Shown here piece after piece: positions 1 through 64,000 of a DNA stretch of 64,000 nt. The DNA is taken from contig DASUWY010000034.1 in assembly GCA_036378175.1 (NCBI GenBank), positions 1 through 64,000 of the forward strand. Reading direction: 5' to 3'. The DNA comes from Thermoleophilaceae bacterium. Its GTDB lineage: Bacteria; Actinomycetota; Thermoleophilia; Solirubrobacterales; Thermoleophilaceae. The notes beneath the pieces were generated by a model that was not told the origin of the DNA, searched no databases, and saw only the letters and a list, made by a program, of their open reading frames with translations. Every line of letters begins with the position of its first letter. Position 1 is the stretch's first letter. Position numbers and translations under genes: made by a program.

Positions 1-226
1 CCTCAGGGCCGACGTCCTGCCAGCCCTCCTTCACCGTCTTCTCGAAGATCGGTCCGAGAGCGAAGCCGAGCGCCGGCAGCCCGACGGCCGCGGTGGCCAC
101 TCCGCCCGCGGCGAGAGCACCGCCGGTCACGAAGCGGCGGCGGGTGATCGTCTCCCCTTCGAATGCGCCAAGGACACCACGGTCCTTGGTGTACGGAGAG
201 CGCTTTTTCTTACCGGGATCAGCCAC
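1..226 (-). CDS. qcrA: Rieske iron-sulfur subunit of cytochrome bc complex, N-terminal part (runs off left edge)
   Basis: About 75 codons are visible, from a GTG start at 226 to the window edge. The protein begins with a short charged segment (VADPGKKKRSPYTKDRGVLG). A twin-arginine-like ITRRRF motif follows, then an Ala/Gly-rich hydrophobic anchor ending ALGFALGPIFEK. This matches the N-terminus of actinobacterial-type ubiquinol/menaquinol-cytochrome c reductase Rieske proteins, which are membrane anchored and place a 2Fe-2S cluster outside the membrane. The cluster-binding CxH motifs lie beyond the window, so the call rests on the N-terminal signature alone. A strong promoter (243-271) lies just upstream, so it probably heads its own respiratory operon. 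Confidence 0.72.
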   Translation of the reverse strand, partial: MADPGKKKRSPYTKDRGVLGAFEGETITRRRFVTGGALAAGGVATAAVGLPALGFALGPIFEKTVKEGWQDVGPE

Positions 227-242
227 GTTTGAAGGGCGAGGG

Positions 243-271
243 ATTTAACGCCCGCGGAACTCTACAGTCAA
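243..271 (-). promoter_or_regulatory. Sigma-70-like promoter of the Rieske gene
   Basis: Read on the minus strand, TTGACT (271-266) is followed by a 17-base spacer and TTAAAT (248-243). The -10 end is 16 bases before the GTG start at 226. This is the closest match to the standard -35/-10 consensus in the window and lies in the 59-base gap after the small gene ending at 286. Confidence 0.75.
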
Positions 272-285
272 CAAAAGTACGGTCG

Positions 286-708
286 TTACAAGGCTCTGGA
301 GAGGGCGTCTCGGGCCCCCTGACCCCCGTCCCCGGAGAGGGCGCGGGTGGTGGCCTGCCAGAGCTCTTCGGCGAGCTCCGGCCGCCCCTCGGCCTGCACG
401 AAGGCGCACAGAGATATCAGGTCTGACAGCTCGCGCACCGCCTCGATGTCTCCGCTGGCCGCGAGCCGCTCAAGCCCGAGGGCGTAAAGCGAGTCCCCGG
501 CCAGCAGCCGCAGGTCCGCGTCCATGCCCCTGAAGGCGCGTGGAGTCTCGTAGTGGAGGAGGTAGCCCTCGTACACCGCCTCGAGCACGAAGGCGCGCTC
601 GGGGCCGAGGCCGCTCGAGCCGTTGAAGCGGCCGGGCCCGGGGTCCTCGACCGCGTAGTCGCGCAGCGCGGGATCGGCCGCCGCCGCGACGTCCGCGAGC
701 AGGTTCAT
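286..708 (-). CDS. Unknown helical protein, weakly like part of polyprenyl diphosphate synthases
   Basis: A 140-residue protein whose ATG (708-706) overlaps the hemL TGA in an ATGA junction, so it is translationally coupled to hemL. It is acidic, Leu/Ala rich and mostly helical. The stretch around residues 66-100 (LLAGDSLYALGLERLA, then AVRELSDLISLCA) resembles the second aspartate-region helices of trans-isoprenyl diphosphate synthases, but the DDxxD motifs are absent, so catalysis is unlikely. Position at the end of the hemB operon suggests a tetrapyrrole or respiratory link, but nothing in the sequence proves it. Confidence 0.7.
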   Translation of the reverse strand: MNLLADVAAAADPALRDYAVEDPGPGRFNGSSGLGPERAFVLEAVYEGYLLHYETPRAFRGMDADLRLLAGDSLYALGLERLAASGDIEAVRELSDLISLCAFVQAEGRPELAEELWQATTRALSGDGGQGARDALSRAL

Positions 709-2000
709 CTCCGCAGCTCCGCGAACGATCGGGCGGCCGCCTCGAGGGTGAGCTCGAGGTGCTCCGGGCCGTGGGCGAGCGAGGGGAACCAGGCCTCGTA
801 TTGGGACGGGGGCAGGTACACGCCGCGGTCGAGCATCGCGCGGCAGAACGCGGCGTGCGCCTCCGTGTTGCAGGCGCGGACGGAATCCAGGTTGCTGATG
901 TCCCCCGCCGTGAAGAACAGCGTGAGCAGCCCCGGGGCCCATGTGATCTTCGCCGGCACTCCTGCCTCGATGGCTCTGGACGAGAGGCCCTGGGCGAGCG
1001 CCCGCGTGGTCTGCTCGAGCGTGACGTAGGCGCCCTCGTCGAGGAGGCGGAGCGTGGCGAGGCCGGCGGCCACGGCGAGCGGGTTACCGGAGAGCGTTCC
1101 AGCCTGGTAGACGTCGCCCGCAGGAGCCACCATCTCCATGAAGGTGCGCGGCCCGGCGTACGCCGCGGCCGGCAGACCGCCGCCGATCACCTTGCCGAGG
1201 ATCGTGAGGTCAGGTGTGACGCCCGAGCGCTCCTGGGCACCGCCGCGGCCGACGCGGAAGCCCGTGATCACCTCGTCGAACACGAGCAGCGCGCCCGACG
1301 CAGAAGCCCCCGCACGCAGGAACTCGAGAAAGCCCTGCGCCGGCGGCACGAGGCCCATGTTGGCGGGGAACGGCTCGCAGAGGATCGCGGCGGGCGGGCG
1401 CTCGTCGAGCGCGCGTTGCACCGCCTCGCGGTCGTTCCACGGGACGATGATCGTGTCCGCCGCCTGCGCCTTCGTCACCCCAGGGCTCGACGGGATGCCC
1501 TGGGTGGCGAGCCCGGACCCGGCGTCGGCCAGCAGGCCGTCAACGTGGCCGTGGTAGGCGCCCGCGAACTTCAGGATCGGGTCGCGGCCGCTTGCCGCTC
1601 GCGCGAGCCTGATCGCGCTCATCGTTGCCTCGGTTCCGGACGAGGTCATCCGCACCATCTCGGCGCTCGGCACCCGCTCCACCACCTCCGCCGCCAGCTC
1701 CACCTCGCCCTCGGTGGGCGCGCCGTAGCTCGTGCCCCGCGCGGCGGCCGCGAGGATCTCGGCCAGGATCCAGGGGTGGGCGTGGCCCGCGATCAGCGGG
1801 CCCCACGAGCAGACGTAGTCCACGTAGCGGTTGCCGTCGACGTCGAAGAGCCATGGCCCCTCGCCCCTCTCGATGAAGAGCGGGTCGCAGCCGATCGCGC
1901 GCATGGCGCGAACAGGGGAGTTCACGCCGCCGGGCAGAAGCTCGAGTGCGCGGCGGTACAGCTCCTCCGAGCGAGTAGCCGTGCGCTCGCTCGGGCTCAG
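705..2000 (-). CDS. hemL: Glutamate-1-semialdehyde 2,1-aminomutase
   Basis: PLP enzyme converting glutamate-1-semialdehyde to 5-aminolevulinate, the second step of the C5 pathway begun by HemA (17557-18909). The family-typical N-terminus EELYRRALELLPGGVNSPVRA is coded only if translation starts upstream of the GTG at 1925. A CTG at 2000 overlaps the stop of the upstream gene (CTGA) and is the best candidate, giving 431 residues. The PLP lysine is in LGKVIGGGLP, about residue 270, close to the position in characterised enzymes. FDEVITGFR supplies the cofactor-binding aspartate. The function call is firm; the CTG start is an inference. Confidence 0.93.
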   Translation of the reverse strand: MSPSERTATRSEELYRRALELLPGGVNSPVRAMRAIGCDPLFIERGEGPWLFDVDGNRYVDYVCSWGPLIAGHAHPWILAEILAAAARGTSYGAPTEGEVELAAEVVERVPSAEMVRMTSSGTEATMSAIRLARAASGRDPILKFAGAYHGHVDGLLADAGSGLATQGIPSSPGVTKAQAADTIIVPWNDREAVQRALDERPPAAILCEPFPANMGLVPPAQGFLEFLRAGASASGALLVFDEVITGFRVGRGGAQERSGVTPDLTILGKVIGGGLPAAAYAGPRTFMEMVAPAGDVYQAGTLSGNPLAVAAGLATLRLLDEGAYVTLEQTTRALAQGLSSRAIEAGVPAKITWAPGLLTLFFTAGDISNLDSVRACNTEAHAAFCRAMLDRGVYLPPSQYEAWFPSLAHGPEHLELTLEAAARSFAELRR

Positions 2001-3073
2001 GAGTGCTCAGCCTCCCAGCGCTTGTAGTCGTCCGTGAAGTAGAGGAGCCGGATCTTCTTGAACTCGGTGGAGCTGTAGAGCGTGGCCCGGTCGTCGATCC
2101 CGGTGCGCTCCTCGATCGAATCGAGGATCGCGTCGCACTCCTCCTTCGAGCGCCCGTGGGCCATCGTGAACACCGAGTAGCGCCAGTCCTCGTAGCTGGG
2201 GCGCTGGTAGCAGTGCGAGATACCGCGGAACGAGGCCATCAGCGGGCCGAGCTCGAGGATGCGCTCCTCGGGCACGTTCCACACGCCCATGCCGTTCGCC
2301 GAGTAGCCGGCGCGGCGGTGGAAGAGGATCGCGGCCACCCTGCGGAGGGCGCGGCGCTCCTGCATCGACTCGAGATGCTCGAGCAGCTTCTCCTGCGAGA
2401 TCCCGAGCTCCTTCGCGGCAGGCGCGTATGGCTCCGGCACCACAGGCATGTCTCCCTGCAACGCCTTCACCACCGCGATGTCGAGGTCGCTCAGCTCGAT
2501 CGGCTCGGGCTCCCGATACTCGCTGTCGGCCGCCGCCTTCTGGAGCGCCTCGGTGCCCTGCTCCATCTCGAGGTCCATGCGGATCTTGAACAGGCGCAGG
2601 GTGGGCAGCTGGCGGATCGACTCGGCGCCGGTCTCGCGCTGGATCACGTCGAGCGTGCCGTCGAGGCCGAGCTTCGAGTCCGGCTCGACCGCGATCGTGA
2701 ACCACATGTTGAAGTCGTGGTTGCGCAGGTAGTTGTGCGAGACGCCGGGATGCGAGTTGACGATCTTGGCGGCGCGGTGCGGGTTCTCGGCGTCCACCTT
2801 CGCGGCCACGAGCATCGACTTGTAGCCGAGCACCCGCGTGTCGAAGATCGGCGTGACCTGGCGGATGATCCGCTCGCGCAGGAGGCGTTCGACGCGCTTC
2901 AGCACCTCGTCCTCGGACACCTCGGCAAGCCGCGCGACCTCCGCGTACGGCTGTGGCGCCAGCGGGAAGCTGCCCTGCATCAGGTTGAGCAAGCGCTTGT
3001 CGAGCTCATCCAGCGGGACGGCCGCGCCGTCTCGCCGCTGCCGCGTCTTCGGCTGGTAGTTGCCGGTTCTCAC
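1997..3073 (-). CDS. Fused sirohaem decarboxylase, AhbA-AhbB type (two Lrp/AsnC-like halves)
   Basis: A 358-residue protein made of two homologous halves. Each has an N-terminal winged-helix segment (LDELDKRLLNLMQ and LSDLDIAVVKALQ) followed by an AsnC-like domain. The first half carries GVSHNYLRNHDFNMWFT and the second CYQRPSYEDWRYSVFTMAHG, the hallmark region of AhbA/AhbB and NirD/L/G/H sirohaem decarboxylases, and not of DNA-binding Lrp regulators. Family members convert sirohaem to 12,18-didecarboxysirohaem. AhbA and AhbB are usually separate proteins; here they are one chain. It sits between hemB and hemL, supporting a biosynthetic role. The GTG start at 3073 overlaps the hemB stop (GTGA); a TTG at 3082 is an alternative. 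Confidence 0.85.
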   Translation of the reverse strand: MRTGNYQPKTRQRRDGAAVPLDELDKRLLNLMQGSFPLAPQPYAEVARLAEVSEDEVLKRVERLLRERIIRQVTPIFDTRVLGYKSMLVAAKVDAENPHRAAKIVNSHPGVSHNYLRNHDFNMWFTIAVEPDSKLGLDGTLDVIQRETGAESIRQLPTLRLFKIRMDLEMEQGTEALQKAAADSEYREPEPIELSDLDIAVVKALQGDMPVVPEPYAPAAKELGISQEKLLEHLESMQERRALRRVAAILFHRRAGYSANGMGVWNVPEERILELGPLMASFRGISHCYQRPSYEDWRYSVFTMAHGRSKEECDAILDSIEERTGIDDRATLYSSTEFKKIRLLYFTDDYKRWEAEHS

Positions 3074-4044
3074 TGAAGCCAATTGGCTACGTCCTTCGCG
3101 TGGTAGGTGATGACGATGTCGGCGCCCGCGCGCCGGATCCCGGTGAGCGCCTCGAGCACGGCCGAGCGCTCGTCGAGGTATCCGGCCGCGGCGGCGGCCT
3201 TGAGCATCGCGTACTCGCCACTCACGTTATAGGCCGCCACCGGGAGGAGCGTGGCCTCCTTCACCCGGCGGAGCACGTCGAGGTAGGGCAGCGCCGGCTT
3301 GACCATCACCACGTCCGCGCCCTCCTCCACGTCGAGCAGCGCCTCGCGCACCGCCTCGTCTGAGTTGGCGGGGTCCATCTGGTACGAGCGGCGGTCGCCG
3401 AAGGCGGGTGTGGACTCGGCGGCCTCGCGGAACGGCCCGTAGAACGCCGAGGCGAACTTCGCGCTGTAGGCGATGATCGGCGTCTCGCTGTATCCCTCGG
3501 CGTCGAGCTGGGAGCGCAGCGCGCCCACGCGGCCGTCCATCATGTCGCTCGGCGCGACGATGTCGGCGCCGGCGGCGGCGTGCGAGATGGCCGTCTTGGC
3601 GAGCAGCTCGAGGCTCATGTCGTTGTCCACTACCCCGTCGGGCCGCACGACACCGCAGTGGCCGTGGGACGTGTACTCGCATAGACACACGTCCGTGATC
3701 ACCACGAGCTCCGGATGCGCTTCCTTGATCGCACGAATCGTTAGCTGCACGACCCCCTCGTCGTCATACGCGCCGGAGCCAAGCTCGTCCTTCTCGGCCG
3801 GAATGCCGAACAGGATCACGGACGGGATGCCGAGCGCGAGCGCTTCGCCCGCCTCGTCCACGGCGTGAGAGATCGAGAGCCGGTCCACTCCGGGCATAGC
3901 CTCGATCGGCGTCCGTGAATCGGTGCCGAGCTCGACGAACATCGGGTAGACGAGGTGCTTCGGCGAGAGCTCGGTCTCGCGGACCATGTCGCGCAGGACG
4001 CCGGTCTTCCTGAGGCGCCGCAGGCGCGTTGCGGGGAACGCCAT
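3070..4044 (-). CDS. hemB: Delta-aminolevulinic acid dehydratase (porphobilinogen synthase)
   Basis: Condenses two 5-aminolevulinate molecules to porphobilinogen. The 324-residue length is normal for the family. Visible landmarks are the N-terminal RLRRLRKTGVLRDMVRET region, a metal-region segment with cysteines (VCLCEYTSHGHCG), APSDMMDGRVGALR, the first active-site lysine in YSAKFASAFYGPFR and the Schiff-base lysine in VMVKPALPYLD. The ATG at 4044 is preceded by TAGACT with a 7-base gap, so it probably has its own leaderless promoter as well as read-through from the ABC genes 23 bases upstream. It overlaps the next gene by a GTGA junction. Confidence 0.96.
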   Translation of the reverse strand: MAFPATRLRRLRKTGVLRDMVRETELSPKHLVYPMFVELGTDSRTPIEAMPGVDRLSISHAVDEAGEALALGIPSVILFGIPAEKDELGSGAYDDEGVVQLTIRAIKEAHPELVVITDVCLCEYTSHGHCGVVRPDGVVDNDMSLELLAKTAISHAAAGADIVAPSDMMDGRVGALRSQLDAEGYSETPIIAYSAKFASAFYGPFREAAESTPAFGDRRSYQMDPANSDEAVREALLDVEEGADVVMVKPALPYLDVLRRVKEATLLPVAAYNVSGEYAMLKAAAAAGYLDERSAVLEALTGIRRAGADIVITYHAKDVANWLQ

Positions 4045-4051
4045 GGAGAGA

Positions 4052-4057
4052 AGTCTA
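4052..4057 (-). promoter_or_regulatory. Candidate -10 element for hemB
   Basis: TAGACT on the minus strand ends 7 bases before the hemB ATG. This is the spacing expected for a leaderless transcript and seen at several other genes in the window. No clear -35 is visible. It lies in the short gap after the permease stop at 4068. Confidence 0.5.
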
Positions 4058-4067
4058 GGTCGCGGGT

Positions 4068-5405
4068 TCAGGCGAAGCGCTGTAGCGACAGGCGCGCTAT
4101 CAGCCCGAAGGCCACCGTAAGGATCGCCAGGTGGAGCAGTGGGGGGCCGATGCTTCCGGATTTGTTCAGCGCCGCGTTCAGGGCGTCCAGCGTCGGCTTG
4201 AACGGGAAGAGGGCCGACACGACCTTGATCACGTTGTAGAGGCCCGTCGAGACCGCGCCTGACGGCACCAGCGCCAGGAAGGCCATGGGCAGCGAGATCA
4301 TGAAGGCGAGCAGCGAGGCGGCTCGCACCTCGCGTGTGATGCCGCCGATCGCGACCCCGAGCGCGCCGAAGCCGAGGCCGCCAAGGATCAGCGCCGCGAG
4401 CCAGAGTGGGAAGCGGCCCCATTCGAGCGACACGAACAGCGCTATGCCGGCGAGCATCACCAGCGAGACGGCGATCGCGCATATGGCCGCCAGGCCCACC
4501 TTCTCCACGAGCAGCCCCGTGCGCGACACCAGCCCGCGCACCAGCCTGAGGAACGCGTTCTCCTCGCGCTCGAGCGCCAGGATGCCGGACGCGAGCAGCA
4601 GCGTGACAAACATGAGCGACACCGTCACGGCAATGGCCACGGCGAACGCGTCGAGCGGGGTCCTGCCGCCGTTGACGACCGTCTGCTCCGCCCGGATCGG
4701 TGTGCCCACCGCGGCGAGCACGCCGTTCGAGAGGTCGAGGTTCTCGCGCGCGAGCCGCGCGAAGTTCGCCACCTGGCCGAGCTGGCTCGTGAGCGGCGAG
4801 TTCTTCGGCAGCGACGCCTGCGCCGCCTGCACGATCGCCTGCGCCTTCTCCAGCCCGAGCACGTTGAACGAGTTGCCGAAGATGGAGATCTGGCCGCCCT
4901 TGGAGATCAGGTCGAGGTAGTTGAGCGCGATCTTCGTGAACTGCCTGGTGAGCGCGGTGTTGGCGTCCTGCACCTCGGCCTTGATCGTGTCCTGCACGAA
5001 CTGGGCCTTCACCGGGTCCTCGGCGTTGTAGTAGACGCGCACGGTGGCGGACCCCGTGCCCGTCTCGAGCTTCTGCGTGAGGTCCGCGGGGATGATCAGC
5101 GCCGCAAGCACGTCACCGGACTTGACCTTGGCGATCGCCTCCTTCTCGCTGTTCACGTAGACCGGGTCGATGCGGCTGAACACCTGCTTGCCGTACTTCG
5201 ACACGTCGATCGTCTGGCCGTTCAGGTTGAGCTGGCTGGCCGCCGGCGGCACCTCGTTGAGGAACGCCACGCGCGGCTTCTCCGGGCCGCGCGAGATCGC
5301 AAAGCCGATCAGGACGGCGATGATGATCGGGTAGAGCACGAGCAGGGCGACGAGCAGGGGCGAGCGCCGGAGGATCTGCAGGTCCTTGAGGAGCAGCCAG
5401 CGCAT
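4068..5405 (-). CDS. ABC-2 type transporter permease
   Basis: A 445-residue integral membrane protein. It opens with a cytoplasmic segment and a first membrane helix (LLVALLVLYPIIIAVLIGF). A large extracytoplasmic domain follows (about residues 45-250), then a C-terminal block of five or six hydrophobic helices. This YhgE/ABC-2 layout matches exporters of lipids, drugs or polymers. The ATG at 5405 is 4 bases after the ATPase gene, so the pair is co-transcribed, and hemB follows 23 bases downstream. The substrate cannot be read from sequence; linkage to hemB makes a tetrapyrrole or haem precursor worth testing but is only suggestive. Confidence 0.88.
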   Translation of the reverse strand: MRWLLLKDLQILRRSPLLVALLVLYPIIIAVLIGFAISRGPEKPRVAFLNEVPPAASQLNLNGQTIDVSKYGKQVFSRIDPVYVNSEKEAIAKVKSGDVLAALIIPADLTQKLETGTGSATVRVYYNAEDPVKAQFVQDTIKAEVQDANTALTRQFTKIALNYLDLISKGGQISIFGNSFNVLGLEKAQAIVQAAQASLPKNSPLTSQLGQVANFARLARENLDLSNGVLAAVGTPIRAEQTVVNGGRTPLDAFAVAIAVTVSLMFVTLLLASGILALEREENAFLRLVRGLVSRTGLLVEKVGLAAICAIAVSLVMLAGIALFVSLEWGRFPLWLAALILGGLGFGALGVAIGGITREVRAASLLAFMISLPMAFLALVPSGAVSTGLYNVIKVVSALFPFKPTLDALNAALNKSGSIGPPLLHLAILTVAFGLIARLSLQRFA

Positions 5406-5409
5406 CGCG

Positions 5410-6144
5410 TCAGTGGCCTCGCTGGCGGAGGAAGGCGACGAAGGCCTCCTCGAAGTCGAGGTCGGACGCGCCCACGGTCTGCTCGAGCTCGCGCGGCGAG
5501 CCGGCAAAGAGGCGCTCGCCGTCGGCCAGCACCACCACCTGCGCCGCGTAGCGCTCCGCCTCCTGCACGTTGTGCGTGGAGTAGATGACGGTCGTGCCCT
5601 CCGCGGCCAGCGTGCCGATGAACTCCCAGAGCCGCGCGCGCTGGCGTGGATCGAGCGCCGCACTCGGCTCGTCGAGCAGCAGCACCTCGGGTGCGGCGAG
5701 CAGCCCGATGGCGATGTTCACACGCTGCTTGTTGCCGCCCGACAGCTCCGCAACGGGATCGTCGCGCCGCTCTGAGAGACCGGTCTGGGCGAGCATGCGT
5801 TCCACCACGGCCTCCACCTCCGGGCACTTCTCGAGCCGCGCGAACAGGCGCAGGTTCTCCGCCACGGTGAGCTTGCCGTACACCGCCGCCTGCTGAGGCA
5901 CCCAGCCGATCTCGCCTGGAGAGCGGCTCACCCTGCCGGAGTCCGCGCGCTGGATGCCGGCGAGGATCGACAGGAACGTGGTCTTGCCGGCGCCGTTCGG
6001 CCCGATGATGGCCACCAACTCGCCGGCGCCCGCTTCGAGCGACACGCCCCTGAGCGCCTCGCGGTCGCCGAAGCGCTTGACGATGTCGCGAGCCTCGAGG
6101 ACCAGTCCGCGCTCGGTCGCCGTGGGCTGGACCGATTCACGCAT
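5410..6144 (-). CDS. ABC transporter ATP-binding protein (partner of 4068-5405)
   Basis: A 244-residue ABC ATPase of the drug/lipid-exporter (CcmA/NatA-like) class. Walker A is GPNGAGKTT, the Q-loop region WVPQQAAVYGKLTV, the signature LSGGNKQR, Walker B VLLLDEPSAALD and the switch His in YSTHN. It powers the adjacent permease. ATG at 6144 is preferred over upstream GTG/TTG codons because TACCGT lies 8 bases before it, matching the -10/start spacing used elsewhere. It is transcribed divergently from ymdB, with only 38 bases between the two starts. Confidence 0.92.
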   Translation of the reverse strand: MRESVQPTATERGLVLEARDIVKRFGDREALRGVSLEAGAGELVAIIGPNGAGKTTFLSILAGIQRADSGRVSRSPGEIGWVPQQAAVYGKLTVAENLRLFARLEKCPEVEAVVERMLAQTGLSERRDDPVAELSGGNKQRVNIAIGLLAAPEVLLLDEPSAALDPRQRARLWEFIGTLAAEGTTVIYSTHNVQEAERYAAQVVVLADGERLFAGSPRELEQTVGASDLDFEEAFVAFLRQRGH

Positions 6145-6153
6145 CGGCACCAA

Positions 6154-6174
6154 CGGTAGTGCGGATGCCAGAAT
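6154..6174. promoter_or_regulatory. Overlapping divergent -10 elements between the ABC operon and ymdB
   Basis: The 38-base gap holds TACCGT on the minus strand (6159-6154), 8 bases from the ATPase ATG, and CAGAAT on the plus strand (6169-6174), 8 bases from the ymdB ATG at 6183. Both fit the xANNNT-N7/8-start pattern seen repeatedly here. Any -35 would lie inside the opposing gene. Confidence 0.45.
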
Positions 6175-6182
6175 CGCGGTCC

Positions 6183-6959
6183 ATGCGGCTGGTGTTCATC
6201 GGGGACGTGGTGGGAGGGACGGGCCGGCGGGCGCTCGACGCGGTGATGCCGGAGCTCCGCGAGCGCTACCAGCCCGACTTCATCGTGGTGAACGGGGAGA
6301 ACTCCGCGGGCGGCCTCGGCATCAACTCGAAGATCGCGCGAGAGTGGCTCGCAGGCGAGATCGACGCGATCACGCTCGGCAATCACACCTACAGGCAGCG
6401 CGAGGTGTACGAGTACCTCGACCGCGAGGACCGGATCGTGCGCCCCGCCAACTACCCGAAGGGCAACCCCGGACACGGCGTGACGGTGGTGGAGAAGGAG
6501 GTGGGGCGCCTGGCGGTGATCAACCTGTCAGGCACCGTCTTCCTCGACGCTGCACGCTCGCCCTTCAGCGAGTCCGACGCCATCCTCGCCGAACTCCGGG
6601 GCAAGGCCGACTGGATCCTCGTGGACTTCCACGCGGAGGCAACCAGCGAGAAGGTGGCCATGGGCTGGCACCTCGACGGACGCGTGACCGCGTGCGTGGG
6701 CACGCACACGCACGTGCCCACCGCGGACGCACGCGTGCTGCCGGGCGGCACCGCCTACATCACCGACGTTGGGATGACGGGCCCGCGGGGCGGGGTGATC
6801 GGCGTGAAGCGCGAGCAGGTGCTCGAGCGCTTCAAGACGATGATGCCGGTCAAGTTCGAGACCTCAGATGAAGACCCCTGGGTGATGGGAGTGGCGATCG
6901 AAGCGGGAGACGACGGCCGCGCCCGTTCGATCGAGCAGATTCTGCTTCCGGCTGAGTGA
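6183..6959 (+). CDS. ymdB: YmdB-family metallophosphoesterase
   Basis: A 258-residue calcineurin-like phosphoesterase of the YmdB/TIGR00282 family, whose Bacillus member hydrolyses 2',3'-cyclic nucleotides. Metal-binding motifs are in order: FIGDVVGGTGRRA (D), NGENSAGG (N/E), LGNHTY (NH), VDFHAEATSEK (H) and GTHTHVPTAD (HxH). Length and motif order match the family. It often accompanies ricF/rny genes elsewhere, but here it stands alone opposite an ABC operon. Its 3' end overlaps the convergent glycosyltransferase gene by 110 bases. Confidence 0.93.
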   Translation: MRLVFIGDVVGGTGRRALDAVMPELRERYQPDFIVVNGENSAGGLGINSKIAREWLAGEIDAITLGNHTYRQREVYEYLDREDRIVRPANYPKGNPGHGVTVVEKEVGRLAVINLSGTVFLDAARSPFSESDAILAELRGKADWILVDFHAEATSEKVAMGWHLDGRVTACVGTHTHVPTADARVLPGGTAYITDVGMTGPRGGVIGVKREQVLERFKTMMPVKFETSDEDPWVMGVAIEAGDDGRARSIEQILLPAE

Positions 6960-8595
6960 CGGCCACGTGCGGCGTCATGAGCGCGACGAGCGCGAACGGC
7001 GTGAACCACACGATGTAGAGGTAGAACCAGTGGCCGGCCGCGATCTGGAACGCCACCAGGATCGCCGCCGCGAGCGCCGCGATCGTGACGACGTCGCGGC
7101 GGCGGGGCACGAACGCCACCAGCACCGCGAGTCCCACCGCCACCACCTTCGTGACCGTGTGGAGCCAGTTGAGTGAGTGAGCCTGGCCCCAAACGCTGAA
7201 CGGCGACGGGCGGTTGATCTGGTAGCCGAGCGTGCGGTCGTAGAGCGCGTGCAGGCCGCCGCTCGGGATGAAGAAGAGGAACGCGAGCACGAACACCACC
7301 GCGACCGCCAGTCCGGCCTCGACGGTGCGCTTCGAGAACAGCCTGCCGGTGCCGCGCGCGAACAGGGGTCCGAGCGCGAGCGACACGAACTTCGCCGCGG
7401 CCGCGAGCCCGGTGAGCGCCCCGCGGCCGAGCGGCGAGGCGATCGCGAGCAGCGCGTACACGCCGAACATCGCCACGAGCGTGTCGTTCGAGTTACTCGC
7501 CAGCGTGAAGAGTGTGTACGGGTACGCCGCCCAGGCGTACGCGAGGACGATGCCGAGGTGGCGCCCCGCGGGGCCGGCGCGCAGCCGCCGGCCGAGCAGG
7601 AAGAGGCCGAGCATCGTGAGCACATCGAAGGCGATGGCGGCCGCGTGTGCCGCCGGCAGGTCATTCCAGGAGCCGCTCCATGGCCAGATGCGCTCGAACG
7701 GGACGTAGACGAGGTAGTCCACAGGCCCGTACGTGTCGCCGTGCACGTTGTCAGCCGGGAAGGTGCCGTCGTACAGGCGGCTCGCCTGGCCACGGGCGAT
7801 CTTGTGCGCGCCGATCACGCCCGAGTAGCCCACGTCCACCACGTTCGAGTCGACCATGTTCAGCGCCACCCGAAAGCCGATCAGGCCGAACAGCACGACC
7901 CCCAGCACCCAGATCGGAAGCACCGGCACGAGCAACCCGCGCGGTGCACGGCCGCGACGGCGGAAGCCGGCCACGAGCATCCGCACGAAGAGGTAGCCGA
8001 GCACCGGATACACGAGCGGCACCGACATGCCGATGTTCCCGCGCTCGAAGAAGAAGTGCGACACCGCGAAGGCCACGAGCACAAGCAGGTCGAGGTGGAG
8101 CAGCCGGAACGGACGGCGCGGGTCCAAGAAGGGCACGAGGAACAGAAGCCCGAGCGGCAGCCACACGTAGGTGGCGTTGAACTTGCGGCCGAAGGCGCCC
8201 GGGTATCCGCGCGCCATTCGCCACGCCACCTGGTAGCCGGTCCAGCTCTCGGTGACGGCGGCGAAGCGGTCGTCCACAATCGCCTGCGCCATCTCCTTGC
8301 TGCCGGCGAACCAGCTCACCTGCCAGCGCCCGCCGCTCTCCGTGTAGGTGGCGGGTGTGAGGTGCGGATGGCGGCGGAGCTCGTCGGCGATCTTCGGCGC
8401 GCGCTGCGCGATCGTGATCGCCTGGAGGGGTGTGAGGCGGTAGCCCTTCGGCGGCTGCGTCTGGTCCGTGGAGACGTTGGTGAGGGTGGGGAACGCCGAG
8501 GTGCTCGTGCCGGCCGCCGAGGCGGTGGAGCAGGCGGCGAGTAGGAGAAGCGCGACGGCGACCGCTAGGACTAGCGGCCTCGCCCGAAGCTCCAC
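6850..8595 (-). CDS. Polytopic membrane glycosyltransferase-like protein with exported N-terminal domain
   Basis: A 581-residue protein. A hydrophobic leader with a lipobox-like LLLLAAC is followed by about 115 residues of non-membrane sequence (PepSY-like in feel: a repeated helical QAITIAQRAPKIADELRR). About ten membrane helices follow, with GT-C/DUF2029 features such as SNDTLVAMFGVYALL and a conserved Asp-containing loop after the first core helix. GT-C enzymes use polyprenyl-phosphate sugars outside the membrane. GtrA, just upstream with a 25-base overlap, is a likely partner. The GTG at 8595 is the only sensible start. The last 40 residues are basic and overlap ymdB on the other strand. 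Confidence 0.72.
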   Translation of the reverse strand: MELRARPLVLAVAVALLLLAACSTASAAGTSTSAFPTLTNVSTDQTQPPKGYRLTPLQAITIAQRAPKIADELRRHPHLTPATYTESGGRWQVSWFAGSKEMAQAIVDDRFAAVTESWTGYQVAWRMARGYPGAFGRKFNATYVWLPLGLLFLVPFLDPRRPFRLLHLDLLVLVAFAVSHFFFERGNIGMSVPLVYPVLGYLFVRMLVAGFRRRGRAPRGLLVPVLPIWVLGVVLFGLIGFRVALNMVDSNVVDVGYSGVIGAHKIARGQASRLYDGTFPADNVHGDTYGPVDYLVYVPFERIWPWSGSWNDLPAAHAAAIAFDVLTMLGLFLLGRRLRAGPAGRHLGIVLAYAWAAYPYTLFTLASNSNDTLVAMFGVYALLAIASPLGRGALTGLAAAAKFVSLALGPLFARGTGRLFSKRTVEAGLAVAVVFVLAFLFFIPSGGLHALYDRTLGYQINRPSPFSVWGQAHSLNWLHTVTKVVAVGLAVLVAFVPRRRDVVTIAALAAAILVAFQIAAGHWFYLYIVWFTPFALVALMTPHVAVTQPEAESARSNGRGRRLPLRSPLPSPRGLHLRSRT

Positions 8596-9029
8596 ATCTT
8601 GTTCCCGAGGAAGTTGAACGGCGTGGCGATCACGAGCGACACCGCCTGCGAGAGCACCTTCGGGGCGCCGAAGGTCGTGATGAGCAGCTCCAGCACGCCG
8701 AGCTGGATCGCGAAGGCGAAGACGCTGACGGTGAAGAAGCGCGCGGCCTGGAAGCCGGCGTGTCCGTCCTGTGCTCCAAAGGTCCAATGGCGGTTCAGCC
8801 AAAAGTTGTTGGTGACGGCGACGAGGAACGCAATGGTCGCGGCAACGAGATGATGAACGCCCAGGCCCACCGCGAGCAGCGCGAACACCGCCAGGTTAAG
8901 CACTGTGCCGGTCCCACCGACGCACGCGAACTTGAAGAGCTGGATCCAGTTCTTCGTATTCCGCATTCCGTGGCGGAGGCGCGTGTGAACGCGCGGCGGG
9001 GTTGCGATGGGTTGGTCGGTGGCGTTCAT
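8571..9029 (-). CDS. GtrA-like membrane protein
   Basis: A 152-residue protein with four predicted membrane helices after a cytoplasmic N-terminus of about 30 residues. Typical GtrA landmarks are FKFACVGGTGTVLNLAVF, AVTNNFWLNRHWTF and PFNFLGNKMWSFGR. GtrA proteins take part in polysaccharide assembly, probably moving polyprenyl-linked sugars across the membrane. The ATG overlaps the stop of the upstream phosphodiesterase (ATGA), and the end overlaps the downstream glycosyltransferase by 25 bases, so the three are one translational unit. Confidence 0.93.
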   Translation of the reverse strand: MNATDQPIATPPRVHTRLRHGMRNTKNWIQLFKFACVGGTGTVLNLAVFALLAVGLGVHHLVAATIAFLVAVTNNFWLNRHWTFGAQDGHAGFQAARFFTVSVFAFAIQLGVLELLITTFGAPKVLSQAVSLVIATPFNFLGNKMWSFGRGR

Positions 9030-10495
9030 TGCGAAGACACTTGGAAGTGGTCGAGCACCATCGGCGTCACGTCTTCAATCGACCACTGCCGCTGAAGATC
9101 CAACTTGGGGCCAGTTCCAGCGTAAATCAAAACGCCGAACGAGTCGCCCCTATGGAGCGACCCGTGACTTCCGCCACCCACGTGGTCGGTGCCACCCCAG
9201 TCTACGAACTCGTACCCGGGCATGGCGGATATCAATACATCTCCTGAATGAGGACACGTTAAGGATGACCAGAGGCGCCCAAGGGCGTCCGGATAGATGC
9301 GGCTCGACACGCGCCCGTCCTCGATGCGGAGATCGAGGGCGTTCTCATCGCCCTCCACGCTCCAGCGCCGCCCGCGCTCGTCCTCGAGATCGCCGTCCGG
9401 CGCGAAGCGAAGCTCGCCTCGCTCGCTCCACACCGCGGCCTCGTCGCCCGCCAGATGCACGACCAGATCGAGCCCGTCCACGGCTTGAAGATCGCGGGCG
9501 ATGCGCGGCCGCGCCTGCTCGCGGCGCTCCGGGTCGAGCACGTAGACCATCGCCGAACGCGCGGCCGGCGATACCGCCAGCTCGGCCGTTTCGGGCGCCG
9601 GGTCGGCGGGCGTGAGCACGCGCCAGTTGGGAAGCGCGCGCATCAGGTTCACCCGGTCCTCCACGCTCGTCTGCGAGTGGTCCGACATCACGATCACCGC
9701 GTGCTCGTCGAGGAACGCTTCCGGGCCTCCCGCCACGTGCATGATCCGCTCGAGGGCGCGATCGGCGCCGGCGATCGACTGCACCTGTGCGTAAGGGCCG
9801 TACTTGTGCGAGTAGGTGTCGTTGTCCGGCAGCGAGAAGAGCATGAAGTCGAAGAGATCGTTCTCCACGAGGTAAGCCCCCACGCAACCCGTGTGCTGGT
9901 CGCGCTGACCCGGGCGGCCGAGCATCGAGGTGCAGCCGGTCTTGCGCGACTGGAAGATGTCCGCGTAGAAGAGCTCGGTGGGCCCGTAGACGGCGTGCGT
10001 GAACTGGGCCGCGCGCGCGATGGCGGGGTACACGCCCTCCTCCGCCAGCCGGTGCCTCGTGCGACCGCGGTAGATCAGGAACGTGGTGCACGCCGTCCGG
10101 TGGCCGGCGTCCTCGAGCTGCTCGTACACGGTGGGGGTGGCCCGGCTGAGGTGGGCCATGTTCATGTTGTAGACCGTGTCGTAGAGCGAGCGGCGGATGC
10201 CGAACGCGCGGGTGGCCTGGAACGACGAGCCGTACTCGATGTAGCGCCCCTCACCGCGGTGGTACCAGTTCATCGACGGGACGTGGTGGCGATCGGGGCC
10301 CACGCCCGTGGCGATGGCCGACGATGCCACAGGCGTGACCGACGGATACGAGGACACGCATTCACGCACGTACGTGCCGCGCTCCACCACCGCCTTCAGC
10401 GCCGGGGCGCGGCCCTCAGCCATCGCGCGGTCGAGCAGCTCCGGCTTGAGCGAATCGATTACCGCCAGGACGAGCTTCTTTGGGCGGTCCGCCAC
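9026..10495 (-). CDS. Nucleotide pyrophosphatase/phosphodiesterase-like protein (alkaline phosphatase superfamily)
   Basis: A 489-residue enzyme of the type I phosphodiesterase family. The first metal site is VLAVIDSLKPE. The nucleophile threonine lies in SSYPSVTPVASSAIATG, other metal ligands in SLPDNDTYSHKYGP (DxxxxxH) and VIVMSDHSQT (DH), and a final histidine in GGSHGSLHRGDSFG. No signal peptide is seen, suggesting a cytoplasmic enzyme or one held at the membrane by partners. GTG at 10495 is chosen because the family starts directly with the first strand. It sits in an operon with GtrA and a GT-C-like enzyme, so a lipid-linked or nucleotide-sugar substrate is plausible, unproven. Confidence 0.85.
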   Translation of the reverse strand: MADRPKKLVLAVIDSLKPELLDRAMAEGRAPALKAVVERGTYVRECVSSYPSVTPVASSAIATGVGPDRHHVPSMNWYHRGEGRYIEYGSSFQATRAFGIRRSLYDTVYNMNMAHLSRATPTVYEQLEDAGHRTACTTFLIYRGRTRHRLAEEGVYPAIARAAQFTHAVYGPTELFYADIFQSRKTGCTSMLGRPGQRDQHTGCVGAYLVENDLFDFMLFSLPDNDTYSHKYGPYAQVQSIAGADRALERIMHVAGGPEAFLDEHAVIVMSDHSQTSVEDRVNLMRALPNWRVLTPADPAPETAELAVSPAARSAMVYVLDPERREQARPRIARDLQAVDGLDLVVHLAGDEAAVWSERGELRFAPDGDLEDERGRRWSVEGDENALDLRIEDGRVSSRIYPDALGRLWSSLTCPHSGDVLISAMPGYEFVDWGGTDHVGGGSHGSLHRGDSFGVLIYAGTGPKLDLQRQWSIEDVTPMVLDHFQVSSQ

Positions 10496-10508
10496 TAGGC
10501 CGCAACCA

Positions 10509-11096
10509 CTAGCGAAGGATGCGCAGGCCTTCGTACTTCTGGCCGCCCGACTTCTGGCCGGCGAGCAGGAGGAACACGAAGCCGGCGAGCGCGACAAACG
10601 AGATCGGCGGGAAGAGGATCGCCAGGCCCGCGAGAGCCAGCGAGATCAGGTCCGCGTAGGCGGTGAGGAAGGACGCCGCCGAGGCGTCAAGGCGGCGGCG
10701 CGTGCGGCGCATCAACCCGGCGATGGCCGCGAAGCCCAGCAGGGCGCAGGCCACCCCGCCGATCAGCCCGGGCCAGCTCGTGTAGTTCCCGTCGGCGAGC
10801 GAGCCCGCGAAGAGAAGCGCGCCCAAGGCCATTCCCAGCAAGCCGAGCACCAGCTCCGCCTGGCGCGAGCTCGCGAGGCTGGGGCGGTTGCGTTCGACCA
10901 GATAGGCGATCACCGCGAGCGCAAACATCAGCGCCAGCCACCATTCGCTCTCGAGGAACGCGTACCCAGTGCCGCTGAAGTCGAGCCCCGTGTCGGCGCG
11001 GGCAAGCGCGCCCGCAAGGAGGGGCGGCAGAAACGGCCGGACGCCGCTCGAGCCCGCAAGTCCGGCGCCCTGCCCGATATCGAGGAAAAGGCTCAT
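10509..11096 (-). CDS. DUF4126 family membrane protein
   Basis: A 195-residue protein with about five hydrophobic helices. The glycine-rich N-terminal GQGAGLAGSSGVRPFLPPLLAG motif and the loop TGLDFSGTGYAFLES are characteristic of DUF4126. Function is unknown. It is the first gene of the minus-strand envelope operon leading into the phosphodiesterase 13 bases downstream. ATG at 11096 fits the family start. Confidence 0.85.
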   Translation of the reverse strand: MSLFLDIGQGAGLAGSSGVRPFLPPLLAGALARADTGLDFSGTGYAFLESEWWLALMFALAVIAYLVERNRPSLASSRQAELVLGLLGMALGALLFAGSLADGNYTSWPGLIGGVACALLGFAAIAGLMRRTRRRLDASAASFLTAYADLISLALAGLAILFPPISFVALAGFVFLLLAGQKSGGQKYEGLRILR

Positions 11097-11191
11097 GGTC
11101 GGTACGCTCCGATGAAGCGGCCATGACGATAGAGGACCATCCACGCAGGGGCGCGAGGAGGGACCAGGGCCCGGGCGGCGAACGTCCGCCC

Positions 11192-12544
11192 ATGGAGCCA
11201 AGGCGCTCCACCTCGCGCGACCTCGAACGCTACGCCGGGCTGTTCGCCACCCGCACGCGGGTGATGAAGTCGTCCGCCATGCGCGACCTGATGGCGATCA
11301 CGGCGCGGCCCGAGGTGATCTCGTTCGCCGGCGGTCTGCCCGACACGGGCACCTTCCCGCCCGGCACGTTCGCCGCTGTGGCCGGCCGGATCGCGGCGGA
11401 GTCGTGTGCCAAGGCGCTGCAGTACGGGCCCACCGAGGGGCTGATCGAGACGAAGGAGTGCATCGCCGAGGTGATGGCGGCGGACGGCACTCCGGTGGAC
11501 CTCGAGGACATGATCGTGACCACCGGCGGCCAGCAGGGGATCGACCTCGTGACGAAGACGCTGATCGATCCCGGCGACGTGGTGGTGGCCGAGGCGCCCA
11601 CCTACCCGGGCGCCGTGCCCACGTTCTCGTCGTACCAGGCCGACGTGGTGCAGATCGAGATGGACTCGGACGGCATGCGCATCGACCTGCTCGAGGAGAC
11701 GCTCGCGCGCCTCGACCGCGAGGGTCGCAAGCCCAAGTTCATCTACACGATCCCGAACTTCCAGAACCCGGCCGGCGTGACGATGTCGCTCGAGCGGCGC
11801 GTGCGCCTCGTGGAGATCGCGCACGAGCGCGAGCTGCTCGTGCTCGAGGACAACCCGTACAGCCTGCTGCGGTATGAGGGCGACTCCGTGCCGTCGCTTC
11901 ACTCGCTCGACGGTGGCGTGTTCGTGATGTACCTCGGCACGTTCTCGAAGATCCTCTCGCCGGGCATCCGGCTTGGCTGGGTGGTGGCGCCACCGCCGGT
12001 GCTCGACAAGATCAACCAGGGCAAGGCCGGCGCCGACCTCTGTAGCTCGACCCTGTCGCAGCTGATGGTTCAGGCCTACTTCCGCGAGGTGCGCTGGCGC
12101 GACTACGTCGACTCCTTGACGCAGATCTACCGCGACCGGCGCGACACGATGCTCGACGCTCTGGCCGAGCATTTCCCGCCGCAGGCGGAGTGGACGCGTC
12201 CGGGTGGCGGGCTCTTCATCTGGGCCACGCTGCCCGACTTCATCGACACCACCGACCTGCTCGCGCGCTGCCTGCGTGACAACGTGGCCTTCGTGCCGGG
12301 TGAGCAGGCGTACATGGACGGGCGGGGACGCAATTCGATGCGGCTCAACTTTTCGATCTCGGACAACGAGACGATTCAGGAGGGCGTTCGACGCATCGGG
12401 AAGGTGCTGGAGGAGCTTGTGGCCCTGTACGGGACGCTTACCGGGGCGGAGGTCGCAGGTCGCAGGTCGCAGGTGGCAGAGCCCGAGCCCGAGAGTGGGC
12501 GGGTCCTTCGTATGCCCGAACGGCGGCGGCGGGCTTCTGGCTGA
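11192..12544 (+). CDS. PLP-dependent aminotransferase (2-aminoadipate/aromatic aminotransferase class, ARO8-like)
   Basis: A fold-type I aminotransferase of about 450 residues without the GntR domain of MocR regulators. Landmarks are ISFAGGLPDTGTFP, LQYGPTEGL, TTGGQQGIDLV, PNFQNPAGVTMS, the cofactor Asp/Tyr in LEDNPYSLLRY and the PLP lysine in LGTFSKILSPGIRLGW. The terminal arginine site is NSMRLNFS. It resembles LysN/2-aminoadipate transaminases. An ATG at 11123 would add 23 low-complexity basic residues, so 11192 is preferred. The C-terminal 30 residues (RRSQ to RRRRASG) look non-native and are coded by a heptamer repeat and its flank. The stop overlaps the ddl start (TGATG). Confidence 0.9.
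   Translation: MEPRRSTSRDLERYAGLFATRTRVMKSSAMRDLMAITARPEVISFAGGLPDTGTFPPGTFAAVAGRIAAESCAKALQYGPTEGLIETKECIAEVMAADGTPVDLEDMIVTTGGQQGIDLVTKTLIDPGDVVVAEAPTYPGAVPTFSSYQADVVQIEMDSDGMRIDLLEETLARLDREGRKPKFIYTIPNFQNPAGVTMSLERRVRLVEIAHERELLVLEDNPYSLLRYEGDSVPSLHSLDGGVFVMYLGTFSKILSPGIRLGWVVAPPPVLDKINQGKAGADLCSSTLSQLMVQAYFREVRWRDYVDSLTQIYRDRRDTMLDALAEHFPPQAEWTRPGGGLFIWATLPDFIDTTDLLARCLRDNVAFVPGEQAYMDGRGRNSMRLNFSISDNETIQEGVRRIGKVLEELVALYGTLTGAEVAGRRSQVAEPEPESGRVLRMPERRRRASG
12451..12478 (+). repeat. Tandem 7-base repeat inside the aminotransferase 3' end
   Basis: Three perfect units GGTCGCA (12451-12471) plus one variant GGTGGCA (12472-12478). Because 7 is not a multiple of 3, gain or loss of a unit would shift the reading frame of the aminotransferase tail and could change its coupling to ddl. 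Confidence 0.85.
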
Positions 12545-13497
12545 TGGGGCGGATTGCCGTTCTCAAGGGTGGGAGCTCCTTGGAGCGGCAGGTGTCGCTC
12601 CGATCCGCTGCGCGCGTTGAGGATGCTCTGGCGCGGCTCGGGCATCAGGTCGTGCCGGTGGATGTGGGGCCGGATCTGGTGGAGCGGCTTCGCTCTGAGG
12701 CGCCGGAGGCGGCGTTCATCGCGCTCCACGGGGTGGGCGGCGAGGACGGGACGGTTCAGGAGCTGCTCGAGATCCTCGGCATTCCGTACACCGGGTCTGG
12801 CGTGCTCGCCTGCATGCGCTCGATGGACAAGGTGCTGTCCAAGCACCTGCTCCGCGAGGCCGGCATTCCCACGCCCGAGTTCTTCGCCTTCAACGAGACC
12901 GCGTTCAAGGGGCTCGGCGCCGCGGGCGTGCTGCCCGCGATGGAGGAGCGACTCGACTTCCCGATCGTCGTGAAGCCGGCCGCGCAGGGGTCGGCGCTCG
13001 GGATCAAGTTCGCGCGCACCGCCTCCGACGTGCCCGGCGCGCTCGTGGCCGCGTTCTCGTACGACACGCGCGTGCTGCTCGAGCGCTACGTCCGGGGGCG
13101 CGACCTCGCGGTGTCCGTGCTCGAGGGGGCGGCGCTGCCGGTGGTGGAGGCCGTGCCGCAGGATGAGGAGTTCTACGACTTCGAGTCGCGTTACGAGATC
13201 GGCCGCACAACGTTCGTGTGCCCGGCGGATCTGCCGGAGCCGGTCACCGCGCGCGCCCAGGCTCTTGCCGTCGCCACCTACGAGCTGCTCGGCTGCCACG
13301 GCGTGGCCCGCGTGGACATGATGCTCGAGGCGGAGACCTCGGAGCTGTTCGTGCTCGAGGCGAACGTGATCCCGGGAATGACCGACACGAGCCTCCTGCC
13401 CCAGGCGGCCGAGGCGGCGGGGATCACGTTCGAGGCGCTCGTGGAGCGGATGCTCGAGCTGGCGTTCGAGCGGGACGCCGGCAGGGCTGCGGTTTAG
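12544..13497 (+). CDS. ddl: D-alanine--D-alanine ligase
   Basis: ATP-grasp ligase of 317 residues joining two D-alanines for peptidoglycan. Motifs run in order: KGGSSLERQVSLRSA, HGVGGEDGTVQELLEILGIPYTG, the serine/lysine ATP-binding segment PIVVKPAAQGSALGIK and GVARVDMMLE. The metal-binding end is VLEANVIPGMTDTSLLPQAA. N-terminal HGxxGEDG and C-terminal ExNxxPGMT are intact, so it should be active. Its ATG shares a base with the aminotransferase stop and its TAG shares a base with the next GTG, so three genes form one unit. It could also act on D-Ala-D-lactate-type substrates, but nothing indicates this. Confidence 0.95.
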   Translation: MGRIAVLKGGSSLERQVSLRSAARVEDALARLGHQVVPVDVGPDLVERLRSEAPEAAFIALHGVGGEDGTVQELLEILGIPYTGSGVLACMRSMDKVLSKHLLREAGIPTPEFFAFNETAFKGLGAAGVLPAMEERLDFPIVVKPAAQGSALGIKFARTASDVPGALVAAFSYDTRVLLERYVRGRDLAVSVLEGAALPVVEAVPQDEEFYDFESRYEIGRTTFVCPADLPEPVTARAQALAVATYELLGCHGVARVDMMLEAETSELFVLEANVIPGMTDTSLLPQAAEAAGITFEALVERMLELAFERDAGRAAV

Positions 13498-13889
13498 TGG
13501 ACAACATCGAGATCCTCAAGCCCATCTACGCGGAATGGGACCAGGGGATCTACGGCTCTGCCAACCCCTACGCGGACGATGTGGTCCTTTCCCTCTCCCC
13601 CGACTTCCCGGACATTGGGATCGAGCCCGGCTATCAGGGTCTGGTCGAGGCGATGCGCTACTGGATCCGCGCCTGGGAACGCCCGTTCATCGTGCACGCG
13701 GACGAGTTCATCGACCTCGGCGACGACAAGGTGATGGTGCTCGGCTGGTGGCGGGGCACGAGCAAGGGGTCAGGTCACGTGGTGGAGCGCGAGGCGGCGC
13801 ATCTCTGGAAGATGCGCGACGGCAAGGCGATCAAGCTGATGCTTTGCCGAGATGAAGCAGAGGCAAGAGAGTTCGCGAAGGACTTCTGA
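13497..13889 (+). CDS. SnoaL-like/NTF2-fold protein
   Basis: A 130-residue protein with GTG start overlapping the ddl stop (TAGTG). The pattern of an N-terminal helix (IEILKPIYAEWDQG), GYQGLVEAMRYWIRAWERPFIVHADEFIDLGDDKVMVLGWW and a closing strand pair fits the cone-shaped SnoaL/NTF2 fold. Members bind small hydrophobic ligands or act as isomerases, dehydratases or stress proteins; no catalytic pair is evident here. It ends 9 bases before the convergent DUF151 gene. Confidence 0.8.
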   Translation: MDNIEILKPIYAEWDQGIYGSANPYADDVVLSLSPDFPDIGIEPGYQGLVEAMRYWIRAWERPFIVHADEFIDLGDDKVMVLGWWRGTSKGSGHVVEREAAHLWKMRDGKAIKLMLCRDEAEAREFAKDF

Positions 13890-13898
13890 GCCTGCGAC

Positions 13899-14387
13899 CT
13901 ATTCGCCGGCCGCGAAATCCTCGGGCGTGACGTTGTCGAGGAAGTCCTTGAACTTCTCGACCACTTCCTCGGTGTCCTCGACCTCGTGCTCGAACTCGAT
14001 CGCCGACTCCTCGATCACGGACTCGGCGGCGAAGATCGGGGCGCTGGTGCGGACGGCGAGCGCGAGGGCGTCGGACGGGCGCGAGTCGATCTCGATCTCG
14101 CGTCCGTTCATCTGGAGCGTGATCGAGGCGTAGAAGGTGTTCTCCTTCAGCTCGGTGACGGCGACCTTGCTGCAGGACACGTCGAGCTCGCCGAGCATGT
14201 CGTTGATCAGGTCGTGCGTCATGGGGCGTGGCGTGGTGGCGCCCTGAAGCTTCATGAGGATCGCGGCAGCCTCGGGATGGCCAATCCAAATCGGCAGGAA
14301 CTTGTTCCCCTCGCGCGTCTTCAGGAGCACGATCGGCTGCTTGCCGACCATGTCGAAGCTCACGCCATAGATCACCATCTCGAGCAT
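13899..14387 (-). CDS. Bifunctional nuclease family protein (DUF151)
   Basis: A 162-residue protein. The BFN/DUF151 domain fills residues 1-130, with the signature IWIGHPEAAAILMKLQG, RPMTHDLINDML and the highly conserved IDSRPSDALALAVR. The domain is followed by an acidic tail (EEVVEKFKDFLDNVTPEDF). Related plant and bacterial proteins have been linked to DNase/RNase activity and stress responses. The ATG at 14387 is preceded by GGGAG, and TAGACT on the minus strand about 40 bases upstream could be its -10, giving a leadered transcript. Confidence 0.9.
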   Translation of the reverse strand: MLEMVIYGVSFDMVGKQPIVLLKTREGNKFLPIWIGHPEAAAILMKLQGATTPRPMTHDLINDMLGELDVSCSKVAVTELKENTFYASITLQMNGREIEIDSRPSDALALAVRTSAPIFAAESVIEESAIEFEHEVEDTEEVVEKFKDFLDNVTPEDFAAGE

Positions 14388-14453
14388 CGGATTGAAGCTC
14401 CCTCACTCCAAAGAGCCGGTCTCCGGGACAGTCTAGAGATAGGTCAACCCCAC

Positions 14454-14459
14454 TACGCT
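14454..14459 (+). promoter_or_regulatory. Candidate -10 element for the glycosyltransferase at 14468
   Basis: TACGCT ends 8 bases before the GTG start, the recurring leaderless spacing in this window. No ribosome binding site precedes the GTG. Confidence 0.45.
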
Positions 14460-14467
14460 GCCCCGGC

Positions 14468-15340
14468 GTGAATGGGCATCTCCGAATAGCGGTCTGCACA
14501 AACCGGAGCCCGGCCGAGGCTGCCGAATCGCTGGCCGCGCTGCGGTCACAGGCGCCGCCGGGGGCGCTCGTGGTGGTGACGAGCGGGCTGTCCTCCGATG
14601 CGGCGTCGAAGTTCGATGGAACGGTGCTGGTGGAGCCTCGCCGTGGGCTTTCGCGCGCGCGAAACCGGGCGCTCGACTGGTGCGACGAGGATGATGTGCT
14701 CGCGTTCGTGGATGACGACGCCGTGGTCTGTTCCGGCTGGTTTGCAGGGCTTTTGCGCGCCTGGGAGGAGGCTCCGGACGAGATCGCGTGCATTGGCGGC
14801 CCGATCCGCCCTCGCTGGCCGGCCGGCGGTCCGCCGGCGTGGGTGTCGCCCCCGATCCTGCCGGTTCTCACTCTGCTCGACCTGGGCGCCGAGGAGCGCG
14901 ACCTGGATCCGTCCATGACCACCGTCTACGGGGCAAACATCTCGTTCCGGGTTTCCGCGCTGCGACGGGTTGGAGGCTTCGACCCGGCCTTCGGCCACAG
15001 CGGAAGCCGGATCTTCTTCTCCGAGGAGGACGAGGCACAGCGGGCACTGGCGCGGCTGGGGTACCGGGTGCGGTACGTGCCTGACGCGGCGGTGGAGCAC
15101 GTGATCCCGGCGAAGCGGCTTACTCGGGCTTCGTTTCTTCGGCGGCGGTTCGCCTACGGGGTGACGCTCGGCGTGCGGCGAGCGCGGCCTTTGCGGCTCA
15201 CGGCGCGGCAAGCGATCAGTTCGAGCGCAGGGACGGTTGTCGCGCTGGGCCGGAAGAAGCTGGTGATGGAGCGAGCAGTCCGCGCCGCCGAGAACCTCGG
15301 CGTGCTCTGGGGCCTGATGCGCCCGAAGCGTCCCAGTTAG
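14468..15340 (+). CDS. Family 2 glycosyltransferase
   Basis: A 290-residue GT-A enzyme. The nucleotide-sugar region shows EPRRGLSRARNRALDWC, the DxD-type metal site VLAFVDDDAVVCSGW and the acceptor segment TVYGANISFRVSALRRVGGFDPAFGH, and the catalytic acid region is FFSEEDEAQRALARLGYRVRYVPDAAVEH. It is cytoplasmic with a basic C-terminal tail and no obvious membrane helix. It stands alone between convergent and divergent neighbours, so the acceptor is not indicated; a cell-surface glycan is likely. Confidence 0.88.
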   Translation: MNGHLRIAVCTNRSPAEAAESLAALRSQAPPGALVVVTSGLSSDAASKFDGTVLVEPRRGLSRARNRALDWCDEDDVLAFVDDDAVVCSGWFAGLLRAWEEAPDEIACIGGPIRPRWPAGGPPAWVSPPILPVLTLLDLGAEERDLDPSMTTVYGANISFRVSALRRVGGFDPAFGHSGSRIFFSEEDEAQRALARLGYRVRYVPDAAVEHVIPAKRLTRASFLRRRFAYGVTLGVRRARPLRLTARQAISSSAGTVVALGRKKLVMERAVRAAENLGVLWGLMRPKRPS

Positions 15341-15378
15341 CTGTTGCAGGGGAACAGCCAGTTGGGATTGCTCGTGCC

Positions 15379-16017
15379 CTACGGCTCCACGAGGCCGCGG
15401 CGGATCGCGTAGCGCACCAGCTCCACGCGGTCGCGCATGCCGAGCTTGGCGAGCACGTTCGCGCGGTGGGACTCCACCGTCTTCTCCGACACGTGCAGCG
15501 CCCCGGCGATCTGCTTGTTCGTGTAGGCCTCGGCGATCAGCTTCACGACGTCGAGCTCGCGCGGCGTGAGCGGGTCCTCGAGCCGATCCTCGCGCCCGCC
15601 CTCGAGCCACTCCTTGATCACCGCCCGCTCAGTCACCGGCGAGACGAACTGCTCGCCCCGGCCCACCGCCTGAATGGCATCGATCAGATCGGTGTCCGCC
15701 GAGCGCTTGAGCACGTAACCCGCCGCGCCCACGTCCACGGCGTCGAAGAAATAACGCTCGTCGTCGTGCATCGAGAGCAGCAGCACGGAGGTCTCCGGCA
15801 CGCGGCTGCGGATCTCGCGCGCGGCCTGGAGCCCCGTCATGCGCGGCATCGACACGTCGAGAATCGCCACGTCCGGCCGCTGCGCCTGCGCCAGCTCAAC
15901 CGCCTGGATGCCGTCCTCTGCCTCGGCCACGACGTGCATGCCGGCCTGGCGGTCGATCAGCATCCGGATGCCGGAGCGCACGATGCCATGGTCGTCTGCG
16001 ATGAGGATGTGGAGCAT
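15379..16017 (-). CDS. NarL/FixJ-type response regulator
   Basis: A 212-residue regulator. The receiver domain (1-120) has ADDH acidic residues, the phosphoacceptor Asp in VAILDVSMPRMTG (about residue 54), a conserved Ser in LLLSMHDDER and Lys in GYVLKRS. The LuxR-type helix-turn-helix (about 147-205) is LTPRELDVVKLIAEAYTNKQIAGALHVSEKTVESHRANV. Its ATG overlaps the stop of the sensor kinase gene (ATGA), so the two form a coupled two-component pair. The regulated genes are not evident. Confidence 0.95.
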   Translation of the reverse strand: MLHILIADDHGIVRSGIRMLIDRQAGMHVVAEAEDGIQAVELAQAQRPDVAILDVSMPRMTGLQAAREIRSRVPETSVLLLSMHDDERYFFDAVDVGAAGYVLKRSADTDLIDAIQAVGRGEQFVSPVTERAVIKEWLEGGREDRLEDPLTPRELDVVKLIAEAYTNKQIAGALHVSEKTVESHRANVLAKLGMRDRVELVRYAIRRGLVEP

Positions 16018-16982
16018 CAGGGCACGTGGAGGGTGACGGTGGTTCCGCGGCCCGCGGACGAGTAGACGCTCAGCTCGCCGCCCACGAGCCGCGCGCGCTC
16101 GGCCATTCCGTTCAGGCCGAGGCCGCTCGGAGGAAGCGTGGTGTCGAAGCCGCAACCGTTGTCGCGCACGCAGAGATCGATGCCGCCGTCGCGACCCGAG
16201 AGATCAACCTCCACGCGGCTGGCGTGCGAATGACGCGCAACGTTCGCGAGCGCCTCTTGGGCCACGCGGTAGAGCACGAGCTGCTGGTCGTCACCGATGG
16301 TGTCGGGCTCGCCCTCGGTGCGCAGGATCGCCTGGATCCCGTGCTGCTCGCCGAAGCGCCTGACCTGGCCCTCGAGCGCCGGCAGCAGGCCGTGGTCGTC
16401 GAGAGCCGTCGGGCGAAGCTGCCGGGCGAGCTGCAGCAGCTCCTCCATCGCCTGGTTCACGAGCCGCTTGAGCTGGGAGAGCTCGCGCTCCACCTCGGGC
16501 GAAGGTGCGTCCTGCATCAGCGCCTGGAGGCGCAGCAGGATCGCGGTGAGCGCCTGGTTCACCTCGTCGTGGAGGTCCCGCGCCACACGCTTGCGCTCCT
16601 CCTCCTGCGCGCGCAGCACGAGGCGGCCGCTGCGCCGCCGCTCGGACTCGATCCGCTCCAGCAGCCTCTTGAACGTGGCCGACAGGCGGTCCACCTCCTC
16701 CATCGCGCCGCTGACCGGCTCCTCGAACGCGACGGCCTGCGCGGGGTCGATGCGCTCGAGCTTGTCGATCAGCTCCTCGAGCGGGGAGAAGCGCCTGCGC
16801 AGCATCATGATGTTCGCGAGCAGCGCGAGCATTATCGCCATCGCGAGCAGCGCGAACTGAACGCGCTCGCCCTGGATGCGCAGGTTGAGATTGGCCGCGG
16901 ACGTGGCGCCGAAAAGCACCGCCGTGACCAGGAAGATGTTGACCAGGATCGTCTGGCCTATGAGGGTTCCGCGATGGCTCAT
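16017..16982 (-). CDS. Sensor histidine kinase, NarX/HisKA_3 class
   Basis: A 321-residue kinase. Two membrane helices (about 6-28 and 39-60) enclose only a very short external loop, so sensing is probably within the membrane or cytoplasmic. A HAMP-like linker (RRRFSPLEELIDKLERID) and coiled coil follow. The dimerisation/phosphoacceptor motif is EEERKRVARDLHDEVNQALTAI, and the ATPase domain has the N-box EALANVARHSHASRV, DNGCGFD and GLGLNGMAERARLVGG. ATG at 16982 is chosen because longer forms add a basic non-family segment. A perfect palindrome (16991-17006) lies just upstream. Confidence 0.93.
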   Translation of the reverse strand: MSHRGTLIGQTILVNIFLVTAVLFGATSAANLNLRIQGERVQFALLAMAIMLALLANIMMLRRRFSPLEELIDKLERIDPAQAVAFEEPVSGAMEEVDRLSATFKRLLERIESERRRSGRLVLRAQEEERKRVARDLHDEVNQALTAILLRLQALMQDAPSPEVERELSQLKRLVNQAMEELLQLARQLRPTALDDHGLLPALEGQVRRFGEQHGIQAILRTEGEPDTIGDDQQLVLYRVAQEALANVARHSHASRVEVDLSGRDGGIDLCVRDNGCGFDTTLPPSGLGLNGMAERARLVGGELSVYSSAGRGTTVTLHVP

Positions 16983-16990
16983 CCGAAAAA

Positions 16991-17006
16991 TGGGGTCAAG
17001 ACCCCA
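16991..17006. promoter_or_regulatory. Palindrome TGGGGTC-AA-GACCCCA upstream of the sensor kinase
   Basis: A perfect inverted repeat with 7-base arms and a 2-base centre, starting 9 bases upstream of the kinase ATG on the minus strand. It is flanked by copies of ATCCGAAAA at 16981-16989 and about 17026-17034. It could be an operator for autoregulation or a small REP-like element; similar GGGGTC palindromes are common in bacterial genomes. Confidence 0.6.
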
Positions 17007-17102
17007 TATCGGCAGAAAGGGCCTGATCCGAAAACCTGGAGTAGAGAGATTCGGGCGGAAGCGGAACGCGCCGCCCTCCTCCTCACATGGGTTTGGGTCC
17101 GA

Positions 17103-17135
17103 GAGGGGCGTCACGGGGGTGGCGCCCCTCTTTTT
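17103..17135 (+). terminator. Rho-independent terminator upstream of the FHA gene
   Basis: On the plus strand a 12-base stem (GAGGGGCGTCAC, 17103-17114, with GTGGCGCCCCTC, 17119-17130; one T-G pair) closes a GGGG loop. TTTTT follows at 17131-17135. A weaker stem (GGGCGG 17053-17058 with CCGCCC 17071-17076) precedes it. There is no plus-strand gene upstream to terminate, so it either insulates the FHA gene from divergent noise or acts as an attenuator in its leader. Confidence 0.75.
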
Positions 17136-17236
17136 CAGAACTGCGGAGTTGCGGAGCTGCAGAATTGCTGGAGAATTCTCCTGTGGAGCTCTGCCCCTCC
17201 ACTCCGCTTCCTGGGAGCTCGCCGCTCGAGCGGTCG

Positions 17237-17629
17237 GTGGGCTGGGTGTCGCGCTGGATGGAGCGGATCGAGCGCGCCTGGTGGGAGCCGCGCATTCCGC
17301 TACTTGCGCTTCCCGCGGACGCGAGGGTCGTGCTGCTTGGGCGCTCGCCGGAGTGTGACTGCGTGCTGAGCGACGAAACGGTGTCGCGGCAGCACGCCGC
17401 GCTTCGCCAGGAGGGCGGGTCCTGGTTCCTCCGCGACCTTAGATCCACCAACGGCACGCGCGTGAACGGAACCCGGGTGCTCGATGAGGTGGAGGTGCGG
17501 CCGGGGGACCGGGTGGCCTTCGGCGCGCTGGCCTACCGGCTCGGCTCCCCGCGGGGCTACGTGGCCTTGCGGCGGCGATCTTCGAGCGACGCGACCTCCG
17601 CCGGGGCGGACTCCGCCCCAAGCTCGTAG
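17237..17629 (+). CDS. FHA-domain protein
   Basis: A protein of about 130 residues consisting mainly of a forkhead-associated domain, which binds phosphothreonine. Key residues are visible: LLGRSPECDCVLSDETVSRQHAALR (G-R and S-x-x-H) and LRDLRSTNGTRVNGTRV (N-G), followed by GDRVAFGALAYRL. A short Trp-rich helix (WVSRWMERIERAWWE) precedes the domain. The start is uncertain: GTG 17237 or ATG 17258 exclude the terminator hairpin, whereas an in-frame ATG at 17087 would place the hairpin inside the gene. The 3' end overlaps the convergent hemA by 73 bases. Confidence 0.8.
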   Translation: MGWVSRWMERIERAWWEPRIPLLALPADARVVLLGRSPECDCVLSDETVSRQHAALRQEGGSWFLRDLRSTNGTRVNGTRVLDEVEVRPGDRVAFGALAYRLGSPRGYVALRRRSSSDATSAGADSAPSS

Positions 17630-18909
17630 TCGGGCGCGTCAGGCTCGAGACCGAAGAGCTCACGGAGGGCCTGCAGGTGCACGTAGGAGCCACCGCGCTC
17701 CGCGGCGCCCTTCATGCGCAGCGTGGGCTCGTGCAGCATCCGGCCGATCACGGTGCGGGCGAGCAGCTCCACGCGCTCGCGGTCCGCCTCGCTGAGCGAC
17801 TCCCAGCGCGACTCGTTCTCGCGGAGCACCCGCTGCACGATCTCCTCGCCGCGCTCGCGCAGCGCGGCGATGGTCGGCACGACGTCGAGGCTCGCGAGCC
17901 AGTCGCTGAACCGCTCCACCTCCTGATCGATGATCCCGCGGACGTGCACCACCTCCGCCTCGCGGGCGCCGAGGTTGCGGGCAACCTCGCGCTGGAGGTC
18001 GTCCATGTCGATCAGCGTGATTCCCGGGAGGTCGCGCACGCTCGGGTCGATGTCGCGAGGCACCGCGATGTCGATGAGGAGGAGCGGCCGCCCCGCGCGG
18101 CTCTCCATCACGAGCTCGAGCTCCTCGCGCCCGACGATCTGGTGCGGCGACGCCGTGGAGCTCACCACGATGTCCGCGGCCTGCAGCTCGCGCGGCAGGT
18201 CGTCGAAGCGCACGGCCTCACCGCCGAACCGCTGCGCCAGTCCGATCGCGCGGTCGTAGCGCCGGTTGGCCACGAACACGGTCTCAACCCCGCGCTCGCG
18301 CATGGCCCTCGCCGCGAGCTCGCCGTTCTCGCCCGCGCCGATCACGAGCACGCGCCGTGACGCCAGCTCGCCGAGCACTCCGCGCGCCAGCTCCACGGCC
18401 ACCGAGGAAACCGAGACGCGCGCGCGCCCGATCGCCGTCTCCGTGCGCGCGCGCTTGCCGGTGGCGAGCGCGTCGCGGAACAGCCGGTTGGTGATCGGGC
18501 CGGTGGCGCCCTCCACGAGCGCGAGCTCGTACGCGCGCTTCACCTGCCCCTGGATCTCGGCCTCGCCCACGATCATCGACTCGAGCCCCGCGGCCACGCC
18601 GAAGAGATGGCTCGCCGCCTCCATCCCCCGGGGCGAGTACAGGGAGCCGAGCAGCTCGGTGGGCGGTATCCCGGACTGGCGCGAGAGGCTCGCGAGGGCG
18701 GCCGTCTCCGCCTCCACCGGATCGCTCGCCACGAGGTAGATCTCCGTGCGGTTGCAGGTGGAGATCGCCACCGCCTCGTGGATCTCGGGATGGGCAACGA
18801 GGTCGCGCAGCACCCCGGCGGCGCGCCCCTCCGGCAGCGCGAGCCGTTCGCGCAAGGGGAGCGGAGCGGTCTTGTGCGAGATGCCGAGAGCGAGCAGGCG
18901 CGAGCTCAT
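17557..18909 (-). CDS. hemA: Glutamyl-tRNA reductase
   Basis: First enzyme of the C5 tetrapyrrole pathway: reduces glutamyl-tRNA to glutamate-1-semialdehyde. The protein has 450 residues. The catalytic cysteine is in STCNRTEIY (C52). Other marks are FGVAAGLESMIVGEAEIQGQVK, ARVSVSSVAVELA, the NADPH site VLVIGAGENGELAARA, VFVANRRYDRA, IDIAVPRDIDPSVR and a C-terminal dimerisation helix set. A C-terminal extension (ELGAESAPAEVASLEDRRRKAT) is disordered. The ATG overlaps the ccmD stop (ATGA), placing haem-precursor synthesis at the end of the cytochrome c maturation operon. Confidence 0.97.
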   Translation of the reverse strand: MSSRLLALGISHKTAPLPLRERLALPEGRAAGVLRDLVAHPEIHEAVAISTCNRTEIYLVASDPVEAETAALASLSRQSGIPPTELLGSLYSPRGMEAASHLFGVAAGLESMIVGEAEIQGQVKRAYELALVEGATGPITNRLFRDALATGKRARTETAIGRARVSVSSVAVELARGVLGELASRRVLVIGAGENGELAARAMRERGVETVFVANRRYDRAIGLAQRFGGEAVRFDDLPRELQAADIVVSSTASPHQIVGREELELVMESRAGRPLLLIDIAVPRDIDPSVRDLPGITLIDMDDLQREVARNLGAREAEVVHVRGIIDQEVERFSDWLASLDVVPTIAALRERGEEIVQRVLRENESRWESLSEADRERVELLARTVIGRMLHEPTLRMKGAAERGGSYVHLQALRELFGLEPDAPDYELGAESAPAEVASLEDRRRKAT

Positions 18910-19070
18910 TGCGGGCGCTTGTCCGCCGCGTCGTTGAGCTGCTCGAGCTCGCGCTCGATGCGCTGGAGCTTCGCCGCCATGATCGCCACGTAGACGATCA
19001 CGAGGGTGAAGACCACGAGGTATGCGGCGGCCACGTACTTGCCGGCTTCGCCAAGTGGAAGAGCGGGCAT
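18906..19070 (-). CDS. ccmD: CcmD-like small membrane protein
   Basis: A 54-residue protein with one membrane helix (YVAAAYLVVFTLVIVYVAIMAAKLQRIERELEQL) followed by a charged helix, the classic CcmD form. CcmD helps release haem-loaded CcmE from the CcmABC complex. It starts in a TGATG junction with ccmC and ends in an ATGA junction with hemA. Too short to be sure by sequence alone, but position makes it secure. Confidence 0.82.
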   Translation of the reverse strand: MPALPLGEAGKYVAAAYLVVFTLVIVYVAIMAAKLQRIERELEQLNDAADKRPQ

Positions 19071-19828
19071 CAGCTCTCCCTCGGCCCGGCGGGAACGGTT
19101 CCGACGGGCGGCGCCGGCGCGCCGGCCGCCACGCGCGGCTCGTCGAGCGCGCCCTCGAGGCGAACTCGCAGCCGCTTGAGCTGCATCGACGCATTCTTCG
19201 CCGTGAGCTCGAGCTTCCAGAGCGTGACCCACAGGAGCGCGAACGCGAGCAGCGACACCAGGAAGGTGAGGCGCATCGAGCCCGGCATGTTCCCGCCCGT
19301 GGTGGAGAGCACGCGCGGGTGGCTGAAGGCCTGCGCCAGCCGCACGGCCACGAAGTTGAGTGGCACGAAGGCGCCGGCGATGATCGAGAACACCGCCGCG
19401 TAGCGCGCCTGGCGCTCCGGATCCTCGATCGAGAAACGAAGCGGCTGGTAGCAGCAGTAGAGCAGGAAGATGATCAGGAACGAGACGAGGGTCGGCTCGT
19501 CCCACACCCACCAGTGGCCCCATGACGCCTTCGCCCAGATCGCGCCCGTGATCAGCACCGCCACGGCGAGCACGATCGACAGGTGGATGGCCACGTAGGA
19601 GCGCATGTCCCAGCTGCGATCGCCGCTGCGCAGGTACCTGATGCCCATCACGCCGCCCGCCATGAAGCCGAAGAGCGCGACGATCGCGAGCGGCACGTGG
19701 ACATAGAAGATCTTCTGGATGAAGCCCTGATCCGCGTCGAGCGGGGCGTAGAAGAAGACGAGTCCTAGAGCCGTGCCCAGTGCGGCGGCTGTGGCTATTG
19801 AGAGGGGTCTAAGTCCCTTGCCGTACAA
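19070..19828 (-). CDS. ccmC: Haem-handling protein CcmC
   Basis: A 252-residue membrane protein with six helices and the tryptophan-rich WWD motif WGHWWVWDEPTL, which presents haem for transfer to CcmE. Conserved histidines appear in KIFYVHVP and in AFSHPRVL. It has an unusual soluble tail of about 45 residues (ELTAKNASMQLKRLR to GPRES) after the last helix. TTG at 19828 is the start that lies 4 bases from the ccmB stop. Its neighbours ccmB, ccmA and ccmD show this is System I rather than the related CcsA of System II. Confidence 0.92.
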   Translation of the reverse strand: MYGKGLRPLSIATAAALGTALGLVFFYAPLDADQGFIQKIFYVHVPLAIVALFGFMAGGVMGIRYLRSGDRSWDMRSYVAIHLSIVLAVAVLITGAIWAKASWGHWWVWDEPTLVSFLIIFLLYCCYQPLRFSIEDPERQARYAAVFSIIAGAFVPLNFVAVRLAQAFSHPRVLSTTGGNMPGSMRLTFLVSLLAFALLWVTLWKLELTAKNASMQLKRLRVRLEGALDEPRVAAGAPAPPVGTVPAGPRES

Positions 19829-19831
19829 GGG

Positions 19832-20506
19832 TCAGTCCTCCAGAAGGAAGTCGAAAACCGCGATTGCAACCAGCAGAAAGACCATATCGTAGAGCCCGAG
19901 GAGCCCCAGCCATTTACCCAGCTCGTGGGCGGCTTGGTTCCCGCTGAAGAGCGGCTCCGTGGCCTGGGCCCCCGCGATCGTCACGGGCACGAGCAGCGGC
20001 AGGAGCAGCAGCGGCACGATCAGGTCACGCGCACGGGTCTCCACCGCCAGCGCGGATACGAGCGCGCCCACGGACGCCAGGCCGATGTCCGCCAGGAGCA
20101 GCAGGAGGATGAGGATCGGCAGCGGCTTGAACAGGTCGGGCCCGAGCAGCAGGATCCCGAACGCCGGCACGGCCACCACCTCGAGCAGCACCAGGTAGAG
20201 GAAGAGCGCGCTCGCCTTCGCGAGGAACACCGACGTGCGGTCGATCGGCGCGAGCAGCAGGCCGTCGATTCCGCCCTGCTCGCGCTCTGTCACGAACAGG
20301 CGGTTCACGCCGAGCACGGTGGCGAGGATGAGCGTGACCCAGAGCACGCCGGCCGCGAGGTCGCCCTCGAGCGCGTTGCGCTGCAGGCCGAAGTGGAACA
20401 GCACGAACACTGTGACGCTGAAGAGCGCCATCGCCGGCACGGACTCCTTCGTGCGCAGCTCGATCTGCAGGTCCTTGCGGAGGATCGCCCAGGCGGTGCC
20501 GATCAT
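19832..20506 (-). CDS. ccmB: Haem exporter/cytochrome c maturation membrane subunit CcmB
   Basis: A 224-residue polytopic protein with six helices. The N-terminus (AILRKDLQIELRTKESVPAMALFSVTVFVLF) and FVTEREQGGIDGLLLAPIDR match CcmB. It forms the membrane part of the CcmAB ATPase that releases haem-CcmE from CcmC. The ATG overlaps the ccmA stop (ATGA). Confidence 0.94.
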   Translation of the reverse strand: MIGTAWAILRKDLQIELRTKESVPAMALFSVTVFVLFHFGLQRNALEGDLAAGVLWVTLILATVLGVNRLFVTEREQGGIDGLLLAPIDRTSVFLAKASALFLYLVLLEVVAVPAFGILLLGPDLFKPLPILILLLLLADIGLASVGALVSALAVETRARDLIVPLLLLPLLVPVTIAGAQATEPLFSGNQAAHELGKWLGLLGLYDMVFLLVAIAVFDFLLED

Positions 20507-21180
20507 TCGTACAGGCTCCGCAAATCGGCGGGGTTCGGGCGGCCGAGATACAGCTGCCGGCCCGCGCGGAGGCCGAGCGCCAGGTCACACTCCGCCGCGC
20601 CGGACTCCAGGTCGTGCGACACCAGCACGCGCGTCCGACCCGAGGGCTTGCCGATCAGCGGATCGAGCAGCTCGCGTGCCGCCGGATCGAGTCCGGAGTA
20701 CGGCTCGTCCAACAGGAGCAGCGGCGGGTCGTGGAGCAGAGCGCGTGCGGCGGAGAGCCTCTGGACCATGCCGCGCGACAGCTCTCGCACAGGATCGTGC
20801 GCGCGCCGCTGCATGCCCACGGCGGCGATCAACTCGTCGGCGCGCTGCTCCGGAACTCGGTGCAGGCGCGCGTGGAAGAGGAGGTTCTCCCGCCCGCTCA
20901 GCTCGCGGTAGAGAAGCGGATCGTGCCCCACGTAGCCCACCCTGCCGCGCACCTTCCACGCCTCGTCCGGCAGCGCTCCATCGAGCACGCGGACGGTCCC
21001 GCCGTGGGGGCGCAGCAACGTGGCGAGGATGCGGAGCAGCGTGCTCTTGCCCGCGCCGTTCGCGCCGAAGAGGCCGAGCGTCTGACCCGGCTGCAACGCG
21101 AACGACACGCCGGTCAGCGCCGTCCGCTCCCCGTAACGCCGCTCGAGTCCTTCCGCCTCGAGAAGCGGCGCGTCAGGCAC
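20503..21180 (-). CDS. ccmA: Cytochrome c maturation ATPase CcmA
   Basis: A 225-residue ABC ATPase. Walker A is GANGAGKSTLL; the ABC signature is degenerate (LSRGMVQRLSAARALL) as is usual for CcmA. Walker B is LLLLDEPYSGLD and the switch His is in LVSHDLE. GTG at 21180 overlaps the moaB-like gene end by 8 bases. Together with ccmB, ccmC and ccmD it makes the haem-release module of System I; ccmE, ccmF and ccmH are not in the window. Confidence 0.93.
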   Translation of the reverse strand: MPDAPLLEAEGLERRYGERTALTGVSFALQPGQTLGLFGANGAGKSTLLRILATLLRPHGGTVRVLDGALPDEAWKVRGRVGYVGHDPLLYRELSGRENLLFHARLHRVPEQRADELIAAVGMQRRAHDPVRELSRGMVQRLSAARALLHDPPLLLLDEPYSGLDPAARELLDPLIGKPSGRTRVLVSHDLESGAAECDLALGLRAGRQLYLGRPNPADLRSLYE

Positions 21181-21634
21181 GCTCGAGGGTCTCGCCCGCG
21201 TGCTTGAGCGTGGGCTCGACGACGGGCCAGGACTGGCGGACCGCCTTGGGCGACCCTGGGAAGTTCACGATCAGCGTCCGCCCCCGCACGCCGGACACGC
21301 CGCGAGTGAGGATGCCGAGCGGAGTGTGGTTGCGCGACTCCACCCGGATCGCCTCGGCGAATCCGGGCGCCTCGCGGTCGATCACGTCGAGCGTGGCCTC
21401 CGGCGTCACGTCGTCGTGCGTGAGCCCGGTGCCGCCGGTGGTGAAGATGAAGCGCACGTGCTCGTTGTCCGCCAGACGCTTGAGCGCGGCCACGATCGCG
21501 GCGCGGTCGTCGGACACCGCGTCGTAGATCGTCTCGAGGCCGGCCTCCTCGCAGAAGTCGACCAGCGCGTTCCCGGACTCGTCGTCCTCGCGCCGCGTTC
21601 TCGAGCTCGAGATGGTGAGCACAGCCGCTCGCAT
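21173..21634 (-). CDS. Molybdopterin adenylyltransferase-like protein (MoaB/MogA)
   Basis: A 153-residue protein. The TTGGTGLTHDDVTPEAT motif binds molybdopterin and the NFPGSPKAVR segment closes the active site. It adenylylates molybdopterin before metal insertion, acting with MoaC (22393-22824) in cofactor synthesis. MoaB and MogA cannot be separated by eye, so no symbol is given. The ATG at 21634 is 12 bases after the methyltransferase stop. Confidence 0.92.
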   Translation of the reverse strand: MRAAVLTISSSRTRREDDESGNALVDFCEEAGLETIYDAVSDDRAAIVAALKRLADNEHVRFIFTTGGTGLTHDDVTPEATLDVIDREAPGFAEAIRVESRNHTPLGILTRGVSGVRGRTLIVNFPGSPKAVRQSWPVVEPTLKHAGETLERA

Positions 21635-21646
21635 CGGCCGATCAGC

Positions 21647-22396
21647 CTACGGGGATTTCCGCGTCCAATACAGCTCGGTGACGTACGGGATCTGCACGAT
21701 CTCGGTCTTCGGCAGCTGCTCGGCCACTCGCTCGAGCAACACCTCGCGCTCGTCGTGGGGCATCACCGACACGAAGCTTCGCGAGGCGAACACATCCAGC
21801 GCGTCAGCCCGTGGAAGCTCCTGGCTGTGCCTGAACGTTTCGAGCCGCAGCGGCTCAAACGGCGATCCGTCGGACTCGAACGGCCTGCGCCAGTCCCCGC
21901 TCGCGTGGCTGGGGATGTTCCCGCGCGCGTCCCGCAGCAGCTCGCTCACCATCGCCATCCACTCCACGCTCTCGTCACGCACGTTCCAGATCGCGGCAAG
22001 CCCGCCGGCGGGACGCAACACGCGCGCGACCTCCCCGATCGCCGCATCCGCGTCGAACCAGTGGAACGCCTGAGCCACGGTCACGAGATCGATCGACTGG
22101 TCCTGCACCGGGATGCGCTCGGCGGTCCCCTCCATCACGGTCGCCTCAGGCAGCCGCTGTTGGAGCATCTGTCGCATGGCGAACAGCGGCTCCACGGCGG
22201 TCACGCGCGCGCCCGCGGCCACCAGCGCCCGGGTGAGCTTGCCGGTGCCGGCCGCCAGGTCGAGCACGTCACTGTCGAGACTCAGGCCGAGCTCGTGCAG
22301 GAAGTCGATCGCGTCGGGCGGGTACTCCGGCCGGGCGCGCTCGTAGATCGCGGCGTCCTCGCCCCAAGCCTTGCTCGCCGCCTCGTGGACGTTCAC
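21647..22396 (-). CDS. Class I SAM-dependent methyltransferase
   Basis: A 249-residue protein of the Methyltransf_11 type. Motif I is [27 protein letters not shown]; motif II is [13 protein letters not shown] and motif [16 protein letters not shown]. The N-terminal [26 protein letters not shown] and the AFHWFD signature are shared with a widespread actinobacterial and fungal family of unknown substrate. GTG at 22396 overlaps the moaC stop (GTGA). Its place between moaC and moaB hints at a cofactor-related role, but small-molecule specificity is not readable. Confidence 0.88.
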
Positions 22397-22824
22397 TCGC
22401 GCCTCCAATCGTGCCTGCCGCCCGTCTTCTCCACGAGGCTCACCTCCGCGATCCGCACGCCCCGCTCGATGCCCTTCACCATGTCGTAGACGGTGAGCGC
22501 CGCCACCGAGCAAGCGGTGAGCGCCTCCATCTCCACGCCGGTCTGGCCGCTCGTGCGCGCCTCCGTGCGGATCGTGACCGTTCCGGCCTGCGCATCCACC
22601 TCGATCGCCACGTCCACGAACGAGAGCGGCAGCGGGTGGCAGAGCGGGATCAGCTCGGCGGTGCGCTTGGCTGCCTGGATGCCCGCGATCCGCGCGGTGG
22701 AGATCACGTCGCCCTTCGGCGCGTTGCCGGCGGCCACCGCGGCGGCGGTCTCCGGCGCCATCCGCACGATTCCCTCCGCGAGCGCGCGCCTGTCCGTCAT
22801 AGCCTTCGCGCCCACGTCGACCAT
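22393..22824 (-). CDS. moaC: Cyclic pyranopterin monophosphate synthase
   Basis: Second enzyme of molybdenum cofactor synthesis. From ATG 22824 the protein is 143 residues, with [19 protein letters not shown], the conserved [35 protein letters not shown] and the lysine in [14 protein letters not shown]. The family normally has about 15 more N-terminal residues, and they are present in frame upstream ([13 protein letters not shown]) but without an ATG/GTG/TTG. The only junction-like codon is an ATA at 22869 overlapping the previous stop (ATAG). The coordinates given are the conservative ones. Confidence 0.93.
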
Positions 22825-22865
22825 GCGGGCGTTGCCCTCGTCGTCGAGATGGGAGAGCTGCTCGG

Positions 22866-23612
22866 CTATGCCGCGGCGGGTGTGGCCGAGCGCTGCGCGG
22901 ACGCGATCAGATCGCGCACCGACTGCTCGTCGCCCTTGCGGAGCAGCTCAACCGGGTCGGGTTCACCGTTGACGATCGACTCGAAGAAGACCTTCCGGTC
23001 CTGGTAGGTCGGAAGCGTTCCCTTCGCCCACCCGCGGACCTCGTTGAGCAGCTCTGCGAGGCGGGCATATGGCTCGCCGTACGCCTCGGCGATCTCGGCC
23101 TTGATGCGCTTGGCGAGCGCCGGGCTGGCGCCCGCGGTGGAGATGGCGATGGCGAGCGGGCCGCTGCGGAAGATCGCGGGAAGGATGAAGTTGCAGAGCG
23201 GCGGCACGTCCACCACGTTCACGAGCATCGCCCGGCGTTCGGCGTCCTCGTACACGCGGATGTTCACGTCCGTGTCGTTCGTGGCGGCGATCACCATGAA
23301 CACGCCCTCGAGGTCGGCCGGGCCCGCGTACTCGCGCTGCTCCCAGCGGATCGAGCCCTCCGCCGCGAGGTCACGAAGAGGCTCGATGGCATCGGGCGCG
23401 ATCAGCGTCACGTCGCCGTCGCACGCCAGCAGGCCATCCACCTTCTCGAGACCGACGTCGCCGCCGCCGATCACCACGCAGCGCCGGGCGGTGAGCTTGA
23501 GGCAGGCGATGTAGAACGGCGTCTCCAGCATGCCCTGCACACACGACTGATCGCAGATCCCCTTGCGGAGCTGGCAGACGCATTCTTTTCCGGCGTAGGC
23601 GGCTGCTGGCAT
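22866..23612 (-). CDS. Precorrin-2 dehydrogenase / sirohydrochlorin ferrochelatase-like (Met8/CysG N-domain)
   Basis: A 248-residue protein. The NAD-binding site is [20 protein letters not shown]. The catalytic/dimer region is [27 protein letters not shown] with [11 protein letters not shown], as in Met8/CysG/YlnF proteins that oxidise precorrin-2 to sirohydrochlorin. An unusual N-terminal 27 residues carry four cysteines (CVC, C20, C24) before the normal family start at Met28. ATG 23612 is supported by TACACT 7 bases upstream, so the cysteine segment is probably translated. It heads the operon ending in hemA and would supply sirohydrochlorin for the AhbA/B-type protein at 1997-3073. Confidence 0.9.
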
Positions 23613-23619
23613 GTTGCTG

Positions 23620-23625
23620 AGTGTA
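23620..23625 (-). promoter_or_regulatory. Candidate -10 element for the met8-to-hemA operon
   Basis: TACACT on the minus strand ends 7 bases before the ATG at 23612. It lies on the very edge of a heptamer repeat array, so repeat changes could alter promoter spacing. Confidence 0.5.
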
Positions 23626-23703
23626 GGGAGTAAGGAATCGGGAGTAGGGAGTCTCTTTAGCGTCGGGAGGCGCGCACTCCTTACTCCCTCTGCCCACTCC
23701 CTA
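23623..23703. repeat. Inverted pair of heptamer arrays between aldehyde dehydrogenase and the met8 operon
   Basis: Plus-strand array of four 7-base units at 23623-23650: GTAGGGA, GTAAGGA, ATCGGGA, GTAGGGA. A second array reads on the minus strand from 23703 to 23677 (TAGGGAG, TGGGCAG, AGGGAG, TAAGGAG). Its first unit contains the aldehyde dehydrogenase TAG stop. The two arrays are complementary and could fold into an imperfect hairpin with a loop of about 26 bases, possibly a terminator. Confidence 0.8.
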
Positions 23704-25290
23704 CTTACGGGGACGCAACATCTTTGCCGCGAGCTTGGTCAGCGGCAGCGCCCCTGCACGCAGCGCGGCCCATTTGTCAGCGTCGCGGCCGTAGAGCAGC
23801 TTCGCGGCCGAGTCCAGGGAGCGCGCCAGCGAGGCGTCGTACGGATGCCACCAGAAGTCACGGAGGCGCGAGGGTTCCCACACCATCTGCTTCACGTTCA
23901 CGCACTCGTAGAAGCCGAACTTCGAATGCGCGCGGCCGAGGCCCGAGTGCTTCACGCCGCCCCATGCGCACTGGCAGGCGCCGTGCGAGTACATGTGGTC
24001 ATTGATCCACACCATTCCGCTCTCGATGTGGCGGCCGATGCGGGTGGCTCGCTCGCGATCCAGCGACCACACCGACGCGCCGAGGCCGAACTCGGAGTCG
24101 TTGGCGAGCTCCACAGCCTCGTCCTCGGAGTCCACCGTGATGATCGGGATCACGGGGCCGAAGATCTCCTCGCGCATGATGCGCATGTCGTGGGTCACGC
24201 CGGTGAGGACGGCGGGCGCGTAGAAGCGGCCGCTGAAGCCCGGCACCTCCGCCGGTCCGCCGCAGTGAAGCGTGGCGCCGTTCGCGACGGCGTCCTCCAC
24301 GAGCTCGACCACGATGTCGTACTGGTCCGCGGACACCATCGGGCCGATCTCGGTGCCGAACGCCAGCGGGTCGCCCAGGCGCAGTGCCTTCGCGCCCTCC
24401 ACCACGCCCGCGGTGAAGCGCTCGGCCACCTCGCGCATCACGTACACGCGCTCGATGCCCGAGCACGTCTGACCGGCGTTGGCGAAGCCGCCCCAGAGGC
24501 AGCCGGACACCGCGTTCGCGATGTTCGCGTCCGCCAGCACGATCTGCGGGTCCTTGCCACCAAGCTCGAGCACGCAGCCCTTGAGCCGCTCGGCGCAGGC
24601 CATGCCCACGCGACGGCCCACGTCCACCGAGCCGGTGAAGAAGATCTTCGCCGCGCTCGACTCCACGAGCGCGTTGCCGATCGCCCCGCCTCCGTGGACG
24701 GTGCGCACCAGGCCCTCCGGCACGCCCGCGCGCTCGAAGATCGTCTGGATCCGCTCGCCGATCAGCGGCGTGAGCGACGCCGGCTTGAGCACCACGCCGT
24801 TGCCGCACATGAGCGCGATCGCCACCTCGCCGAACGGGATCGACCACGGGTAGTTCCACGGCGCGATCACGCCCACCACGCCGAGCGGCTCGTACGAGAA
24901 CCACGCCTTCTTCTGCTTGAAGAAGATCTGTGGCTGCTTGATGCGCTCGTCGCCGAGGATGCCTGGGCCTTTGTCCGCGATCCAGTGGAGAGCGTCGATC
25001 GTGGGCAGGAGCTCCATCACGTACGCCTCGTTGATGGGCTTGCCCTGCTCGCGGCTGAGCAGCGTGGCGATGCCGTCGAGGTCGTCGATGATGGCCTGCG
25101 CGGCGCGGCGCATGTAGCGCGCGCGGTCGCTCAGCGGGAGCTGCGCCCAGAAGGGCTGCACGCTCGCCACGTCGTCCACGATCGCCTGCACCTCGCCGGG
25201 CTCGACGGTGGGCACCGCGCCCACGCGCTCGCCGGTGGCTGGGTTGAACGACTCGAGCTCAGCCCGCGCCCGTGTTGTGGCGGCCTCCAT
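23701..25290 (-). CDS. Aldehyde dehydrogenase family protein
   Basis: A 529-residue NAD(P)-dependent enzyme. The coenzyme region is [18 protein letters not shown] with [20 protein letters not shown] and the general-base motif [11 protein letters not shown] follow. The nucleophile is the cysteine in [26 protein letters not shown] and [11 protein letters not shown] are also present. A C-terminal extension of about 60 residues beyond the catalytic core is basic ([11 protein letters not shown]). Substrate is unknown; it resembles the succinate-semialdehyde/coniferyl clade. CAGAAT 8 bases before the ATG is a possible -10. Its TAG stop is the first triplet of a heptamer array. Confidence 0.93.
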
Positions 25291-25314
25291 CGGCCGAGAT
25301 TCTGCCGTGCCCGC

Positions 25315-25842
25315 TCAGGCGGCGCGACGGTCGGCGCGCAGCGGCAGCCGGGTGTACGCCAGCACGTGCCCGTCCTCCACCGTCTGCACGGTGCGCCCGA
25401 GCCGCTCGAGCAGCCGGATCATCGGGGCGTTGTGGTCGAGCATCTCGGCGCGCAGGTGGGTGGCGCCGTGGGCCGCGGCGAGCGACGCCACCGCCTCGAT
25501 CAGCGCGGCGCCCACGCCCTGGGCCTGGTGCTCGTCGTCCACCACGATGCCGAGCTCTGCCACGCCGGTGTCCACGAGCGCGATGTCGGCCAGCCCGATC
25601 ACCGCCTCCACACCGGCGAGAGGCGCCGTGGCGGCGACGACGATCCGCTCGCGCGGGTTGTAGAAGGTGAAGTGGTTGACCGCGCGCTCGTCGATGTCCG
25701 GCATCGCCATGAAGAAGCGCTTGCGGCGCGTGTCCCTGGAGAGGCGCTCGAGGAATGCGCGCACGCGCGGGGCGTCGCTTGGACGCGACAGCCTCAGCCC
25801 GATACGCAAGCCGCTGTCCAGCTCGTGGACGGTGGCGAGCAT
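25315..25842 (-). CDS. GNAT acetyltransferase
   Basis: A 175-residue N-acetyltransferase. The acetyl-CoA pyrophosphate loop is DEHQAQGVGAALIEAVASLA (Q/RxxGxG/A type), preceded by the strand AELGIVVD. The Asn in LDHNAPMIRLLERLGR binds CoA. The N-terminal RPSDAPRVRAFLERLSRDTRRKRFF resembles the GNAT domain found in protein-lysine acetyltransferases of the Pat family. Substrate unknown. The upstream 104 bases to rarA hold no clear promoter. Confidence 0.88.
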   Translation of the reverse strand: MLATVHELDSGLRIGLRLSRPSDAPRVRAFLERLSRDTRRKRFFMAMPDIDERAVNHFTFYNPRERIVVAATAPLAGVEAVIGLADIALVDTGVAELGIVVDDEHQAQGVGAALIEAVASLAAAHGATHLRAEMLDHNAPMIRLLERLGRTVQTVEDGHVLAYTRLPLRADRRAA

Positions 25843-25946
25843 GGCACCGGGATCGAGGAGTTCTTGACGAAGCCTTCTACGCACCAACCGAGGGTGGCAT
25901 AGAGCCCGGCAAGAGTCCAATGCAGCTTGCAGGACTTGTGCGCGTG

Positions 25947-27272
25947 CTAACGGCCGCGAAGGCGGCGGATCTCGTCCAGACGCTCCCTCAGAGCGCCCTC
26001 CTCGCCCCTCTCGGTGGGCTCGACGAAGCTCTCGCCCACCGCCTCCGGCGGCATGAGCTCTTGCGAAGATACCCCCTCTGGGCGAGCGTGCGGATAGTCG
26101 TATCCCGCTCCGCGCCCAAGCGCCTTCGCGCCCGGATAGGCGGCGCTGCGGAGGTAGCCCGGAGGCTCGGGAGCGCCGTTCTCGGCGATCCATTCGCCCG
26201 CTGCCTTCAGCGCCCGCTTCACCGTGTCCGACTTGGGGGCGAGCGCCAGATAGATGGCGGCCTGGGCGAGGTTGTAGGCGCACTCGGGCATCCCCACGTG
26301 CTCCACAGCCTGCGCGGCGCCAACCGCCACCTGAAGGGCTCGCGGGTCCGCGTTCCCCACGTCCTCGCTGGCGAACACGATCATCCGCCGCGCGATGAAA
26401 CGCGGGTCCTCGCCGCCCTCGAGCATCTCCACGAGGTACAGCATCGACGCGTCCGGGTCCGAGCCGCGGGTGGCCTTGATCCAGGCGGAGATGGTGTCGT
26501 AGTGGCGATCGCCGCCCTTGTCGTAGAGGAGCGCCTTGCGCTGGAGCGCGTCCTCGGCGTGGCGGAGCGTGACGCTGTCACCGCCGGCGGTATCGCAGGC
26601 CACCTCGAGCGCCGCGAGCGCCGTTCGGGCGTCGCCCTCCGCGCGCGCGGCGAGGAACTCGAGCGCGTCGTCCTCCACGGGCGGTGCGCCGGGCAGGCCG
26701 CGCTCGTCGGACAGCGCCCGGCGCAGCAGCGCGAGCACGTGCGCGTCCTCGAGCTGGCGGAACTCGTAGATGGTGCAGCGAGAGAGGAGCGCCGAGTTCA
26801 CCTCGAAGTACGGGTTCTCCGTTGTCGCGCCCACGAGCGTGACGAGCCCCTCCTCCACCGCGGGCAGCAGCGCGTCCTGCTGTGCCTTGTTGAAGCGGTG
26901 GATCTCGTCGAGGAAGAAGATCGTGCCCTCGCCGCTCGTCTTGCGCCGGTGCTCGGCGCGCTCGAGCACGTCGCGAACCTCCTGGCGCCCGGCGTTCACG
27001 GCCGACGCCTCCTCGAACGCGGCGCGCGAGTTCAGCGCAAGCAGCCGGGCGAGGGTGGTCTTCCCGGTGCCGGGCGGCCCGTACAGGATCATTGAGTGCG
27101 GATGGCCCTCCTCGAGCGCGGTGCGCAGCGCCGTGCCCTCGCCAAGAAGATGCTCCTGCCCGATGAACTCGCCCAGCGTGGTTGGCCGCATGCGCACGGC
27201 CAGCGGCTGGTCCGCCGGCGGCACGGACGTGCGGCCGCGCGGCGCCTCCTCCGTCTCGAAAAGTCGCTCCAC
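25947..27272 (-). CDS. rarA: Replication-associated recombination protein A (RarA/MgsA AAA+ ATPase)
   Basis: A 441-residue AAA+ protein acting at stalled replication forks. Walker A is YGPPGTGKTTLARLLA and Walker B FFLDEIHRFNKAQQDALLPAVEEG; sensor 1 is VGATTENPYFEVNSALLSRC. The C-terminal tetramerisation region contains DTISAWIKATRGSDPDASMLYLV and FASEDVGNADPRAL. N-terminal PLAVRMRPTTLGEFIGQEHL is typical. The GTG at 27272 is divergent from the M20 peptidase, with 56 bases between. It is monocistronic. Confidence 0.96.
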   Translation of the reverse strand: MERLFETEEAPRGRTSVPPADQPLAVRMRPTTLGEFIGQEHLLGEGTALRTALEEGHPHSMILYGPPGTGKTTLARLLALNSRAAFEEASAVNAGRQEVRDVLERAEHRRKTSGEGTIFFLDEIHRFNKAQQDALLPAVEEGLVTLVGATTENPYFEVNSALLSRCTIYEFRQLEDAHVLALLRRALSDERGLPGAPPVEDDALEFLAARAEGDARTALAALEVACDTAGGDSVTLRHAEDALQRKALLYDKGGDRHYDTISAWIKATRGSDPDASMLYLVEMLEGGEDPRFIARRMIVFASEDVGNADPRALQVAVGAAQAVEHVGMPECAYNLAQAAIYLALAPKSDTVKRALKAAGEWIAENGAPEPPGYLRSAAYPGAKALGRGAGYDYPHARPEGVSSQELMPPEAVGESFVEPTERGEEGALRERLDEIRRLRGR

Positions 27273-27315
27273 ACCCAGAGTCTGGCAGCCCGTTCGGCGG
27301 CGAACCAGTCCCCCA

Positions 27316-27321
27316 TATACT
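27316..27321 (+). promoter_or_regulatory. -10 element for the M20 peptidase gene
   Basis: TATACT, an almost perfect -10, ends 7 bases before the GTG start at 27329. TTCGGC at 27293-27298, 17 bases upstream, is a weak -35. The transcript would start at or within two bases of the GTG and be leaderless. Confidence 0.65.
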
Positions 27322-27328
27322 CGCCTCC

Positions 27329-28645
27329 GTGCCCGATTCCGCCGAACTGGAGCGCCGCACCACCGAGCTGCTCCAGCGGCTCATCCGGTTCAACACGGTG
27401 AACCCGCCGGGCAACGAGCAGGCGGTGCAGGAGTGGCTCCGGGAGCTGCTCGAGCAGGCCGGCTTCACGTGCGAGCTTCTTTCCGCCGTCGAGGGCAGGC
27501 CGAATCTGGTGGCGCGGCTGGCCGGCCGCTCCGACGGGGCGGTGCTGTCGCTGTCCGGGCACGTGGACACCGTGCTCGCCACGCCGTCCGAGTGGAGCAC
27601 GGACCCGTGGTCCGGCGAGCTGCGGGACGGATGCGTGTGGGGACGCGGCGCGCTCGACATGAAGAGCCAGGTGGCAGCCGAGCTGGCCGCGGCGCTCGTG
27701 CTCGCCGAGGAGGGCTGGCGTCCCGAGTCGGGCGACCTGCTGCTCGTTTTCGTTGTGGACGAGGAGGCGGGCTCGCTGCACGGCGCGAAGTGGCTGTGCG
27801 AGAACCACCCGGACAAGGTGCGCTGCGACTTCAGCGTGAACGAGGGCGCCGGCGAGGTGTTCGAGTTCGACGGCCGCCGCTTCTACAGCGTGTGCGTGGC
27901 GGAGAAGGGCGTGTTTCGCTTCAAGCTCTCCACCAGCGGGCGCGCGGGGCACGCGTCGATGCCGCGCATCGGCGACAACGCCCTGCTGAAGCTCGGGCCA
28001 CTGATCACGAAGCTTGCGCAGGCTGACATGCCGCTCGAGCTGAGCCCTGAGCCGGAGGCGCTGATGCGCGGGCTCGGGGTGCTGAACGGCGACCCCGCGG
28101 GCGCGCTTCGCCAGATCGAGGAGAAGGACCCGCGCCTGGCCGTGCTGGTTGAGCCGATGCTCGGCGTGACCCTCTCGCCCACCATGGCGCGCGCCTCCGA
28201 CAAGATCAACGTGATCCCATCGCGGGCGGAGCTGCAGGTGGACTGCCGCGTGCCGCCCGGGCTCGGCGAGGAACACGCGCGTGAGCGCATCCGCCAAGCG
28301 CTCGGAGACGACAACGGTTACGACCTCGCCTTCTTCGAGGATGAGCAGGTGATCGGCAACCGCTCTCCGCTCGACACGCCGCTCATGGAGCACATCCGCG
28401 CTTTCGTGGAGCGCGAGGATCCGGGCGCCGTGGTGGTGCCCACGGTGCTGCCCGGGTTCACCGACTCGCGCTGGTGGCGCGAGACGTTCCCCGAGTGCGT
28501 GGCGTACGGCTTCTTCCCGCAGAAGAAGATGGACATGTTCGAATCCGCGCCGCTCGTGCACGGTGCAGACGAGCGCGTGCCGGTGGAGGATCTGGGACTC
28601 GCCGCGCGCTTCTACGCGGAGCTGGCACAGGAGGTGCTGGGATGA
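27329..28645 (+). CDS. M20-family metallopeptidase (ArgE/DapE/carboxypeptidase G2-like)
   Basis: A 438-residue zinc peptidase or deacylase. First metal ligand His and Asp are in LSLSGHVDTVLA; the bridging Asp is in GRGALDMKSQ. The catalytic Glu-Glu pair is in VVDEEAGSLHG, a further ligand Glu lies in VNEGAGE and the last His in LVHGADERVP. The lid domain (about 190-320) has GRAGHASMP and INVIPSRAELQVDCR. It joins DUF1385 downstream by an ATGA overlap. Substrate (N-acyl amino acid or dipeptide) is not determined. Confidence 0.9.
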   Translation: MPDSAELERRTTELLQRLIRFNTVNPPGNEQAVQEWLRELLEQAGFTCELLSAVEGRPNLVARLAGRSDGAVLSLSGHVDTVLATPSEWSTDPWSGELRDGCVWGRGALDMKSQVAAELAAALVLAEEGWRPESGDLLLVFVVDEEAGSLHGAKWLCENHPDKVRCDFSVNEGAGEVFEFDGRRFYSVCVAEKGVFRFKLSTSGRAGHASMPRIGDNALLKLGPLITKLAQADMPLELSPEPEALMRGLGVLNGDPAGALRQIEEKDPRLAVLVEPMLGVTLSPTMARASDKINVIPSRAELQVDCRVPPGLGEEHARERIRQALGDDNGYDLAFFEDEQVIGNRSPLDTPLMEHIRAFVEREDPGAVVVPTVLPGFTDSRWWRETFPECVAYGFFPQKKMDMFESAPLVHGADERVPVEDLGLAARFYAELAQEVLG

Positions 28646-29436
28646 GCGAGGAACAGAAACTGAGGCTCGGTGGCATGGCCCTCCGCAACGGGCTGCTGGT
28701 GCATGGGCCAACGCACTGGGCCGCCGCGATCCGCGCGCGCGACGGCCGGATCCAGGTGGCATCGGGCCGCAAGCCCAAGCTCGGCGCCCGCGCGCTCGAC
28801 GGCGTGCCGGGGGTGCGCGGCGTGTCGAAGCTCGCGGAGGCGTTTGCGGTCATCCCGGCCGTGAAGAAGCGGCTGCCCGAGGCCGGACTGCCCATGGAGG
28901 ACGCGAAGGCGCTCGGCGGCATGGCGCTGGCAGCCACGCTGTCGCAGGCGATCCGCCGCGGCGGCGAGCGCACGCTCGGCCGCGAGGTGGCCGTGTCGCT
29001 CGTCGGGCTGGCGCCGGCGCTGCTCGTGCTGCGCGGCGGCGACATCGCGGCCTACCACGGCGTGGAGCACAAGGCCATCGGAGCCTACGAGCAGGGGGCA
29101 GAGGCGGCCGATGCGACCAAGGAGCACGATCGCTGCGGATCGAACCTCGTGGCGCCGCTGATCGCGGCAACCACGATCGGGAACGTGGCGGCCCGCCGCG
29201 CCGGGATGCGCGGCTCGGCGGCCGACGCCGCGGCGGCGCTCGGCGGGATGGCCGTGGCGGTTGAGATCTTCGCCTGGTCCGAGCGACACTCGGGCACGAA
29301 GCTGGCGCGCGCGCTCAAGCGCCCCGGTTACGAGATCCAGAGGCTCGTGGGCACCCGCGAGCCGACCGCCGAACAGCTCGAGGTGGGCCGTGCGGCGCTC
29401 GACGAGATCCTGCGCGTGGAGGCCGCTCCTCAGTAG
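28642..29436 (+). CDS. DUF1385 protein (YqhQ-like)
   Basis: A 264-residue protein. The family signature is split into LGGMALRNGLLVHGPTHWAAAIR at the N-terminus and AAYHGVEHKAIGAYEQG plus EHDRCGSNLVAPLI in the second half; the last two hold conserved His, Glu, Asp and Cys that look like a metal site. Hydrophobic stretches are weaker than in Bacillus YqhQ. The role is unknown. Co-translated with the M20 peptidase, and its end overlaps the convergent DsrE-like gene by 7 bases. Confidence 0.87.
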   Translation: MSEEQKLRLGGMALRNGLLVHGPTHWAAAIRARDGRIQVASGRKPKLGARALDGVPGVRGVSKLAEAFAVIPAVKKRLPEAGLPMEDAKALGGMALAATLSQAIRRGGERTLGREVAVSLVGLAPALLVLRGGDIAAYHGVEHKAIGAYEQGAEAADATKEHDRCGSNLVAPLIAATTIGNVAARRAGMRGSAADAAAALGGMAVAVEIFAWSERHSGTKLARALKRPGYEIQRLVGTREPTAEQLEVGRAALDEILRVEAAPQ

Positions 29437-29795
29437 CTGAAGACGGTTGCCGGCTCGTCGCCGAGCCACTCCAGCATCGGCGTTGCCCCCGCGATCTTTG
29501 CGTTCGCCACGAAGCTGCCCTCGTCGAGCCTGCGCGCCGTCACGCAGATCGGACACGCAAGCAGCTCGCCGCCTCCCTGAGCAAACTGCTCGAAGAGCCT
29601 CGGAAGCGGCGGACAGCCATCGCACGCAACGCCTTCCGCGTGGCCCGGGAGTGCGAGGCGGACAGCCTCCTTCGTAAGCCACATCGCCACCGTCTTGCCG
29701 CGCCCGAGCGCGGCGCCCGCCACGAGGAACGCCACCGTCACGCGTTCCGCGTCCTCCAGGCCCGTGGAGAGATTGATCAGCACCTTTTCGGACAT
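29430..29795 (-). CDS. DsrE/DsrF-like sulfur-relay family protein
   Basis: A 121-residue protein. The core KVLINLSTGLEDAERVTVAFLVAGAALGRGKTVAMWLTKEAV is the DsrE fold. Cysteines occur as CDGCPPL (56-60 region) and CPICVTARR, consistent with persulfide handling or a structural metal. ATG at 29795 is preceded by AGGAGG at good spacing, which decides the start against longer forms. It is divergent from the LuxR-type regulator starting at 29879. Confidence 0.85.
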   Translation of the reverse strand: MSEKVLINLSTGLEDAERVTVAFLVAGAALGRGKTVAMWLTKEAVRLALPGHAEGVACDGCPPLPRLFEQFAQGGGELLACPICVTARRLDEGSFVANAKIAGATPMLEWLGDEPATVFSY

Positions 29796-29878
29796 GCAGC
29801 CTCCTTGGTCGCCATCGCCCCCATCCTCTCCACCGTTGCGTCGCCGCGGCAAGCGGTGGAGGATGAGATTGGTCACTG

Positions 29879-32512
29879 ATGGCGCGCCCAGTTCCCCAGC
29901 GGCAGTCGGCCACCCTGCTCGAGCGCGGCGCTCAGCTGGCGGCTCTCGAGGAAGCTCTGGCCGGCGCGGTGGCGAGCGGCAGCGGGCGGATGGTGCTAGT
30001 GGGAGGCGAGGCGGGCGTGGGAAAGACGTCTCTCTTGCGCGCGTTCTGCGACGGGCAGTCCGTGCGGGTGTTCGCGGGCGCGTGTGACGCCCTGTTCACG
30101 CCGCGCCCCCTCGGGCCGTTCGTCCAAATAGCGGAGAGCGTGGGGGGCGAGCTGGAGGCGCTCGTGGCCGGCCACACCAAGCCGCATGAGCTGGTGTCCG
30201 CGCTGCTCGCCGAGATCGGCGACCGGCGCGGCAGCGTGCTGGTGCTCGAGGACCTTCACTGGGCGGACGAGGCCACGCTCGACGCACTGCGGCTGCTCGC
30301 ACGGCGCGTGGAGACGGTGCCCACGCTGGTGGTCGCGAGCTTCCGCGACGACGAGCTCGACCGCATTCACCCGCTGCGCATCGTGCTCGGTGAGCTCGCC
30401 ACAAGCCCGGCGGTGGAACGCGTCAGTGTGCAGCCGCTGTCGGCGGCCGCGGTGGCGAGCGTCGCGAAGCCATACGGGATGGATGCCGAAGATCTGCACC
30501 GGAGGACCGGCGGCAATCCGTTCTACGTCACCGAGGTGCTGGCCACGGGCGATGGCCGTGTACCGGCCACAGTCCGTGACGCGGTGCTGGCGCGTGCCGC
30601 GCGGCTCGACCCGCAGGCGCGCGCTCTCATGGAGGCCGTGGCGGTGGTGCCGCCCAGGGCGGAGCTGTGGCTGCTCGAGCGCATCGCTCCGGAGAGCGTG
30701 GATCGAGTGGACGACTGCCTCGCGTCCGGAATGCTCACCGGCAGCGGCGCCGGGGTGGCATTCCGGCACGAGCTCGCCAGGCTCGCCGTGGAGCAATCGC
30801 TCACCCCCACGCGCGCGCTTGACCTTCACCGCCAGGCGCTCGAGGCGCTGGCCTCACCGCCCGCGGGGGCGCCGGACCTCGCGCGCCTCGCACACCATGC
30901 CGAGGCGGCGGCGGACGGGCCGGCGGTGCTCCGCTTCGCCCCAGCCGCGGCCGCGCGCGCGGCGTCGCTTGGAGCGCACCGCGAGGCCGCCGCCCAGTAC
31001 GCACGGGCGCTCCGCTTTGCCGAGGGCGAGCCGTTCGATACGCGCGCGGACCTCCTGGAGCGCGCCTCGCACGAGTACTACCTCAGCGCCCAGCTGGAGG
31101 AGGCGCTGGCCGCTCAGGAGCAGGCACTCGCGTACAGGCGCGAGCTCGGCGACACGCTGCGGCTTGGGGATGCGTTACGGGCGCTGGCGCGCCTCCTCGG
31201 GTTCGCGGGCCGAGCAAATGAGGCGGAGGCCGCGTGCCGCGACGCGATCGCGCTCCTCGAGCAGCTCGAGCCCTCGCCGGAGCTTGCGCGGGCGTACGGG
31301 AAGATGGCCCAGCGCCGCCAGAACTGGGCCGACAACGCGGGCGCCATCGCCTGGGGCGAGCGCTCGCTGGAGCTTGCCGAGCGCTTTGACCGGGTCGAGA
31401 CCATCGTGTACGCACTCACCACGATCGGCACAGCGGAGTTCCTGGAGGGCATGCCGGCTGGCCGTGAGAAGCTCGAGCGCGCCCTCGCCATGGCGCGTGA
31501 GCTCGGGCTGGACGATGACGCCGGGCGGGCGTTCGTGAACCTCGTCTGGGACTCCATCCGGGAGCGGCGGCTCGAGGACGTGGAGCGCTATCTCGCCCCC
31601 GGGCTCGAATACTGCGACGAGCGCGGGCTCGGCTACTGGTGGCTCTCCCTCCTCGCGTGCCGCGCGAGCCTGGAGCTCTCCCGCGGCGACTGGCCGGCCG
31701 CCGAGGCCACGGCCACCGCCGTGATCGACGACCCTCGCCATTCGAAGGTCGCCCAGGGACTCTCGCTGGCGGTGCTCGGGCTGGTGCGCGCCCGCCGGGG
31801 AGACTCCGATGCGCGGGCCGCACTCCACGAGGCGCTGCACATCGCGAGGCCCACCGGCGAGCTCCAGCAGATCGAGCCCGTGGTGGCCGCCATCGCCGAG
31901 ACGGCCTGGCTCGAGGGTCGTGGTGAGGAGGCGGCGGCGGAGCTTCGCGCCGCGCTCGACCTGGCGCTTACGAGAAACGCCGCGTGGGAGATCGGCGAGC
32001 TCGCGTGCTGGTGCCGGCGGATCGGGATCCCTTACGAGGCCGCCGTGCCCGAGCGGGCGCGGCCGTATGCGCTCGAGCTGGAGGGCCACCCTGTGGCCGC
32101 CGCGCACGAGTGGCGGGAGCTGGGCTGCGCATACGAGGCGGCGCTGGCGCTGGTGAGCTCCGGCGACGAAGCCGCGCTGCGCCAGGCGCTGGACGGGCTG
32201 CAGCGCCTGGGCGCGCACCCCGCCGCCGCAATCGTCACCCGCCGCCTGCGGGAACTCGGCGCGCGCGGCCTTCCACGCGGCCCTCGCCGCGCCACGCGCG
32301 CCAACGAGGCGAACCTGACGCCGCGGGAGCTCGAGGTGCTGGGGCTCGTGGCGGAGGGACTGCGCAACGCGGACATCGCGGCGCGGCTCTTTCTCTCGGA
32401 GAAGACGGTGGACCACCACGTGTCGGCCATCCTGCGCAAGCTAGGCGCGCGCACGCGCGCGGAGGCGAGCGTGAAGGCTGTGCGGCTCGGGCTCGCCGGA
32501 CAAGACGGGTAG
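29879..32512 (+). CDS. Large ATP-binding LuxR-family regulator (LAL/MalT-like)
   Basis: An 877-residue regulator. The N-terminal AAA_16/NB-ARC-like ATPase has Walker A VGGEAGVGKTSLLRAF (about 41-56) and Walker B VLVLEDLHWADEATLDALRLLA. RTGGNPFYVTEVL is the sensor region. A long middle part (about 330-800) is made of TPR-like helical repeats (for example REAAAQYARALRFAEGE and EEALAAQEQALAYRRELGD). The C-terminal LuxR helix-turn-helix is LTPRELEVLGLVAEGLRNADIAARLFLSEKTVDHHV. Such proteins sense a ligand through the repeats. No ribosome site; GAGATT lies 8 bases before the ATG. The three exported proteins downstream may be targets. Confidence 0.92.
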   Translation: MARPVPQRQSATLLERGAQLAALEEALAGAVASGSGRMVLVGGEAGVGKTSLLRAFCDGQSVRVFAGACDALFTPRPLGPFVQIAESVGGELEALVAGHTKPHELVSALLAEIGDRRGSVLVLEDLHWADEATLDALRLLARRVETVPTLVVASFRDDELDRIHPLRIVLGELATSPAVERVSVQPLSAAAVASVAKPYGMDAEDLHRRTGGNPFYVTEVLATGDGRVPATVRDAVLARAARLDPQARALMEAVAVVPPRAELWLLERIAPESVDRVDDCLASGMLTGSGAGVAFRHELARLAVEQSLTPTRALDLHRQALEALASPPAGAPDLARLAHHAEAAADGPAVLRFAPAAAARAASLGAHREAAAQYARALRFAEGEPFDTRADLLERASHEYYLSAQLEEALAAQEQALAYRRELGDTLRLGDALRALARLLGFAGRANEAEAACRDAIALLEQLEPSPELARAYGKMAQRRQNWADNAGAIAWGERSLELAERFDRVETIVYALTTIGTAEFLEGMPAGREKLERALAMARELGLDDDAGRAFVNLVWDSIRERRLEDVERYLAPGLEYCDERGLGYWWLSLLACRASLELSRGDWPAAEATATAVIDDPRHSKVAQGLSLAVLGLVRARRGDSDARAALHEALHIARPTGELQQIEPVVAAIAETAWLEGRGEEAAAELRAALDLALTRNAAWEIGELACWCRRIGIPYEAAVPERARPYALELEGHPVAAAHEWRELGCAYEAALALVSSGDEAALRQALDGLQRLGAHPAAAIVTRRLRELGARGLPRGPRRATRANEANLTPRELEVLGLVAEGLRNADIAARLFLSEKTVDHHVSAILRKLGARTRAEASVKAVRLGLAGQDG

Positions 32513-32530
32513 GCCACACGCCGAAATCTG

Positions 32531-32542
32531 GGGAGATCTCCC
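32531..32542. promoter_or_regulatory. Palindrome GGGAGATCTCCC upstream of the small exported protein
   Basis: A perfect 12-base palindrome in the 91-base gap between the LuxR regulator and the gene at 32604. It has no T tract, so it is more likely an operator than a terminator; the LuxR protein just upstream is one candidate ligand. Confidence 0.4.
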
Positions 32543-32603
32543 GATCCCCGGATGGCGGCGCGCACTTACGGTCGACTGCGACAACCAGCCCCAGGAGGCC
32601 ACC

Positions 32604-32888
32604 GTGAGAAGCATCCGCCGCTGCACCCTCATCGCCTGTGTCGTCGCGCTGCTCGCCCTGCCCGCCGCGGCGGGCGCAATGCCGCAAATCGACCCGGGCG
32701 TGGCGCTACACCAGGAAAACGCCTACCCGCCGGCACCGGCGCCGAACACCACCGTGGTTCGCACCGTGAAGGTCGCCGGCAGCGACACCACGCTCCCCAC
32801 CGTGCTGGCCGCGCTCGCGCTCGGCATCACGTTCGCCGGAGCCGCCTACATCACGCTCCGGCTGAAGCCGCAGCCGCGCGGCTCCTGA
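32604..32888 (+). CDS. Small exported protein with C-terminal membrane anchor
   Basis: A 94-residue protein. A signal peptide (RRCTLIACVVALLALPAAAGA, cleavage likely after AGA) leads to a short Pro-rich external segment and a C-terminal helix (TLPTVLAALALGITFAGAAYITLRL) with a basic end. AGGAGG precedes the GTG at good spacing, so unlike many neighbours it has a normal leader. It matches a class of small secreted proteins common in soil actinobacteria. No function is recognised. Confidence 0.75.
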   Translation: MRSIRRCTLIACVVALLALPAAAGAMPQIDPGVALHQENAYPPAPAPNTTVVRTVKVAGSDTTLPTVLAALALGITFAGAAYITLRLKPQPRGS

Positions 32889-32990
32889 GCTCCCGCGACA
32901 GCCACCGGCCGGATCCAGAACGCGGATTCGGCCGGTGGGCTGTTCGCCGCATGACTCCCCGATCGCTCAAGGGTTCCGCCGCAATGACCG

Positions 32991-33701
32991 ATGGGGCACG
33001 GAGTGCCAGGCCTCCCGATCCTCCTCGTAGTTGCCTCGGCTGCGGTCGCGCTGACCGGCTGCGGATCCTCGAGTGAGACGCGCGTGACCGCGGCCCGTCC
33101 CACCGCATCCGTCGCGTTGGGGCCCCAGGGGAGGCTCACGAGGGCGGAGTTCGACCACCTCGTCGCGGCGATGTCCGGACTGGACGCTGCCGCGCGCGTA
33201 CACGACCCGCGTGCGCGGGTGGACCGCATGAACGCGATCTGCACCTCACTCAGCGTCCCCTCGACGGCGCTCCTTGCCGCGATTCAGAAGGACTGTCAAG
33301 GCACCGTCGGGGTGTATGACCTCCTCACCGGCTTGACCGGGAGGCTCCAGGGGTGTGACCAGCAGGGCGCCGGCGGCCGGCCCTGTGTGGTAGACGCCCT
33401 GAGCCGCCTTCACCGCGTGGCGGCGAACGAGGTCACCACGTCGCGCGCCTCCGTCCATGAGCTGCGGCGCCGTGGCCTTCGCGGGCTCTGCGCGCGTGTC
33501 ATAGGCGCAAATCCCCAACAGATCGCGGCGCTGGCGAGTATCCGCAACGCCGCGGGATACGCGGCATCGGCTGCCTCGAGCGCAGACGCTCCGGATTACC
33601 TGGCCGACCTCCGCCGGCTCGGAGCGGGCGTGCGAGCGCTGGCCCGCAACAGCTATCCCGGCAGCCAGCGACGGGCGATCCTCACCTGCCCGCACGCGTG
33701 A
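32991..33701 (+). CDS. Putative lipoprotein, unknown function
   Basis: A 236-residue protein with an N-terminal hydrophobic leader and lipobox (AVALTGCGSSS). The mature part is helical and has paired cysteines (about residues 84, 101, 119, 130 and near the end) suggesting disulfides outside the cell. No family is recognised. The ATG at 32991 is chosen because it gives a complete leader; an in-frame GTG at 33003 is possible. The stop overlaps the next start (GTGATG). Confidence 0.7.
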   Translation: MGHGVPGLPILLVVASAAVALTGCGSSSETRVTAARPTASVALGPQGRLTRAEFDHLVAAMSGLDAAARVHDPRARVDRMNAICTSLSVPSTALLAAIQKDCQGTVGVYDLLTGLTGRLQGCDQQGAGGRPCVVDALSRLHRVAANEVTTSRASVHELRRRGLRGLCARVIGANPQQIAALASIRNAAGYAASAASSADAPDYLADLRRLGAGVRALARNSYPGSQRRAILTCPHA

Positions 33702-34333
33702 TGCATGGCGCCCGCCTACCCGTTGCTGCCCTCATCGCGGGCGTGCTCGCCTGCGTCGCCGTGATCGCGGTGGAGCTGAAGCAGTCACGCACCGGCCATC
33801 ACTACCAGCTCAGCTACAGGGCACCTGCGCCCGAGACGAACCGCGCGGTTCACAGCCCACCCCTTCGCCCCCTTCATCGCAGCCACCTGAACGGTTACTG
33901 GCGCGCCACGGGCTACGTGACCACGGGCGACGGCACGATCTATCCGCTGCACACCGAGCTCGACCGCAGGTGGCTCTTCTATCGCGCCTGCCTCGCACAC
34001 AGATGCCACCTCAGCTTCGCCCGTTCGTCTTCGAGCGGCGCGCTCATGGCGGTGGTGCGCCAGAAGAGCCGCACGATCTGGACCGCGGCATTTCCGCGCT
34101 ACGGAGAGATCGTCTGCGGGAGGCCGGGCCACACCCGCGCGCTGCCGCTCTCGTCGCGCTGGCAATTCCACCTCACCCCGGCACTGCCGCGGCTAGAGGC
34201 CACGGAGATGGTCACGCCCCCGCGCTCCTGCTCATCGAGCCCGTTCGAGATCGAGTGGCTGGCCACGCCCGCCGCCGCGCCCAGCGCGCCGCCCGCTCCG
34301 TCGCCTGCGGGGGCGCCCGCCCAGGCCTCTTAA
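33698..34333 (+). CDS. Putative membrane-anchored exported protein, unknown function
   Basis: A 211-residue protein with an N-terminal signal-anchor (VAALIAGVLACVAVIAVELKQS). A folded region follows (about 70-180: YWRATGYVTTGDGTIYPLHTELDRRWLFYRAC) with four cysteines, and a Pro/Ala-rich tail closes it. It is translationally coupled to the lipoprotein before it (GTG 33698 or ATG 33701). The pair probably acts together at the cell surface. Its TAA stop is also the start of the -10 of the next gene. Confidence 0.68.
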   Translation: MMHGARLPVAALIAGVLACVAVIAVELKQSRTGHHYQLSYRAPAPETNRAVHSPPLRPLHRSHLNGYWRATGYVTTGDGTIYPLHTELDRRWLFYRACLAHRCHLSFARSSSSGALMAVVRQKSRTIWTAAFPRYGEIVCGRPGHTRALPLSSRWQFHLTPALPRLEATEMVTPPRSCSSSPFEIEWLATPAAAPSAPPAPSPAGAPAQAS

Positions 34334-34336
34334 CAT
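34331..34336 (+). promoter_or_regulatory. Candidate -10 for nicotinate phosphoribosyltransferase, overlapping the previous stop codon
   Basis: TAACAT ends 7 bases before the ATG at 34344, giving a leaderless transcript. Its first three bases are the stop codon of the upstream gene. Confidence 0.5.
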
Positions 34337-34343
34337 CCCCCGC

Positions 34344-35438
34344 ATGGCAACTCGTGCCGAGCGGCAGCGGCTCGACCCATCGGTGTTCCGCCTCCCCGTC
34401 GAGCGCATCCGGGAGGGCTACTACTCAGACGCGTACTTCAACTTCTCCAAGGAGCTGCTCGAGGAGGAGGACCGGCATCCGCAGGTGGTGATGCAGGTGT
34501 TCCAGAAGCAGGAGTCCGTGCTGGGCGGCGTGGACGAGGCGATCGCGGTGCTCAAGCAGTGCGCGGGCCGCCACACGGCCGGCGGCTGGGTGGATGGCTG
34601 GAACGAGCTGACCGTCCGCGCGCTGCACGAGGGCGACGAGATCGCGCCGCACGAGACCGTGATGACGATCGAGGGCGACTACTCGCTCTTCGCGCACCTC
34701 GAGACGGTCTACCTCGGCTGCATGGCCCGGCGCACGCTGGTGATGAAGAACGTGCACGAGGTGGTGGAGGCGGCGCGCGGCAAGGAGATCCTCTTCTTCC
34801 CGGCGAGGCACGACCACTGGCTCGTGCAGACCGGTGACGGCTGGGCCGCGCACGTGGCCGGTGCGATCGGCGTGTCCACGGACGCGCAGGCATCGTGGTG
34901 GGGCGGCCGCGGGATCGGCACGGTGCCGCACGCGCTGATCGCGGCGTACAACGGCAGCACCGTGGAGGCGGCGAAGGCGTTCGCGCGGCGCTACGCCCAC
35001 GAGATGAACGTGACCGTGCTCGTGGACTTCGAGAACGACTCGGTGCGCACCGCCCTCGACGTGGCCGAGGCCCTGGGCGATGACCTCTGGGGCGTCCGGC
35101 TCGACACCTCCGAGCGGCTCGTGGACCGGGCGCTCTGGCACGAGATGGGCGACTTCCGGCCAACCGGGGTGAACGAGGTGCTCGTCCACCGCGTCCGCGA
35201 GGGGCTTGACGCCGCGGGCCACCAACGGGTGAAAATTGTCGTGTCAGGCGGGTTCGACGCGGATCGGATCCGCAGGTTCGAGGCCGAGGACGTGCCCGTG
35301 GATGCCTACGGCGTGGGCTCCTCGCTCCTGCGAGGACAGAATGATTTCACCGCTGACATAGTGCTCGTGGACGGGCGAGAATGCTCCAAGGTGGGCCGCA
35401 GGCATCGGCCCAACCCCCGATTGGAGGTTGTGGAGTAA
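34344..35438 (+). CDS. Nicotinate phosphoribosyltransferase
   Basis: A 364-residue enzyme of NAD salvage making nicotinate mononucleotide from nicotinate and PRPP. It is of the short form found in archaea and some actinobacteria. Landmarks: GYYSDAYFNFSKELL (substrate Tyr/Asp), LETVYLGCMARRTLVMKN, FFPARHDHW, the phosphate-binding GTVPHALIAAYNG, VLVDFENDS and the PRPP-loop region VSGGFDADRIRRFE and DAYGVGSSLLRGQNDFTADIV. The histidine that can be phosphorylated lies in the PHAL or ARHDH segment. Length is short compared with PncB of about 400-490 residues. Confidence 0.92.
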   Translation: MATRAERQRLDPSVFRLPVERIREGYYSDAYFNFSKELLEEEDRHPQVVMQVFQKQESVLGGVDEAIAVLKQCAGRHTAGGWVDGWNELTVRALHEGDEIAPHETVMTIEGDYSLFAHLETVYLGCMARRTLVMKNVHEVVEAARGKEILFFPARHDHWLVQTGDGWAAHVAGAIGVSTDAQASWWGGRGIGTVPHALIAAYNGSTVEAAKAFARRYAHEMNVTVLVDFENDSVRTALDVAEALGDDLWGVRLDTSERLVDRALWHEMGDFRPTGVNEVLVHRVREGLDAAGHQRVKIVVSGGFDADRIRRFEAEDVPVDAYGVGSSLLRGQNDFTADIVLVDGRECSKVGRRHRPNPRLEVVE

Positions 35439-35472
35439 TGATTTGGGGCCAACCAGCCGATTACTCGTCCGG

Positions 35473-37068
<1,596 letters not shown>

Positions 37069-37079
37069 ACTGCGCGCCC

Positions 37080-37484
37080 GTGTTCGGGCGGATCGACCAC
37101 ATCGGCGTCGTCGTGGAGGACCTCGACAGCGCAATCAAGCTCTACAGCGAGAGCTTCGGCATGCGCGAGCAGCATCGCGAGACGATCGAGGCATTCGACG
37201 TCGACGCCGTGCTGCTCGAGGTCGGCGACGGCCATGTGGAACTGCTCAAGCCGCTGTCCGGCGACAGCGGGATCGCGAAATTCCTCGAGCGCAACGGCCC
37301 CGGCCTCCACCACGTGGCCTACCAGACCGACGACATAGACTCCACGCTCGAGCAGGTGAAGGCTGCGGGGCTCGACCTCATCGACAAGGAGCCCCGCACC
37401 GGCATCCGCGGCAGTCGTGTGGCCTTCCTGCATCCAAAGGCCACCGGCGGGGTACTCACCGAGCTCGTGGAGCCCGCGCACTGA
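37080..37484 (+). CDS. mce: Methylmalonyl-CoA epimerase (VOC family)
   Basis: A 134-residue vicinal-oxygen-chelate protein. Metal ligands are the His in GRIDHIGVVVEDLD, the second in GPGLHHVAYQTDDID and the Glu in LTELVEP. The spacing and length match methylmalonyl-CoA epimerases, which convert the S to the R isomer in propionyl-CoA metabolism; the mutase itself is not in the window. The stop overlaps the next ATG (TGATG). Confidence 0.88.
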   Translation: MFGRIDHIGVVVEDLDSAIKLYSESFGMREQHRETIEAFDVDAVLLEVGDGHVELLKPLSGDSGIAKFLERNGPGLHHVAYQTDDIDSTLEQVKAAGLDLIDKEPRTGIRGSRVAFLHPKATGGVLTELVEPAH

Positions 37485-37723
37485 TGGCAGACGAGAACAA
37501 CACATCCAAGGCCACGCGAGTGGACATCGGCTTCTCCGGCGGACAGGTGCTGTCCGTGCGCATGCAGGAGTCGGCGTACGAGGACCTGCGGCAGGCGCTG
37601 AACGGCGCCGGTGCGGATGCCGGCTGGCACGAGCTGAAGACCGAGGACTCGGAGCTGTCGCTCCACCTCGCGCAGGTCGTGTACGTGCGGCTCGACACCG
37701 AGAAGCACAGGGTCGGCTTCTAG
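37484..37723 (+). CDS. Small conserved-looking protein, unknown function
   Basis: A 79-residue acidic protein with pattern VDIGFSGGQVLSVRMQESAYEDLRQAL, a middle Trp (WHELKTEDSEL) and a final strand LHLAQVVYVRLDTEKHRVGF. This beta-rich layout, with a conserved-looking LAQVVYVRLD end, suggests a small single-domain fold. No family is recognised. Its tight coupling to mce (one shared base) and the 14-base gap to the PAP2 gene place it in the same transcript. Confidence 0.72.
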   Translation: MADENNTSKATRVDIGFSGGQVLSVRMQESAYEDLRQALNGAGADAGWHELKTEDSELSLHLAQVVYVRLDTEKHRVGF

Positions 37724-37737
37724 AAGCGCGCTGCGCC

Positions 37738-38223
37738 ATGCTCGGCGAGCTCGACGTGGCGGTTCTGCGCGCCTTCCGCACGCGCGGCCACACTTCCGCG
37801 CGCGAACGCGCCGTCGCCGCCTTCTCCAGGCTGGGCGAGCAGGCAATGCTCTGGATGGCGCTGTGCGCGGCCGGCGCGGCCCTCGATCCGGAGAACCGCC
37901 CGGCGTACACACGCGCCGCGAAGACGATCTTCGCCACCTACGCGTGCAACCAGCTGATCAAGGCGGCGGTGCGCCGCCGCCGGCCGCGTCTGGAAGGCCT
38001 GCCGCCCCTCGCCGGCACGCTCTCGGGGCTGTCGTATCCGTCGGCGCATGCCGCAACCTCGTTTGCGGGCGCGCGCATGCTCTCGCACACGCTTCCCGCC
38101 CCGCCGCTGTACGCCACCGCCGTGGGACTCGTGCTGTCGCGGCTCTACCTCGGCCTGCACTACCCGTCCGACGTGATCGCGGGCGCTGGACTGGGCGCGG
38201 CGATCGGGGAGCTCGCGTCATGA
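37738..38223 (+). CDS. PAP2-family membrane phosphatase
   Basis: A 161-residue membrane phosphatase. The three phosphatase motifs are present: KAAVRRRRPRLEG (KxxxxxxRP), SYPSAHAATSFAGA (PSxH) and SRLYLGLHYPSDVIAGAGLG (SRxxxxxHxxxD). Four to five helices surround them. It probably removes phosphate from undecaprenyl pyrophosphate or another lipid phosphate. ATG at 37738 follows the family start. It is coupled to ychF through an ATGA overlap. Confidence 0.92.
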   Translation: MLGELDVAVLRAFRTRGHTSARERAVAAFSRLGEQAMLWMALCAAGAALDPENRPAYTRAAKTIFATYACNQLIKAAVRRRRPRLEGLPPLAGTLSGLSYPSAHAATSFAGARMLSHTLPAPPLYATAVGLVLSRLYLGLHYPSDVIAGAGLGAAIGELAS

Positions 38224-39299
38224 GGATCGGCATCGTGGGACTGCCGAACGCCGGCAAGTCGTCGCTCTTCAACGCGCTCACCAAGGCGGGGGCCGACGCC
38301 GCCAACTACCCGTTCACCACCGTCGAGCCGAACGTAGCCGTGGTGCCCGTGCGCGACCAGCGGCTGGACGCCGTGGCCGAAACGCTCGGCTCCACGCCGA
38401 TCACCTACGAGACGATCGCCTTCCACGACATCGCGGGGCTCGTGCGCGGCGCTCACCAGGGCGAGGGGCTCGGCAACCAGTTTCTCGCGAACATCCGCGA
38501 GACGGACGCCATCGTGCACGTGGTGCGCGCGCACGAGGACCCGAACGTGGTGCACCCCGAGGGCCGCGTGGACCCGCCAGCGGACATCGACACGATCGAG
38601 ACCGAGCTCCTCTACGCCGACCTCGAGCAGGCCGAGCGGCGGCTCGAGCGGGTGTCGCGCCAGGCGAAGTCGGGCGAGCGCGCAGCGGTTGCGGAGAACG
38701 AGTGGCTGAAGCAGGTGATCGAGGCGCTTCGACAGGGTCGCCCGGCCCGCACCGTTCCCCCGCCCGCAGACGCTCCAGAGGCCATGCGCAACCTCCAGCC
38801 GCTCACCGCGAAGCCGGTGCTCTACCTGGCGAACGTGGGCGAGGGCGAGACGGAGGTGCCGCCGGAGATCGCGCGGTACGCCGAGCGAGCGGGAGCCCGC
38901 GCCGTGGCCGTGAGCGCGCGCATCGAGGCGGAGCTGTCAGAGCTGGACGACGACGAGGCTTCGGCGATGCGTGACGACCTCGGCGTGCCGGAGTCCGGGC
39001 TCGACCTGGTGGTGCACGAGGCGTTCGCGCTGCTCGACCTGATCCAGTTCTTCACCGCCGGCGAGGCGAAGGAGGCACGCGCCCACGCCATAGAGCGCGG
39101 CACCACAGCCTGGGGCGCCGCGGGCGAGATTCACACGGACATCCAGCGCGGCTTCGTGCGCGCGGAGGTGGTGCCGTGGAACCAGCTGGTGGACGCTGGG
39201 GGCTATGCCGGCGCGCGAGAGAGAGGAACGCTCCGCCTCGAAGGGCGCGACTACAAGATGCAGGACGGTGACGTGATCACCGTGAAGTTCACGCCCTAG
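38220..39299 (+). CDS. ychF: Redox-/translation-associated P-loop ATPase YchF (Obg family)
   Basis: A 359-residue Obg-family protein. The P-loop is [14 protein letters not shown], with switch motifs [10 protein letters not shown] and [22 protein letters not shown]. The base-specificity motif is YLANVGEGE (NVxE, typical of ATP rather than GTP specificity). The C-terminal TGS domain includes [41 protein letters not shown]. It binds ribosomes and is universally conserved. The end overlaps the convergent SpoIID-like gene by 4 bases. Confidence 0.97.
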
Positions 39300-40756
39300 C
39301 GGACGCTGACCGCGGGACCGTCGAGCTGTCCCACCACCACGCGGAACAGGCCCTTGCCCTTCACCGCGACGTTGTAATAGCCGCGCCTGCTCAGGCGGGT
39401 GCGGCCGACGGTGTGCCAGCGGCCGTCGCGGCCCTTCCTCTGAATCTTCGCCACGGCGCTCTTCGGCGCGGGCCAGAGGGAGCCGTAGAGGCGCGCCGGC
39501 TTGCCGGGCTTCCCAGGCTTGCCCGGCTTGGGCCTGGCGAAGAAGTTGGGGCTCGAGAGCTCGGTGCTGCTCGCCTTCACCCCGCCGCCAGGCGTGGGAG
39601 GCGTGGGCGGAACGCTCGGCTTCTGCTTGGTGGAGAAGCGGTTGAAGGACGCCCATGTGTCGTCGAGGCCGAGGCGCGTGCGCAGATCGGTGCCGCGCAC
39701 CGTCTTGCTGCCGCGCGAACCCACCACCGCCGCCCACACGATCCGCGGAGACACGCCGCGCTTGAGCACCTTGATGCCGCGCAGCTTGCCGCGCACCCAC
39801 GATCCGAGCCGGCGCTGGAGCTGAGCGGTGGTCAGCCGGATCTGCCAGCGGTGCTTCGGCGAGATGTTGTCGTACGGGTCGTTCACGCCCACGAGGTAGG
39901 GCTCCGGCTGGGCGCCATAGAAGACGTTCTGGATGTCCTCCGTACGGCCACCCGAGGTGGAGAAGAAGTAGGTGGCGGCGATCTGGCCGTTGTAACGGAG
40001 CACCTGGCCCGCGGTCGCATCGACGGCCGCGTTGGTGCTCGCCACCTCGCCGTCGGCGCCCTTGTACACCTGCGAGCGCGTGTCCGGGTACTGGTCGAAC
40101 ACCGGGCCGCCGGCGTCGGTTGCGAGCGCATAGCTGCGCGCCGCCACTGCCTGCGCCTCGAGCGCCGCGGGCGCCCACGACGACGGCATCTCGCCTGGCA
40201 CGACGCCCTTCACGTAGTCGTCGAGATTCACCACGTTCACGACGGCAAGGCCGCTGAACGGGCTCGGCCGGAACTCGAGCGCGCCGTGGTAGTGACCGGC
40301 GTACACGCCGTTGATGGCGCGGCCGCCCAGGCGCAGCGGCATGGCCGAGCTGGTGATGTCGAGCGGCTGGTCGAAGTGGCCGAGCCGCTTGCCCTTCGGG
40401 TCGTAGAGGATCACGCGGGTGAGCCCGGTGAGCTTCACGCGGTAGGTCTTCGCGGGGTTGAGCTTGTGGCCGCCGCCGTCGGTGGCTCCGCTGAACGTGG
40501 CGGTGCGGCTGCCCGTCTGCAGCAGCACGCGGATGTCGGACTGCCCCGCCTTCGAGAGGTCGGTGCCCTGGTAGTAGTGGGCGAGGATCTGCTTGTAGTC
40601 GTAGCCGTGCTTCGCGAAGCCGTACGCGCCGTACTGGCTCATGCCGATGCCGTGGCCGAAGCCGGCGCCACGGATGATCTGACGCACGGCGGCGCCCGCG
40701 GCGCCGGGCAGCGCAAGCGCCGCGATGAGCGTGAGTGTGGGAGCTAGACGTCGCAT
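39296..40756 (-). CDS. SpoIID/LytB-domain secreted protein
   Basis: A 486-residue secreted protein. A signal peptide (LTLIAALALPGAAGA) precedes the SpoIID domain, about residues 25-340. Visible motifs are GFGHGIGMSQYGAYGFA, VVNLDDYVKGVVPGEMPSSWAPAALEAQAVAARSYAL with the presumed catalytic Glu of SpoIID, TSGGRTEDI and GWG-like GLDDTW region. SpoIID is a peptidoglycan transglycosylase in spore formers; this kind of organism is not known to sporulate. A Pro-rich linker contains a collagen-like PGKPGKPGKP run, followed by a C-terminal beta domain (RLYGSLWPAPKSAV to [10 protein letters not shown]). Confidence 0.88.
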   Translation of the reverse strand: MRRLAPTLTLIAALALPGAAGAAVRQIIRGAGFGHGIGMSQYGAYGFAKHGYDYKQILAHYYQGTDLSKAGQSDIRVLLQTGSRTATFSGATDGGGHKLNPAKTYRVKLTGLTRVILYDPKGKRLGHFDQPLDITSSAMPLRLGGRAINGVYAGHYHGALEFRPSPFSGLAVVNVVNLDDYVKGVVPGEMPSSWAPAALEAQAVAARSYALATDAGGPVFDQYPDTRSQVYKGADGEVASTNAAVDATAGQVLRYNGQIAATYFFSTSGGRTEDIQNVFYGAQPEPYLVGVNDPYDNISPKHRWQIRLTTAQLQRRLGSWVRGKLRGIKVLKRGVSPRIVWAAVVGSRGSKTVRGTDLRTRLGLDDTWASFNRFSTKQKPSVPPTPPTPGGGVKASSTELSSPNFFARPKPGKPGKPGKPARLYGSLWPAPKSAVAKIQRKGRDGRWHTVGRTRLSRRGYYNVAVKGKGLFRVVVGQLDGPAVSVR

Positions 40757-40847
40757 GGAGGGAGCGTCAACAAAGTAGTCGGCAGCTGAACCAACAACCT
40801 TCAGCCCGAAGAGTCGCGGCCTTTGGGGACGAACCGCGCCGCGTTGT

Positions 40848-40853
40848 TAGAGT
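40848..40853 (+). promoter_or_regulatory. Candidate -10 for the TPP-enzyme/SSADH operon
   Basis: TAGAGT ends 8 bases before the GTG at 40862. This gives a leaderless start and decides between this GTG and an upstream in-frame codon at 40823. Confidence 0.5.
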
Positions 40854-40861
40854 CAAATTCC

Positions 40862-42505
40862 GTGGCTTCCCGGAAGGCATCTGACGTGTTCGTGGAGTGC
40901 CTCGAGGCCGAGGGCGTCGAGCACGTATTCGGCATTCCCGGCGAGGAGACGCTGGACCTGAACGAGTCGCTCGCCGACTCTTCCATCGAATTCGTACCTG
41001 TTCGACACGAACAGGGCGGTGCCTACATCGCGGACGTGTACGGAAGGCTCACCGGCCGCGCCGGAGTATGCCTGGGAACACTGGGCCCCGGTGCGATGAA
41101 CCTCACCACGGCGGTGGCGGACGCGTTCCTCGACCGCGCCCCGCTCGTGGCGCTCACCGGGCAGGGCGACCTCGAGCGCATGCACAAGGAGTCGCACCAG
41201 TACATCGACGTGCCGCAGGTATTCGCGCCGATCACGAAGTGGAACGCGCGCCTTTCGGACCCGGCGATCATCCCGGAGGTCGTCCGCAAGGCGTTCAAGG
41301 TGGCGGAGTCCGAGAAGCCGGGAGCCACGCACATCGAGCTTCCCGAGGACGTGATGGCGGCGCAGATCGACGCCGAGCCGCTGCCGCGACGCAAGCCCGT
41401 GCAGCCGGAGCCGAGCGCTCGCGAGCTGCTCAAGGCGGCCGACATCATCCGCGGCGCGCTCAACCCGGTGGCGCTGGCGGGCAACGGCGTGATCCGCGCG
41501 AACGCCGCGCCGGCACTGCGCGAGTTCGTGCGCGCCACCGGCATCCCAGCCGCGGAGACGTTCATGGGCAAGGGGTTGCTCAGCCCGGACGACCCGCGCG
41601 GGCTGGGCTCGGTGGGCCTCCAGTCGGGCGACTACTCGATGGCGGGCTTCGACGAAGCCGACGTGGTCATCGCGATGGGTTACGACCTCGTGGAGCACTC
41701 GCCCGAGCACTGGAACCCGAGGAAGGACAAGAAGATCATCTGCATCGACTCGCTGGCGGCGGAGATCGACGAGTACTTCATGCCCGAGGTCGAGCTGATC
41801 GGCGACATCTACCACATCCTCGCCAGGCTGGCCGAGGAGTGCCGGCACGTGCCGCACTCCGGCGGGTCGCAGCGGCTGCGCGACCTCGTGCGCGGCCGCT
41901 TCGAAGCCGCAAAGGACGATCCGCAGTTCCCGGTGCAGCCGCCGCGCGCGCTCTATGAGATCCGCAGGGCGCTCGGCGCGGAGGACATCCTGATCTCGGA
42001 CGTCGGCCTCCACAAGCTGTGGATCGGGCGCATGTTCCCCGCCTACGAGCCGAACACGGTGCTGATCGCGAACGGCCTCGCCGGCATGGGCTTTGCGATC
42101 CCAGCCGCGATCGCAGCGAAGCTCGTGCATCCCGACCGCAAGGTCGTGGCAGTGAACGGCGACGGCGGCTTCTTGATGAACTCCCAGGAGCTCGAGACGG
42201 CGATGCGGCTGAAGACGCCGTTCGTCTCGATCATCTGGGAGAACAGCCAGTACGGCTCGATCGTCTGGAAGCAGGACAAGAAGTTCGGCCGCCACTTCGG
42301 CGTGGACTTCACGAACCCCGACTTCGTGCGCATGGCCGAGTCCTTCGGCATGCCGGCATGGCGCTGCGAGTCGGTCGAAGACTTTCCGCAACGGTTGCAG
42401 CAGGCATTGGGTATGGACGTACCCACGCTGATCGTGCTGCCGATCGACTACTCGATCGACGTTGCGATCTCTGAGGAACTCGGTACTGAAACGGTGGCGA
42501 CATGA
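40862..42505 (+). CDS. Thiamine-diphosphate enzyme, probable 2-oxoglutarate decarboxylase (acetolactate synthase-like)
   Basis: A 547-residue TPP enzyme. The N-terminal Glu of TPP activation is in VRHEQGGAYIADVYGRLTG. The segment LERMHKESHQYIDV followed by FAPITKWNARL is close to the cyanobacterial acetolactate-synthase-like 2-oxoglutarate decarboxylases. The C-terminal TPP/Mg motif is VNGDGGFLMNSQELETAM with a downstream EN. No regulatory acetolactate synthase subunit gene is adjacent; instead an SSADH gene follows with ATGA overlap. The pair would convert 2-oxoglutarate to succinate. Plain acetolactate synthase is the main alternative. Confidence 0.8.
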   Translation: MASRKASDVFVECLEAEGVEHVFGIPGEETLDLNESLADSSIEFVPVRHEQGGAYIADVYGRLTGRAGVCLGTLGPGAMNLTTAVADAFLDRAPLVALTGQGDLERMHKESHQYIDVPQVFAPITKWNARLSDPAIIPEVVRKAFKVAESEKPGATHIELPEDVMAAQIDAEPLPRRKPVQPEPSARELLKAADIIRGALNPVALAGNGVIRANAAPALREFVRATGIPAAETFMGKGLLSPDDPRGLGSVGLQSGDYSMAGFDEADVVIAMGYDLVEHSPEHWNPRKDKKIICIDSLAAEIDEYFMPEVELIGDIYHILARLAEECRHVPHSGGSQRLRDLVRGRFEAAKDDPQFPVQPPRALYEIRRALGAEDILISDVGLHKLWIGRMFPAYEPNTVLIANGLAGMGFAIPAAIAAKLVHPDRKVVAVNGDGGFLMNSQELETAMRLKTPFVSIIWENSQYGSIVWKQDKKFGRHFGVDFTNPDFVRMAESFGMPAWRCESVEDFPQRLQQALGMDVPTLIVLPIDYSIDVAISEELGTETVAT

Positions 42506-43971
42506 GCATTGCGACGCAAGAGCAGACGGTTGTAGACAAGGTCGAGAAGCACCTGTACATCGGCGGCGAGTGGATCGACGCGACGGAGAGCCGCACCCTT
42601 CCAGTCGAGGATCCCGCCACCGGCGAGGCGCTGTGCGAGGTGGCCGACGCCACTCCTGAGGACGCGATGCGCGCGCTCGACGCTGCCGTGGAAGTGCAGG
42701 ACGAGTGGAGAAAGGTCTCGCCCATCGACCGCGGCGAGATCCTGCGCAAGGCCTTCGAGAAGCTCACCGAGCGCGCGGATGAGCTCGCGCTACTGATGAC
42801 GCTCGAGATGGGCAAGCCAATCGCCGAGTCGAAGGCCGAGATCGCCTATGCCGCGGAGTTCTTCCGCTGGTTCTCCGGCGAGGCCACGCGCATTCACGGC
42901 CAGTTCAACATGGCCGGCAACGGCGTGGGCCGCGTGCTCACAATGCGCCAGCCCGTTGGCCCGTGCATCCTGATCACGCCCTGGAACTTCCCGATGGCAA
43001 TGGGCACGCGCAAGATCGGCCCGGCGATCGCCGCCGGCTGCACGATGGTGATGAAGCCGGCGAGCCAGACGCCGCTCTCGATGCTCGCGCTCGCGCAGAT
43101 CCTCGAGGAGTCGGGGCTCCCCGGCGGCGTGCTCAACGTGGTCACCAGCTCCTCGTCCGGCAAGGTGATGGAGCCGATGATCCGCGACCCGCGGGCGCGC
43201 AAGCTGTCGTTCACGGGCTCGACCGAGGTGGGGCGCAAGCTGCTCGAGCAGGCGTCCGAGCAGATCCTCAAGGTGTCGATGGAGCTCGGCGGCAACGCCC
43301 CGTTCCTCGTGTTCGAGGACGCGGACCTCGACGCCGCGGTCACGGGCGCGCTGCTCGCCAAGATGCGCAACATCGGCGAGGCCTGCACGGCGGCCAACCG
43401 CTTCCACGTGGCCGAGCCGGTGGCCGAGGAGTTCGCCAAGAAGCTCGCCGACAAGATGGGCAATCTCAAGATCGGTCGCGGCACCGAGGAGGACGTGAAG
43501 GTCGGCCCGCTGATCAACCGCGACGCCGTGGACAAGGTCGAGGAGCTCGTGGAGGACGCGCGGAGCAAGGGCGCGACCGTGGTGGTGGGAGGCCAGGAGG
43601 TGGACGGCGCCGGCTACTTCTACGAGCCCACCGTGCTCGGCGACGTGCCGCCGAACGCGCGCCTGCTGTCCGAGGAGATATTCGGCCCGGTGGCGCCGGT
43701 CACCTCGTTCGAGTCCGAGGAGGACGCGATCAAGGCGGCCAACAACACGGAGTACGGCCTCGTGGCCTACGTCTTCACGAGCAACTTCAAGCGTGCCATC
43801 CGCGTGATCGAGGGACTCGACACCGGCATGGTCGGCCTGAACCAGGGCATGGTCTCCAACGCCGCGGCTCCGTTCGGCGGCGTGAAGGCCTCGGGCGTGG
43901 GGCGCGAGGGCGGCTTCGAGGGCATCGAGGAATACCTCGAGACGAAGTACGTCGCCGTGAACATGGACTAG
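42502..43971 (+). CDS. Succinate-semialdehyde dehydrogenase-like aldehyde dehydrogenase
   Basis: A 489-residue NAD(P)-dependent enzyme of the GabD clade. Motifs: PVGPCILITPWNFPMAMGTRKIGPA, KPASQTPLSMLALAQIL, FTGSTEVGRKLLEQ, MELGGNAPFLVFEDADLD with general base Glu, the catalytic Cys in IGEACTAANRF and EEIFGPVAPV. It would oxidise succinate semialdehyde to succinate and is co-translated with the TPP enzyme before it. It ends 3 bases before the convergent GH15 gene. Confidence 0.9.
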   Translation: MSIATQEQTVVDKVEKHLYIGGEWIDATESRTLPVEDPATGEALCEVADATPEDAMRALDAAVEVQDEWRKVSPIDRGEILRKAFEKLTERADELALLMTLEMGKPIAESKAEIAYAAEFFRWFSGEATRIHGQFNMAGNGVGRVLTMRQPVGPCILITPWNFPMAMGTRKIGPAIAAGCTMVMKPASQTPLSMLALAQILEESGLPGGVLNVVTSSSSGKVMEPMIRDPRARKLSFTGSTEVGRKLLEQASEQILKVSMELGGNAPFLVFEDADLDAAVTGALLAKMRNIGEACTAANRFHVAEPVAEEFAKKLADKMGNLKIGRGTEEDVKVGPLINRDAVDKVEELVEDARSKGATVVVGGQEVDGAGYFYEPTVLGDVPPNARLLSEEIFGPVAPVTSFESEEDAIKAANNTEYGLVAYVFTSNFKRAIRVIEGLDTGMVGLNQGMVSNAAAPFGGVKASGVGREGGFEGIEEYLETKYVAVNMD

Positions 43972-43974
43972 TGC

Positions 43975-45780
43975 TCAGCCGAGCGCGCGATCGAGGTTGT
44001 ACGCGGCGCTGATCAGCGCCAGGTGCGTGAACGCCTGCGGGAAGTTGCCGAGCTGCTCTCCCGTGGAGCCGATCTCCTCCGAGTAGAGCCCGACGTGGTT
44101 GGCGTAGGTGAGCATCTTCTCGAACGCCAGCCGGGCTTCGTCCAACCGCCCCGCCCGGGCCAGCGCCTCCACCCACCAGAAGGAGCAGAGCGAGAAGGTC
44201 GCCTCGTCGCCGGCCAGGCCGTCTGGCGACGCGTCCACGTTGTAGCGGTACACGAGGCTGTCGGACACGAGCTCCTCGCTGATGGCGTCGAGCGTGGCCA
44301 TCCAGCGCGGGTCGGTGGGCGCTATGAACTTGCACAGCGGCATGAGCAACAGCGAGGCATCGAGCACGTCCGTGTCGTAGTGCTGCACGAACGCCCGGCG
44401 CCCGGCGTGCCACCCCCGTTCCATGATCTGGTTGTAGATGCGGTCCCTCACCGAGAGCCATCGAGGAAGGTCCGCGGGCAGGCCGCGCTGTCGCGCCACC
44501 CGGATCGCGCGCTCCACAGCCACCCAGCTCATGAGCCGCGAGTACGTGTAGTCGCGGCGCCCGCCGCGCGTCTCCCAGATCCCCTCGTCCGGCTCGTCCC
44601 AGTGGTCCATGAGCCATTCGAGGTTGCGGGTCAGCTCGACCCAGCCCTCGTGGTAGATGGGCAGCCCGAACTTGTTGCAGAGGTAAACGGAGTCCATCAC
44701 CTCGCCATAGATGTCGAGCTGCAGCTGGGTGGCCGCGCCGTTGCCGATTCGCACCGGCGCCGAGCCCATGTATCCCTCCAGATGCGAGAGCTCCTCCTCG
44801 CGAAGTTCCTCGCGCCCGTCGATGCCGTACATGATCTGCAGCGGGCCCGAGTCGCGGTCGCCCGCATAGCGGAAGCGACCCTCGAGCCACGTCATGAACG
44901 CACCGGCTTCCTCCGTGAACCCGAGCCTGAGCAGCGCGTAGAGCGAGAAGGCGGCGTCGCGCATCCATGTGTAGCGGTAGTCCCAGTTGCGCTCGCCGCC
45001 GAGCTGCTCGGGCAGGCTGGTGGTGGGCGCCGCCACGATCGCGCCGGTGGGCGCGTACGTGAGCAGCTTGAGCGTGAGCGCCGAGCGATCCACCATCTCG
45101 CGCCAGCGCCCGTTGTAATGCGAGCCACGCAGCCAGGCGCGCCAGAACGCCACAGTCGCGTCGAACTCACCTTCCACGTCGGCGTTCGAGTAGGGAATCG
45201 GGCCATCGCCGGCAGGCGCGCTGTCGAGAACGAACGTCGCGCTCTCACCCGCGCCGAGCTCAACCTCGGCGCGGACGTCGCGGCCGTCGACGACCTCGAG
45301 CGGGGTGGCCGTGGAAAGAGCGAGCGACAGCCCGTGGGAGCGGAATACGGCGCCGTGCGGAGTGAGGGCAACCTCGTGGCCGGCGCGCGCGTAGTCGAAC
45401 CTTGGAGCGACGTCCACCACCAGGCGCATTCGTCCCCGCACGGCCAGTACGCGGCGGATCATACGGTGACGGTGCGTGGCGTCAGCCCCGCGTGCCGGCG
45501 GCATGAAGTCCTGCACCTCCCCCACGCCGTCGGGCGTGAGAAAGCGCGTGATCAGCACGTTCGTGTCCGGGAGGTAGAGCTGCTTCGAGGTCCAGCCACC
45601 GGAGGCGGGCGCGATGCGGAACAGGCCGCCCCGCTTCGCGTCGAGGATCGACGCGAACACGCTCGGGGAGTCGAAACGCGGGCAGCAGTACCAGTCGACC
45701 GTCCCGTCGGTGCCGACGAGCGCGACGGTGTGCAGATCCCCGATCAGACCGTGCTCCGCGATGGGCAGGTAGCGAGCCAC
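43975..45780 (-). CDS. Glycoside hydrolase family 15 protein (trehalase/glucoamylase-like)
   Basis: A 601-residue cytoplasmic protein. The N-terminal beta-sandwich opens with [37 protein letters not shown], the mark of the mycobacterial-type GH15 trehalases. The (alpha/alpha)6 barrel holds [21 protein letters not shown] and GEGIWE-like [20 protein letters not shown]; the catalytic acids are expected in the latter and in [17 protein letters not shown]. With otsB (61376-62188) it suggests trehalose turnover. GAGGAG 8 bases upstream supports GTG 45780. Confidence 0.9.
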
Positions 45781-45799
45781 TGTGCAGTCTCCTCGCCGG

Positions 45800-46873
45800 C
45801 TACGGCACGAGCACCAGCTTTCCCTTTGCCGCCGTGCTGTCGAGCATCTCGTGAGCGCGACGCGCGTCCTCGAGCGGCAGGCGCTCGGCCACGACGGGAT
45901 GGATCTTGCCCTCGCGAAGGAGCTCGAGCAGCGCCCGGAAATCCTCAGCGAACCAGTCCTGGTGCGGAATGCGCAGGATCTGGACGCGGTAGCCCGAGAC
46001 GTGCCGGCGAGACGAGACCGTGCCCCAGATCCAGGTGGCCGCCATCGCGGGCCACCATTCGGCCCACGCCCGCATGCTCTTGCGACCCTGCGCCAGCGTG
46101 TTGTAGGCGCCCATCGTCACGAGACGACCGCCGGGATCGCCGGTAACGGAGTTGCCCTTGCGCAACGCACGGAAGGAACGCAGCGCCACGTTGCCGCCGA
46201 TCCCGTCCAGCACCACGTCCACCCCCTCGCCGCCGGTGAGCTCACGCACCCGAGCCAGGAAGTCCTCGTTCCGGTAGTCGATGAACACCGCGCCGAGCCG
46301 CTCGACCGCTTCGCGATCCTGAGCCGAGGCGGTGCCGATCAAGCGGAGCCCGGCGGCGGATCCGAGTTCAAGCGCCGCGGTTCCCACGCGGCCGGCCGCG
46401 CCGTGCACGAGAACCGTCTCGCCCGCACGCACCCTCGCCGTGCGGTGCAGCATCTGGTAGGCCGTCATGTACGGGAAGATCAGGCTCACGATCTCGGCGG
46501 GATCGGCGTCCTCGGGCACGGGCACCGCGTACTTCTCCGGCACGCAAACGCGCTCAGCGTCGGCTCCCCAGACCGTCAGCGAGCCCACGCGGTCGCCCAC
46601 GTGCAGGCTCGTGCAGCCCGGTCCGAGCTCCTCGACCACGCCCACGAGCTCGTAGCCGGGCGTGAACGGCGGCTTCGGGCCGCCCAGATAGGTACCGGCA
46701 CGTATCTGCGCGTCCGTGAACGACACGCCGGCCGCCAGCACCTTCACGCGCACCTCGCCGGGCTTTGGCCGGGGAGAAGCCTCCTCGATCACCTTGAGCA
46801 CCTCGGGTCCGCCGAACTGCTCTACGACCACACGCTTCGTCCGGTCGCCATTCCCGGTTGCAGGGGTTGCCAT
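45800..46873 (-). CDS. Zinc-independent quinone oxidoreductase-like MDR protein
   Basis: A 357-residue medium-chain dehydrogenase/reductase. Landmarks are [56 protein letters not shown] and the NADPH site [18 protein letters not shown]. The catalytic-zinc cysteine and structural zinc cysteines are lacking, as in quinone oxidoreductases. AAGAAGG precedes ATG 46873 and fixes the start. It is followed by the GH15 gene 19 bases downstream, probably in one transcript. The 169-base gap to the divergent GGDEF gene shows only a weak CGGAT/ATCCG inverted repeat. Confidence 0.9.
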
Positions 46874-47042
46874 TGCGACCTTCTTTCGCTCGTCAGTGCA
46901 GTTGGCAGGAGAGCGTCTCCACATCCAGCCGCCCGAACATCCGTCAGGAGTACGGATCGTGCATCCGCGGTTTTGCGCACGGCTGATAAGACGATCTGAG
47001 ACCGCTGGAGCCTCGGGCCGCTCCTGCCGATAACCCAGATTG

Positions 47043-49097
47043 ATGATGGGGGACGCCAGGGAGGGCCGTCACTTCGCGTGCACGATGCCCAGTGTGCTGA
47101 TCCGTCGCATCCGCAAGGACGGCGGCGAGAAGGCTGTTTCAGAGCTGCTCGAGGGCGCGGGATCAACGCGGACGCCGGAGTACCTCGACGACGTGTCCAA
47201 CTGGATCTCGTACGAGGAGGCGGTCGCGCTGTTCGAAGCCGCCGAGGATCTCACAGGCGATCCATCGATCGCGCGCCGCATCGGCGAGCAGACACTCTCG
47301 CAGCACGCGGGCACGCCCGTGGCCACGCTGCTCCGCTCCTTCGGCTCACCCGAGGCGGTGCTCGACAAGATCGCCCTCACAGCGGGCAAGTTCTCCACCG
47401 TCGCCGAGATGGACGCCGTGGAGGTCGGGCCGGGCCGGGCCGTGGTGCGGGCACGGGAGCGCGCCGGCTTCACCCGCAGCCGCCACCACTGCAACTGGAC
47501 CGCCGGCATCCTCGGGCAGACCACCGTGCTGTTCGGACTTCCCGCCGCTTCGGTCGAGGAGTCCGAATGCATGCTGCGAGGGGACTCGCACTGCGTCTAC
47601 ACCGTCACCTGGGACAAGGACCTTGCCGCCCTGCGCGCCAACCCGGCTGAGCACGTGACCGCGCTCGAGGCGCAGCTCGCGACGATGACCGAGAGCCTCG
47701 AGAGCGTGTATGCCACCGCCGGTGAGTTGATCGCCGGCGGCGACCTCGACACGGTGCTCGACCGCGTGACCGAGCGCGCCGCCACCGCCGTGCGCGCGCC
47801 GCGCTACCTGCTCGCCGTGCGCGTGCCGGGCGAGGCGAGCCTGCGCTGCCACCACAGCGGCTTCGACGACAGCGAGGCGCGCGTGCTCGCCGGCGGCCTG
47901 CTCTCCACCCCCGCCAGCGACCTTCCGAGCACCTGGCTCGTGGCCGACGTGAACTCTCACCAGCGCGACTACGGCCGGCTCGTGGCGATGTCGGACGCCG
48001 GGCAGTTCTTCCCCGAGGAGCACCAGCTCTGGGACCTCTACGCGCGCTACGCCGCGAGCGCTCTCGACGGCGCCACCGCCCTGGCCGACGCCGAGCGCCG
48101 CCATAACGAGGCGCGCGCGCTGCTCGAGCTCGCGCGGGCGCTGGCCGCGGCCGGCACCACCGACGAGGTGGCGGTGCGGCTGGCCGAGGCGGTGCCCGCG
48201 GTGGTGGACTGCGATCGCGTGAGCGTCTTTCTCTGGGACGACGAGGCCCAGGAGCTGAACTACTGCGCCTCGTCGGGCGAGGCCGCCGTGGCGGACGGCG
48301 ACCTCTCCGGACTGACCATCCGCCCTTCGGACACGCCGGTGCTCGCGGACCTCACCGAGGATCCCGAGCCCACCCCCATCTTCCTCGCCCAGGACTCGGG
48401 TGACCGCTTCATCCGGCGCGTGCTGCAGCGCTTCGCCGCGCTGTCGCTCATAGCCGTGCCGATCGTGGCCCACGGGCACCTCCTTGGGATGCTCACCGTG
48501 GCCGTGCACTCACGACGCGAGCGGCTCGACCCGCGGCAGGATCTTCTCGACCGCCTCTCGGGTGTGGCCGCCCACGCGGCAAGTGCGCTCGAGAACGGCC
48601 GGCTGATCGACCGCGTGACCTACCAGGCCCGCCACGACGGACTGACCGGCCTCGCCAACCGCGCCTTCTTCTCCGAGCGGATCGACGCCGCGCTCGGCCA
48701 CGCCCGCAAGAGCGATGCCCCGCTCGGCCTCTTCTTCGTCGATCTCAACGGCTTCAAGGCAGTGAATGACGAGCTCGGCCACGCCGTCGGCGACGAGCTG
48801 CTCTGCCAGGTGGCCTCGCGCCTGCTGGACACGGTGCGCACGACGGACACCGTTGCCCGCCTCGGAGGCGACGAGTTCGCGATCGTGCTCCCGGACGTGG
48901 ACAGCGTGGCCGAGATCGAAGCCGCCGCGGAGCGAGTGAGTGCCGCGTTCGAGGCTCCCTTCGTCGTAGCCGGCGAGAAGCTCGAAGTGGGCGCCAGCAT
49001 CGGCCGCGCGATCTGGCCCGAGGACGCACCCGAGGTCGAGGCGCTGATGCGCCACGCCGACGCGTCGATGTACCGGGCGAAGCGCGCCTCGCGCTGA
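47043..49097 (+). CDS. V4R-GAF-GAF-GGDEF diguanylate cyclase
   Basis: A signalling protein of about 684 residues. The N-terminal part (about 15-190) has a 4-vinyl-reductase-like (V4R) domain ending ESECMLRGDSHCVYTVTW, with the Cys pattern typical of V4R small-molecule sensors. A short coiled coil and two GAF-like domains (about 215-350 and 360-510) follow. The C-terminal GGDEF domain has HDGLTGLANRAFF and intact RLGGDEFAIVL (about 605-615), so c-di-GMP synthesis is expected. The RxxD inhibitory site is not obvious. TTG 47040, ATG 47043 or ATG 47046 could start it; ATG 47085 is also possible. Confidence 0.9.
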   Translation: MMGDAREGRHFACTMPSVLIRRIRKDGGEKAVSELLEGAGSTRTPEYLDDVSNWISYEEAVALFEAAEDLTGDPSIARRIGEQTLSQHAGTPVATLLRSFGSPEAVLDKIALTAGKFSTVAEMDAVEVGPGRAVVRARERAGFTRSRHHCNWTAGILGQTTVLFGLPAASVEESECMLRGDSHCVYTVTWDKDLAALRANPAEHVTALEAQLATMTESLESVYATAGELIAGGDLDTVLDRVTERAATAVRAPRYLLAVRVPGEASLRCHHSGFDDSEARVLAGGLLSTPASDLPSTWLVADVNSHQRDYGRLVAMSDAGQFFPEEHQLWDLYARYAASALDGATALADAERRHNEARALLELARALAAAGTTDEVAVRLAEAVPAVVDCDRVSVFLWDDEAQELNYCASSGEAAVADGDLSGLTIRPSDTPVLADLTEDPEPTPIFLAQDSGDRFIRRVLQRFAALSLIAVPIVAHGHLLGMLTVAVHSRRERLDPRQDLLDRLSGVAAHAASALENGRLIDRVTYQARHDGLTGLANRAFFSERIDAALGHARKSDAPLGLFFVDLNGFKAVNDELGHAVGDELLCQVASRLLDTVRTTDTVARLGGDEFAIVLPDVDSVAEIEAAAERVSAAFEAPFVVAGEKLEVGASIGRAIWPEDAPEVEALMRHADASMYRAKRASR

Positions 49098-49101
49098 CGT
49101 A

Positions 49102-49119
49102 CGCCCTACGCCCTACGCC

Positions 49120-49122
<3 letters not shown>
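49102..49122 (-). repeat. Heptamer array at the fumarase 3' end
   Basis: Three perfect copies of TAGGGCG on the minus strand (49122-49102). The first TAG is the fumarase stop codon, and the array fills the 22-base gap to the convergent GGDEF gene. TAG recurs in all three reading frames. Confidence 0.9.
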
Positions 49123-50448
<1,326 letters not shown>

Positions 50449-50455
50449 GGACCAG

Positions 50456-50461
50456 AGGCTA
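50456..50461 (-). promoter_or_regulatory. Candidate -10 for fumC
   Basis: TAGCCT on the minus strand ends 7 bases before the fumC ATG and lies in the 14-base gap after the lipoprotein gene. Confidence 0.45.
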
Positions 50462-50462
50462 T

Positions 50463-50921
50463 CTATCCGTTTGCCCGCCCGGCCCTCTCCCCCTGCCGGA
50501 AGGCTGCCGAGCGCGTCTGTGCCTCGGTGATCTCCTGGTCGATCCGCCGTCCTATCTCGCCATCCACCTGCGAATTCGCCACGCCGCGATGCACCGCGCC
50601 CACCACGTAGCCCAGCTCGAGCAGCGAGCGCTGGTCCTGCTTCCCGCCCGCCAGACGCTGGGTGAGGGTGAGGAGCATCAGGCCGACGTTCTGGATGTCT
50701 CCGCTGTCGGCGTCGTGCGCAAGGCAGTCGGAGATGCGCGTGCCGTCGGAGAGCCGCACGGGCGACGGCGCGCTCCGCAGCGCCGCCCGGATGGCGGCCA
50801 CGCGCGACGCCGCGGTTCCGTCCGTGCAGGCGGCGGGCGCAGGGTCGGCACCGGAGTGACGCGAGCAGCCGACCGTCAAAACGACGAGCGCAATGCAGCA
50901 GGCGCACAGGCTCCGGGCCAC
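50463..50921 (-). CDS. Putative lipoprotein upstream of fumC
   Basis: A 152-residue protein. The leader SLCACCIALVVLTVGCSRH ends in a lipobox (TVGC). The mature helical part has cysteines near 32 and 66 and no recognised domain. TACCAT lies 6 bases before the GTG at 50921, matching the local leaderless pattern. Co-orientation with fumC is probably not functional. Confidence 0.7.
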   Translation of the reverse strand: MARSLCACCIALVVLTVGCSRHSGADPAPAACTDGTAASRVAAIRAALRSAPSPVRLSDGTRISDCLAHDADSGDIQNVGLMLLTLTQRLAGGKQDQRSLLELGYVVGAVHRGVANSQVDGEIGRRIDQEITEAQTRSAAFRQGERAGRANG

Positions 50922-50979
50922 GACAGCATGGTAACCGCGCCAAAAGCCCGGTTCAGCGGCCGTTCCGGGCCGTTCACCC

Positions 50980-51083
50980 GCACAGCTTTACGAAAGCGAA
51001 GCTGTGCAATCGCGCGGCGCGCCAAGCGCCAGGTTGCCCCTTCATGCTCTCATCAGCGAACCGGAGAACGGAGTCTTCGGTTC
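50980..51083 (+). ncRNA. Candidate structured 5' leader of the zinc-ribbon/PAS gene
   Basis: The 186-base gap before the gene at 51108 holds two strong hairpins on the plus strand. One has a perfect 9-base stem GCACAGCTT/AAGCTGTGC (50980-50988 with 50999-51007). The other has a 10-base stem GAACCGGAGA/TCTTCGGTTC (51058-51083, one G-T pair). A GC-rich GGCGC/GCGCC pair lies between. No known riboswitch consensus is recognised. Confidence 0.4.
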
Positions 51084-51107
51084 ATTGAGACTGGGAGCTC
51101 GCGAAAG

Positions 51108-51617
51108 ATGATGACCATGGCCCTTGCGGACCGGCCATTCCTGGGTTCGGTTCGGTCGGCGCTCACCGACCGCATTCGATTTTGCTCGCGCTGCGGAATC
51201 GTCCGCGAGGAGCGCGAACTCGGTTTCAATCCACCCGACCTCGAGCGCGTGTGCAACGACTGCGGCATGGGCGTGATGCTGAGCGCCGGCCGGGACGCGC
51301 TGCCGGATTCAAGGATGTCGTTCCTGATCGCTACAGAGGATTTGCGCATCAGCGCTGTGAGCGAAGGTGCCGAGCGGATCTTCGGGCCGGAGACGGAGCT
51401 GCTCGGCAGAATGCTCTTCACCGCGATGACGAGCCCGCTCGGGCTCGAGGAGCTCGCACTGCGAATCGCGCGTGCGGCGAGCGGCGATCGGGACGTCGTT
51501 CTCCTGCCGATCGAGCTCGAGCGCGGCCGCCCCGGCTACAGCCGCCTCGAGGCGCGGATCGCCGCCTGCGGGCCGCCGCGAGGTGCGCTCGTGACGATCG
51601 AGCCGCTGCTCAGCTGA
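51108..51617 (+). CDS. Small zinc-ribbon plus PAS-like sensory protein
   Basis: A 169-residue protein. Residues about 23-55 form a zinc ribbon (FCSRCG ... CNDCGMGV, two CxxC pairs 25 residues apart). A PAS-like domain follows (FLIATEDLRISAVSEGAERIFG, LLGRMLFTAMTSPLG, VTIEPLL). No output domain is present, so it may act by protein contact or zinc/redox sensing. Three in-frame ATGs (51108, 51111, 51117) are possible starts. It has a long structured leader, unlike most genes here. Confidence 0.75.
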   Translation: MMTMALADRPFLGSVRSALTDRIRFCSRCGIVREERELGFNPPDLERVCNDCGMGVMLSAGRDALPDSRMSFLIATEDLRISAVSEGAERIFGPETELLGRMLFTAMTSPLGLEELALRIARAASGDRDVVLLPIELERGRPGYSRLEARIAACGPPRGALVTIEPLLS

Positions 51618-51691
51618 GCCACGTTTCTGCAGGAAATCTCGCACTTTTGTCCATTGGGGCCCAGGTGGGTACCGAGATAGGCAATTTCCGT

Positions 51692-51735
51692 GCCGATAAA
51701 CGGCGCGAACCCGTGCAAGATCGAGTTCACGGGTT
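51692..51735 (+). other. Two hairpins in the leader of the MerR-like gene
   Basis: GCCG-ATAAA-CGGC (51692-51704) is followed by an 8-base perfect stem AACCCGTG/CACGGGTT (51708-51715 with 51728-51735, 12-base loop). They lie in the 198-base gap before the gene at 51816. There is no T tract, so a regulatory leader or operator is more likely than a terminator. Confidence 0.4.
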
Positions 51736-51815
51736 GCCAAGATGCGAGAAAACCGCGAAAACCTCTGCAGTCGTTGCGAACCCTCCTTCCGCGACGACGT
51801 CCCAGGACGGGAGCT

Positions 51816-52712
51816 ATGAGCGGCATCCGCACGAACGCAGCTGCAGAGCTACTCGGGGTCAGCCCGAACACACTACGGAGCTGGGAACGACGCTTCGGCT
51901 ATCCCAAGCCACGGCGCACGTCCGGCGGTCACCGGCAGTACGACCTCACCGAGCTCGAGGCGCTGCGCCGTGCGCTGCTCGAGACGCACAACATCTCCTC
52001 GGCGATCGAGGTGGCCCGTCAGCGCGGCGAGGGCCCGACCTCGGCGGCGCGGCTGGTTGAGGCCTTCGACCGCTTCGACGAGACGCTCGCCGACCGCGTG
52101 ATGGAGGAGAGCCTTGCCGTGCGTTCCGTCGAGCGCTCGGTTGAGGACCTGATGCTTCCGGCGCTCGAGATGGCTTCCGGGCGCGAGGGGCGCGAGGCGG
52201 AGTTCGAGCTGGCGCTGCGCTGGGCCACCGGCTGGCTGCACGCCGCCCGGCGCGTCACGCCCGCGGCCACGCGTTCTGAAGGCGCCCTGCTGTTCGACTC
52301 GAGCCCGCGGCTCGACCTCGAGTCCCTGCACGTGCAGGCGCTCGAGCTGGCGCTCCGCCGTGGCGGCTTCCGCGTTCTCCTTCTCTCGATGACGCTCGCC
52401 CAGGAGCGGCTGTCGCGCGCCATGCGCGCACTCGATCCAACCGCGCTCGTGGTGTGCGGCAGCGGCGCCACGCTCGACGTGGTTGGCCGGCTCGTCTACG
52501 CCGTGCGCCACACCGGCTCGGCCGCGCGGGTGTACGAGTACCGCGAGGCGATGCCGGTCTCCGGCAGCCACGCCATCCCGTCGCTCGGATCGCGTCCCAC
52601 GGAGGCGACCGAGAACATGAAGGCGATCGTGGATGGGCGGGGGCTCGAGGTGGCCGAGGAGCTCGGGGCCACCGAGCTCGCTCCGGCGCCTCCTGCGCGC
52701 GCTCACGCGTAG
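51816..52712 (+). CDS. MerR-type regulator with B12-binding-like C-terminal region
   Basis: A 298-residue regulator. The N-terminal MerR helix-turn-helix reads RTNAAAELLGVSPNTLRSWERRFGYPKPRRTSGGHRQY. The middle helical domain (about 95-165) and Rossmann-like part (about 170-270, SPRLDLESLHVQALELALRRGGFRVLLLSM) resemble CarH/LitR photoreceptor regulators. The cobalamin-contact W...EH and DxHxxG motifs are not conserved (the helix reads RWATGWLHAARR), so light sensing through B12 is doubtful. GGGAG precedes the ATG. Its TAG stop starts a heptamer array. Confidence 0.85.
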   Translation: MSGIRTNAAAELLGVSPNTLRSWERRFGYPKPRRTSGGHRQYDLTELEALRRALLETHNISSAIEVARQRGEGPTSAARLVEAFDRFDETLADRVMEESLAVRSVERSVEDLMLPALEMASGREGREAEFELALRWATGWLHAARRVTPAATRSEGALLFDSSPRLDLESLHVQALELALRRGGFRVLLLSMTLAQERLSRAMRALDPTALVVCGSGATLDVVGRLVYAVRHTGSAARVYEYREAMPVSGSHAIPSLGSRPTEATENMKAIVDGRGLEVAEELGATELAPAPPARAHA

Positions 52713-52737
52713 GGCATAGGGCATAGGGCCTAGGGCC
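52710..52737 (+). repeat. Heptamer array at the 3' end of the MerR-like gene
   Basis: Four 7-base units: TAGGGCA, TAGGGCA, TAGGGCC, TAGGGCC. The first TAG is the stop codon of the MerR-like gene. TAG triplets occur at 7-base steps and so block all three forward frames. Confidence 0.9.
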
Positions 52738-52834
52738 TTTGTCCTATTGAGACCTCGACCCCGTGCGCCTCATGCTCGGGGGTGGCCCGGTCCGGAATCC
52801 GACCTTGCACGGTGGGGTGGCGCGGCTACTCTGG

Positions 52835-52860
52835 AGCTATGTCGGGTACCCGACATAGCT
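52835..52860. promoter_or_regulatory. Perfect 26-base palindrome upstream of the CheB-like gene
   Basis: Two 13-base arms, AGCTATGTCGGGT and its exact complement, meet without a spacer and end 14 bases before the ATG at 52875. It could be an operator for a dimeric regulator or fold into a hairpin that hides the start region. An ATG inside it (52839) is therefore an unlikely start. Confidence 0.7.
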
Positions 52861-52874
52861 GCGTTCCGTTCGAC

Positions 52875-53477
52875 ATGGTTGCTGTGGTCGGTTCGCAGGG
52901 AGCGCTACCCGCGTTTCGCACGATCCTTGGCTATCTGCCGGCGAGCTTCCCCGCCGCGGTGGTGTTCGACCTTCACAGACGCCAGTCGAACGACTTCGCG
53001 GCGGCCCTGCTCGCGAAGGCGAGCCACCTGCCGGTGGAGTCCGTGAGCGAAACCACCCGGCTCCGGCCCGGAGCCGTGCTCGTCACGCCCCCGGACCGCC
53101 AGACAGTGCTGACGGAGACCGAGCTGATGCCCACCTCCACGCGCGGCCGAGATCGGATGGGCCATCCTTTCGCCGATCGCCTGCTCACCACTGCCGCGGC
53201 CGCATTCGGACCCCGGCTCATCTGCGTGGTCCTATCGGGACGGCTGGCGGGCGGTGCCGAGGGCGTGCGGGCGGCGAAGCAGTGCGGCGCGCGCGTTCTC
53301 GTACAGGATCCGGCCTCGGCCAGTGCCCCATCGATGCCGCGCGCCGCGCTCGCCACGGGCTGCGTGGACTTCGTGCTTCCGCCGGAGTCGCTGGGCGCGG
53401 CCCTCGCGGCATTGTGTGCGGCACCCGGAGCCGCCGAGCTGTTCCGCGTGCGGCTCAACACAGCAGTGCACATGTGA
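52875..53477 (+). CDS. Orphan CheB methylesterase-like protein, probably lacking the catalytic aspartate
   Basis: A 200-residue protein consisting of a CheB-type domain only, with no receiver. The nucleophile region AVVGSQGALPAFRTIL and the His region VVFDLHRRQSNDFA align with CheB. The usual VVLTGMGxDG segment reads VVLSGRLAGGAEGVRA, so the catalytic Asp is replaced. No chemotaxis genes are nearby. It may bind a partner rather than hydrolyse glutamyl esters. The palindrome upstream implies specific regulation. Confidence 0.78.
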   Translation: MVAVVGSQGALPAFRTILGYLPASFPAAVVFDLHRRQSNDFAAALLAKASHLPVESVSETTRLRPGAVLVTPPDRQTVLTETELMPTSTRGRDRMGHPFADRLLTTAAAAFGPRLICVVLSGRLAGGAEGVRAAKQCGARVLVQDPASASAPSMPRAALATGCVDFVLPPESLGAALAALCAAPGAAELFRVRLNTAVHM

Positions 53478-53525
53478 GTCGAAATTTTCCGGCTGCGCCT
53501 CATCCGGTTCGGGTAGCCGCCGGCT

Positions 53526-54245
53526 GTGGCAGACGCATCACAGCTTGCGCAGAACCGCCTGCTGGCGTCCCTCGACGGCGGGCTGGCCGCCATCGCCCCA
53601 GACTTCGAAGCGGTGAGCCTCGGGGTCAGGGACTCCATCTACGGCCAGAACGAGCCGATCGACCACGTCCTCTTCCCCACGTCTGGCGTGTACTCGATGG
53701 TTTCGGAGATGGAGGACGGGCGCGGGGTGGAGGTGGCGACCGTGGGCAACGAGGGGATGCTCGGACTGCCCGTGTTCCTGCAGGGCGCACTCACGAGCTC
53801 GCACCACGCCTTCTGCCAAGTGCCCGGGGATGCGCTGCGGATGCCGGCCGCACGCTTCGACGAGATCGTGACGGGCGGCGAACTGCCCGAGCTGCAGACC
53901 GCGCTGCGCCGGTACACGCAGGCGCTGATGTCGATGATCGCTCGCGCCGTGGCGTGCAACGGGGTGCACAGCGTCGAGCAGCGTGCCTGCCGCTGGCTGC
54001 TACAGACGCACGACCGGGTGGGAAGGGACGAGTTCCTGCTCACGCAGGAGTTCCTCGGCCAGATGCTCGGCGTGAGCCGCGCATCGGTGAACGAGGTGGC
54101 CCGCGAGCTTCAGCGGCAGGAGACGATCGACTACGCGCGGGGCCGCGTGTCGATCGTGGACAGGGCGAGGCTCGAGTCGTGCGCCTGCGAGTGCTACTTC
54201 GTCGTTCGGGACGAGTACGAGCGGTTGCTCGGGCCGGGCGCCTGA
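53526..54245 (+). CDS. Crp/Fnr-family transcription regulator
   Basis: A 239-residue protein. The N-terminal cyclic-nucleotide-binding-like beta barrel contains HVLFPTSGVYSMVSEMEDGRGVEVATVGNEGMLGLPVFLQ. The phosphate-cassette arginine of cAMP binders is not evident. The long dimer helix is followed by the HTH LTQEFLGQMLGVSRASVNEVARELQRQETIDYARGRVSI. A C-terminal CACEC cysteine cluster is a family feature and could bind metal or sense redox. GTG 53526 is the likely start. Confidence 0.88.
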   Translation: MADASQLAQNRLLASLDGGLAAIAPDFEAVSLGVRDSIYGQNEPIDHVLFPTSGVYSMVSEMEDGRGVEVATVGNEGMLGLPVFLQGALTSSHHAFCQVPGDALRMPAARFDEIVTGGELPELQTALRRYTQALMSMIARAVACNGVHSVEQRACRWLLQTHDRVGRDEFLLTQEFLGQMLGVSRASVNEVARELQRQETIDYARGRVSIVDRARLESCACECYFVVRDEYERLLGPGA

Positions 54246-54278
54246 CGCGTTCCGGCTCGATCTGACCGGAGCGCGTCC

Positions 54279-54284
54279 TAGCAT
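54279..54284 (+). promoter_or_regulatory. Candidate -10 for the MarR-family gene
   Basis: TAGCAT ends 9 bases before the ATG at 54294, one base more than the usual spacing in this window. Confidence 0.4.
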
Positions 54285-54293
54285 CGCCCGGCG

Positions 54294-54722
54294 ATGCTCT
54301 CCGTCGGCGATGCTCTGGCTCATCGAGCGCTCGAGGCGCTTGTGCGAGCGGAGTCGTCGGTGCGGCGCCAGCTCGCGGCCGACCTGGAGCGGCGCGGCCT
54401 CTCCGCCGCGGGATTTTCAGCGCTGGTGGTTCTGACCACGGCGGGCGGGGAGCTCGAGATGCGGACGCTGCGGCGGCGGCTCGGCTGGACCAAGGCGAGC
54501 ACCAGCGAGATCTGCTCCACGCTCGAGGCGCGCGGGCTCGTTGCGCGGCGGCGCGTGGCGGGTGACCGGCGCGCGGTGCTTCTGCGCATCAGCGCCGAGG
54601 GCGTCGAGCTCGTGGAGGAGCTCTTCCCGGACCACACCGCACGCGTGGCGCGCACCTTCGCGGCGCTCGACGACGCGGAGAAGCGCTCGCTCGCCGAGAT
54701 CTGCCGCAAGCTGGCGGCCTAG
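54294..54722 (+). CDS. MarR-family transcription regulator
   Basis: A 142-residue winged-helix protein. The recognition helix region is MRTLRRRLGWTKASTSEICSTLEARGLVARRRVAGDRRAVLLRISAEG, including the DxR wing motif (GDRRAV). Flanking helices form the dimer interface. It has no adjacent transporter gene; ileS follows 28 bases downstream in the same direction. Confidence 0.9.
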   Translation: MLSVGDALAHRALEALVRAESSVRRQLAADLERRGLSAAGFSALVVLTTAGGELEMRTLRRRLGWTKASTSEICSTLEARGLVARRRVAGDRRAVLLRISAEGVELVEELFPDHTARVARTFAALDDAEKRSLAEICRKLAA

Positions 54723-54750
54723 CGCCCGTACCTATCATCCTGGGCTCGCA

Positions 54751-57700
54751 ATGAGCAGCCCCTACCAACCGGTCGAGGCCGGACAGTCCTTCCCCGAGCT
54801 CGAGCAGCGCGTGCTCGAGCGCTGGCGCGAGCGCGACATCTTCCACGAGTCCATCCGCCGGCGCGAGGGCTGCCCCGAGTACGTGTTCTACGAGGGCCCG
54901 CCCACGGCCAACGGCCGGCCCGGCTCGCACCACGTGCTCGCGCGCGTGTTCAAGGACGTGTTTCCGCGCTACAAGACCATGCGCGGCCACCAGGTGCACC
55001 GCAAGGCGGGCTGGGACACCCACGGCCTGCCGGTCGAGCTGGAGGTGGAGCGCGAGCTCGGCATCCAGTCGAAGGAGGACATCGAGCGCTACGGCGTGGC
55101 GGAGTTCAACCAGCGCTGCCGCGAATCGGTGCTCAAGTACGTGAACGAGTTCGAGCAGCTCACCGAGCGCATCGGCTTCTGGGTGGACACCGACGACGCG
55201 TACGTGACCTACGCGAACGAGTACATCGAGTCCGTGTGGTGGTCGCTCAAGGAGGTCTGGAAGAAGGGCCTTCTCTACCAGGGCTACAAGGTGGTGCCCT
55301 ACTGCACGCGCTGCGGCACCGCGCTCTCCTCGCACGAGGTTGCGCAGGGCTACGAGGATCGCGTTGACCCGTCCGTGTACGTGCGCTTCCCGCTCAGGGA
55401 CGAGCCCGGCGTGTCGTTCCTCGGCTGGACCACCACGCCGTGGACGCTGCTCTCGAACGCCGCGCTGGCCGTGGCGCCGGACGTCACCTACGTTCGCGCA
55501 CGGGTGGGCGACGAGACGCTGATCCTTGCCGAGCCGCTCGTCGAGCGGGTGCTCGGGGAGGGTGTGGAGATCGAGTCACGGATGAAGGGCTCGGAGCTTG
55601 CGGGCAGCGCGTACGAGCCGCCGTTCGACTACGTCACCGACTTCGGCCCGCACTCGCACACCGTGCTCGAGGGCGACTTCGTGACCACCGACGACGGCAC
55701 GGGGATCGTGCACACCGCGCTCGCCTTCGGCGAGGACGACTTCCGGCTCGGCGAGAAGTACGGCATGACCGTGCAGAACCCCGTGAAGGAGGACGGCACC
55801 TTCGACGAGCGCATGGGTCCGTTCGCCGGCCGCTTCGTGTTCGACGCGAACCCGGACATCATCGAGACGCTGCGCGAGAACGGCCGCCTCTTCCGCGCCG
55901 AGGACTACGAGCACTCCTATCCGCACTGCTGGCGCTGCGGCACGCCGCTCATCTACTACGCGAAGCAGAGCTGGTACATCAGGACCACCGCGGTGCGCGA
56001 CGACCTGCTCGCCTCTAACCAGGCGGTGAACTGGTACCCGCCGCACATCAAGAACGGGCGCATGGGCAAGTGGCTCGAGAACGTGGTGGATTGGGCGCTG
56101 TCCCGCGAGCGCTACTGGGGCACGCCGCTGCCGGTGTGGCGCTGCGAGGAGAAGCACGACGTGTGCGTGGGCTCGATCGAGGAGCTGCGCACCCTCGGTG
56201 CGGACGTGCCGGACGACCTCCACAAGCCCTACATCGACGACGTGGTCTTCCCCTGCCCCGACTGCGGTGGCGAGATGCGCCGCGTGCCCGAGGTGATCGA
56301 CGCCTGGTACGACTCGGGCTCGATGCCGTTCGCGCAGTGGCACGCGCCGTTCGAGAACGAGGACACCTTCGAGCAGCGCTTCCCGGCGGACTACATCTGC
56401 GAGGCGATCGACCAGACGCGCGGCTGGTTCTACTCGCTGCTCGCGATCTCCACGATCCTGTGGGGGCGCTCGTCATACGAGACGTGTCTCTGCCTTGGCC
56501 TGATCCTCGACGAGGAGGGCCAGAAGATGTCGAAGAGCCGCGGCAACGTGGTGTCGCCCTGGGACGTGCTCGACCGCTTCGGCGCCGATGCCTTCCGCTG
56601 GTACCTCTTCACCTCCAAGCAGCCGTGGGACGGCTACCGCTTCTCGATGGAAGCGGTGGGCGAGGGGGTGCGGCTGTTCCTCAACACGCTCTGGAACACG
56701 TACTCGTTCTTCGTGCTGTACGCGAACGTGAACGGCGTGGCGCGCGACGCGGACGGGGAGCGCACTGAGCTCGACCGCTGGATCCTCTCGCGGTTGAGCG
56801 AGACGGTGGACACCGCGCGCGAGCGCCTCGACGACTACGACACCACGAGTGCGGGCCGCGCGGTCGCCGGCTTCGTGGATGACCTCTCGAACTGGTACGT
56901 GCGCCTCTCGCGGCGCCGCTTCTGGGACGGCGACCCCGGCGCGATGGCCACGCTGCGCGAGTGCCTCCTCACCGTCGCGCACGCGCTCGCGCCGCTCGTG
57001 CCGTTCGTGGCCGACGAGATCTACGAGAACCTCGACGGCAGCGAGCCGTCCGTGCACCTGTGCGAGTACCCGGAGCCCGCGCCGCGCGACGAGGAGCTCG
57101 AGCGCGCCATGGCCGTGGTGCGCGACGCCGTGGAGCTTGGCCGCAGCGCGCGGTCACACGGCAAGATCAAGCTGCGCCAGCCGCTGCGAGAGGCGGTGAT
57201 CGTGGCCGCGCCGCGTGAGCGAGAGGCGATCGAGGAGCACGAGCGCCTGGTGCTCGACGAGCTGAACGTGAAGGCGCTGCGCTACGTGTCCGAGGCGGAC
57301 GAGCTGGGCCGCTGGGAGCTCAAGCCGAACTACCGCACGCTCGGCCCGCGCTTCGGCAAGGACATGCCGAAGGTGGCGGAGGCGGTGGCGGCGCTGGACG
57401 CGTCGAGGGCGGCCACGACGCTGCGGGAGGGCGGCAGCGTCGGCCTCCTCGTGAACGGCAACGACCACCCCCTCACGGTGGACGACGTGCAGCTCGTCCT
57501 GCAGCCGCTCGAGGGCTACCAGGTGGAGCGCGCCGGCACGCATGCCGTGGCGCTCAACCTCGAGCTCGACGACGACCTGCGCCGCGAGGGCCTCGCACGC
57601 GAGGTGGTCCACGCGATCCAGAATGCACGCAAGACCGCCGGCCTCAACGTGGAGGACCGCATCTCGCTGACGCTGGGCGGCGACGTCGAGCTGCTCGACG

Positions 57701-57846
57701 CGGTGCGGGCGAACGAGGACTACGTGGCGGGTGAAACCCTCGCCACGAATGTTTCCTACAACTCGGGCAGCGGGTCGCCAGTCGAGATCGAGGGGAAACC
57801 CCTGACGATCGAGGTGGCGAAGGCAGGAGTGGGGAGTACGGAGTAG
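54751..57846 (+). CDS. ileS: Isoleucyl-tRNA synthetase
   Basis: A 1031-residue class I synthetase of the long eukaryote-like/mupirocin-tolerant type. The HIGH-like site is PPTANGRPGSHHVL, the editing domain has WTTTPWTLLSNAALAV and GTGIVHTALAFGEDDF, and the KMSKS motif is GQKMSKSRGNVVSPWD. Two CxxC pairs (CTRCG, CWRCG, CPDCG) likely bind zinc. The anticodon-binding C-terminal domain is complete. ATG 54751 is chosen because it begins the family-typical MSSPYQPVE. The last six codons and the TAG stop lie within a heptamer array. No T-box leader fits in the 28-base upstream gap. Confidence 0.97.
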   Translation: MSSPYQPVEAGQSFPELEQRVLERWRERDIFHESIRRREGCPEYVFYEGPPTANGRPGSHHVLARVFKDVFPRYKTMRGHQVHRKAGWDTHGLPVELEVERELGIQSKEDIERYGVAEFNQRCRESVLKYVNEFEQLTERIGFWVDTDDAYVTYANEYIESVWWSLKEVWKKGLLYQGYKVVPYCTRCGTALSSHEVAQGYEDRVDPSVYVRFPLRDEPGVSFLGWTTTPWTLLSNAALAVAPDVTYVRARVGDETLILAEPLVERVLGEGVEIESRMKGSELAGSAYEPPFDYVTDFGPHSHTVLEGDFVTTDDGTGIVHTALAFGEDDFRLGEKYGMTVQNPVKEDGTFDERMGPFAGRFVFDANPDIIETLRENGRLFRAEDYEHSYPHCWRCGTPLIYYAKQSWYIRTTAVRDDLLASNQAVNWYPPHIKNGRMGKWLENVVDWALSRERYWGTPLPVWRCEEKHDVCVGSIEELRTLGADVPDDLHKPYIDDVVFPCPDCGGEMRRVPEVIDAWYDSGSMPFAQWHAPFENEDTFEQRFPADYICEAIDQTRGWFYSLLAISTILWGRSSYETCLCLGLILDEEGQKMSKSRGNVVSPWDVLDRFGADAFRWYLFTSKQPWDGYRFSMEAVGEGVRLFLNTLWNTYSFFVLYANVNGVARDADGERTELDRWILSRLSETVDTARERLDDYDTTSAGRAVAGFVDDLSNWYVRLSRRRFWDGDPGAMATLRECLLTVAHALAPLVPFVADEIYENLDGSEPSVHLCEYPEPAPRDEELERAMAVVRDAVELGRSARSHGKIKLRQPLREAVIVAAPREREAIEEHERLVLDELNVKALRYVSEADELGRWELKPNYRTLGPRFGKDMPKVAEAVAALDASRAATTLREGGSVGLLVNGNDHPLTVDDVQLVLQPLEGYQVERAGTHAVALNLELDDDLRREGLAREVVHAIQNARKTAGLNVEDRISLTLGGDVELLDAVRANEDYVAGETLATNVSYNSGSGSPVEIEGKPLTIEVAKAGVGSTE

Positions 57847-57956
57847 GGAGCAGCAAGCCGCGTGGGAGCCATCCCGTTATTGCTTCTGTAAACGTGCGAA
57901 GCAAGGCGGCCGTCAGCGGACGACCACCCTCCTACTCCTACTCCCTACCCCCTACA
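57826..57956. repeat. Inverted pair of heptamer arrays between ileS and thioredoxin
   Basis: Plus-strand units GGAGTGG, GGAGTAC, GGAGTAG, GGAGCAG (57826-57853) run through the ileS stop codon. On the minus strand, 57954-57929 reads TAGGGGG, TAGGGAG, TAGGAG, TAGGAG just after the thioredoxin stop. The arrays face each other across 75 bases between two convergent genes and are complementary, so they could act as a bidirectional terminator. Confidence 0.8.
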
Positions 57957-57962
57957 AAAGCG

Positions 57963-58289
57963 CTAGGCCAGCGCTGGAGCGAGTTCTTGCTCGAGGCGCT
58001 TCTTGGGCATCGCCCCAATGATCGTCTTCGCCGGCTCGCCGTTCTTGAAGACGATCAGCGTGGGGATCGACATGACGTTGTACTGCGCGGCGGTCTGCTG
58101 GTTCTCGTCGACGTTCAGCTTGACCACGCGCAGGTTGTCGATCTCGTCGTTGAGCTCCTCGAGGCTCGGCGCGATGATGCGGCAGGGGCCGCACCAAGGA
58201 GCCCAGAAGTCGACCAGCACGGGCTTGTCGGACTCGAGCACCTCGGCCTGGAAGTTGTTGTCGGTTACGTCTGGAAGGTTGCCTGCCAC
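57963..58289 (-). CDS. trxA: Thioredoxin
   Basis: A 108-residue classical thioredoxin with active site DFWAPWCGPCRIIAPSLEEL, the cis-proline loop MSIPTLIVFKNG and the buried Asp before the active site. It reduces protein disulfides in the cytoplasm. AGGAG upstream of GTG 58289 and a TATACT -10 (58333-58328) give a short leader of about 35 bases. Confidence 0.96.
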   Translation of the reverse strand: MAGNLPDVTDNNFQAEVLESDKPVLVDFWAPWCGPCRIIAPSLEELNDEIDNLRVVKLNVDENQQTAAQYNVMSIPTLIVFKNGEPAKTIIGAMPKKRLEQELAPALA

Positions 58290-58327
58290 GGGGGACTCCT
58301 GGGTCGTTGGAGGGGTTCGCTACAAAA

Positions 58328-58347
58328 AGTATAGTGACCCCGGGGTC
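58328..58347 (-). promoter_or_regulatory. trxA promoter with palindrome
   Basis: TATACT on the minus strand (58333-58328) is a strong -10. Immediately upstream is a perfect 12-base palindrome GACCCCGGGGTC (58336-58347), in the spacer where a repressor could bind. It abuts the stop codon of the glycosyltransferase gene. The half-site GGGGTC also occurs in the palindrome before the sensor kinase (16991-17006), in the opposite arrangement. Confidence 0.55.
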
Positions 58348-59066
58348 TAGCCGTCTCGGCGAAATCTGAGGGCCGGAACCTTCCAAACCGCCTCGATCGC
58401 AATGCGGGGACTCATCTTGGATGTTCCCACTTGACGCTCCCGGAACGTGATCGGCACCTCCACCACGGAGAAGCCCGCCTTCACCGCGTAGTAGGTGAGC
58501 TCGATCTGGAACCCGTAGCCGTCGGCGTGGACGGTGTCGAGGTGGATCCCCTCGAGAACTCGGCGGTTGAAGCACTTGAAGCCGCCCGTGAGGTCGCGCA
58601 CCGGCAGGCCCAGGAGGTGCTGCGCGTACCAGCACCCGCCGCGGCTCAGCATCCGGCGAAGGAGGCCCCAGTCGCTCACCCCGCCGCCGCGGACGTAGCG
58701 CGAGCCGAGCACGAGATCCGCGTCCTGGGCGGCGGCGATCAGGCGCGGCACGTCCTTGGGATCGTGCGAGAAGTCGGCGTCCATCTCGAGCACGAGGTCG
58801 GCGCCGGAGTCGAGCGCGCGGCGGAAGCCGTCGAGGTAGGCGCGGCCGAGCCCCTCCTTTGCGGGACGGTGCAGCACCTCCACAGGCTCGAGCTCACCGG
58901 CGAGGCGATCGGCGATCTTGCCGGTGCCGTCAGGGGAGTTGTCGTCCACCACGAGAAGGTGGTGCTCGAGCCCCGAGGAGGCGAGGTGCGGGAGCACCGC
59001 CCGGACGAAGGGGTCGATGTTCTCGGCCTCGTTGTACGTCGGCAGGACGAGCCAGGCACCGGACAC
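58347..59066 (-). CDS. Polyprenyl-phosphate mannosyltransferase-like GT2 (DPM1 type)
   Basis: A 239-residue soluble GT2 enzyme. Motifs: WLVLPTYNEAENI, LLVVDDNSPDGTGKIAD, LVLEMDADFSHDPKDVPRLI (DxD) and LVLGSRYVRGGGVSDWG. The family-typical end is DLTGGFKCFNRRVL and EVPITFRERQVGTSKM. It transfers mannose or another sugar from the GDP/UDP donor to polyprenyl phosphate, supplying GT-C enzymes such as the one at 6850-8595. GTG 59066 is preceded by TACTGT at 8 bases. Confidence 0.93.
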   Translation of the reverse strand: MSGAWLVLPTYNEAENIDPFVRAVLPHLASSGLEHHLLVVDDNSPDGTGKIADRLAGELEPVEVLHRPAKEGLGRAYLDGFRRALDSGADLVLEMDADFSHDPKDVPRLIAAAQDADLVLGSRYVRGGGVSDWGLLRRMLSRGGCWYAQHLLGLPVRDLTGGFKCFNRRVLEGIHLDTVHADGYGFQIELTYYAVKAGFSVVEVPITFRERQVGTSKMSPRIAIEAVWKVPALRFRRDG

Positions 59067-59074
59067 GGGCGCGT

Positions 59075-59080
59075 ACAGTA
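59075..59080 (-). promoter_or_regulatory. Candidate -10 for the DPM1-type gene
   Basis: TACTGT on the minus strand ends 8 bases before GTG 59066. It lies in the 41-base divergent gap to polX, whose own signal may be TATGAG at 59091-59096. Confidence 0.45.
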
Positions 59081-59107
59081 GACGGCCGGTATGAGGGAGT
59101 TCTGAAG

Positions 59108-60871
59108 ATGAGAAATGCCGAAATTGCAGACGCCTTCGACGAGCTCGGCGACCTCTACGAGCTCGACGGCGCGGTGGTGTACCGCGTGCTCGCCTACCGC
59201 AACGCCGCGAAGGCGATCCGGGACTCGGCGGCATCCGTCGAGGAGATGTCGCGTGCGGGGACGGTGGAGAAGCTGCCGGGGATCGGCAAGACGATCGCTG
59301 AGAAGATCGACGCACTGCTCGAGACGGGCGCGATTCCCGCGGCAGAGAAGCTGAAGGCCAAGTTCCCCGCCGGGTTGATCGAGGTCACGCGCATCCCCGG
59401 CCTCGGTCCCAAGCGGGCGCGCAGGCTGTTCGATGAGCTTGGGATCAAGTCGCTCGACGAGCTGCGGCATGCGGCGGAGGAGCAGCGGCTGCGCGATATC
59501 CAGGGCTTCGGCGCGAAGTTCGAGGAGAACGTGCTCGCCGCGCTGGCCGCGGGCGCCGACGGGCGGCCGAAGCCGCGCACCCTCCTTTCGCGCGCTCTCG
59601 CCATCGGCGAGGAGCTCGTGCAGGCGCTGCTCGAACATCCGGCCTCGGATCGCGTGGTGCTGGCCGGCAGCGCGCGCCGGATGGCGGAGACCTGCAAGGA
59701 CCTCGACATCGTCGCCACGGCCAGCGATCCGGCCGCACTGGCCGACGCGTTCTGCAAGCTGCCGCTGATCGAGGAGGCTCACACGTCGGGGCCGGCGGGA
59801 GCGCGCGCCACCACGAACAACGGCATGAGCGTGGACCTCCGCATCGTGCCCCCGGACAACTTCGGCAACCTGCTGCAGCACTTCACCGGCTCGGGCAAGC
59901 ACAACGAGGCGCTGCGGGGCTGGGCCGTTCGCAAGGGCTTCCATGTGAGCGAGTACGGCGTGACCGAGGACGCCACGGACACCACGCACTTCTGCACCAG
60001 CGAGGAGGAGGTGTACGAGCTGCTCGGGCTGCCCTTCATCGAGCCGGAGCTGCGCGAGAACCGGGGCGAGCTCGAGGCCGCGCGCGAGGGCCGGCTACCC
60101 GAGCTCATTCGGATCGAGGACCTACGCGGGGACCTTCACTGCCACAGCACAGCGTCCGACGGCCGCAACTCGATCGAAGAGATGGCGCAGGCCGCGATCG
60201 AACGCGGCTACGACTACCTCGCGATCACCGATCACTCGGCCACGCACGGATTCGGCAACGACGTGTCGCCAGACGAGCTGCTCAGGCAGATCGAGCGAAT
60301 TCGCGAGCTGGACGAGCAGATCGAGGGCATCAAACTACTCGCCGGGTCCGAGGTCAACGTCCTGCCGAACGGCACGCTCGACTATTCGGACGACGTGCTC
60401 GAGCAGCTCGACTGGGTGGTGGCCAGCCTGCACACCTCCTTCCGGATGAAGGAGAAGGAGATGACCGCCCGCATGATCCACGCGATGGAGCACCCGCTCG
60501 TGGACGCGATCGGCCACCCCACCGGGCGCAAGCTCGAAAGGCGCGAGGCCTACGCGCTCGACATCGAGAAGGTGGTGGAGGCCGCGGTGCGCACGGGCAC
60601 GTTCCTGGAGATCAACTCGGCACCGGATCGGCGTGACCTCAACGAGCAGAACGCGCGCCACGCGGTGGAGGCGGGCGCGCTGCTGGTGATCGACTCGGAC
60701 GCGCACGGCGCGGAGACGCTCGCGAACATCCGCTACGGCATCGCCACCGCGCGGCGCGGCTGGGTGACGGCTGCGCAGGTGGCGAACACCCGGCCGTGGA
60801 AGGAGCTGGACGAGCTCCGCAAGCGCGGCGCCGCTAAACGTGCGCGCCGGGGCGCCGGGCGGGCTCCCTGA
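59108..60871 (+). CDS. polX: DNA polymerase/3'-5' exonuclease PolX (family X plus PHP)
   Basis: A 587-residue repair enzyme. The N-terminal 8-kDa-like and helix-hairpin-helix region has KLPGIGKTIAEKIDALLETG and RIPGLGPKRARRLFDELGI. The polymerase palm has AGSARRMAETCKDLDIVAT (catalytic DxD) and SVDLRIV. The C-terminal PHP domain carries the metal ligands GDLHCHSTASDG, AITDHS, GSEVNVL, HPTGR and DSDAHG. All polymerase and PHP acidic residues are present, so gap filling plus 3'-5' exonuclease is expected. The end overlaps the convergent membrane protein gene by 38 bases. Confidence 0.96.
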   Translation: MRNAEIADAFDELGDLYELDGAVVYRVLAYRNAAKAIRDSAASVEEMSRAGTVEKLPGIGKTIAEKIDALLETGAIPAAEKLKAKFPAGLIEVTRIPGLGPKRARRLFDELGIKSLDELRHAAEEQRLRDIQGFGAKFEENVLAALAAGADGRPKPRTLLSRALAIGEELVQALLEHPASDRVVLAGSARRMAETCKDLDIVATASDPAALADAFCKLPLIEEAHTSGPAGARATTNNGMSVDLRIVPPDNFGNLLQHFTGSGKHNEALRGWAVRKGFHVSEYGVTEDATDTTHFCTSEEEVYELLGLPFIEPELRENRGELEAAREGRLPELIRIEDLRGDLHCHSTASDGRNSIEEMAQAAIERGYDYLAITDHSATHGFGNDVSPDELLRQIERIRELDEQIEGIKLLAGSEVNVLPNGTLDYSDDVLEQLDWVVASLHTSFRMKEKEMTARMIHAMEHPLVDAIGHPTGRKLERREAYALDIEKVVEAAVRTGTFLEINSAPDRRDLNEQNARHAVEAGALLVIDSDAHGAETLANIRYGIATARRGWVTAAQVANTRPWKELDELRKRGAAKRARRGAGRAP

Positions 60872-61376
60872 GCGACTCGAGCTTGCGATAGCCCGGCACC
60901 CGCAGCAGCTTTGTGGGCTCGAACGGGCCGGTGTGCTCCACGTAGAACTGCACGCCGTCGCGCTGCTCGATGGCGAGCACCGCTGAGCTCTGGCGGCGCC
61001 ACCCGAGCGCGCCAATGAGGGCGTAGCCGGCACCCACCGCCGGCACCTGCGGGATAAGGAACGCCACCGCGCCGCCCGCCACGGTGAGCGCGGCGAGCGC
61101 CCACAGCCGGGTGATGAGGATGCGGCCAGGCTCGACCTCCGGGAGCACCGGAGTGCTGCGCGCGCCCGCGAGCAGGCGAGCGATGCCGTCCGTGACCTTC
61201 ATCCGGCGGCCGAGGAAGATGCCGCCCAGGGTGGCCACGAGCCACCAGCCGAGCGAGAAGTACAGGAGCGTGGTCTCGCCCTTGGAGGTCGCACCGGCCA
61301 CCGTCACGACGCCGAGCACCGTGGCGGATGCCCCGAACAGCAGCACGGCCGTGCGCAGGAAATCGGTGAACCGCAT
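60834..61376 (-). CDS. Membrane protein, unknown function
   Basis: A 180-residue protein with two N-terminal helices (LRTAVLLFGASATVLGVVTVAG and LLYFSLGWWLVATLGGIFLG) and two more after residue 90. They are followed by a soluble C-terminus (QRDGVQFYVEHTGPFEPTKLLRVPGYRKL). It resembles no family I can name. It shares a base with the otsB stop and is co-transcribed with otsB. Confidence 0.75.
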   Translation of the reverse strand: MRFTDFLRTAVLLFGASATVLGVVTVAGATSKGETTLLYFSLGWWLVATLGGIFLGRRMKVTDGIARLLAGARSTPVLPEVEPGRILITRLWALAALTVAGGAVAFLIPQVPAVGAGYALIGALGWRRQSSAVLAIEQRDGVQFYVEHTGPFEPTKLLRVPGYRKLESLREPARRPGAHV

Positions 61377-62188
61377 TAGCTCTCCGAGAGTGCCTGAAGC
61401 ACCGCGCGGAAGCCGTCCACGCCGTCCACCACGAGGTCGGCGCGCTCGACGATCTCCGGAGGTCCTTCGTCCGACTGCAGCCCAACTCGCACCGCCGCTT
61501 CCAGCCGCCCCTCTGCCACCAATGCGTCGAGCGCCTCAAACGCGTCGAGATCGGTCACGTCATCGCCGCCGAAGATCACCCTGCGCACAGAGCAGTGGTC
61601 CACCAGTCCGCGGACGGCCTGCCCCTTGTCGATCGGGAGCGGCGGGCGCACCTCGAGCACCTTGCGGCCCCAATGCACGTGGAAGCCTGCTTCCTCCGCG
61701 GCGCCGGCGAGTTCCTGCACGCGCGCCCGAGCCGCGTCCTCGTCGGGGGCGCCGCGCCAGTGGTACGCCCAGATCGGCCCCTTGTCCTCAATGCGCACCC
61801 GCAGCGTCCGCAGCTCGCGCGAGTCGTTATCCCGCACGAACCCGCGCACGCGGTCCGCCCAGCCGAGCACCTGCTGGCTCATCTCCGGCCGGGTTGCGCC
61901 GGGCCACAACATCTCCACTCCATGCATACCCGCGTACGCGATGCCGCCCACCCCAACCACGCGCCGAGACTCGGCCACTGAGCGGCCCGAGATGCACGCC
62001 ACGCAGCCGTAGCGCCTGCCAAGCGTGGCCAGCAGGCGCGCCGTGGCTTCCGGCACCTTCGCGTCGTCCGCCCGCTGCACGATCGGCGCGAGCGTGCCGT
62101 CGATGTCGCAGAACACGCCCGCCGCGCGCGGCGCCTGCGTGAGCGGCCTGAGTATCTCGGCGAGCTTTTCGGCGGTTGGCGCGGACAC
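61376..62188 (-). CDS. otsB: Trehalose-6-phosphate phosphatase
   Basis: A 270-residue HAD-superfamily phosphatase. Motif I GVFCDIDGTLAPI holds the nucleophile and acid Asp. Motif II is VACISGRSVAESRRVV; the cap contains GMHGVEMLWPG; motifs III/IV are DKGQAVRGLVDHC and IFGGDDVTDLDAFEAL. It would release trehalose; no otsA is in the window. GTG 62188 lies 7 bases from the shared -10 at 62195-62201. Confidence 0.93.
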   Translation of the reverse strand: MSAPTAEKLAEILRPLTQAPRAAGVFCDIDGTLAPIVQRADDAKVPEATARLLATLGRRYGCVACISGRSVAESRRVVGVGGIAYAGMHGVEMLWPGATRPEMSQQVLGWADRVRGFVRDNDSRELRTLRVRIEDKGPIWAYHWRGAPDEDAARARVQELAGAAEEAGFHVHWGRKVLEVRPPLPIDKGQAVRGLVDHCSVRRVIFGGDDVTDLDAFEALDALVAEGRLEAAVRVGLQSDEGPPEIVERADLVVDGVDGFRAVLQALSES

Positions 62189-62194
62189 GGCCCG

Positions 62195-62201
62195 TAGTAT
62201 G
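62195..62201. promoter_or_regulatory. Shared, near-symmetric divergent -10 between otsB and the TauE-like genes
   Basis: TAGTAT (62195-62200) on the plus strand is 7 bases before GTG 62208. The overlapping CATACT on the minus strand (62201-62196) is 7 bases before GTG 62188. One 7-base block therefore can serve both directions, with both transcripts leaderless. Confidence 0.55.
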
Positions 62202-62207
62202 CCCCGC

Positions 62208-62564
62208 GTGTCTAAGCGGGTCGTGCGGCTGGGAGTGATCGGCACCGTGGCCGGTGCGTTCAGCGGGCTGTTCGGCATAGGCGGCGGCACGGTGATGGTG
62301 CCGCTGCTCATCCTCTGGCTCGCGTACGAGGAGCGCGAGGCCACCGGAACGTCGCTGGCGGCGATCGTGATCATCGCTGCCTTCGGCGCCCTCTTGAACG
62401 GCGTGTTCGGGAACGTGGACCTGTCGAAGGGGCTGCTGATCGGCATTCCGGCGGTGTTCGGCGTCGTGGCCGGCACCGAGCTCCAGCAGCGGCTGCCCGT
62501 CCGAGTGCTCAACGGGCTGTTCGCGCTTCTCCTCGTCGTGTCAGCGGCCCTGCTGGTGTTTTGA
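62208..62564 (+). CDS. Half-size TauE/SafE membrane protein, first half
   Basis: A 118-residue protein with four predicted helices. It carries one TauE repeat: GAFSGLFGIGGGTVMVPLLILW, then ATGTSLAAIVIIAAFGALLNG, VDLSKGLLIGIPAVFGVVAGTEL and a final helix. Standard TauE/SafE sulfite or organosulfur exporters have two such repeats in about 250 residues. Here the second repeat is the next gene, starting at an overlapping TTGA. GTG 62208 is favoured by the -10 position; ATG 62199 is the alternative. Confidence 0.8.
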   Translation: MSKRVVRLGVIGTVAGAFSGLFGIGGGTVMVPLLILWLAYEEREATGTSLAAIVIIAAFGALLNGVFGNVDLSKGLLIGIPAVFGVVAGTELQQRLPVRVLNGLFALLLVVSAALLVF

Positions 62565-62938
62565 GCACCGGCACGATCGCGGCGACGCTCGCGATCGGCT
62601 TCGCTGCGGGCATGTCGAGCGGGCTGCTCGGCATCGGCGGCGGCATCCTGTTCGTGCCCGGGCTCGTGCTCATCCTCGGCGAGTCACAGCTGCGCGCGGA
62701 GGCCACCTCGCTTCTCGCGATCATCCCGGTGGCGCTGGTCGGGTCCATGCAGCAGAAGCGGCACGGCAACCTCAGGCAGCGGGACGCGCTTCTGATCGGC
62801 GTCCTGTCCCCCATCGGCGTGTTCGGCGGCGTGGAGCTCGCGAACATCGTCTCCCAGAAGCTCCTCTCCTACCTGTTCGCCGCGATGATGTTGTACTTCG
62901 CCTTCAACCTCGCGAAGCGCGCCGTGGCCCCGCGCTGA
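62561..62938 (+). CDS. Half-size TauE/SafE membrane protein, second half
   Basis: A 125-residue protein with the second-type repeat: AAGMSSGLLGIGGGILFVPGLVLILG, RAEATSLLAIIPVALVGSMQQKRHGNL, and LIGVLSPIGVFGGVELANIVSQKLLSYLFAAMMLYF. TTG start overlaps the stop of the first half (TTGA). Together the two total 243 residues, the length of one full TauE. They either form a heterodimer or represent one gene split by a frameshift. Confidence 0.8.
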   Translation: MSTGTIAATLAIGFAAGMSSGLLGIGGGILFVPGLVLILGESQLRAEATSLLAIIPVALVGSMQQKRHGNLRQRDALLIGVLSPIGVFGGVELANIVSQKLLSYLFAAMMLYFAFNLAKRAVAPR

Positions 62939-62975
62939 CCGTTTGTCCCGCGCGCGATGCGGTTATAGGCCTCAC

Positions 62976-63380
62976 ATGGGAAAGAAGATCATCGCGCTGG
63001 TGTCCGAGCCGATCTCGGGCGCCGCTTTGAAGAGCGCCGTGGGCGCAGACGCGCAGGACGCCGAGGTGCTTGTGGTCGCGCCCGCGCTCAACAGCCGCTT
63101 CAAGTTCCTCACCGCCGACTCCGACGAGGCGATTGCCCGCGCCGAGCAGGTGCAGGAGGAGACCGTGGAGCGGCTCGACGAGGAGGGCATCGACGCCGCC
63201 GGCGACACCGGCGAGTCCGATCCGCTGCTCGCGCTCCAGGACGCGCTTCAGACGTATCCGGCTGACGAGATCGTGGTGTGCACGCATCCCGGTGATGGCC
63301 GCAACTGGCTCGAAGAGGGGATCGTGGACAAGGCCCGCGAGCGCTTCGGCAAGCCGGTGAAGCACCTGGAAGTGGAGTGA
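62976..63380 (+). CDS. Universal-stress-like small protein
   Basis: A 134-residue acidic protein. It starts with a strand (KKIIALVSEPISGAALKSAV), has AEVLVVAPALNSRFKFLT, a charged helix pair, and ends DEIVVCTHPGDGRNWLEEGIVDKARERFGKPVKHLEVE. This alternating layout with the final DEIVVxTHP is reminiscent of UspA-type folds found in actinobacteria. The ATP-binding GxxGxxxxxGSxS motif is missing. It is coupled to gpgS by a GTGA overlap, so a link with osmotic stress is plausible. Confidence 0.78.
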   Translation: MGKKIIALVSEPISGAALKSAVGADAQDAEVLVVAPALNSRFKFLTADSDEAIARAEQVQEETVERLDEEGIDAAGDTGESDPLLALQDALQTYPADEIVVCTHPGDGRNWLEEGIVDKARERFGKPVKHLEVE

Positions 63381-64000
63381 CCGCGGCCGAGCGGGCGCGG
63401 CCGGGGCCGCGCACGTTCCACCACAGCCAGTTTCCGGCGGAGCGTCTGGCGGCCGAGCGCACCCGCTCGGTGTGGGTTTGCGTGCCTGCGCGTAACGAGG
63501 AGCGGACGGTTGGCGGCATCGTGTCCGACCTCGTATCGCTGCGCGAGCTGGGCGCAATCGACGAGGTGGTGGTGATCGACGGCGGCTCCACCGACTCGAC
63601 GGTGGCGATCGCCGAGAGCGCGGGTGCGCTCGTGCACCAGGAGGCGGAGCTCCTGCCGGAGTACGGCGACGTGCTGGGCAAGGGCGACGCGATGTGGCGC
63701 GCGCTGTCCGTGCTCGAGGGCGACGTGGTGGTCTACCTCGATGCCGACTCCGGAGGCTTCGGTCCGCACTACGCCTGCGGCCTCGCCGGCCCGCTCGTGT
63801 GCGGCGATGGCCGCGTGGAGTTCGTGAAGGCCTTCTACCGGCGGCCGTTCAAGGTCGGCGACGTGTCCTTGCCGGAGGGCGGCGGGCGCGTGACCGAGCT
63901 CACGGCTCGCCCGCTGCTCAAACTCTTCTACCCCGAGCTCGCCGGCTTCCGGCAGCCGCTGTCGGGCGAGCTGGCGGCCACGCGCGACCTCCTCACGCGA
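63377..64000 (+). CDS. gpgS: Glucosyl-3-phosphoglycerate synthase, N-terminal part (runs off right edge)
   Basis: 208 codons are visible from a GTG overlapping the previous stop. It is a GT-A retaining enzyme (GT81): RSVWVCVPARNEERTVGGIV, DEVVVIDGGSTDSTVAIAES, the donor-site loop YGDVLGKGDAMWRALSV, the DxD-type YLDADSGGF and the family-typical VKAFYRRPF with GGGRVTELTARPLLKLFYPELAGFRQPLSGE. It makes glucosyl-3-phosphoglycerate, precursor of the solute glucosylglycerate and, in mycobacteria, of methylglucose polysaccharides. The C-terminal third lies outside the window. Confidence 0.92.
   Translation, partial: MTAAERARPGPRTFHHSQFPAERLAAERTRSVWVCVPARNEERTVGGIVSDLVSLRELGAIDEVVVIDGGSTDSTVAIAESAGALVHQEAELLPEYGDVLGKGDAMWRALSVLEGDVVVYLDADSGGFGPHYACGLAGPLVCGDGRVEFVKAFYRRPFKVGDVSLPEGGGRVTELTARPLLKLFYPELAGFRQPLSGELAATRDLLTR

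Follow-up and report, generated by a model that had tools for sequence, protein, structure and literature searches.

A perfect palindrome over the predicted leaderless start of an actinobacterial cheB-crp pair, a probable operator of its Crp/Fnr-family regulator

In the 64-kb stretch of DNA analysed here (the window), the predicted start of a cheB-crp gene pair lies within a perfect palindrome of 26 bases. The palindrome is probably the operator of the unit's own Crp/Fnr-family protein, and the unit would be negatively autoregulated at a predicted leaderless promoter. The palindrome accompanies the gene pair, is absent where the pair is absent, and is conserved at the level of individual bases with a distant cheB-crp pair in Nonomuraea gerenzanensis.

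Results

The palindrome (52835–52860, no strand assigned; AGCTATGTCGGGTACCCGACATAGCT) consists of two 13-base arms that meet without a spacer. Sequence, coordinates and zero spacer were all verified as given in an earlier sequence-only reading of this DNA, and the placement between a MerR-type gene (51816–52712) and a Crp-type gene (53526–54245) agrees with the gene map. The palindrome is the window's sole perfect one without a spacer whose arms are 9 bases or longer. Among 75 simulated sequences of 64 kb (25 each for Markov orders 1 to 3), palindromes with 10-base arms appeared at a rate of about 0.3 per window, and arms reached 12 bases at most, never 13. Extrapolated by hand from these simulations, the expected number of palindromes with 13-base arms is about 0.007 in one window and about 0.4 in the whole genome of 4.29 Mb. 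A further 346 kb of the own genome, taken from outside the window, contain one zero-spacer palindrome with arms of 12 and two with arms of 10, and none with arms of 13. The palindrome is thus unusual for a 64-kb window, but its earlier description as far beyond chance is too strong genome-wide; with about 0.4 expected per genome, length by itself is no proof of function. The segment at 52851–52862 in the right arm (CGACATAGCTGC) recurs 20 bases on as CGACATGGTTGC (52871–52882; 10/12 bases). This copy is a possible third half-site, although it encodes a conserved FD, so that coding may explain the repeat. Elsewhere in the own genome, an inverted repeat with 16-base arms and a 1-base spacer (GCAACAAAGGCTTGCTGAGCAAGCCTTTGTTGC) is located at C10:93401–93433 (L190 13401–13433).

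The cheB reading frame (52839–53477, forward strand) has an in-frame ATG at 52839, inside the palindrome, and an alternative in-frame ATG at 52875. A −10-like element of the form TANNNT, TACTCT (52827–52832, forward strand), has its last base 6 bases and its first T 12 bases before ATG 52839. PMC3160421 describes a TANNNT signal some 12 bases ahead of the start as a mark of leaderless genes, a pattern typical of high-GC groups such as the Actinobacteria. No TANNNT element is found at the corresponding distance from ATG 52875. Two observations make 52839 likely the better cheB start: TACTCT ends 6 bases before this ATG, and the start of the Nonomuraea homologue coincides with it, with TAGGCT in the equivalent position. 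The sequence-only reading had placed the palindrome 14 bases before the ATG at 52875, a start that was probably wrongly assumed, given the likelier ATG within the palindrome itself. The position of the element and the published rule together predict a transcription start at or next to ATG 52839, and the palindrome would then span about −4 to +22 of the predicted transcript, with its centre near +9. A weak −35-like hexamer, TTGCAC (52805–52810, forward strand), is tentatively assigned 16 bases before the −10 element. Neither a terminator nor a sigma-70 promoter was found by consensus scan.

The palindrome is present as a single copy in its own genome, and its 20-base core, with the centre left free, had no match in the 231 other genomes searched in the order, which is the outcome of the search of genome and relatives that the sequence-only reading had proposed. 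The only same-genus genome (G223) is colinear with the window on both flanks at 86–91% DNA identity, up to and including the MerR gene on one side and starting with the MarR gene (54294–54722, forward strand) on the other. It is missing the interval 52783–54256 (forward strand), which holds the palindrome, cheB and crp; in its stead are about 380 bases that carry a small reading frame of secreted type, and the palindrome was not found in the G223 genome. The MerR gene (forward strand) is found in 18 of the 31 genomes of the family at E <1e-100, own genome included, and the MarR gene in 9 of the 18 family loci scored; outside the own genome, both occur without the palindrome. Homologues of the Crp-like gene at E 1e-20 are limited to 3 of the 232 genomes of the order, again with the own genome included, and the nearest CheB within the order outside the own genome is 41% identical. 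As pair and palindrome are jointly missing in G223, the MerR gene is widespread in the family, the Crp-like gene has few homologues in the order and the nearest other CheB there is 41% identical, the palindrome belongs to the lineage-confined cheB-crp pair and not to its conserved neighbours. Lack of conservation in orthologous regions had earlier been named as part of what would refute the sequence-only interpretation. The palindrome is indeed absent from the sister interval, since the sister genome lacks the entire cheB-crp pair at this place, but it recurs at the distant pair in Nonomuraea.

Several other features of this neighbourhood were recorded. The MerR-MarR interval (window 52712–54294; L040 2394–2897; L041 2382–3694) holds different lineage-specific genes in each genome: cheB-crp in the window, the small secreted-type frame in G223, and a large opposite-strand gene in G222. 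Directly after the MerR gene (52712–52752), short GGGCATA-like tandem repeats are followed by TTTGTCCTATTGAG, an arrangement kept in G223; a similar sequence, TTTTGTCCATTGGGG, is found before the MerR gene at 51645–51665 and could represent a shared promoter or operator motif. A transposon end was considered and rejected, as no matching repeat is present at the other end of the unique interval. In viral contigs, neither an exact motif match nor a relative of the CheB alignment was found.

The distant cheB-crp pair was found in a plasmid collection in which 364 records had a Crp protein match, 19 of them examined as loci. In the best-ranked record, N. gerenzanensis LT559118 (L174), a CheB gene lies directly before the Crp gene; among the first 7 plasmid records examined, no other matched the window CheB. 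The CheB and Crp proteins share 44% and 46% identity, respectively, with those of the window. The start regions read TAGGCT-GGTGCT-GTGTCAGGTTCCGTACATAGC in Nonomuraea and TACTCT-GGAGCT-ATGTCGGGTACCCGACATAGC in the window, with 19 of 24 bases identical over the site, which covers the Nonomuraea GTG start and keeps 8 of 12 palindromic pairs. Both loci thus share gene order, a TANNNT element 6 bases before the start codon and a site over that codon, but the Nonomuraea pair differs in its imperfect palindrome, its GTG start and its upstream neighbour. The upstream gene is TetR-like by reading of the sequence, and neither a MerR nor a MarR gene was seen beside the pair. Between the TetR-like gene and cheB, at L174 1719–1734, lies a perfect 16-base palindrome (TTGGGCGATCGCCCAA), likely a TetR-type operator.

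The resemblance of the two start regions was compared with a codon null, in which the Nonomuraea peptide was fixed and codons were sampled according to the codon usage of three genes from the Nonomuraea locus. The probability of at least 19 matches was 5e-5, that of at least 8 palindromic pairs 0.019, and that of both together 2e-5. Only two codons ending in A or T (GGT and CAT) are identical among the 94 conserved CheB residues, start codon excluded, and both lie within the site. Identity per 12-base block is 9, 9 and 7 of 12 from −12 to +23, against 3 to 6 of 12 in other blocks; beyond about −12 to +21 the identity is at background level, so that the conserved block begins with the −10 element and stops where the palindrome stops. 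Since a 19/24 match has a probability of about 5e-5 given protein and codon usage, the comparison indicates that the site is constrained as DNA and not as protein only.

A 24-mer consensus was built from the window and L174, and its absence elsewhere is therefore a one-way test. Of 119 CheB loci, 114 were scored (one was skipped for an incomplete upstream region, and four were without a CheB match at E 1e-5). The 24-mer was found at 2/114, both of them the consensus sources, which leaves L174 as the one locus besides the window with the site; the next best locus reached 18/24, and random segments up to 17. Some perfect palindromes occur near other CheB starts, all with unrelated sequence. A third genome has adjacent but divergent cheB and crp genes (L160), with no such site in the stretches scanned. 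No further tandem cheB-crp locus was found in the samples of the order, class and phylum, the divergent pair being seen in G671 only. In the classes to which G671 and G610 belong (39 and 27 genomes, respectively), counted for Crp matches alone, 1 and 5 genomes had such a match, nearly all of these known already. A literature search by title found no publication on a CheB-Crp pair, which is no proof of absence.

The palindrome contains the CRP-box-like core TGTCG-N6-CGACA (52840–52855, no strand assigned). Two-fold TGTNN/NNACA half-sites in the TGT-N10-ACA geometry of CRP/FNR operators are found in both the window and Nonomuraea. The core also resembles the operator consensus of CooA, a member of the CRP/FNR family, which is given as TGTCGGCNNGCCGACA in PMC545781; the two have in common a 16-base core, the TGT-N10-ACA geometry and 12 of the 14 specified bases. 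The spacing was further counted upstream of 34 other Crp homologues, including 12 plasmid loci that contributed to this count only; L174 was set aside since its site precedes cheB. TGT-N10-ACA occurred upstream of 6 of the 34, whereas the frequency in the remaining sequence of these loci predicts 1.6 (Poisson ~0.006, calculated by hand), and when spacings of 4 to 18 were compared, N10 was the most frequent (6), with N14 close (5). A regulon is not visible in the own genome, either with TGTCRN6YGACA (3 matches versus 3 in the control) or with the core at up to 3 mismatches (8 versus 5). The missing regulon does not argue a CRP/FNR-family operator away, as a single-target autoregulator would look alike. 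Only two TGTCRN6YGACA matches lie elsewhere in the own genome, and the total including the palindrome equals the control; one of them, TGTCAGATCGCTGACA (C71:15532–15547; L201 1501–1516), is located 32 bases upstream of a secreted-type reading frame. A shared recognition-helix residue was rejected as proof of common specificity, because other homologues carry the residue too.

The Crp-like protein (53526–54245, forward strand) has both a cNMP_binding fold and a Crp-type helix-turn-helix (HTH_Crp_2) above the Pfam cut-off. CRP proteins that bind cAMP carry an Arg and a Glu in the phosphate-binding cassette. Alignments to mycobacterial Crp chains show Leu at the position of the cassette Arg and no conservation of the Glu, which makes cAMP an improbable ligand on this sequence evidence. 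The CheB protein contains the methylesterase domain (PF01339, E 2.7e-38) and lacks the receiver domain that a chemotaxis CheB combines with it, and the NCBIfam CheB subfamily models score far below cut-off. Within 53230–53270, the window CheB reads LSGRLAGGA where Nonomuraea reads LTGRLDDGA, with an Asp kept in Nonomuraea and lost in the window. We take this Asp to be at the catalytic position, after Salmonella CheB; if so, the window protein may be a pseudoenzyme without esterase activity.

Discussion

The arrangement of these features suggests how the site could work. We infer that the cheB-crp unit would be transcribed as a whole from the promoter with its −10 element at 52827–52832, ending 6 bases before ATG 52839, to give a leaderless mRNA with the operator centred about 9 bases inside it. 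If the Crp-like protein occupied TGTCG-N6-CGACA as a dimer, it would block RNA polymerase at the start, which would place the unit under negative autoregulation. According to PMC4117774, binding of Mycobacterium tuberculosis CRP near the start goes with repression; given this precedent and a site centred at about +9, negative autoregulation appears the likelier mode.

The sequence-only reading had offered a neighbouring regulator as one possible owner of the operator, and that idea is supported, with the Crp-like gene favoured, since no other local regulator is shared between the window and L174. The MerR-type and MarR-type genes also adjoin the site, but they are poor candidates because both are conserved where the palindrome is absent, and neither accompanies the Nonomuraea pair. 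MerR promoters carry their dyad between −35 and −10, whereas the dyad here is downstream of the predicted −10 element. Control by either of these two proteins is accordingly highly improbable. Control of cheB-crp could instead come from a regulator whose gene lies in another part of the genome, such as a dimer of the TetR or MarR type. TetR-type repressors also fit long perfect palindromes over a start site, base-level conservation names no binder, and the Crp regulon is invisible in the own genome. The CRP spacing, the near identity to the CooA consensus (PMC545781) and the presence of the Crp-like protein alone at both loci count against such an outside regulator, which is unlikely on balance.

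The same reading had alternatively proposed an RNA hairpin over the start region, which at the 5′-end of the cheB mRNA would hide the AUG and set translation. The window 26-mer does fold at −17.8 kcal/mol (z −6.2), and RNA from the ATG onward still makes a 7-pair stem. The Nonomuraea site, however, folds weakly (−8.3 kcal/mol) and its predicted leaderless RNA forms no hairpin at the 5′-end (z −0.35), while the conserved GCT before the start codon would lie outside a leaderless transcript and Rfam gives no match up to E 1. The hairpin is thus poorly supported, and action as RNA is quite unlikely. It is very improbable that the perfection of the palindrome reflects only chance or local mutation bias over a conserved start, made up of a promoter edge and the code for an N-terminal MSGxxHS, with no operator at all. 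The genome-wide expectation extrapolated above and the partial pairing in Nonomuraea are in keeping with such an origin, but both the pairing and the base matching exceed the codon null, and the conserved block and the palindrome end at the same place. An operator of the Crp-like protein remains the preferred reading.

A broader proposal, tentative and rather doubtful, is that cheB-crp represents a horizontally spread, self-regulating module outside chemotaxis. It would pair a CheB domain that has no receiver, and in this species seemingly no catalytic acid, with a repressor of the Crp type that does not depend on cAMP. The operator of this repressor would be embedded in the start codon of a leaderless gene, so that one short sequence would act as promoter edge, operator and N-terminal code. 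The absence of other chemotaxis genes alongside the CheB-Crp pair hints at an undescribed signalling module. For a bacterial group in which regulation is sparsely documented, the analysis moves from an isolated palindrome to a specific proposal that can be tested, in which an uncharacterised Crp-family protein is matched with its operator. Operator, promoter edge and coding start would fall on the same bases of a predicted leaderless gene, in an arrangement conserved between distant actinobacteria. If the site is a standard autoregulatory operator only, its interest is local.

Among known systems, the site would be a further example of an ordinary operator type. The CooA sites described in PMC545781 lie at −64 to −187 from the translation starts of the coo operons and are activating, whereas the window site covers the cheB-crp start. 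The closer parallel in position is M. tuberculosis CRP (PMC4117774), with which the window shares a CRP-family protein, a palindromic site at the start and repression as the effect expected from that position. The window differs from it in its half-site, which is TGTCG and not the classical TGTGA, and in the Leu that takes the place of the cassette Arg.
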